Source: a virus
Direction: 5' to 3' (one strand)
IMG/VR virus record: IMGVR_UViG_3300022934_000161
Coordinates: 1 to 25,514 of that record
DNA length: 25,514 nucleotides
The position numbers and the translations under genes were made by a program. Positions 1 through 25,514 of the stretch are shown one piece after another. Every line of letters starts with the position of its first letter. Position 1 is the first letter of the stretch. A model generated the notes under the pieces. That model worked only from the letters and a program-made list of their open reading frames with translations, was not told the DNA's origin and did not search any database.

Positions 1-1121
1 GACTTGGCTTCGGCAGGTACTTCGACGATGGCAGGAGCGGCTTTGGCTTCTTCCATAGCGTCGAGGCGAGCGTTCTGTGCTTCGAGCATTGACTCGATGC
101 TTTTCAGAACGTCATTGTTCTGTTCAGACATTGTGGTGTCCTCTTGTTCTGTGTGTGGAGTTTCGCCCATATCAGGCGTTTCATCGATTGCTTCCGACTT
201 GGCTTCTGCCGCAGTTGGCGCAGGGTGATCATGCCCCGCCTCTGCCGTGTCTGCCTCTGGCTCCACTACATCAGATGCAATTTCCTGTGTTGCCGGGGCT
301 GATGCCTCGACAAATTCCTTGATAGACATTACGTGGTTGCGTGGCTCGGCAGGGTTCAGCACAAGCGATGCTTCGCCGAGTATCCATGTCTCAATTTCTT
401 TTGACCCGTTGTCCGCGTCTTTGCGGCTTACGAGATGACCGACCGCGCCGGACGAGTAGCCGAGTTTGCCCATCTCGACCAGTTCGTTCACCATCTTCTC
501 GTACTCGTCGCGCTTCTCCAGCTGCGCCTCAAACCAGAGACCCGCATCGGTGCTGCTGATCTCGCCCACGCCGATCTGCCTGTTCTTCAGGGTATCATCG
601 TAGCCGTGTTGGTAGTAAACGGGGAGGGTTGCCTGAATGCCGAAGTCGGTGGACTTAGTGAAGAAGTCACCGTATAGGTCGGGGTCAGTCGGTCCGCTAA
701 ACCTCACCAGATAGCCGCCGATTCGACCGTCACCCAGAGCCTTAACCTCGCCCCCGTAGGCGATGAGCAGTTCGTTATCGTTCATTGTGTCTGTTGATTT
801 GTTGAGCGGCTTACGCGGATCGTGCGCCCAGTTCATTAATGATATATCCCGTTTACTCGGGCATCCGTCTCTTGCGGGTTCTCCCTGCTCGCCGTTACGC
901 ATCCGTTCAATGAAGGAGATGGCGCGGTTGGCGTTCTTGATGTGCTTCTCTGTCCAATCGTCTTTCTTGGTTTTGAGCAGTTCAAGATTGCGAGCGATGA
1001 CTGCCGCCGGGTCTACCGATGCCAAGCGGCTGCACTCGGTTTCGGACCACGCCCGAAGATCGGACGCGCTCATGTTAGCGAGCCTGTTCCACTTGCGATA
1101 TACCTCGTCGAGTTCTTCCAT
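1..1121 (-). CDS. HK97-type prohead protease with N-terminal extension, 3' end outside the window
   Basis: This is the prohead maturation protease, which would cleave the scaffold or delta domain of the capsid protein inside the prohead. The frame is open from ATG 1121 to the left edge (373 codons); TAG lies 12 codons upstream of that ATG and no other start lies between. Residues 1-112 form an uncharacterised module rich in charged residues, with CPSKRDISLMNWAHDP at 87-102. The protease core follows: H172 in LPVYYQH, S223/S224 in GYSSGAVG and E250 in WILGEASLVLNPAEP fit the His/Ser/acid pattern of this family. Residues 270-325 are an Ala/Glu/Pro-rich linker. From M331 (ATG at 131) a coiled-coil-like segment (MSEQNNDVLKSIESMLEAQ) resembles the delta domain at the start of HK97-type capsid proteins. 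The ATGs at 785 and 131 are possible internal starts. Whether the frame continues into a capsid domain cannot be seen here. Confidence 0.85.
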   Translation of the reverse strand, partial: MEELDEVYRKWNRLANMSASDLRAWSETECSRLASVDPAAVIARNLELLKTKKDDWTEKHIKNANRAISFIERMRNGEQGEPARDGCPSKRDISLMNWAHDPRKPLNKSTDTMNDNELLIAYGGEVKALGDGRIGGYLVRFSGPTDPDLYGDFFTKSTDFGIQATLPVYYQHGYDDTLKNRQIGVGEISSTDAGLWFEAQLEKRDEYEKMVNELVEMGKLGYSSGAVGHLVSRKDADNGSKEIETWILGEASLVLNPAEPRNHVMSIKEFVEASAPATQEIASDVVEPEADTAEAGHDHPAPTAAEAKSEAIDETPDMGETPHTEQEDTTMSEQNNDVLKSIESMLEAQNARLDAMEEAKAAPAIVEVPAEAK

Positions 1122-1219
1122 GCCCCTTATACAGTCTGTGTAATTTGGAGTTCGCTAAAGGATTGCAAGCGCTGCTAAGGCAAGGCAATAACACACCGCT
1201 TCGAAAAGGTCTGCTGCTG

Positions 1220-1387
1220 TCATTTCTTATCTACCCAACCGCCGCCCTTGAACACGGTGGCAGTCCCGCCTGTGATGACGATGCGGCACTCCTGTCCGGT
1301 CGTTGGACACTTGGTCAGCGGTGCGCTCTTAATCGATGCAAAATGCTCGAAGCGTGTTCCGTCTTTGCGTTCGTAGGTGTAGGTCAT
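1220..1387 (-). CDS. FmdB-like small zinc-ribbon relative with degenerate cysteines
   Basis: This 55-aa protein starts MTYTYERKDGTRFEHF and ends TVFKGGGWVDKK, matching the layout of FmdB-type regulators: a Tyr-rich start, Phe-Glu, a CP motif, then an FKG-GW end. The FmdB family normally has two CxxC pairs. Here the first pair is gone (RKDG stands in its place) and the second is stretched to C27 and C34 (CPTTGQEC), so zinc binding is doubtful. ATG 1387 has GAGGG seven bases upstream, and its first bases overlap the TGA of the upstream gene (ATGA), so it is translated as part of the late operon. It lies between an exported virion-like protein and the protease. Its role is unknown; a small structural or regulatory accessory protein is possible. 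Confidence 0.7.
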   Translation of the reverse strand: MTYTYERKDGTRFEHFASIKSAPLTKCPTTGQECRIVITGGTATVFKGGGWVDKK

Positions 1388-1539
1388 CCTATTCCCTCGA
1401 AAATGATGTCTTGTAATGCTGCGGCGATGATGGTCGCTTCTCCTTCGGGTATGCCGAGGCGTATCAGTTCGGCGTAGTAAGCGGCTATAACGAGAGCCAA
1501 ATACTCAACGCTCCTGATATTTTTGTCATGCTCAGTCAC
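1384..1539 (-). CDS. Small 51-aa late-operon protein, GTG start
   Basis: I do not recognise this 51-aa protein. It begins at GTG 1539, which overlaps the stop of the preceding gene by 8 bases, and its own TGA overlaps the ATG of the FmdB-like gene (ATGA). Coupling on both sides is the main reason to accept it. The sequence is mostly amphipathic helix, with a hydrophobic Ala/Ile-rich stretch (YLALVIAAYYAELI) at 13-26 and a second helix (ATIIAAALQDIIF) at 35-47. An ATG at 1529 lies in another frame and stops after 14 codons, so it was not used. Function is unknown. Confidence 0.6.
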   Translation of the reverse strand: MTEHDKNIRSVEYLALVIAAYYAELIRLGIPEGEATIIAAALQDIIFEGIG

Positions 1540-2392
1540 CGTTGTCTATCAGCACAAGGTTAAACTGGATGGAGATATTCGCGGTGTTGTTAGCCACCTT
1601 TGCGAAGAACCCAATGTCGCAGGGTCCGACGAACGGACCGCGTGACACGTGGCTCGTTATGACAAGCGTATTCTGTAATCCTTTGTGTAGTGCTTGCAAT
1701 CGCATTGGCTCATACGGAGAGGCTACATCGTCCGCTCCGCAACGCTGAAACAAAGCAATATTGGCGTTCTTGGTTGGCTCAATATCTGCCGCGTAAGAGG
1801 TCAAAAAAGCAGTCTTTCCTTTCGGCACAGTATACGCACCGATCAAGCTCTGACCATATCCGAACACGCCATCTTTCGCTAACTGCGCCCACGTAGCACC
1901 GCCACCATCTACTCGCAGGGTTATCGTCCCGTCATGGGTACTGGCTGACGTTGATGCGTAGGTGTTTGTATTCACCACATACATACGGTAAACACGCAGC
2001 CACGTATTGCTCAGGTCTACTGCTTGCGTTCCTTGCAGGGAGACCGTCTCTGTCTGCTCACGCCAATCTGCACCAATGCCCTGAATAAGTACCTGCTGCG
2101 CTCCGGCGTTGCTTGTGCTGTCTACATCGGACGAGGACAGTATCTCCAATGATACCGCAGCGGTAGGCGTTGGGTACGTCTTGCTGTCTGTAATGACCGT
2201 CCACGTTGTGCCGATAGCGTCAGCCTCGCCAAACTTGTTGACTACGCTGTGACCCTTGACATCACCCTTCGCCACCTCCAGATAGAACTCGGCGTTGATC
2301 TGGTTGCCCGATAGGTCGCGCTCAATGCCCACCTGTCCATGTGCGGCAGTTGCAAAAAGGCAAAGCAATATGATGGCGGCGGCTCGTTTCAT
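1532..2392 (-). CDS. Exported virion-like protein with signal peptide
   Basis: This 286-aa protein begins MKRAAAIILLCLFATAAHGQ, a typical signal peptide with likely cleavage after AHG. ATG 2392 is chosen because AGGAG lies eight bases upstream and the ATG overlaps the TGA of the upstream gene (ATGA); an in-frame GTG at 2401 sits too close to that SD. The body resembles a beta-rich protein I associate with virions of marine tailed phages: a GHSVVNKFG start, a central section on the TETVSLQGTQAV pattern, and a C-terminal domain with GAYTVPKGKTAFLT and a final NISIQFNLVLIDN strand. A Sec signal on such a protein is unusual. It may act in the periplasm or on the cell surface, or the hydrophobic start may have another use. 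The cysteine in ILLC does not make a normal lipobox, so I do not call it a lipoprotein. The precise role is unknown. Confidence 0.75.
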   Translation of the reverse strand: MKRAAAIILLCLFATAAHGQVGIERDLSGNQINAEFYLEVAKGDVKGHSVVNKFGEADAIGTTWTVITDSKTYPTPTAAVSLEILSSSDVDSTSNAGAQQVLIQGIGADWREQTETVSLQGTQAVDLSNTWLRVYRMYVVNTNTYASTSASTHDGTITLRVDGGGATWAQLAKDGVFGYGQSLIGAYTVPKGKTAFLTSYAADIEPTKNANIALFQRCGADDVASPYEPMRLQALHKGLQNTLVITSHVSRGPFVGPCDIGFFAKVANNTANISIQFNLVLIDNGD

Positions 2393-2682
2393 TGGATGCA
2401 CTCCTGATAAGATAATTTTCTGGCTTCTGCCAGTTGCAGGCAGGTGATCAGTTGTAACTCCTTCTTGATTTCGGCTTGGGTGCGCTCTACCGCTTCGATA
2501 CGGTCCTCCATTGTTCCTATTTGCGTCAGGATGCTTCCCTGTGCCATTTCAACCGCACCAACTCGATCTGGGATTTCACGATACCCGGCGGTCGCTACGC
2601 CGACAAGCATCGACACGACGATAACTCCGGCAATCAATTTGCCGACCTCAATAACTTTCCCGGTCTGTTCTATCTGGTCCAT
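2389..2682 (-). CDS. Membrane protein: one TM segment followed by a coiled coil
   Basis: This 97-aa protein has a short polar start (MDQIEQTGKVIEVGK), one transmembrane segment at about 16-35 (LIAGVIVVSMLVGVATAG) and a charged coiled-coil region at about 40-85 (VEMAQGSILTQIGTMEDRI, then VERTQAEIKKEL). The topology is that of an inner-membrane protein with a periplasmic helix, as in i-spanins, and it also resembles XhlA-like proteins turned around. The next gene, overlapping by ATGA, encodes an exported protein, which recalls Rz/Rz1 pairs, but that partner has no lipobox. The gene starts 12 bases after the MuF stop with no clear SD. A lysis or membrane role is possible but unproven. Confidence 0.65.
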   Translation of the reverse strand: MDQIEQTGKVIEVGKLIAGVIVVSMLVGVATAGYREIPDRVGAVEMAQGSILTQIGTMEDRIEAVERTQAEIKKELQLITCLQLAEARKLSYQECIQ

Positions 2683-2694
2683 GTGGTTAAATAA

Positions 2695-3468
2695 TTAAGG
2701 CAAAAAGCCCATTTGACAGCGGCAGTTGATAACCTCACCCGGTGGCTTACCTGCCTCGGATGGTCGCATTAGCCCATTGCTGAACGCTTCGCCGATGGGT
2801 CTTTCCTCACCGTCGAGTTCTCGGTGGTTGGCATCGCCCTCGCGAGGCTTCTTCCTCGGGTCTGGTCGCACCCTCTGGTCGTTTGCGGTTATCCAAAACT
2901 TGCGAGTCATGCCTGCGGCGGTGGCGGCTTCCATCGCCCCGTAGTTGGCGGCGGCGTTCATTTCCGTTTGGGCAATCCGAAGGGCGCGGTTTCTTGATAG
3001 TTCGCCCCATCGATCCCTCATCAGTAATGCAATCTCATCTGTACCTAAACCGAGTTCGACAGCCTGCTGTGTTGCCGATGTGACCGTAGCCCGCACCCAC
3101 TCCTTGGTGTAGTTGTCGATCAGGCGGATCTGCTCGCCGCCCCTTTGCGCAAGGTACTCATCCACGTTGTCCTCCCATGAAGTGTATTGCTCGTCGGTGA
3201 ACTCCTTTCGGCTTGCGTCGATGGCGTTGTAGACCTTGCCTGTGATCGTCAGCGCGGCGTTCTTCCAAGCATCCTGATATACCTCGGTGATCGGCTCAGA
3301 GTCAATGGCTGCGTCGATGTTGCTGTCGTTTCGGACCGCCCGAGCAGCAGCGTCGATCTGCTTCGTGATTGCCCGTTCAATATCCTCAACAAAGGAATCA
3401 ACCTCCTTGTCGATAAGGCGCTCCATCGCTTCTGCGTGTTCACGCCATCCCGCCCGTGACCGAGCCAA
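2695..3468 (-). CDS. MuF / SPP1 gp7-like head morphogenesis protein, possibly a portal fusion by -1 frameshift
   Basis: This is a minor head protein of the Phage_Mu_F family, which sits near the portal and helps head assembly or DNA ejection. The C-terminal third carries the family pattern: AQTEMNAAANYG, then W-T-A-N-D-RVR, NHRELDGEERPIGEAF, NGLMRP and a final GEVINCRCQMGF. The N-terminal half is helical. The start is unclear. The frame has no ATG before residue 15 (ATG 3426), TTG 3468 has no SD, and no ATG or GTG exists between 3468 and the upstream in-frame TGA. The frame is open up to the portal stop, where the heptamer GGGTTTT (3522-3528) would allow a -1 shift and add 18 residues, giving 275 aa after the shift. 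See the frameshift entry. Independent starts at TTG 3468 or ATG 3426 remain possible. Confidence 0.85.
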   Translation of the reverse strand: MARSRAGWREHAEAMERLIDKEVDSFVEDIERAITKQIDAAARAVRNDSNIDAAIDSEPITEVYQDAWKNAALTITGKVYNAIDASRKEFTDEQYTSWEDNVDEYLAQRGGEQIRLIDNYTKEWVRATVTSATQQAVELGLGTDEIALLMRDRWGELSRNRALRIAQTEMNAAANYGAMEAATAAGMTRKFWITANDQRVRPDPRKKPREGDANHRELDGEERPIGEAFSNGLMRPSEAGKPPGEVINCRCQMGFLP

Positions 3469-3518
3469 CGGGTTGAGTGCCTTTGTGCCTTCCGGTTCGG
3501 CTTCGCTCCGGTCGGCTT

Positions 3519-4922
3519 CTAAAAACCCACGAAGGGCGGTCGGAACACCTCGTCGAGGTCTGCGCCTGCTGCCAAACGCTCGCGGATAATATCAGCCTCG
3601 TAATCAGCCAGAGCGTCAGGCGTGAACTTAACGTCGCGACCCTTGCGGTTGATCTTGGTGCGCCACCTCTGGATGTCGAGGTTCTTGGTGTCAGATACGG
3701 TATCAGCCGAGCGGACTTCCTGTGGCTGCTCTGCCACTACGTCCTGCCCCTGAATCGGCTCGTACCCGAGCAACTCGCGCCCCTCGTTTACGGACAGCAC
3801 CGGACCGCCTACGGCAAGAGCGATTGCCTGCGCTTTCTCCAGTTCGCTCTGCTGCATGACCTCGGTCTTGTGCGGCTCAAACTGCAAGTGGTAGCCGAGC
3901 GGCATCAGCAGTTGTTGGTTGATAGCATGGGCGAGTAGACGCGCCTGTGGTACAACCGTGTTTGCCATGAACGCCAACTGGTCGCTCTTGGCTGTGGCGT
4001 AGTTGGCGGCGTTAGACATGACGAGTGAGTGCGGAACGCCAAGCGTCGAGGCGATGGCTTCCCTTGCGTCTCGGGTGATCACATCGCTGTGCAAGTCGGA
4101 CAGGTCGGATCCTACCTCCTGCGCTGACAGCCCCTGCATCACCATCGGGTCATCGGGTGTGGGCTTAGTGCCGAGGATGTTGCGGCGTACCCACCGCTGC
4201 CACCGCTTGACCGTCAACTCGTCCGGCTGACGTGCGTCCTTGTCGGCAACCCAGACAGTCTTTTTGACCAGTCCTGATCGCAACTGACCACTCGTGTACT
4301 CAGCGAGGTCATGTAGGATCTGGCTGTGCATATTTGCCGAGCGAGCATCTGCCGACCCCGGTCCCTGCTCTACGAAGGGCGAAGGTTGAAACGTGCCGAG
4401 GACTCTTGAGCGTGGAACCTGAAATTTACGCTCGTTGGCTGAGCGCTCGTAATAACGGAAATTGCCACGCTCGTCTGGTCCGTACTTACCATCTTTGAAG
4501 CAGGGCTTGATGCTTGTCGGGTTAATCCACGACAGACCGTCCGCTTTGGTGATGATCCCGTCCTTGTTGAACGCGCCTTCCTTCATGGCGTATGCAGCAC
4601 CAACGAGAGCGAGCGATGCTTCCGCTCGGTACAAGTAGTCGAACAGGTCGAGCCACGCTAGTTCTTCGGGCGCTTCTTCGCCTGCCTTCCAGACCACGTT
4701 TGTCATGTCACCCTTGTGAACGACAAAGGGCAAGGCTGCAATCGCCTTTGCCCTAACGTCTACGCACCGCCGCGTCCAACCTTCGTCTGTCCATGCTACC
4801 GCCGGGGACATCTTGGCTACGTGTTCGTGACCATGCAGGTTGAAGATGTTGAGCCATTCGGGGTCGTTAAGGCTTACGCCTTTCGTTGACGATCCGAGTA
4901 CATAAAAATCGGGCTTTGGCAT
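3519..4922 (-). CDS. Portal protein (HK97-type)
   Basis: The 467-aa portal forms the dodecameric ring at the capsid vertex through which DNA enters and leaves. The N-terminal part has WTDEGWTRRCVDVRAKAIAA, typical of portal clip and wing domains. The C-terminal third has ASTLGVPHSLVMSNAANYAT and the helix LAFMANTVVPQARLLAHAIN, the family signature of a loop followed by a long helix. ATG 4922 is preferred over ATG 4937: it overlaps the TAA of the terminase (TAATG) and has GGGGAG seven bases upstream. It lies between the terminase and MuF genes, the usual order. The C-terminus (FRPPFVGF) ends on a slippery heptamer, so part of the ribosomes may continue into the MuF frame. Confidence 0.93.
   Translation of the reverse strand: MPKPDFYVLGSSTKGVSLNDPEWLNIFNLHGHEHVAKMSPAVAWTDEGWTRRCVDVRAKAIAALPFVVHKGDMTNVVWKAGEEAPEELAWLDLFDYLYRAEASLALVGAAYAMKEGAFNKDGIITKADGLSWINPTSIKPCFKDGKYGPDERGNFRYYERSANERKFQVPRSRVLGTFQPSPFVEQGPGSADARSANMHSQILHDLAEYTSGQLRSGLVKKTVWVADKDARQPDELTVKRWQRWVRRNILGTKPTPDDPMVMQGLSAQEVGSDLSDLHSDVITRDAREAIASTLGVPHSLVMSNAANYATAKSDQLAFMANTVVPQARLLAHAINQQLLMPLGYHLQFEPHKTEVMQQSELEKAQAIALAVGGPVLSVNEGRELLGYEPIQGQDVVAEQPQEVRSADTVSDTKNLDIQRWRTKINRKGRDVKFTPDALADYEADIIRERLAAGADLDEVFRPPFVGF
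3522..3528 (-). promoter_or_regulatory. Candidate -1 frameshift site between portal and MuF protein
   Basis: On the minus strand the portal ends GTG GGT TTT TAG. This contains G_GGT_TTT, a heptamer of the X_XXY_YYZ type in the correct phase, directly before the stop. A -1 slip re-reads it as GGG TTT and continues TTA GAA GCC into the MuF frame, which is open all the way. About five bases after the heptamer, GCC, CCGG, CCGG and GGC (3485-3515) can pair into an interrupted stem. The product would be 467 + 275 = 742 aa. The alternative is coupled or independent re-initiation for the MuF gene. Confidence 0.5.
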
Positions 4923-6079
4923 TACCAGACTCCCCAAGTGTTAGTTGCGCCTTTCAGGTGCGTATAGATGGCATACCGCATGGCATCAACGGCGTGGTCG
5001 TGCCGCTTTAGAGGAACGTCCTTTAGTTCGCCAGACTTGCGGTCCTCGTCCCATCGGTATTCCCGTAATTCGTTCTGTAAGTTTTGCGACCCTGCGTGGA
5101 CGTTGATGTTATAACGTTTAACAAAGTCGATCCCATCTTTTACGCTCTTGTCGGCTTTATACGCCTGCAATCCTTCTCGGATCAATTCCTCGATCCGGTC
5201 CGGTTCGGCTGCATCGCAGTAAATTGGCAGGTTTTTATTGCTGACCGCTTTCTTTAACTCGGCAATCAGATCAGAGTTTGTTAGACCGCTCTGATAAATA
5301 ACTTCCCGCACGTAGATGTCGGGATCGGTCACGGTCACGGCTACCACGGCAGATGGGCTGTTGTACCCGAAGTCGATGCCGTAAAAGTCCGGCTCGCGGT
5401 GTTCGTTGTACGTTTTCCACTCTGGAAAGATAACACCCTTGAGCGCCTCGCCCCATTCTCCGCGCTCGTATATGGCTCTCAGATCCTCTGGAAGCGACTT
5501 GAGAACGTCGATGTACTGCTTGTCAAGGAAGGCGTTGTCGCGCCACGTGGTCCGCAGTACGAAGATGTCTGGGTTCTCGTCGAGCCACCGCCGGACCCAG
5601 AGACGGGAATCGGTCGGGTTGAGGGTCAGCGTCACCTGCTTGTATGTTGGCACATCGCCACGCAATCGGAGGTCCACTTGCCGAAAGGCATCCTCCTTGA
5701 CCTCGCTTGCTTCCTCGATCCAGACGGACGTTATGCCTGCGATGGACTTCAGTTTCTCTGGGTCATCCAGTCCGGCGTGAATGATCTGTGCTCCATTCGG
5801 AAAGGTGATCGACAGGTCGGAGCGGTTGGCTGTTACCTCTACGCCGAACGATGACGCCACCTCGATCAGCAGCCGGAACGTGGACTCGCGGCAGGTGCGG
5901 TATACGTTACGGATTACCAGTATTCGCTCCCGCTTGTTCTGGATGCATCGGTAGACAAGTTTTTGTGCTACCGTGTAGGACTTACCAGACCCCGCCCCGC
6001 CAAACAGGACCGCATACCTGTCCTGACTTCTAATATAGCCAGAGTAGCGGCTGTTGTACTGAATCTGATCGCCAGACAT
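4922..6079 (-). CDS. terL: Terminase large subunit (PBSX-like ATPase/nuclease)
   Basis: This is the 385-aa DNA packaging motor, with an N-terminal ATPase and a C-terminal RNase H-like nuclease. Counting from ATG 6079, Walker A is GGAGSGKS (27-34), Walker B with its catalytic Glu is SVWIEEAS (118-125), and the coupling motif is TLTLNP (150-155). Nuclease acidic residues lie in YGIDFGYNS (D236), IYCDAAEPDR (D289) and KRHDHAVDAMRYA (D361 and D365). The length is near the short end for the family but both domains look complete. ATG 6079 is chosen because it forms TGATG with the TerS stop; an in-frame TTG at 6082 is less likely. The portal gene overlaps its stop. The sequence cannot show whether packaging is headful (pac) or site-specific (cos). 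Confidence 0.95.
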   Translation of the reverse strand: MSGDQIQYNSRYSGYIRSQDRYAVLFGGAGSGKSYTVAQKLVYRCIQNKRERILVIRNVYRTCRESTFRLLIEVASSFGVEVTANRSDLSITFPNGAQIIHAGLDDPEKLKSIAGITSVWIEEASEVKEDAFRQVDLRLRGDVPTYKQVTLTLNPTDSRLWVRRWLDENPDIFVLRTTWRDNAFLDKQYIDVLKSLPEDLRAIYERGEWGEALKGVIFPEWKTYNEHREPDFYGIDFGYNSPSAVVAVTVTDPDIYVREVIYQSGLTNSDLIAELKKAVSNKNLPIYCDAAEPDRIEELIREGLQAYKADKSVKDGIDFVKRYNINVHAGSQNLQNELREYRWDEDRKSGELKDVPLKRHDHAVDAMRYAIYTHLKGATNTWGVW

Positions 6080-6438
6080 CAATCATCGTGGTCGGCATCG
6101 ACCGGGACGAAATTGATCTGCAAGGGCTGACCGCCAGAGGTGATGTCGATGGTGTTGTTCTCATTCCAACCCATCTTAACCCGGCTATAATACCGTGCGG
6201 TCTGAAACCACGAGGGATGCGTTGGGTCCATCGCTACCGTCGCAATACAGTCCTGAACCTCGTCGGCGATCTGGTCTTTGAGGGCGTTGTAGACCGTCTT
6301 GATCGCTTCGTTGGCATTCATGCGGTCGTAGATCGTTTGGCGGTGATAGCCAAGATCCTCTGCCACGCGCGTGATGATTCCCTTGTGTCTTACAATGGCA
6401 GCAATCAGTTCTTCGTCGGTATGCTTCTTTTCGCTCAT
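6079..6438 (-). CDS. terS: Terminase small subunit
   Basis: This 119-aa protein lies directly before and overlaps the large terminase. The N-terminus (about 9-45) is a helix-turn-helix of the type used to recognise phage DNA: EELIAAIVRHKGIITRVAED followed by LGYHRQTIYDRM. The rest is helical (VYNALKDQIADEVQDCIATV), with SWFQTARYYSRVKMGW and an acidic tail (VPVDADHDD). That is the usual plan of small terminases: DNA-binding head, oligomerisation helices and a tail that contacts TerL. No SD is visible before ATG 6438, which follows the 49-aa gene by 18 bases. Confidence 0.85.
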   Translation of the reverse strand: MSEKKHTDEELIAAIVRHKGIITRVAEDLGYHRQTIYDRMNANEAIKTVYNALKDQIADEVQDCIATVAMDPTHPSWFQTARYYSRVKMGWNENNTIDITSGGQPLQINFVPVDADHDD

Positions 6439-6456
6439 GCGCGCGTGAGTGTAAGA

Positions 6457-6606
6457 TCAACCCTTGCGTGTGATCGGTTTTCGTTCTTCGCCTGCACCGT
6501 AGCCGTTGGCGTATGCCGCTCGTGCTACCCGCTCGGCTTCTTCTCTTGTGTCGAATGGTCCTTGGCTTCCCCAATACCATCCGTCTGGCTTCTTAACTAT
6601 TGGCAT
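6457..6606 (-). CDS. Small 49-aa conserved-looking phage protein
   Basis: This 49-aa protein begins MPIVKKPDGWYWGSQGPFDT and continues REEAERVARAAYANGYG. The pattern of a short strand pair (WYWGSQGPF) followed by one helix resembles many small phage proteins with no assigned role. ATG 6606 forms TGATG with the stop of the amidase gene, and the gene ends 18 bases before TerS. The coupling and the coherent sequence support it, but I cannot name a function. Confidence 0.65.
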   Translation of the reverse strand: MPIVKKPDGWYWGSQGPFDTREEAERVARAAYANGYGAGEERKPITRKG

Positions 6607-7028
6607 CAGTCCTCTGGTATACAATGAAAGAACAGGGCGCGGAAAGCGTCCATGTCGATCTTCGTGCCGGGGCAGGTTTTCTTGGCTCCCGTCTCGCGGT
6701 GTCCGAGTATGTTGTGTGGCGGTATGCCGTACAGATCAGAGAGGCGGTCACATAGACGCACAGCAGACAACACCTGCGGCAGCGTCCACATCTCGTGGTC
6801 TCCGTGACCTTCGAAGGCTATGCCTATGCTCCGGCTGTTGTAGCCGAGAGCGTGAGCGCCTTGCTCATCCTCTGCCCTTCCTGTTTCGAGCGCACCGCTC
6901 CTGCGTATGAGGTAGTGGTAACCAACGTCCGACCATCCCCTGTCAAGATGCCAACGCCGGACCCGATCAATACCTGCGTCACCATCAAAGGCGAGGGTAT
7001 GCAGGACGATGTACTCGGGTGCGTTCAT
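6606..7028 (-). CDS. N-acetylmuramoyl-L-alanine amidase (endolysin)
   Basis: This 140-aa single-domain enzyme of the Amidase_2 / PGRP type cleaves the amide bond between MurNAc and L-Ala of peptidoglycan at lysis. The zinc ligands expected by comparison with T7 lysozyme are H10 (IVLHTLAF), H110 (ILGHRETG) and C119 (KKTCPG), with catalytic Y37 (VGYHY) and K117 or K118. WHLDRGWSDVGYHY and ALGYNSRSIGIAFEG are family signatures. There is no cell-wall-binding domain and no signal peptide, so export depends on a holin. ATG 7028 overlaps the stop of the holin candidate (ATGA). Lysis genes at the head of the packaging genes, rather than after the tail genes, are less common. Confidence 0.93.
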   Translation of the reverse strand: MNAPEYIVLHTLAFDGDAGIDRVRRWHLDRGWSDVGYHYLIRRSGALETGRAEDEQGAHALGYNSRSIGIAFEGHGDHEMWTLPQVLSAVRLCDRLSDLYGIPPHNILGHRETGAKKTCPGTKIDMDAFRALFFHCIPED

Positions 7029-7288
7029 CCTTTATCGGATTCTTGCTTGTCTTTGCCTTCTGGGATCAACATGGCGGCAACGGCAGCAAGGGCTGTGATG
7101 GCTTCCCAGATTACCTGCAAGTCCTCAACGCCAATGGGCAAGAACTGCGCGATGATGGCAAGTCCTGCCCATGTAGATGCTTCTTTGAGGCGGTCGAGTA
7201 GTTTCTTAATCATCGTAGGTAGTACGGTTGGTGGTACAAGTGCCGAAACGGGTATCTGCTCCGGCGGGTGTGGCTTGATCTTTTCCAT
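7025..7288 (-). CDS. Holin candidate, directly before the endolysin
   Basis: This 87-aa protein has two hydrophobic segments, at about 41-55 (WAGLAIIAQFLPIGV) and 60-77 (VIWEAITALAAVAAMLIPE), and ends in a charged tail (GKDKQESDKG). That is the usual form of a class II holin: two TM segments, small, directly before the amidase and overlapping it by ATGA. The ATG at 7288 gives a 25-residue Pro-rich lead (HPPEQIPVSALVPP). A second start, ATG 7213 (MIKKLLDRLKEAS), would give a more typical 62-aa holin; neither has a clear SD. Two starts could give a lysis-timing pair as in lambda S105/S107, but that is speculation. Confidence 0.75.
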   Translation of the reverse strand: MEKIKPHPPEQIPVSALVPPTVLPTMIKKLLDRLKEASTWAGLAIIAQFLPIGVEDLQVIWEAITALAAVAAMLIPEGKDKQESDKG

Positions 7289-7309
7289 GTCAATATAACG
7301 CCTGCGCGG

Positions 7310-7714
7310 TCATCTATGTTCAAGCCTGTTTCTAAGCCTGTAACCGAGCCTGCTCGTGCAGCGTGGCGTCTGGGCTTTCTGGTTGCGGTCGTAATAGGAC
7401 CACCAATGATCGGACACATCCTCGACGTTCGGTACTGGCAGCGCCTCACCGGGTCTGGCTGCGTCTCCGAGTTCGGAGCGAGCCTTGTTCTCTGATCTAA
7501 CAACGGCGTTCTGCTCATATCCGCCTTCCCTGTTGATGCAGATAAGTTCGAAGTCCTCTGGTGCGAGGTCGTAGAAGGCTATCCACTCGTCTCGTTGGTG
7601 TTGGCTGATAGGTAGTCCATGCAATTTGCCAGAGCGCAGAGCGCGTTCCCGGCGTTTCTTGATGGACTGCTCCCATTGAGCGATAGACATTCCGGTGATC
7701 TTGTGGCAGAGCAT
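7310..7714 (-). CDS. Unknown 134-aa late-operon protein
   Basis: I do not recognise this protein. ATG 7714 is preferred because GAGG lies five bases upstream; the frame is also open to a TTG at 7747 inside the previous gene. The N-terminal half is basic and helical (SIKKRRERALRSGKLHGLPI) and is followed by HQRDEWIAFYDLAPEDFELI and a charged, Arg-rich C-terminus (CTSRLGYRLRNRLEHR). It lies 21 bases before the holin, the second gene of the left minus-strand block. It may be a small regulatory or DNA-contacting protein, but no motif settles this. Confidence 0.6.
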   Translation of the reverse strand: MLCHKITGMSIAQWEQSIKKRRERALRSGKLHGLPISQHQRDEWIAFYDLAPEDFELICINREGGYEQNAVVRSENKARSELGDAARPGEALPVPNVEDVSDHWWSYYDRNQKAQTPRCTSRLGYRLRNRLEHR

Positions 7715-7721
7715 CTCTGCC

Positions 7722-8042
7722 TCATATGCTAACGTCGAAAAGGTCAATGATCTTGGTGTTGTGTAGTTGCGCTTTCTCCTTTGCCCATTCGCGCTCTCTA
7801 CGGTCAGCGCACCGCGTCAGGTAGTTGGTACGGAAGTCCTCCATGTTCTCGCGTCCCTCAAAGGATAGACCGTGGTCAAACCAGAAGTCTACGGCATCCT
7901 TGAACTCCTGTCCTGACCCCGGCTCGATGTTGCCGACCAACGCTACCTTCTCGTTGTAGGTGAGCGTTCTCTTTAGCCTTCTCTGTATATAGCCAATCGC
8001 CTTGGCGTCGATCTGGCTAGGCTTGAGTGTTTGCATATTCAT
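7722..8042 (-). CDS. Unknown 106-aa protein, first clear gene of the late block
   Basis: No family is recognised. The protein is helical and charged: MNMQTLKPSQIDAKAIGYIQ, then RRLKRTLTYNEKVALVGNIE, a middle section with FWFDHGLSFEGRENMEDF, and a Lys/Arg/Glu-rich helix near the C-terminus (CADRREREWAKEKAQLHN). ATG 8042 is used (ATG 8036 is also possible); the frame extends to TTG 8078 without a good start signal. GAGAGG lies 13 bases upstream, too far for a good SD. A sigma70-like promoter lies about 100 bases upstream on the same strand. As the first gene of the operon it could act in late gene control, but that is only position-based inference. Confidence 0.6.
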   Translation of the reverse strand: MNMQTLKPSQIDAKAIGYIQRRLKRTLTYNEKVALVGNIEPGSGQEFKDAVDFWFDHGLSFEGRENMEDFRTNYLTRCADRREREWAKEKAQLHNTKIIDLFDVSI

Positions 8043-8134
8043 TCTATGAATGTAGCCTCTCTCGGCAGTCCGATTCAATCCTTCGCCATGTGCCGTGTAT
8101 GGCTTCTTTTTGGATTTGTTTTGTTCTGTCTCTC

Positions 8135-8164
8135 AGGATACGGTGTGCCAACACTAAATGTCAA
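8135..8164 (-). promoter_or_regulatory. Candidate sigma70-like promoter for the late operon
   Basis: On the minus strand TTGACA (8164-8159) matches the -35 consensus exactly. After an 18-base spacer, TATCCT (8140-8135) matches four of six -10 bases. The start of transcription would fall near 8128, about 85 bases before ATG 8042. It points into the late block. The consensus applies to bacterial housekeeping sigma factors; the host is unknown. Confidence 0.4.
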
Positions 8165-8180
8165 AAGTGTACAACAGGGG

Positions 8181-8390
8181 TTATATATAGAGCCGGAAGA
8201 ACGCTGCCCCTGTGTGCTGTTCGGGATTCGTTGCCTGCATCCCCAACGTGTTCCGGTTGACCTCCTGCGCCTCAGACGGCTCCGCTTCCATAACCACGGA
8301 CACCTGTCGCATCAGCCGAGTCAATAGTAAACGCGAGAGCGAGATTGGTTCAAGAGAATCTGGGTGCATCTTATCCACCAAACCGCTCAT
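8181..8390 (-). CDS. Possible small regulator in the divergent region (weak)
   Basis: This open frame of 69 codons on the minus strand starts MSGLVDKMHPDSLEPISLSR and continues LLLTRLMRQVSVVMEAEPSE. The residue mix looks like a real protein, with a possible helical core at 17-35. There is no SD before ATG 8390. The next gene starts 138 bases beyond its end, and a promoter candidate lies between, unlike the tight packing elsewhere. Its position between divergent operons is where a small regulator would be expected. No fold is recognised and it may be chance. Confidence 0.3.
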   Translation of the reverse strand: MSGLVDKMHPDSLEPISLSRLLLTRLMRQVSVVMEAEPSEAQEVNRNTLGMQATNPEQHTGAAFFRLYI

Positions 8391-8510
8391 TCCATGTTGA
8401 GTGGTTTATTTGTGTGAAGTGTTTGTTAAGGTTTGTGTATATGTCAAAAAAAATTGCGACATTGGTCACAACTCAAACGGGCAGCAGCCCACCACCAACC
8501 GAGAGAAACA

Positions 8511-8633
8511 ATGACAAAGACACAGCTACTTCGCAAGGTCGAGCGCCTGTTCGACATCCCAGATAAGATTTGCTTCTGGGTGATTTGCATCTCCATCGCC
8601 TATTTCTCACTACGCACATTGCTATCCCTATGA
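8511..8633 (+). CDS. Small 40-aa single-TM protein, first gene of the early operon
   Basis: This 40-aa protein has a charged start (MTKTQLLRKVERLFDIPDK) and one hydrophobic segment at about 20-36 (ICFWVICISIAYFSLR). ATG 8511 is chosen because GAGAGAAACA stands directly before it, and the same motif precedes ATG 11166. Its stop overlaps the next ATG (ATGA). Small membrane proteins at the front of early operons sometimes affect the host membrane or block superinfection, but nothing here proves that. A frame from ATG 8441 overlaps it and was rejected. Confidence 0.6.
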   Translation: MTKTQLLRKVERLFDIPDKICFWVICISIAYFSLRTLLSL

Positions 8634-8818
8634 AAAAGAGAACCATCGTCGCTGACAAAGACCTTCTGGATCTTGTCACCTACACAAGCCCCAATAGTGA
8701 TTTTACCTGGTGGTTCGATTGGTGCAGGGACCAAGAGCCCCACACCTTTTGGGACCGCAGACTTGAAAAACGAAGGCAATCAAACGGGGCGAACAAAAAC
8801 AAGCGAAAGAAAAAATGA
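8630..8818 (+). CDS. Small basic 62-aa early protein
   Basis: This 62-aa protein has an aromatic middle (FTWWFDWCRDQEPHTFW, 25-41) and a strongly basic tail (RRLEKRRQ, then NKNKRKKK at the end). ATG 8630 overlaps the previous stop, and its own TGA overlaps the next ATG, both as ATGA. The Lys-rich tail suggests contact with nucleic acid or with a membrane surface. No family is recognised. Confidence 0.6.
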   Translation: MKKRTIVADKDLLDLVTYTSPNSDFTWWFDWCRDQEPHTFWDRRLEKRRQSNGANKNKRKKK

Positions 8819-9003
8819 GCTACGAAGAAGCTGCGATATTCCTAACGGGCGCTCTTTGCGCCTCGGTATTGACTTGGATTATTGCAATCCTGATGTCAAA
8901 CATAGAAAAGCCGGAAGGCGGCACGAGGTTCACAGGCGATCAGGTCGCTATGCTGAACAAGTTGCTTGACGAGAACGATGTACAACTAACCAAGAAAGAC
9001 TGA
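8815..9003 (+). CDS. Small 62-aa single-TM early protein
   Basis: This 62-aa protein has a short acidic start (MSYEEAA), one transmembrane segment at about 8-28 (IFLTGALCASVLTWIIAILM) and a soluble C-terminal half (NIEKPEGGTRFTGDQVAMLN). It overlaps its neighbours by ATGA upstream and TGATG downstream. It is the second membrane protein of the early operon's first four genes. Function is unknown. Confidence 0.65.
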   Translation: MSYEEAAIFLTGALCASVLTWIIAILMSNIEKPEGGTRFTGDQVAMLNKLLDENDVQLTKKD

Positions 9004-9284
9004 TGTACTACAACACAACGAGAGAGACAGGCGAGCAACTGGCAACCGCAACCCAGTCCGCCGCATCCCAGACACAGCGCATCCTTGACCTGTTCAGGTC
9101 TATGCCTAACACATCCATCCATGCGTGGACCATTAAGACCTTCCTGCGTGGCGATGTGCCGATCACGAGCGTTAGGCGAGCGATAACGAACCTGCATGAT
9201 GCAGGACAGATAGAGCGCGATGATTCGGTGTATGCCGGACCGTATCGCCGCAAGACGTACACCTACCGATACCTTCGGGGTTGA
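9003..9284 (+). CDS. Winged-helix-like DNA-binding protein candidate
   Basis: This 93-aa protein has a layout like a small winged helix: QTQRILDLFRSMPN and AWTIKTFLRG as first helices, PITSVRRAITNLHDAGQIER as recognition helix and wing start, and GPYRRKTYTYRYLR as a basic beta wing. The pattern of a helix ending in L..AG.I.R followed by a Tyr/Arg strand is common in phage replication and regulatory proteins. ATG 9003 overlaps the previous stop (TGATG). A gap of 83 bases follows, the largest inside the early operon, so it may end a first transcription or translation unit. Family membership is inferred by eye. Confidence 0.6.
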   Translation: MYYNTTRETGEQLATATQSAASQTQRILDLFRSMPNTSIHAWTIKTFLRGDVPITSVRRAITNLHDAGQIERDDSVYAGPYRRKTYTYRYLRG

Positions 9285-9324
9285 TTGTGAATTGATCGTT
9301 CAGGATTCGGAATTGTGATTCATC
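9284..9324 (+). repeat. Two similar 13-14 bp boxes in the early intergenic gap
   Basis: ATTGTGAATTGATC (9284-9297) and ATTGTGATTCATC (9312-9324) are near-identical direct repeats 28 bp apart, just before a promoter candidate. The second contains GAAT-TGTG-ATTC, a short dyad. They could be operator half-sites, but two short AT-rich matches are weak evidence. Confidence 0.3.
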
Positions 9325-9353
9325 TTGACGAACTTTAACACATCACCAATAAC
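9325..9353 (+). promoter_or_regulatory. Weak internal early promoter candidate
   Basis: TTGACG (9325-9330) matches five of six -35 bases and AATAAC (9348-9353) matches four of six -10 bases with a 17-base spacer. It lies in the only sizeable gap of the early operon, upstream of ATG 9368, next to the repeat boxes. Confidence 0.3.
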
Positions 9354-9367
9354 AACCTTTTACTACA

Positions 9368-9550
9368 ATGACACAGAGAGAGACAGACAACTTCGACGCC
9401 TACTACGACGAGATCGCCGACGAGCAGTACGAGATCTGGAAGGAGCAGAAGGAGATTCCGCAACTGCGTACAATCGATACCACATCCCTTCAGCGTAGCA
9501 TCGACCGCATGGCTGCCTTGCTTAGAGAGTTTAACGAGGTGACACGATGA
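9368..9550 (+). CDS. Small acidic 60-aa early protein
   Basis: This 60-aa protein is acidic in its first half (NFDAYYDEIADEQYEIWKEQ) and ends in an amphipathic helix (SIDRMAALLREFNEV). ATG 9368 follows an 83-base gap with AAC-rich sequence and no SD. Its TGA overlaps the next ATG (ATGA). The motif CAGAGAGAGACAG lies just inside the gene. No function is recognised; acidic small phage proteins can mimic DNA or bind host enzymes, but that is speculation. Confidence 0.6.
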   Translation: MTQRETDNFDAYYDEIADEQYEIWKEQKEIPQLRTIDTTSLQRSIDRMAALLREFNEVTR

Positions 9551-9753
9551 GCATGACCAAAGAAACCGCCATCAACAAGGCGATGAAGAGCGTCCGGCAG
9601 ACAATCGCCTTCGACCAGTACAGTCCACAACAGATGGACCTCAACGTACGTGCCGCCCTGCGGATGGTGTACGAGGCAGGACGAGCGCAGGGCATTAGGG
9701 ACTCCATCGAGATCGTGGAGCGTAATCACATCAATACTCAGCAGGTGGCGTAA
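9547..9753 (+). CDS. Unknown 68-aa early protein
   Basis: This 68-aa helical protein starts MSMTKETAINKAMKSVRQTI and continues with DLNVRAALRMVYEAGRAQGI and a short tail. A helix pair with a Gly-rich turn (YEAGRAQG) is common in small phage proteins of unknown role. It overlaps its neighbours by ATGA and TAATG. No SD is needed if translation is coupled. Confidence 0.6.
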   Translation: MSMTKETAINKAMKSVRQTIAFDQYSPQQMDLNVRAALRMVYEAGRAQGIRDSIEIVERNHINTQQVA

Positions 9754-10277
9754 TGGCAAAGGACACAGGCATCGTTAGCATCCACGGCAAGCAATACAAG
9801 ACCGTGGCGCTCCGAGTGAGCGAGTTTCGTGAGAAGTACCCCATCGATGACGGATGGGGCATTGAGACCCAATGCTACGCCGTTGACGCACAGACGGTTA
9901 TCATGCGAGCCATCATCACAGACCCGCAGGGTCGCGTGGTGGCTACTGGCTACGCCGAGGAAGAACGATCTCAGCGTGGCATCAATAGCACATCAGCCCT
10001 TGAAAATTGTGAGACCTCGGCGATCGGTCGGGCGCTGAGTGCTGCCGGGTTCGCCGGAGACGGGACATACGCTTCTGCTGATGAGATAGCACAAGCCATC
10101 AGCAAGCAGGGCGGCAGCCCGTCAGCCGCACCGGGTCAGCCATCGCAGAAGCAGAAAAACTTTGCGTGGTCGCTCATCAAGAAGCAGCCCGAGGACAAGC
10201 AGGAAGCATACATCAAACGAGCAAAGACGGCAGACGCCGCTGCGCTCTCAAAACTGATCGACGAACTCAATGGATAG
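9753..10277 (+). CDS. ERF/Rad52-like single-strand annealing protein candidate
   Basis: This 174-aa protein probably binds single-stranded DNA and promotes annealing in phage recombination. The first 115 residues hold a compact domain: IHGKQYKTVALRVSEFREKY, then VIMRAIITDPQGRVVATGYA and the strong signature SALENCETSAIGRALSAAGF with YASADEIAQAI after it. The same SALENCETSAIGRAL-type motif occurs in phage proteins I associate with Erf/Rad52-like or ssDNA-binding roles; the exact family is not certain. A Pro/Ser/Gln linker (120-135) leads to a helical C-terminal domain (FAWSLIKKQPEDKQEAYIKR). Such linkers between core and tail domain are known in annealing proteins. It shares its operon with Gp157 and a VRR-NUC nuclease, which suits a recombination module. 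TAATG coupling fixes the start. Confidence 0.65.
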   Translation: MAKDTGIVSIHGKQYKTVALRVSEFREKYPIDDGWGIETQCYAVDAQTVIMRAIITDPQGRVVATGYAEEERSQRGINSTSALENCETSAIGRALSAAGFAGDGTYASADEIAQAISKQGGSPSAAPGQPSQKQKNFAWSLIKKQPEDKQEAYIKRAKTADAAALSKLIDELNG

Positions 10278-10512
10278 CACAACAAGAAAGAAGATCGAAA
10301 GCCAGATCCGCAGGGCTGCGAACATGATCCACACCCGCATCAAGGTCGCGGCACTCGGTATGCAGGAAGCGCAGACCTACTGGATCGGAAGGGATGAAGG
10401 GTACTTTGAGGGATTTGAGCATGGTCTCAATGCTTCCAAGTTGCACATAGAGGACGCTATGCAGGCGTTTGTAGATGGCGAACTGGTCGAGGAGGTACTT
10501 GGCGATGCCTAA
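10270..10512 (+). CDS. Unknown 80-aa early protein
   Basis: This 80-aa protein overlaps the previous gene by 8 bases. It is helical, with a basic start (TRKKIESQIRRAANMIHTRI) and an aromatic/Gly middle (YWIGRDEGYFEGFEHGL), and ends acidic (VDGELVEEVLGDA). Its last codons contain GAGGAGG, which serves as the SD of the next gene. No family is recognised. Confidence 0.6.
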   Translation: MDSTTRKKIESQIRRAANMIHTRIKVAALGMQEAQTYWIGRDEGYFEGFEHGLNASKLHIEDAMQAFVDGELVEEVLGDA

Positions 10513-10804
10513 CATACGAGAGCGTTCTCAGATGATTAAGGAAGCCGTGTCGATAGCAACAGGCATACCCGTTCAGCGCATGATGTGTGGCTATCGTCAG
10601 CATGAGGAAACGAAAGCAAGGCGATGCGCTCTGAATCTGCACATGGAAAACCTTGGATTCATGGGCAAGAACTGGGCTTGCGACCAACTCGGTATGGTAT
10701 CGCGGAGGTTCAGCGATTACGAGGTGTGTCTAAAGGTAGAACCACAGATAAAGCAAAAGGCACAGACACTCTACGACAAGATGCTTAAAGAGGCTAAACA
10801 ATGA
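10505..10804 (+). CDS. DnaA domain IV-like DNA-binding protein candidate
   Basis: This 99-aa protein resembles the C-terminal DNA-binding domain of DnaA: helix EAVSIATGIPVQRMMCGYR, then a basic turn, then TKARRCALNLHMENLG as the long helix, followed by a helix-turn-helix (NWACDQLGMVSRRFSDYEVC). In DnaA this last unit carries a D-H-T-T-V box; here it is degenerate (MVSRRFSDYE), so the match is partial. ATG 10505 is chosen over ATG 10475 because GGAGG lies nine bases upstream, the best SD of the early block. Such a protein could direct host replication factors to a phage origin. This is inferred from helix pattern only. Confidence 0.5.
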   Translation: MPNIRERSQMIKEAVSIATGIPVQRMMCGYRQHEETKARRCALNLHMENLGFMGKNWACDQLGMVSRRFSDYEVCLKVEPQIKQKAQTLYDKMLKEAKQ

Positions 10805-10911
10805 TTGAACTGGACTGGACCGAAGAACCACAATCGACACCGCAGCAGGATGCGCTCGTGTGGCGCGTCAAGGCGTGGCTCATACTAAAGATCAAGAGGC
10901 TTATCACATGA
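10801..10911 (+). CDS. Very small 36-aa early protein
   Basis: This short frame starts at ATG 10801 inside the previous stop (ATGA) and ends in the next ATG (ATGA at 10908). The product has an acidic start (MIELDWTEEPQSTPQQD) and a basic hydrophobic end (VWRVKAWLILKIKRLIT). Coupling on both sides supports it, but at 36 codons it could still be a spacer frame that mainly carries ribosomes to the next gene. Confidence 0.5.
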   Translation: MIELDWTEEPQSTPQQDALVWRVKAWLILKIKRLIT

Positions 10912-11147
10912 CCCTCATTGAACAACAGATATACGCAGAAGTCGGAGCAGCAATAGAAAACTGCACCCAACGGGAAAAACTTGACATAGCAACATGGATC
11001 GTTTTATCATGCCTGAACGATACGCAAGAAGGCATGACCGGAGCGGATTCATACCTTGATGTCGTGACCCGCCATTGTGGCGATATACTGACCCACGCTC
11101 GCGGTCGGCTCATGCGATACGGCAACAACGGATACCCGAAACGATAA
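10908..11147 (+). CDS. Unknown 79-aa early protein
   Basis: This 79-aa protein starts at ATG 10908, which overlaps the previous stop; the frame is open further to ATG 10860, but coupling favours the shorter form. It is mostly helical: MTLIEQQIYAEVGAAIENC, then REKLDIATWIVLSCLND, and a C-terminal part with RHCGDILTHARGRLMRYG. No motif is recognised. A gap of 18 bases with CAGAGAGAGACA follows. Confidence 0.55.
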   Translation: MTLIEQQIYAEVGAAIENCTQREKLDIATWIVLSCLNDTQEGMTGADSYLDVVTRHCGDILTHARGRLMRYGNNGYPKR

Positions 11148-11165
11148 CACAAACAGAGAGAGACA

Positions 11166-11708
11166 ATGAACAACCAGAACCTATTTGACCTGACACACAG
11201 CCAACTGGCTGACCTTGCCAACTTGGAGGAACTGCTCGAAGCAACGGGCGGCGAGATAACCGAGGATGCCGAGGTGCTGCTCGACCAGATCGCACAAGGC
11301 GAGGATGACATCCTTGCCAAGATGGATAGATACGCCGTGGTCATCGCCCAGATGGAGATGGATGCGGAAGCCTACGTAGCAAAGGCGGCTTACCTAAAGG
11401 AGCGCATGGACACAATGAAGGCTCGCGCAAACAGCAAGCGCCGCGTGGTCGATGGTCTGAAAGACCGCATCATGCTATCCATGAAGATGCTCGGGATGCA
11501 GAAGGCAGAGACACCCAACCATGTCAGCGTATCGGTACGCAAGGCGAAGGCTCCGGTGATCATCGGGGATGAATCGCTCGTGCCGGATGAGTTCGCCAAG
11601 ATCACACGCCGCCCAGACAAGACCGCCATCGGCAAGGCTTTGGCTGCGGGTCTGGAATGTGACTTCGCGGCTCTCGGAGAAGGCAAGGAATACGTGGTGC
11701 TGCGATAA
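11166..11708 (+). CDS. Siphovirus Gp157-like protein
   Basis: This 180-aa protein matches the Siphovirus Gp157 family in plan: an N-terminal helix (LFDLTHSQLADLANLEELLE), an acidic stretch, a long coiled coil at about 50-100 (VIAQMEMDAEAYVAKAAYLK), and a compact C-terminal part (NHVSVSVRKAKAPVIIGDES) ending in AIGKALAAGLECDFAAL and EYVVLR. The family is common beside recombination genes of siphophages and has been linked to phage resistance in Streptococcus. It may interact with recombinases or nucleases; the biochemical role is not known. GAGAGAGACA lies directly before ATG 11166 and may stand in for an SD. Confidence 0.8.
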   Translation: MNNQNLFDLTHSQLADLANLEELLEATGGEITEDAEVLLDQIAQGEDDILAKMDRYAVVIAQMEMDAEAYVAKAAYLKERMDTMKARANSKRRVVDGLKDRIMLSMKMLGMQKAETPNHVSVSVRKAKAPVIIGDESLVPDEFAKITRRPDKTAIGKALAAGLECDFAALGEGKEYVVLR

Positions 11709-12088
11709 TGAAAGACCAAGAACACCGGGAGCAGGTGGCGCTATTCAAGGCGCTGAAATTACAAGAGCGGACCAACCCGCTATTCGCCAACGTCTTTGCC
11801 ATCCCAAACGGCGGTCATCGTCACATCAAGGTGGCAGCCAAACTCAAAGCCGAAGGCGTGAAGGCAGGAATCCCCGACATCTTCGTAGCAGTCCCCAACT
11901 CGTACTCGGCAGGGCTGTTCATCGAGATGAAGGTAAAGCCCAACAAACCGAGCAAGCACCAGAAGGCGTGGATGGAAAGACTCGAACAAGTCGGCTACGA
12001 TTGTATGGTGTGCTACTCGTGGACGGATGCGTACAAGGCGATCACAGACCACATCGGTTCTGCCCTTGTCAGTATACCAAAAGAGTGA
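11708..12088 (+). CDS. VRR-NUC family nuclease, last early gene
   Basis: This 126-aa protein is a PD-(D/E)xK nuclease of the VRR-NUC type. Key positions are E8 (EHREQ), the IPNGG loop (32-36), the catalytic core GIPD (D57) and IEMK (E73, K75), Q85, and the closing VCYSWTDA segment. Single-domain VRR-NUC proteins of this length are common in phages and are thought to cut branched or recombination intermediates. It lies last in the early operon after Gp157 and not far from the annealing candidate, forming a likely DNA processing module. TAATG couples it to Gp157, and a hairpin follows its stop. Confidence 0.88.
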   Translation: MKDQEHREQVALFKALKLQERTNPLFANVFAIPNGGHRHIKVAAKLKAEGVKAGIPDIFVAVPNSYSAGLFIEMKVKPNKPSKHQKAWMERLEQVGYDCMVCYSWTDAYKAITDHIGSALVSIPKE

Positions 12089-12109
12089 GATCGTTCGTTA
12101 GGAGCGATC
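12089..12109. terminator. Hairpin between convergent operons, candidate two-way terminator
   Basis: GATCGTTC (12089-12096) pairs with GAGCGATC (12102-12109) with one G-T wobble and a five-base loop (GTTAG). It lies directly after the VRR-NUC stop and 11 bases before the last codon of the opposing gene. A U-rich tract follows weakly for minus-strand reading (CTCTTTT at 12085-12079) but not for plus-strand reading. Confidence 0.5.
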
Positions 12110-12119
12110 CTGCGAAGCC

Positions 12120-12974
12120 TCAGAGCGTCTCCATCGTCTGAAAGACAACCTGTTGCTTTTTGTGGTCATGGGTAAAGCGTAGCCACCACCCGCCGAGCGG
12201 TTTGGGTGGAGCGCCTCGTTCCACGTGCCAACCACCCTGCGTGTTGTACTCCTGCTTGTACGTAGACACGCACAGATGCACCTGCGGCTTGAGCGATAAC
12301 TTGCCGTAGTCGGAGATGGATTCCTTGACCAACTCAACGCGCCACCGCTCGTGTATGTGTCCCGTTACCACGATGTCGGCATCGTAGTACTGGCGGCGAT
12401 TCGTGCCTATGACCCCCTTGGAAACCGGTCCTCCGCCTCCACTTCCATGAAAATATCGCAGCCAGACGCTTTTCCTCTTGTGTGGCGTGGCAAAGCGAAG
12501 TTTGATATAGCCACCATAGCCGCCAACCTGAACGTTCGATCCTGTCTCCTTGTTTAGCCGATAGGCGAAGCGAGCGAGGATGTCCGTCTGGTGATGTTTT
12601 ATGATCGCGGTCTCATGGTTGCCATATCCGAGAACGGCGAACTGGTGGGCGTACGGTTTGAAAAAATCAACCGCCGTGTTCGGTACGTCATCGAAGTATT
12701 CCTCGCCTCGGTGGATGGGTCGCAGAGCATCCGAGGACTTGCGCCTGTCATACTTGCCCTGCATCAAACAGAAGAAGTCTCCAACGTCGATGACCGGAGC
12801 GTTGCGCTCCTTTGCCAATTCGAGATGCTTCTTTTGCAGCGACCAGTCGGAGTGCTGATTGTCCCAATGGCGGTCTCCGGTCAGGAGTACCCATTGCTCC
12901 CAGTCCTTGTTTTCGAACTCATCCGTAAACTCGATCTGGTGAGCGTCTGGTCCGAGCCGAGAGACGTTCCACAT
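12120..12974 (-). CDS. Calcineurin-like metallophosphoesterase
   Basis: This 284-aa protein carries the metal-binding motifs of the calcineurin-like phosphoesterase fold in order: DRH (D34, H36) in LLTGDRHWDN, GD (D66) in VIDVGDFF, GNHE (N119, H120), H176 in YFHGSG, and GHIH (H206, H208) in VVTGHIHERW. It should bind two metal ions and cleave phosphate esters; the substrate could be DNA ends, nucleotides or a protein phosphate. It is the last gene of the late block, 12 bases after the tail-associated gene before it, at the convergent end beside the early nuclease. That position suggests a late accessory role, but the substrate cannot be read from sequence. Confidence 0.85.
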   Translation of the reverse strand: MWNVSRLGPDAHQIEFTDEFENKDWEQWVLLTGDRHWDNQHSDWSLQKKHLELAKERNAPVIDVGDFFCLMQGKYDRRKSSDALRPIHRGEEYFDDVPNTAVDFFKPYAHQFAVLGYGNHETAIIKHHQTDILARFAYRLNKETGSNVQVGGYGGYIKLRFATPHKRKSVWLRYFHGSGGGGPVSKGVIGTNRRQYYDADIVVTGHIHERWRVELVKESISDYGKLSLKPQVHLCVSTYKQEYNTQGGWHVERGAPPKPLGGWWLRFTHDHKKQQVVFQTMETL

Positions 12975-12986
12975 AATGCCGGTGGT

Positions 12987-13532
12987 TTATTGATCCCAAA
13001 TAGGACTTGCCGCCACATCATACTGCGCCGCCTGTTGTTCAGTAATCGTGGCAATTTCGGCTTCAACGGCGTCAGATGCAACACGCACCGCTTTAATCGC
13101 AGTCCATGCTGCGCTCATGGCGTTCCACTCGTCATCACCAACCTCCCCGTCTGCGACCTTCTCAACGGCTCGTGCTGTGTAGTTTCGCTGCTTCCATTCG
13201 GGCAGGATGGCAAGGATGCGGCGGTTGGCTTCTCCCTTTGCCGATTCAATAAGGCGATTCTTCCACTCGGCAAGCGCGGCTGTTCTGTCGGCAACGCTGT
13301 CGGCAACCCATGAAAGGACAACAGCATCGCCAACCTTCTCTGTTGCGGGTCTGTACCTATCAAGAGGCGTATCTGAAGGTCTGCCATCATCGCTCAAGGC
13401 AACAGCGCCAATGCTCTCCAACATCTGTTCAGTTGGATCGTCGGGAATAGACACGTTTGGGAAAGTGCGGCGTAGCGCATCCATGCCCTCGCCGATTAAC
13501 GTGCCATCATCGTGTGCGTATATTTTAGACAT
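12987..13532 (-). CDS. Tail-fibre-associated protein, possible fibre assembly factor
   Basis: This 181-aa protein starts MSKIYAHDDGTLIGEGMDAL. ATG 13532 overlaps the previous stop. The central and C-terminal part holds SAKGEANRRILAILPEWKQR, NYTARAVEKVADG, and a final helix with WNAMSAAWTAIKAVRVASDA. This module, with EAxRRI-A--PEWKQRN and an AW--IKA-R-ASDA helix, recurs in small proteins beside phage tail-fibre genes. By position after the fibres it could help fold or attach them, as tail fibre assembly proteins do, or it could be a distal tail part. Family assignment is from memory of the pattern. Confidence 0.6.
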   Translation of the reverse strand: MSKIYAHDDGTLIGEGMDALRRTFPNVSIPDDPTEQMLESIGAVALSDDGRPSDTPLDRYRPATEKVGDAVVLSWVADSVADRTAALAEWKNRLIESAKGEANRRILAILPEWKQRNYTARAVEKVADGEVGDDEWNAMSAAWTAIKAVRVASDAVEAEIATITEQQAAQYDVAASPIWDQ

Positions 13533-14313
13533 CCAAGTATAGTGTTTTGTCTGATATAGAAAGACCACGCGATGCCGCGTTCTGTGCGCTGCTTCCAGAG
13601 AATCGATCAGCAACAGCCTCAAGCCATGCCATCGTGTGTGCGTGGGTGGGCGCTTTTCCTTCACGCAATAGCGCATCCTCCTGTTGCAGCAGGGATGACA
13701 CCTCGGCTTGTGCTACCGCGCCGTTAATACCAATGTTGAACAAGTAGATCAGGTTGCCTTCGTCGATAACACCGCCGCGAGCGCGAGCAGCGTGTAATGC
13801 TTGCGAGAAGGCAGTCATTATGTGATGCCTCTCCTGATCTTTTTCGTAGTCCTCCTCGGTTAGATACTCAACTCCCATGCTTTCGAGAACGCTGTCATAC
13901 TGCGCGATTAGGTACGCGAGTTTTCGTATTGCGCCCCGCGCCGCTGCCTCCAGATTCGATAGGTGTATTGTAATTTCGTCTATGTCGATCTGAAGCACCT
14001 CTGCCTTGTAACCTTTTGCCCCTTCAAGCAGGCGCTGCTTTCTGTCGCGCTTGGCTCGCTTGCGGCGCACCTTGATTGATGCTTCCTCCAATGCGTGTCT
14101 TGTCCTCTGAATTGATGCGAGTAGGTGCTTTAGCGTTCCGGTCTGCGTCAAGTCTACAACGTCGAGCGTTGTGGTCTTATACTGAGACGAGGATTTATTA
14201 AAGACTTCGGACGCAGCAACGGTGGCAGGCAATCTCTTCTCGATGCGCTCAATAGCGCCGATAACGTTTGCCGCCTCGGGCAATGTGCTAAGCAAGGCAA
14301 TGTCAGTATTCAC
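13525..14313 (-). CDS. Conserved phage protein of unknown role, GTG start
   Basis: This 262-aa protein starts at GTG 14313, which has GGAGG six bases upstream (a strong SD) and forms GTGA with the stop of the previous gene; the frame's TTG at 14340 is not needed. It is helical throughout, with a basic coiled coil (VRRKRAKRDRKQRLLEGAKG) and a conserved-looking core: QYDSVLESMGVEYLTEEDYE, then HHIMTAFSQALHAARARGGV and GNLIYLFNIGINGAVAQAEV. I recall similar cores in uncultured marine phages without a named function. Its place between fibre genes suggests a structural or assembly role in the tail. Confidence 0.65.
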   Translation of the reverse strand: MNTDIALLSTLPEAANVIGAIERIEKRLPATVAASEVFNKSSSQYKTTTLDVVDLTQTGTLKHLLASIQRTRHALEEASIKVRRKRAKRDRKQRLLEGAKGYKAEVLQIDIDEITIHLSNLEAAARGAIRKLAYLIAQYDSVLESMGVEYLTEEDYEKDQERHHIMTAFSQALHAARARGGVIDEGNLIYLFNIGINGAVAQAEVSSLLQQEDALLREGKAPTHAHTMAWLEAVADRFSGSSAQNAASRGLSISDKTLYLDV

Positions 14314-15227
14314 GAAAGCCCTCCATGAGCGTCTGAGCAACCCGCAGGAGATATCCTTGCTTGCGTTAAGTCACCGAAGTCGGTGGCGTTACCCGTCGAA
14401 TCAATGGTAACGTAGTCAATAGTATTTGTAACGATTCCGGTATATCCACCGCCAAATACTCCTCTTGTTGATGACGAGCAAGCCGCATTAGTTGCTACTG
14501 AAGCGCTTAAATCACCAAAGTCTGTGGCGTTACCTGTCGATGCAATAGTAATGTAGTCAATCGTATTGACAGTACTATAAGAACCATTTGTGGTATCCCC
14601 ACCGCCGAACAATCCGCGCGTTGATGACGAGCAACTTGATAATCTATTCCTCGCTTGCGTTAGATCACCAAAGTCGGTGGCATTACCAGTAGATGCAATA
14701 GTGACGTATTGAATAACGTTTTGACTCATGAAAGTATATCCACCGCCAAATATGCCTCGTGTTGGTGATGAGCAAGCAGAAAGATAACTTGTGCCTCCCG
14801 GCCATAATAAATCACCAAAGTCGGTGGCGTTGCCAGTAGAGGCGATGGTAATATAATCTATGTAGTTGCCGTTCGACCCCGTAAAAATGCCGCGTGTAGA
14901 GGACGAGCAACCTGCCATGCCTTGTCCATCAAAGTTAAGATCACCAAAATCTGTCGCATTTCCCGGTGATGCAATAGTAACATAGTCTATCGTGCGATAA
15001 TCGCTTAACCCACCAGCCCACACACCTCGCGTAGATGATGAGCAAGCACCCAATCCATACCGCGCAGCAGTTAAGTCACCGAAGTCGGTGGCGTTACCCG
15101 TTGATGCAATAGTAATGTAGTCAATAGTATTCCGGTCAACACCGGCATCAGTCCCACCGCCAAACAACCCACGACCGGCATCGCCGCCTGCCGCCCTTCT
15201 GAACGCTAACATTGCCGGTGTAAACAT
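14310..15227 (-). CDS. Six-repeat beta-propeller-like tail protein
   Basis: This 305-aa protein is almost entirely made of six repeats of 43-51 residues. Each has the core TIDYITIASTGNATDFGDL, then a variable stretch, CSSSTRG and an FGGG turn. TGNATDFGDL begins near residues 43, 88, 131, 180, 231 and 278. The first unit opens with RGLFGGG and the last ends CSDAHGGL, so the chain can close like a beta propeller. The part that varies lies between DL and CSSS and at the FGGG loop, as expected for exposed loops. It is placed among fibre genes and is likely an adhesin or receptor-binding part of the tail. A six-bladed propeller is inferred from the count. Confidence 0.8.
   Translation of the reverse strand: MFTPAMLAFRRAAGGDAGRGLFGGGTDAGVDRNTIDYITIASTGNATDFGDLTAARYGLGACSSSTRGVWAGGLSDYRTIDYVTIASPGNATDFGDLNFDGQGMAGCSSSTRGIFTGSNGNYIDYITIASTGNATDFGDLLWPGGTSYLSACSSPTRGIFGGGYTFMSQNVIQYVTIASTGNATDFGDLTQARNRLSSCSSSTRGLFGGGDTTNGSYSTVNTIDYITIASTGNATDFGDLSASVATNAACSSSTRGVFGGGYTGIVTNTIDYVTIDSTGNATDFGDLTQARISPAGCSDAHGGLS
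14369..15101 (-). repeat. DNA-level repeats within the propeller gene
   Basis: The repeat TCACCAAAGTCGGTGGC, with one to three changes, occurs six times on the plus strand (near 14371, 14513, 14666, 14813, 14942 and 15076), about 130-155 bases apart. It codes for the NATDFGD core of each unit. Such repeats allow recombination that could add or drop units. Confidence 0.85.
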
Positions 15228-15228
15228 C

Positions 15229-15933
15229 TTACTTGCTGTCTAAGGATGAGACAATGCCATGCCATGTAGTGCCGCCATCGCGGGTATAGAACACAAGTAT
15301 GTCAACGCCTGATGCGGTCAAGGTAGGAGCGGCTCCTCCCTCCCAGTCTACGGCAGCAGGAAATGTCAGCGTATATGCGCCTCCATTGGTTAACTCAAGC
15401 ACAAAACTGGTAGCGTCACCGGATGCGATAGGATTCGAGAACGTCAGCGTGAGGTTGCCGCCAATCGTTGCCGTGTGGACGTTTCCGTTTTCAAGATCAA
15501 TCGTCGTGGCTGTGGTTATGCTGCCGTGAGCGTAGACCTCCATCGCATAATCTTTGACGAGCGGACGAGTGAGCAAATTGTCTTGCAGATTTGCCTCTGC
15601 TGCAAACGTCAGCGTATTTGCTGAGGTGTCAATCGTTTTGTTTGTTAGCGTCTGCGTGTCACTCGTTCCGACAATCGTACCAGACGGAGCGGTTACGGCT
15701 GATGTTGCGCCGCCGCTTATCTTGACGATCCCATTATATGCCGACACATCTGCCTCCAACCCGCCTCTTTCATGCGCTATGGTCCCTGTAATCTTAGACG
15801 CAGGTACTTCTGCACCGCTGCCTTTGAGCAGGTTGGCAATCTGGACGCCTTCATCATTGACCCCATCGGTCACATACAACCGATCAGTCCCATCTGGCGC
15901 TGTGTTTTCTGTTAAGTCGTGTACTGTTGCCAT
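15229..15933 (-). CDS. Tail fibre-like protein with phage fibre repeat motif
   Basis: This 234-aa protein begins MATVHDLTENTAPDGTDRLY and has AHERGGLEADVSAYNGIV, then GTSDTQTLTNKTIDTSANTL, a motif widespread in phage tail fibres, and a C-terminal beta domain (VHTATIGGNLTLTFSNPI) with GGTTWHGI. The HERGGLEADV and SDTQTLTNKTI segments are typical fibre shaft parts. ATG 15933 has AGGG seven bases upstream. It probably forms a trimeric fibre or fibre adapter. The propeller gene starts two bases after its stop. Confidence 0.75.
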   Translation of the reverse strand: MATVHDLTENTAPDGTDRLYVTDGVNDEGVQIANLLKGSGAEVPASKITGTIAHERGGLEADVSAYNGIVKISGGATSAVTAPSGTIVGTSDTQTLTNKTIDTSANTLTFAAEANLQDNLLTRPLVKDYAMEVYAHGSITTATTIDLENGNVHTATIGGNLTLTFSNPIASGDATSFVLELTNGGAYTLTFPAAVDWEGGAAPTLTASGVDILVFYTRDGGTTWHGIVSSLDSK

Positions 15934-15936
15934 TGT

Positions 15937-16530
15937 TTATCCCTGAATCGGTGTCGCTTCTAAAAAGGAAAGCCCGTCAGCCTGATACCACGTACTGTTG
16001 TCATCTGCGGTTTTTGCATAACTAAGATACATTGATGAATCCTGTTCACACACCGCTATCATGTCAACCCAAAGAACCGTCTTGTCTGTAAATGTTACGT
16101 TGTTGGTTCCTCTTATTTGAAAGCGCAACCCAGTATTCCCGCTTGTAGAAATCTCATCCTCAATAGTTAGGAAGTCCATTAGACTTGCCTCAAGTGCGCG
16201 ATTTACAATGTGTGCCAGATAAATCTTGATTCCGCTACCTAGATAGATTCCGGCGGTGCATCTATCGTCTGTGGTGTCTGCAACTGGTTTTGCAAGGGTT
16301 AAGCACCCACGAACATAATACATCTGTCCGGCTGATAGCGAAACGGTTGGACCCTGCCTTACGTCTGTGTTAGCCGATACGGCTCCAGTTGTAATCTGGT
16401 TGTATTTGAGTAGATAGGTATCTGAATCTGCTGTGCCATTGTCATCGCCCCGATTGATTGTCGTGTTGAGCGATTGCCACGCTGTGCGTGTTACTGTGTC
16501 ATCTGTTTGTGGAAATACTGTGGTAGCCAT
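15937..16530 (-). CDS. Distal tail or receptor-binding protein, paralogous start with the next gene
   Basis: This 197-aa protein starts at ATG 16530, which forms TAATG with the previous stop (the frame extends ten codons further). The first 18 residues (MATTVFPQTDDTVTRTAW) match 11 of 18 of the neighbour's start, so both probably share an attachment peptide. The rest is beta-rich with GQMYYVRGCLTLAKPV and FLTIEDEISTSGNTGLRFQI, like carbohydrate-binding or virion surface domains. It is placed between tail tip and fibre genes. The function is inferred from position and composition. Confidence 0.6.
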   Translation of the reverse strand: MATTVFPQTDDTVTRTAWQSLNTTINRGDDNGTADSDTYLLKYNQITTGAVSANTDVRQGPTVSLSAGQMYYVRGCLTLAKPVADTTDDRCTAGIYLGSGIKIYLAHIVNRALEASLMDFLTIEDEISTSGNTGLRFQIRGTNNVTFTDKTVLWVDMIAVCEQDSSMYLSYAKTADDNSTWYQADGLSFLEATPIQG

Positions 16531-17303
16531 TATCCAAGCAACCTCCGAGCATATATCCACGAGTTCGCCTGAACGGTAGATGCCGCTGCGTTACTTGAGT
16601 TTTGCGCCCATTTAAGCCCAACGGTCCCGCCAGTTGTCGTTGTCAAGATTCCCCGGACCAGAAAATCACCAACAGAGGCAGACGAGTATGGCGTACCCAC
16701 CACGGCATAGGTAAATCCATCTGCTGCGCCCGGTCCCGCAAAACTGTAAGGATCACCAGAATCGAATCCTACGAGATCGAAGGAGATTCCACCGCCACCG
16801 TCAGTTGTTCTTAGGGCAAGGACAACATCCCACGTTGACCCCGCCTCTGCCGTCCACACGAGTTCGTCATCGTTTTGCAGGGTCGTGCTTGAGGTTACAG
16901 ACTCGTCCGCGCTTTTGATAATGCCTACGTTGTAGTCGTTTGCGATACTTTTCTTGTGTGATACCGCTGTCACACCTGATCCATCTGTTGTGGCTGTGCC
17001 GAGAAAAAGCGAATCGGCAGGCTGCGTCCCGCTCGTGTTTACCGTAAACGTGCCATCGTCGTTTAGGTAGACGTAGTTCGTAGAACTGGCTGACAGAGCC
17101 TCTACCTGCGTACCGTCTGACACCACCTCAAAGCCATTGACGAAACACGTACCGGAAGATATATCTACGTTAAGACCTGTACCTGCTGATAGGATGTAGC
17201 CGCTTACGCGATACTCTGTGGCAACCGCAATGGTCTTGTTCGCCGAAGTCCATGCCGCCTCGGTGATCTGATCGCCTGCTTCTGGGAATACTGTGGTAGC
17301 CAT
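16530..17303 (-). CDS. Tail tip or fibre protein, paralogous start
   Basis: This 257-aa protein begins MATTVFPEAGDQITEAAW and shares its start with the following gene. The middle part has VSGYILSAGTGLNVDISSGT, then FVNGFEVVS and VYLNDDGTFTVNTSG, a pattern common at the N-terminus of phage tail proteins that carry baseplate or fibre domains. The C-terminal domain is Ser/Thr/Gly-rich beta (STWDVVLALRTTDGGGG). It is coupled by TAATG on both sides. It is probably an adsorption-apparatus component. Confidence 0.65.
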   Translation of the reverse strand: MATTVFPEAGDQITEAAWTSANKTIAVATEYRVSGYILSAGTGLNVDISSGTCFVNGFEVVSDGTQVEALSASSTNYVYLNDDGTFTVNTSGTQPADSLFLGTATTDGSGVTAVSHKKSIANDYNVGIIKSADESVTSSTTLQNDDELVWTAEAGSTWDVVLALRTTDGGGGISFDLVGFDSGDPYSFAGPGAADGFTYAVVGTPYSSASVGDFLVRGILTTTTGGTVGLKWAQNSSNAAASTVQANSWIYARRLLG

Positions 17304-17746
17304 TATGCGTCAGCGAAGGTTATGGTCCATGTTACGTTGATGCTCTTGGTGGCATCCTTGACGATAGCCGTTGCCAAGACGGAGCGGCAGAACATCGTCC
17401 CGCCTGATGCCGCGTCGAACATACCCAACTCGGCGATGGTGTTGCCGTTGGCTTCTGCCTTAGAGAAGAACGCCTTAAAGGTAGCGACTGCGCCCGATGC
17501 GAAGTCTGTGACGATGGCGTTGCGGTCCACCTCTGCTCCAAGCGCCGTGTCTGTCGTAGCCGCCGCCGTGTCATCCGTGCCGATGCCAATGTGAGACGGG
17601 AAGGTTGTCGAGTCCTGCGCCCATACAGCAGCAATACGAGCCACGCCGTTATTCGTGACCACGTTATTTTGCTCGTATACGGTCGTGCCTTCGTCGGTAA
17701 TGACTTCAACAGTCACCCGTCCGTGTGGTCGTATGTTATCCGACAT
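17303..17746 (-). CDS. Tail structural protein following the tail hub
   Basis: This 147-aa protein starts MSDNIRPHGRVTVEVITDEG. ATG 17746 is the in-frame start that overlaps the stop of the tail hub gene; longer frames to 17818 are possible but would overlap far into that gene. It has YEQNNVVTNNGVARIAAVWA and NGNTIAELGMFDAASGGTMF, which resembles the small phage tail proteins with an N-N-x-V-T-N-x-G motif found beside hub genes. No precise family name can be given. Confidence 0.65.
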   Translation of the reverse strand: MSDNIRPHGRVTVEVITDEGTTVYEQNNVVTNNGVARIAAVWAQDSTTFPSHIGIGTDDTAAATTDTALGAEVDRNAIVTDFASGAVATFKAFFSKAEANGNTIAELGMFDAASGGTMFCRSVLATAIVKDATKSINVTWTITFADA

Positions 17747-19241
17747 GGAATCCATCAATGTATGTGTCTGTGCCATTGACTGTGTAGGCTCCTGTGTAGG
17801 TGGTCCCGCTTGCGGCATCGGCTGCGGTTGCGTTGTCCTTCTCGCTGTTTAACAGACGAAGCACCTCATTGTCCCGCACAACAAACTTACGGTCTTGTCG
17901 GGTTTTCTGCTTCCAGTAGGACCACCCGGCAACGGTCTGCGTTGCGGCGGCGGTAACATCGAAGGATAGTTGCCCGTCATGTCGTAAAGATGCCCCGATC
18001 CTTTCGATCAAAAAGTTGGCATCAATGCCATGCTCGGGAAGGTTGATGTATTGCGTCTGCCCTGCTTCGAGATTGACCTGATCTGTTGTATAGCGGCAGG
18101 TAATACGGGGCTGTGAATACTGGTTCAGGATGGACTGCGCTTTTAGTTCAGCGGCTTCGGCATTATCAACGTCAGTTGCATCTACTACAGAGACATATTG
18201 ACCAAGACCGGATTCTATTGCCTCGCGTTGCAAGATGCTTTCGTCGGAAATAGCATTCACAATAATCGGGAATCTTGCCTTGTATGTAATCTTGATTTTG
18301 TCCGTTGATGAAAGTACAGTACCCGCCGAGTCCTGTGTAATTACTGGTGATCCGCTGTTGTAGTACCAATCGCTCACAGTCCCAATACCATTGACGCCAA
18401 CTGTTTGGGCGCTGTATCCGCTGCCTGTATCAACTTCTATTGTTGGTGTTGCGCCTATTTCTGCGCCAACCACGAATGTTCTTTTATCACCATCGCCACG
18501 TTGCACTTCAATGGTATCGGTTTCGTCAGTCGTTGTACCCGCCCTTAGATACACAACGTTTCGAAAACTGCCGCGAACGGTAGAGAACTCTATCGACTTA
18601 TAAGGTCTGTTAGAAGATGTGATTGCAAAAGGTGCAGGAGCGGCTTCAACGGATCGAAAGTTTAGTTTTTTGTCCTTGTCGATATTCCAGAAGAAGCCGC
18701 TGATTTCTGCCAACTCGTCAAAGATCAACTCATAGGACACGTAGTTCCACGGCATATAGTCAATATATGCGCCATCATCTATATCCCCGGCGGTTATACC
18801 GTAGCCAGAAAGACCGGGCGAAGATACTGAAGATGAGATCCAACTTCCGGCAGTTTGCGCGGCAGTAGCATCTGCTACAATTTGCCTTCCTGCAATTTCG
18901 GAAAAGTCAATGCACCGATAGGTAAAGCGTATCGTCGTGGTCTCGCCTACGGTGATGTCCGTTTCTGAAATGCTCTCAACGGTCCCGCCCCAATAGACAG
19001 TCTGCTGCGCCAATTCAAGATTGCCGCCGCCTGCCAGTTCAAGATTGCCCCCGCCTGCTAACTCCAAAGGTGCACCGCCATCATCCCAAACAATTACATC
19101 CTCGCCCCACGTGCATGACGGGCTGCTGCCTATCTCTTGAAAGGACAACGTGCCGCGCTGTGTAACGGCATCCTCGAAACGGAAAGACTCCTTCACGAAG
19201 TCAATATCCGTACCCGCTTGGTTTTTGATTGCTATTCCCAT
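17736..19241 (-). CDS. Tail hub / distal tail protein (gp27-like region)
   Basis: This 501-aa protein lies directly after the tape measure gene, where the tail hub or baseplate protein belongs. The N-terminal third is beta-rich (TLSFQEIGSSPSCTWGEDVI), followed by TTTIRFTYRCIDFSEIAGRQ; the middle has FFWNIDKDKKLNFRSVEAAP, a segment typical of hub proteins with a gp27/gp44-like fold. The C-terminal part has YTTDQVNLEAGQTQYINLP and LIERIGASLRHDGQLSFDVT, again as in hub proteins. Residues 59-78 are a tandem repeat (LELAGGGN x2 and LELA). It probably forms the ring that anchors fibres and passes DNA and tape measure. Confidence 0.75.
   Translation of the reverse strand: MGIAIKNQAGTDIDFVKESFRFEDAVTQRGTLSFQEIGSSPSCTWGEDVIVWDDGGAPLELAGGGNLELAGGGNLELAQQTVYWGGTVESISETDITVGETTTIRFTYRCIDFSEIAGRQIVADATAAQTAGSWISSSVSSPGLSGYGITAGDIDDGAYIDYMPWNYVSYELIFDELAEISGFFWNIDKDKKLNFRSVEAAPAPFAITSSNRPYKSIEFSTVRGSFRNVVYLRAGTTTDETDTIEVQRGDGDKRTFVVGAEIGATPTIEVDTGSGYSAQTVGVNGIGTVSDWYYNSGSPVITQDSAGTVLSSTDKIKITYKARFPIIVNAISDESILQREAIESGLGQYVSVVDATDVDNAEAAELKAQSILNQYSQPRITCRYTTDQVNLEAGQTQYINLPEHGIDANFLIERIGASLRHDGQLSFDVTAAATQTVAGWSYWKQKTRQDRKFVVRDNEVLRLLNSEKDNATAADAASGTTYTGAYTVNGTDTYIDGFHVG
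19008..19068 (-). repeat. 24-bp tandem repeat in the tail hub gene
   Basis: About two and a half copies of a 24-base unit (plus-strand TTGCCGCCGCCTGCCAGTTC and four more bases) code for LELAGGGN. Copies differ at a few third positions. The repeat keeps the frame and probably makes a short flexible loop. Confidence 0.8.
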
Positions 19242-21943
19242 TAGCGGTTGGTCCCGTAGATCTCCAATTCCTGTGACCAGTAAGGCATCGTTGCGGTGGC
19301 GATGGTCTGACCGTCAAGGTTGACGTTAATAGTCTGACCTCCTGTGGTCATGCCCATGCTGCCCATCACGCCGGATGTGTTAGCCGATCCACCTGTGCCC
19401 ATATATCCCTGCAAGCCAGACAACCATGTTGGTGTACCCGCTCCATTCATGCTGCCACCTCCGGCAGTCCCAGATAGCCAAGACAGATCGACACCACCCA
19501 TCAGGTTTGATGCAATTCTAGCGTAACCGCCCGATGCGATTTGCTGCTGTATCCACTCGTCGCGAGTTATTCCCATCGAAACCCACGGAGTCTCAGAACC
19601 ACCAAAACCTGCGAGCCTGTAAATGCTATTTCCAAGCACGTAAGCCAGAGCAAGTTGGGTTGCAGCAGGTATACCCGCCAATATACCCGCGCCGCCTCCT
19701 GCACCTGCTGCTCCCGCACCTGCTGTCGTAAGGTCTGGAACCCCAGTTACGGTTGGACCCATCGTTCCCGGTCCAATAGCCCCAATTGTAGCGCCAACGT
19801 TTTGAATCTGTTGTTGAGCAGAAAGACCCGAAACAATATCCCAGATAGATGATCCGATTTTTATAAACAGGTCAAGAGTTTTGCCCCATATTTCCAACTT
19901 AAAGAGTTCGATCAGAGACGAAAACCCATTAACAACGGTAGCAATATCAAACGCAAGATTAGCCGTGTTCGAAACGAATCGCCCAAACGGTGTATCAGCA
20001 CCGATACCCAATGTGTCCAATGCGTCACGGACGTCTCGCGTATACCGCGCCACATTAAAAGCATCGCTCTTTGCATCTGATAAGTTCTCAGTAAAAATTT
20101 TAAAGTGATGCCGGAAAGAATCCATACGCGAGACTTCATCCTCGGATGGCGCAATAGCACGTACAGCCTCGTTGAGTGTTTTGGGATCAACCGCAATCTT
20201 AAATAACCCATCAACCGAGTTTTTTAGCCCGTCGATGTCCTCTGCCGTATTCACTACTGTGTTGCTTACGGAATCCGAATCATTCTGCAAGGGATCTGCA
20301 ATATCCGTTGCAAACGAGTCAAAACCCGACACCGCTCTATCAATAACCCTTTTAACCTTATCTGCAAATGTCTCCCCATCCTTACCAACTACGGCTTCCG
20401 CTGCGTCCTTTGCTATGTCTGGATCAATGCTTGCATCAATGTCGCTTTTCATCGACGCAAAAAAAGCGAGCATCGCATCGATGTTGCTTTTAGGTATATC
20501 CTTTAAAGCCTGAAATGCCTGATCAAACTTGCCACCTGCCGCAAGCGTTGTTGCCTTCAAAGCGCCTGCTATCTGTTCAATAGTGGTGTTAATGGTGGCA
20601 GCAAGAAGGGCAATAGTTGCTCCAACCGAATTGACAAGGTTAAGGGTGCCACTTACGAAAAGCGTCTCAAGTGTACCATTTTCGCCAATAAACAACTTGG
20701 TTACGTCCTCAGTAGCCTGCCATGCTAACCTAAAGACATCGGCAAGTGTGCCTAAAAGAGTGCCAACATTTGTGATCAGCGTTGTGAACGTTTCTGTGAG
20801 TGTTGTTTTTACCGCTTCTCCATTTGCAGACCACCATCCAACAATCACTCCATAGGTTTCGGCAATAGTCTCTTTCAGCCCCTCCCATATAGGAGAAAAC
20901 GAGTTTTTTATTTGATCTCCAAACGTTTTGAATGCTGCTTGTACAGAGTCGGAGCCACGAGTTAAGCCCACAAATATCGCCGCTACTGCTGCCAAACCTG
21001 CCACGTAAGGATTAAACAATCCCATCGTCAGCGTAACGGCTCGCATGATAGCGGAGAATCCAGAAGCCACTCCGCCGAGCGAAAACACCAACGGACCCGC
21101 CGCCGCCGCAACGCCTGCGAGGATGATGCCGAGTTTCTTTGTCTCTGGATTTAGGTTCTGGACAAAATCGACCATTCCCTGAAGCCGACTCACCAGTTCG
21201 CTTGCATAAGGCAGGAGGAGTTCACCAATGGTTACTCCGAGATCATACGTGGCATTTCTCAGTCTTTGAAACTGATTGGCGAAAGAATCCGATGTGCGGA
21301 TAGCATCGCCCTGTGCATCGGTGGTGCCTGCCATAAGCAGGTTGAGACGCGCCTGTACCTTTGCCTGATTTAGTTGTGCGCCCGTCAGTTTATCTGCGCC
21401 CATTCGCATCAACTCCTGCTTGAGCGATGCCTCGTTGATTACTACGCCAAAGGCAAGAGCGTTCTCGTGCGAACCGACAAGCGTACCACGTAGACGGGCA
21501 AGAGCCTCGTCCATCGGCATATTGTTAAAGGAGCCAAGATCAACCGCGAGTTTGGCAACCTGTACCGATAAATCACCCGCCTGCTGCTCTGTATATCCAA
21601 GCGGCTTAAATATATCGCCAAGTTGCCCAGCCATCCCCTGCAACTCGTAGCGGCTCCTTCCAGATGCGCGAGCAAAAGCGTCGAGTTGCTTCGTTACATC
21701 GCCGCCCACCGTCTTGAATACGGTGTTGAACTTTGACTGCATTTCCTCGGCATCCGAGGCGGCTTTTACGGCAGCCGCGCCAATGCCAAGAAGCGGAAGC
21801 GTAACCGCTGTCGATAACTGACGTCCGGTGTTGCGAAGATTAGACCCAACCTGTTTAAGTTGGTTTTCTAACTTCGCCATGCCCTGTTGGAACGACTTGA
21901 TGTCTGCCCCAATCCGAACGTCAAGTTGTGCGACCGTAGCCAT
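19241..21943 (-). CDS. Tail tape measure protein
   Basis: This 900-aa protein is the longest in the window and follows the G/GT chaperones. It starts with a coiled-coil region (LDVRIGADIKSFQQGMAKLE, then NQLKQVGSNLRNTGRQLSTA) and VTLPLLGIGAAAVKAASDAEEM, the usual start of phage tape measures of the TP901 core type. A strongly hydrophobic region lies at about 270-325 (LGIILAGVAAAAGPLVFSLG), as in proteins that insert in the host membrane at ejection. The end is Gly-rich with a final NVDGQTI-like beta segment. At about 0.15 nm per residue the tail would be near 135 nm long. No lytic domain (SLT or peptidase) is seen. Confidence 0.93.
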   Translation of the reverse strand: MATVAQLDVRIGADIKSFQQGMAKLENQLKQVGSNLRNTGRQLSTAVTLPLLGIGAAAVKAASDAEEMQSKFNTVFKTVGGDVTKQLDAFARASGRSRYELQGMAGQLGDIFKPLGYTEQQAGDLSVQVAKLAVDLGSFNNMPMDEALARLRGTLVGSHENALAFGVVINEASLKQELMRMGADKLTGAQLNQAKVQARLNLLMAGTTDAQGDAIRTSDSFANQFQRLRNATYDLGVTIGELLLPYASELVSRLQGMVDFVQNLNPETKKLGIILAGVAAAAGPLVFSLGGVASGFSAIMRAVTLTMGLFNPYVAGLAAVAAIFVGLTRGSDSVQAAFKTFGDQIKNSFSPIWEGLKETIAETYGVIVGWWSANGEAVKTTLTETFTTLITNVGTLLGTLADVFRLAWQATEDVTKLFIGENGTLETLFVSGTLNLVNSVGATIALLAATINTTIEQIAGALKATTLAAGGKFDQAFQALKDIPKSNIDAMLAFFASMKSDIDASIDPDIAKDAAEAVVGKDGETFADKVKRVIDRAVSGFDSFATDIADPLQNDSDSVSNTVVNTAEDIDGLKNSVDGLFKIAVDPKTLNEAVRAIAPSEDEVSRMDSFRHHFKIFTENLSDAKSDAFNVARYTRDVRDALDTLGIGADTPFGRFVSNTANLAFDIATVVNGFSSLIELFKLEIWGKTLDLFIKIGSSIWDIVSGLSAQQQIQNVGATIGAIGPGTMGPTVTGVPDLTTAGAGAAGAGGGAGILAGIPAATQLALAYVLGNSIYRLAGFGGSETPWVSMGITRDEWIQQQIASGGYARIASNLMGGVDLSWLSGTAGGGSMNGAGTPTWLSGLQGYMGTGGSANTSGVMGSMGMTTGGQTINVNLDGQTIATATMPYWSQELEIYGTNR

Positions 21944-22295
21944 CTTCCAGTATTGCTTTTGCCCGTTGTCGGAGTTGCTGATATTCAGCCATCCGCATCA
22001 CAGGCGTTTCCTGTTTTTTTAGTTGGCGATACATGGCATCCAGAGGCTTCTGCCGTTTGCCCGCCCTGAACAGCATCAGGTTTTCGAGTTGCTGCGCTAT
22101 GATAAAGGTGCGCTGCCACTCCAATTCTTGATCCTGTTCGATGCGCTCCCTAACGCCTGCAAGCATCACGTTAATATCCCGTAGTGAACACTCATCGACC
22201 TGCGATGGTGTCATGCCGAGATAAGCGGCGCACATCTTGTCAATGGCTACTAAATCAGGAAAGGGTGCCGAGGGCTTATTACCCCCGGCTACCCC
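21921..22295 (-). CDS. Tail assembly chaperone T part of the GT frameshift product
   Basis: This is the -1 frame that follows gene G. From the heptamer at 22295-22301 the frame is open without stop to TGA at 21921 and adds 124 residues (GVAGGNKPSAPFPDLVAIDK, then MCAAYLGMTPSQVDE and a helical rest with DQELEWQRTFIIAQQLENLM). The predicted GT product is 110 + 124 = 234 aa. In lambda and many siphophages GT binds the tape measure and tail tube to start tail assembly. An ATG exists at 22235, but without an SD, so frameshift translation is the expected route. The 3' end overlaps the tape measure start by 23 bases. Confidence 0.85.
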   Translation of the reverse strand, partial: GVAGGNKPSAPFPDLVAIDKMCAAYLGMTPSQVDECSLRDINVMLAGVRERIEQDQELEWQRTFIIAQQLENLMLFRAGKRQKPLDAMYRQLKKQETPVMRMAEYQQLRQRAKAILEDGYGRTT

Positions 22296-22624
22296 TTTCC
22301 CTCATCAGTTTCGCCGATAGAAGATAGACCATCCGTCATGCGTCGCAGGGCTTTACCAACGGCAGCGAGTACCGCGCCTTCGTCGGAGTTAGCCATAGCG
22401 ATCATGAACTTGTCCTCCTTGAGAGTTGGAGCGTCCACCAAGCAGCCCACGTATGCGATACGTGCAAGGTCTGCAAGGCTCGGGCTTGCCATCTGCTCAA
22501 AGGTAAAGGTCAGGTTGTGCTTGATCTCTGCGATCCTAAAGGCAGCGGGTCCGAGTTTTAGCGTGTACTCTTTCTCGCCGACTTCAATGGTTACGGCTTC
22601 AGGATGGTTGTCTTTCATCGTCAT
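22289..22624 (-). CDS. Tail assembly chaperone G
   Basis: This 111-aa protein starts MTMKDNHPEAVTIEVGEKEY and has TLKLGPAAFRIAEIKHNLTF as the typical strand-helix pattern of tail assembly chaperones. The rest is helical (LADLARIAYVGCLVDAP, DEGAVLAAVGKALRRMTDGL). It lies between the tail tube and tape measure genes and ends GEG-K-G at a lambda-type slippery heptamer. It stabilises the tape measure before the tube forms around it, and most of it ends at TAG 22289. Start ATG 22624 or the second ATG at 22618. Confidence 0.88.
   Translation of the reverse strand: MTMKDNHPEAVTIEVGEKEYTLKLGPAAFRIAEIKHNLTFTFEQMASPSLADLARIAYVGCLVDAPTLKEDKFMIAMANSDEGAVLAAVGKALRRMTDGLSSIGETDEGKG
22295..22301 (-). promoter_or_regulatory. 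Lambda-type -1 frameshift heptamer GGGAAAG
   Basis: On the minus strand gene G ends GAG GGA AAG GGG TAG. The heptamer G_GGA_AAG is the same as the one in phage lambda's G/GT switch, and it lies in the same phase near the end of the upstream gene. A -1 slip gives GGG AAA GGG GTA GCC and leads directly into the T frame, which is open. The position between tail tube and tape measure is the expected one. Confidence 0.92.
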
Positions 22625-22629
22625 TCAGA

Positions 22630-23085
22630 TTAACTGGTGGTTCCGGTAGCCTCCGTAACCGTTCCAGATGCCTGAATGGTTGTCGAGAACGTCGAAGGCG
22701 ATTCATCGCTAAATGTAAGCGACAGGTCGGTAATCACGCCACTACCGTACCATTCCGTGTCACCGGAGTTGGTAGAGGTAAGCAGAAAGTATACCGTACC
22801 GTTTGCAGCCTCGTAAGCGTCCGACAGTTTCGTGTATCCCGCATCTTCGGTGTGGTCAAAGATACCGGACATGGAAACCGTCTGGTTGCGCCGTCCTGCG
22901 ATGAACGAGGAGTCATCCCCATCATCCTTCGTTGATACGTCGATTGCGCCCCGGGAGCGTGACAGCGAGTGCTCAGTTGCCAGACCTACGAGCGAGTAGT
23001 TGGCATCATTGGCTTCGTCTGCTGCTGTCGGTGCGGATGTCGCAACGTACAGCCAGTAATCCCGAGCGGATTTGTTTTTAGCCAT
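22630..23085 (-). CDS. Major tail tube protein
   Basis: This 151-aa protein is the major tail tube subunit, which stacks in rings around the tape measure. It matches the TP901-1-type tail tube pattern: a start with KSARDYWLYVATSAP, the core LSRSRGAIDVSTKDDGDDSS (typical EIDVTTKDS-type segment), FIAGRRNQTVSMSGIFDHTE, and the final SGVITDLSLTFSDESPSTFS. It is followed by G/GT and the tape measure, the usual order. The start ATG 23085 overlaps the end of the glycosyltransferase gene by 8 bases, with AGGA just upstream. Confidence 0.9.
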   Translation of the reverse strand: MAKNKSARDYWLYVATSAPTAADEANDANYSLVGLATEHSLSRSRGAIDVSTKDDGDDSSFIAGRRNQTVSMSGIFDHTEDAGYTKLSDAYEAANGTVYFLLTSTNSGDTEWYGSGVITDLSLTFSDESPSTFSTTIQASGTVTEATGTTS

Positions 23086-23791
23086 TGTCCTGTTGGTTTA
23101 ATTTATCCCGTAGGTCGGGAAACGTGTTTTCGAAAACAGACGAGTCTACGGAATAAACCCGACCCGTTGCCTCTGCCAGTTGCTCAACGCTCCACATATT
23201 TGTGTCGGTCTTTATGTCCACCAAGTCGGCGGCTTGCTCGCGGCAGTTTTGTATATACTTGAACTTACATGGGTATGCCTTTGTTTGCATACGGTTGGTA
23301 AACGATTTGTCGAGGTATCTGTTCAGCCCTGAATCCCACGGCTGCCAATTTACCCGGTCAAGTACATCAGAGGTGGCGATCATTCCCGCGCCGGGATTGT
23401 GGCGCTCCCCGTAGTACGCCTGTCTGTTACGGGTGTCGTAATAGTAGAGGTCTTTGAGTCCGACTACATCTGCGCCGAGGTCAATGTGTGACAGGGACAA
23501 GCGTATGGCGTTGGCGGTCATTATGTCATCGGAGCCTACGATCAGGACTGCATCCACCCTGCTACGTAGCGCCGCCATGCCTGCGTTCCACTTGTCGGAC
23601 AGCGGGAGGTTGTCATGTTCGAGGTATTCCCATCCCGCCTGCTCTGCAAGGCTCCTGCTTACATCGCCTTCGCTACCGACCGCCAAGCGGACAGAGCGGG
23701 CAGGCGATAGGTCCAAGTGGGCATAATGATCCAGAACAATGCGAGCGATAGCGTGGCGTTTCCATAGCGTTGTCAGTATACCGAGGGTCAT
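23078..23791 (-). CDS. Glycosyltransferase-like protein (GT-A) inside the tail module
   Basis: This 237-aa protein resembles GT-A fold glycosyltransferases of the family 2 style. The start MTLGILTTLWKRHAIARIVL is the first strand and helix; LAVGSEGD follows as the second strand and NLPLSDKWNAGMAALRS as the helix before the metal-binding site. AVLIVGSDDIM (GSDD, 86-89) stands at the D-x-D position. It would move a sugar from a nucleotide sugar to an unknown acceptor. ATG 23791 is chosen for the ATGA overlap with the tail terminator gene, although the frame is open to 23836. It overlaps the tail tube gene downstream. A sugar transferase between two virion genes may modify the virion or the host surface. 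Confidence 0.75.
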   Translation of the reverse strand: MTLGILTTLWKRHAIARIVLDHYAHLDLSPARSVRLAVGSEGDVSRSLAEQAGWEYLEHDNLPLSDKWNAGMAALRSRVDAVLIVGSDDIMTANAIRLSLSHIDLGADVVGLKDLYYYDTRNRQAYYGERHNPGAGMIATSDVLDRVNWQPWDSGLNRYLDKSFTNRMQTKAYPCKFKYIQNCREQAADLVDIKTDTNMWSVEQLAEATGRVYSVDSSVFENTFPDLRDKLNQQDNG

Positions 23792-24192
23792 GCAGTCTGT
23801 GTGAGGATGAAGCGCACCCGATACGGCACTCCCCAATAAACCTCGTTGGCTCTCATATCATCGCGCAGAATAGGACCGCCGAAGTCTGGGTATACATCCG
23901 ACACCTCGTAGCCAGTCACCGTATACACAACGTCACGGTCGGTCAGAGCGGCGAGTCCGGTAGAGGCGTTAGCCTGCGCCGTGTTAGGGTCTGTTGCCCA
24001 CGAAATGCAGGTGTGCGTGACCTCTGCTCCCTCGGTTGTCTTGGTCGTGAGCGGTCCCGGTATAAAGGTTGCGTCACCAAAGACCGTGTAAGGCGGTGTA
24101 AGACCCTCGGGCGGGTTGACGTATGCCGTGACACCTGCTGCGTTTAGAAGGGTCCAGATCTCGTCCTGTACTGCTTTGCGTGGATCGTTCAT
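23788..24192 (-). CDS. Tail terminator / completion protein (DUF3168-like)
   Basis: This 134-aa protein starts MNDPRKAVQDEIWTLLNAAG and has VTAYVNPPEGLTPPYTVFGD, a strand pattern of DUF3168-type tail completion proteins, then AEVTHTCISWATDPNTAQAN and a final VPYRVRFILTQT strand. Such proteins cap the tail tube and form the joint with the head connector. It is placed after the gp10-like gene and would precede the tail tube directly were it not for the glycosyltransferase. Its start overlaps the previous stop (ATGA). Confidence 0.82.
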   Translation of the reverse strand: MNDPRKAVQDEIWTLLNAAGVTAYVNPPEGLTPPYTVFGDATFIPGPLTTKTTEGAEVTHTCISWATDPNTAQANASTGLAALTDRDVVYTVTGYEVSDVYPDFGGPILRDDMRANEVYWGVPYRVRFILTQTA

Positions 24193-24650
24193 TTCAGTTT
24201 GAGTGCTGCGATCATTCTGCGACGATGGTCTGCACGATTAGCCTCTGCCGCCGGGTTCATGAATGGCTGCGCCTTGTTGCCTCGGGTTATAACGAAAGAT
24301 TCCGTTGCCTCGTTATAGTAGACCCACGGCGTTGTGCGGTGTCCTCCTTTGGGGTTCTCCCCGTAGATACCTGTGCCAAACTCGACGAACTCAGAATAGT
24401 GCGCCTTGCTTACAACATAGGCTTCGTAGTTGCGGGTCGGCTCGGCAACGATCATGCGGCGAAGCGAACCGCCACGCGCACCCATGCCGCTTCCGCTCTG
24501 CTTGTTTACAGGAGCGTTCTTAATAGCATCGTTACGGACCAAATTCTTTGTCGTGTTGATCTCCTGCACGATACGGTCGGCGGCTTGCTCGCTGTACTTT
24601 GCGATGTCCCTCAGCGCCTTGTCGAGTCCCTGTACTTCTACCTTTACCAT
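24189..24650 (-). CDS. HK97 gp10-like head-tail / neck protein
   Basis: This 153-aa protein matches the HK97 gp10-like family: MVKVEVQGLDKALRDIAKYS with helices, then KNAPVNKQSGSGMGARGGSL, the core YSEFVEFGTGIYGENPKGG, and TRGNKAQPFMNPAAEANRAD near the end. The EFGTG...QPFM-PA pattern is the best-known mark of this family. It takes part in joining head and tail. ATG 24650 follows the previous TAA directly. Confidence 0.88.
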   Translation of the reverse strand: MVKVEVQGLDKALRDIAKYSEQAADRIVQEINTTKNLVRNDAIKNAPVNKQSGSGMGARGGSLRRMIVAEPTRNYEAYVVSKAHYSEFVEFGTGIYGENPKGGHRTTPWVYYNEATESFVITRGNKAQPFMNPAAEANRADHRRRMIAALKLK

Positions 24651-24983
24651 TTAGGACTGTCGCTCCGTCTTGACGATCATGAACTTGTCGCGGTAGTCTA
24701 CATTCTCGACCGAGCGCACATCGTAGTTCTCGCTGCGAAAGACAAGGCGGTACTTGTTGAGCATCTGTGTGTCGGCGGTCCCGAGATCGTCCCTGTAACG
24801 CATCACAAACTCGTGCGTGTAGATGCCTTCGGGTTTACTCGCGTCCTCGGCTTCGCGTCCCGTCAGCGTCCGCACAGAGGCGTATACGGTCTCGATGGTT
24901 GCCCAAGAGTCCGTGATGACACCGAGGTTGTTCTGCGGAGTGCTTGCCTGCACCGCTACCCTATGACGCATTTCTCCTATCAT
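24651..24983 (-). CDS. Head-tail adaptor (SPP1 gp16 / head closure type)
   Basis: This 110-aa protein starts MIGEMRHRVAVQASTPQNNL and has VITDSWATIETVYASVRTLT, then GREAEDASKPEGIYTHEFVM and a final segment YRLVFRSENYDVRSVENVDY. M--RV-VQ-----N--G-----W-------A----L-G-E is the usual head closure or stopper pattern, a small beta barrel that seals the packaged DNA. It lies between the gp6-like connector and the gp10-like gene, the normal order, with TGATG coupling. Confidence 0.88.
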   Translation of the reverse strand: MIGEMRHRVAVQASTPQNNLGVITDSWATIETVYASVRTLTGREAEDASKPEGIYTHEFVMRYRDDLGTADTQMLNKYRLVFRSENYDVRSVENVDYRDKFMIVKTERQS

Positions 24984-25495
24984 CAGAATCCGATTGTCCT
25001 GTGGTGGGCGATCTCGCCAAGAATCCTAAACTCCCGCTCCTCTACGTTGTCGCGGTTCTCATCGCCTCTGCGCTCGTACCAGAGGGCGAGCAGTTTCAGC
25101 GTAGCAATCAGGATGTCAGCAGGAATATCGGTAGATGCGTTACCATATCCGGCAACGTATACCAACGTACCTGCGCGGTCCATGCGGTTAACTTCCCAAC
25201 CATCGTTGCGGTGTTTGAGGTATGATGCCTCGACGAGTTGCCAGTTCTCGGCTGCTTCTGTGTAGGATGTCTCCACGCCTGCGCTGTTCTCGTCGTAGAT
25301 CGTCAGTGAAGTTACTGACTGCACCGGAGGTCTGGGAATCTCAATGCGGTCCCGCATATCGTCTCCATTCATCTCCCACGAATAGGTGCGGGTGATAAGG
25401 GAGCGCCGCAGATATTCCTCAACGCGGACGCGAGCCGCCTTGATAAGAATCGTCAGGATAGCGTCTTGGCTCGTATCGGACGAGTCGATACGCAA
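24983..25495 (-). CDS. Head-tail connector (HK97 gp6 / SPP1 gp15-like), TTG start
   Basis: This 170-aa protein has the connector plan: N-terminal helices (DAILTILIKAARVRVEEYLR), RSLITRTYSWEMNGDD, the IEIPRPPVQSVTSLTIYDEN segment that marks gp6-like adaptors, and the C-terminal part with VYVAGYGNASTDIPADILIA and LLALWYERRGDENRD. It would form the ring below the portal. The frame has no ATG or GTG at its beginning: TAA (25501-25499) is followed by TGG and TTG 25495, so TTG is the likely start, coupled to the stop of the upstream gene. An ATG at 25499 lies in another frame and is a decoy. Confidence 0.88.
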   Translation of the reverse strand: MRIDSSDTSQDAILTILIKAARVRVEEYLRRSLITRTYSWEMNGDDMRDRIEIPRPPVQSVTSLTIYDENSAGVETSYTEAAENWQLVEASYLKHRNDGWEVNRMDRAGTLVYVAGYGNASTDIPADILIATLKLLALWYERRGDENRDNVEEREFRILGEIAHHRTIGF

Positions 25496-25498
25496 CCA

Positions 25499-25514
25499 TT
25501 ATTTTGCTTCTGCT
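25499..25514 (-). CDS. Last codons of the upstream gene (C-terminus AEAK)
   Basis: Reading the minus strand from the right edge, GCA GAA GCA AAA TAA fits the end of a gene (AEAK and stop), directly before the connector start. By gene order this would be the major capsid protein or its fusion with the protease. Joined to the left edge the frame matches the protease frame. Only four codons are seen, so the call rests on position. Confidence 0.4.

Follow-up and report, generated by a model that had tools for sequence, protein, structure and literature searches.

A probable programmed -1 ribosomal frameshift joining the portal and MuF reading frames in a family of uncultured phages

Introduction

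In the virus contig IMGVR_UViG_3300022934_000161, the portal frame ends in a slippery heptamer that abuts its stop codon, and the MuF gene that follows is open in the -1 frame across this point. This arrangement raises the question of how the MuF domain is translated. An initial annotation, made from the DNA sequence alone, had proposed that a portal-MuF fusion is produced by programmed -1 frameshifting. We followed up this proposal in the window (the whole stretch of DNA that was analyzed, 25,514 nt) and in related contigs. The proposal was supported by the conservation of the site and of its phase, by selection on the linker, by a covarying hairpin, and by direct fusions of the same two domains in distant relatives.

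Results

The late genes of the window are encoded on the minus strand and comprise the following features.

6438-6079, minus strand: small ORF at the place of TerS
6082-4922, minus strand: TerL
3519..4937, minus strand: portal gene, 0 frame, starting at TTG 4937 or, more likely, at ATG 4922
3522..3528, minus strand: slippery heptamer G_GGT_TTT in the portal phase; GG(G/A)TTTT in 35/35 related contigs
3519..3521, minus strand: portal stop TAG, abutting the heptamer; TGA in L187
3487..3516, minus strand: hairpin GCC.GA.CCGG / CCGG.AA.GGC, putative stimulator, 5 nt past the heptamer
3479..3483, minus strand: conserved AAGGC, invariant in all aligned sequences
2695..3528, minus strand: -1 frame with the linker GFLEADR... 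and the MuF (SPP1 gp7-type) domain

The portal and MuF ORFs matched the Pfam families Phage_portal PF04860 (E 2.6e-25) and Phage_Mu_F PF04233 (E 1.9e-12), respectively, and both matched PHROG 2662, the former at positions 34-420 (E 5e-23) and the latter at positions 473-704 (E 4e-28). The Shine-Dalgarno (SD) duplex at the portal ATG 4922 amounted to -8.0 kcal/mol. The portal frame terminates in GTG GGT TTT TAG on the minus strand; the in-phase G_GGT_TTT that had been placed directly before the stop was confirmed at 3528-3522, followed by the TAG at 3521-3519, and the MuF ORF is, as annotated, the -1 frame, which is open from 3591 to a stop at 2695. After a slip, this frame would read GGG TTT TTA GAA GCC GAC CGG ..., corresponding to GFLEADRSEAEPEGTKALNPLARSRAGWREHAEAMERL. 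The predicted fusion would be characterized by the junction-spanning peptide LAAGADLDEVFRPPFVGFLEADR, while the portal ending at the stop would carry the terminal peptide LAAGADLDEVFRPPFVGF (...PPFVGF). The fusion length of 742 aa that had been claimed holds for a portal start at ATG 4922, but a start at TTG 4937 would give 747 aa.

Among the 6880 codon positions of the genes in the window, 15 carry an in-phase X_XXY_YYZ heptamer and two carry GGGTTTT, the portal-end site included. Chance alone would seldom place such a heptamer directly before a stop codon while leaving the -1 frame open, and a chance origin of this site is ruled out because it is conserved across clades (see below). The second in-phase GGGTTTT, at 20327 (minus strand), is located inside a putative tape measure gene and showed no sign of a frameshift role. 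The tail assembly chaperone pair (22624-21921, minus strand) contains the classical heptamer GGGAAAG (22307-22301) near the end of its first ORF, with the second ORF reachable in the -1 frame, and thus offers a positive control for frameshifting within the phage's own genome. Elsewhere in the window (14310-15227, minus strand), a protein containing TIDYITIASTGNATDFGDL-type repeats matched PHROG families of unknown function and is possibly a tail or fiber protein.

Relatives were collected by portal and MuF searches of IMG/VR, followed by profile searches for further clades. All carriers of the -1 junction are uncultured phages; searches of isolate phages (DNA and protein) and of GTDB genomes returned no near relative. 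The close clade comprised 28 contigs that include the junction, with portals 82-98% identical to that of the window, and all 28 junctions read GG(G/A)TTTTTAG; this clade includes near-duplicates and represents 17 distinct junction regions. In the other clades, the junction reads GCG GAT TTT TAG in L116 (portal 50% and MuF 45% identical to the window's), GTG GGT TTT TAG in L173-L177 (portal 43% identical), and GCG GGT TTT TGA in L187 (portal 45% and MuF 38% identical). Thus, GG(G/A)TTTT plus a stop codon, with MuF in the -1 frame, was found in 35/35 further contigs that reach the portal end, across four clades; the stop is TAG in 34/35 and TGA in 1/35 (L187). The G_GAT_TTT variant is present in one sub-clade of the close clade (L020-L024 and L028) and in one other clade (L116), and G_GGT_TTT in the window and most relatives. 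The window's site conforms to an X_XXY_YYZ heptamer whose position and phase are kept in all 35 contigs, but its strict form is not invariant, and the conserved core is better written as GG(G/A)TTTT plus stop. The loss of the heptamer from close relatives, which would speak against frameshifting, was not observed; the heptamer was kept throughout.

Our survey of more distant portal/MuF loci revealed no GG(G/A)TTTTTAG ending outside the -1 family. A pattern scan for TTTTTAGANGCCGACCG additionally returned L082 and L091, which look like chance matches without a portal/MuF reading and were discarded. One member of the close set, L014 (contig 3300023173_001757, around 4417), is a recombinant with a portal 96% and a MuF only 36% identical to the window's; its changeover lies just past the linker, and the linker start, the phase, and the frameshift element are all kept. 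L116 and L122 belong to one contig (3300022183_000026, 34359 bp) in which MuF is split over both contig ends; a circular or circularly permuted genome is therefore probable, and it may be complete.

The stretch downstream of the heptamer displayed a second layer of constraint. Between sub-clades, synonymous divergence along the composite gene (789 columns) was lowest at the junction: it was 0.098 in the 20 codons that follow versus means of 0.43 for the portal and 0.46 for MuF, and the low stretch ended about 57 nt downstream. Within this stretch, a spacer of 4-5 nt separates the heptamer from a hairpin. The pairs CCGG/CCGG and GCC/GGC, pointed out initially, exist and form the minimum free energy (MFE) hairpin at 3516-3487 (-15.6 kcal/mol; z -4.46 against dinucleotide shuffles). 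RNAalifold gave the hairpin unprompted, with compensatory changes on 5/6 pairs, so that pairing is kept while the sequence changes. In the hairpin register, 90% of the cells were paired versus 10-40% in slid registers, and the covariation score was 0.344 versus 0.100, a value reached by 0/500 shuffles; on both measures, the hairpin register exceeded every shuffle and every slid register. These pair counts refer to alignment A4, from which L187 was left out because alignment A6, which includes it, misplaces its 3' arm. The MFE fold is the hairpin in all four clades: L116 has an 8-bp stem of a sequence other than the window's, L173 has a stem with one bulge and a lower stem register shifted by one nucleotide, and L187 has a longer version of the window's hairpin. 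Stability alone was unremarkable in L014, L017, and L173. The loop GCC (3501-3499) could furthermore pair with the GGC (3481-3479) of AAGGC to form a candidate 3-bp pseudoknot, for which the crossing loop in the window measures only 5 nt. Both the loop GCC and AAGGC are invariant, and the pseudoknot is without covariation support because its pairs never vary. An SD-like GAGG about 18 nt upstream was considered as a further stimulator and is not proposed because its codons vary synonymously.

A start codon for MuF close to the junction is not conserved among the relatives. Past the junction, the window's MuF frame offers TTG 3468 (codon 19, counted from TTA) and then ATG 3426 (codon 33). The TTG is present in few relatives, and most relatives have no conserved ATG, GTG, or TTG near the portal end, within about 29 codons past the junction; the first such codon is an ATG located about 29-35 codons in. 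L187 is an exception, in which the slip codon TTG overlaps the stop (TTGA); in this contig alone, the TTG could allow reinitiation. The lack of an SD at TTG 3468, also noted initially, is roughly right (best anti-SD duplex, -3.2 kcal/mol), but it is a weak argument, as several other genes are no better; we dropped it as support for frameshifting because many of this phage's genes have weak SDs. Stronger evidence came from the 17 codons between the conserved RNA element and the first shared ATG. Among 14 distinct sequences, pN/pS was 0.26 in the -1 frame versus 1.8 and 2.0 in the other two frames, and 681 differences fell on third positions versus 191 on first and 146 on second positions; 0/500 column shuffles gave a pN/pS as low. 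Indels near the junction were multiples of three. Judged by these substitution patterns, the linker upstream of the first shared ATG is evolving as protein in the -1 frame, translated from the junction.

More distant portal/MuF loci showed other arrangements. The survey yielded 38 direct single-ORF fusions, and the remaining loci have separate genes, with the MuF start codon mostly at or before the portal stop. Profiles of the -1 composite and of the direct fusions aligned collinearly (Prob 100). The heptamer and its phase are kept in 35/35 contigs of the -1 family, and distant relatives replace them with a direct fusion. That portal-MuF fusions exist in some phages, as stated in the initial annotation, is exemplified by PHROG 2662, by Geobacillus phage GBK2 and Faecalibacterium phage Roos, both of which carry direct fusions, and by the published fused genes of Microbacterium phage clusters EA3, EA5, EA8, and EB (PMC7302621).

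These data allow rival explanations to be weighed. MuF could be a separate gene that starts at TTG 3468 or ATG 3426 by coupled or internal initiation, the heptamer being incidental. Many other surveyed MuF families are indeed separate genes with ordinary starts, and nearly all members have the ATG near codon 33, from which some free MuF may be made by internal initiation. However, the TTG is not conserved, little SD is found at the ATG (-0.1 to -4.4 kcal/mol), selection in the -1 frame acts at the protein level on the codons upstream of it, and the heptamer and the covarying hairpin are both conserved; we regard this explanation as very improbable. Readthrough of the stop codon was rejected outright, since it would miss the MuF frame; in L116 and L173, frame 0 meets another stop no more than 15 codons further on.

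Transcriptional slippage on the T5 run, rather than the ribosome, might also change the frame, as an added U leads into the -1 frame. The T5 is invariant, and the addition of a single T would lead to an identical protein. A run of five Ts is, however, short for efficient transcriptional slippage, and selection extends to the GG(G/A) before the Ts and to a hairpin at ribosomal spacing (4-5 nt), which leaves this explanation marginally less probable than a separate MuF gene. Lastly, the interrupted frame might reflect a sequencing error, a pseudogene, or a broken direct fusion, the last of which draws on the direct fusions in relatives. The -1 junction recurs in 35 contigs of four clades, however, and the sequences flanking it on either side are under purifying selection; this explanation is already refuted by conservation, and we assign it a negligible probability.

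Discussion

We conclude that a programmed -1 ribosomal frameshift very probably joins the portal to MuF, yielding as a minor product a fused portal-MuF protein of 742 or 747 aa; this reading is drawn from comparative sequence evidence. In the proposed mechanism, most ribosomes would terminate at the TAG and release the portal. The hairpin 5 nt downstream would pause ribosomes with tRNA-Gly on GGU and tRNA-Phe on UUU, and some of these would slip one base back, placing the tRNAs on GGG and UUU. G_GGU_UUU lets both tRNAs re-pair after such a one-base slip. The slipped ribosomes would continue with UUA GAA GCC ... to the MuF end, yielding the fusion.

The slippage rate is presumably a useful one, with a minority of the ring's subunits carrying MuF; at a frameshift rate of roughly 10%, a 12-subunit ring would receive one or two MuF copies. 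By analogy with SPP1 gp7, MuF may sit in the head and help infection. We lean, by a modest margin over even chances, toward a more specific model in which the frameshift rate sets deliberately mixed rings (e.g., 1-3 of 12 subunits with a covalently tethered MuF), so that a low copy number is delivered to the head without a separate binding step, and in which a compact pseudoknot between the loop GCC and AAGGC may act as the stimulator.

We found no report of a frameshift-made portal-MuF fusion in the open-access literature, although one published in a journal that requires a subscription may have escaped our search. Such a fusion would represent a third way of linking MuF to the portal, beside separate genes and direct fusion, and the sole one of the three that would give rings mixed by covalent fusion. 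The entry of a few MuF copies into the head thereby becomes a testable question. In practical terms, gene finders will assign a wrong MuF start in genomes of the -1 family.

The direct fusions (PHROG 2662) contain a portal and a MuF domain arranged as in the window, at a similar total length (mostly 650-750 aa). They form one uninterrupted ORF, with MuF on every portal subunit, whereas in the window a TAG separates the domains, which are joined only by a -1 shift; with a stop and a shift site between them, plain portal should therefore also be made. SPP1 encodes both functions, likewise with the portal (gp6) ahead of the MuF-type protein (gp7), but these are separately initiated and held together by binding, with no covalent fusion (PMC6316719). 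Through binding by the portal gp6, a few copies of gp7 enter the SPP1 procapsid, and among virions lacking gp7 only about 25% are infectious (PMC6316719).

Among known phage frameshifts, the major head protein of Lactobacillus phage A2 is described, in a citation within PMC5009743, as subject to a -1 frameshift. In both A2 and the window, frameshifting leads to a C-terminally extended head protein; it is the major head protein in A2 and the portal in the window, where the extension would be a whole MuF domain. Tail chaperones of the lambda G/GT type likewise use a -1 slip on X_XXY_YYZ to join two late ORFs, but they involve other genes and another heptamer; at the portal-MuF junction, the stop comes immediately after the heptamer, and a covarying hairpin lies downstream.

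In its architecture, the site resembles the polymerase sites of luteoviruses, dianthoviruses, and umbraviruses, and the portal-MuF junction would add a site of luteovirus/dianthovirus type to the known frameshifts in phage head genes. PEMV-2 uses GGAUUUU, and swapping it for the GGGUUUU of BYDV gave 112% of wild-type frameshifting; in BYDV and RCNMV, the stop directly follows the heptamer and the spacer is 5 nt (PMC4737148). Among motifs of heterogeneous composition, the R_RR.U_UU.Y group is noted in E. coli as unusually prone to shifting (PMC4066793). The plant virus sites and the portal-MuF site share the same two heptamers, an adjacent stop (BYDV and RCNMV), a spacer of about 5 nt, and a GC-rich stem. 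The former, however, belong to plant RNA viruses read by 80S ribosomes and have a large bulged stem and long-range pairing, and no relatedness is implied; the likeness is apparently a case of convergence.
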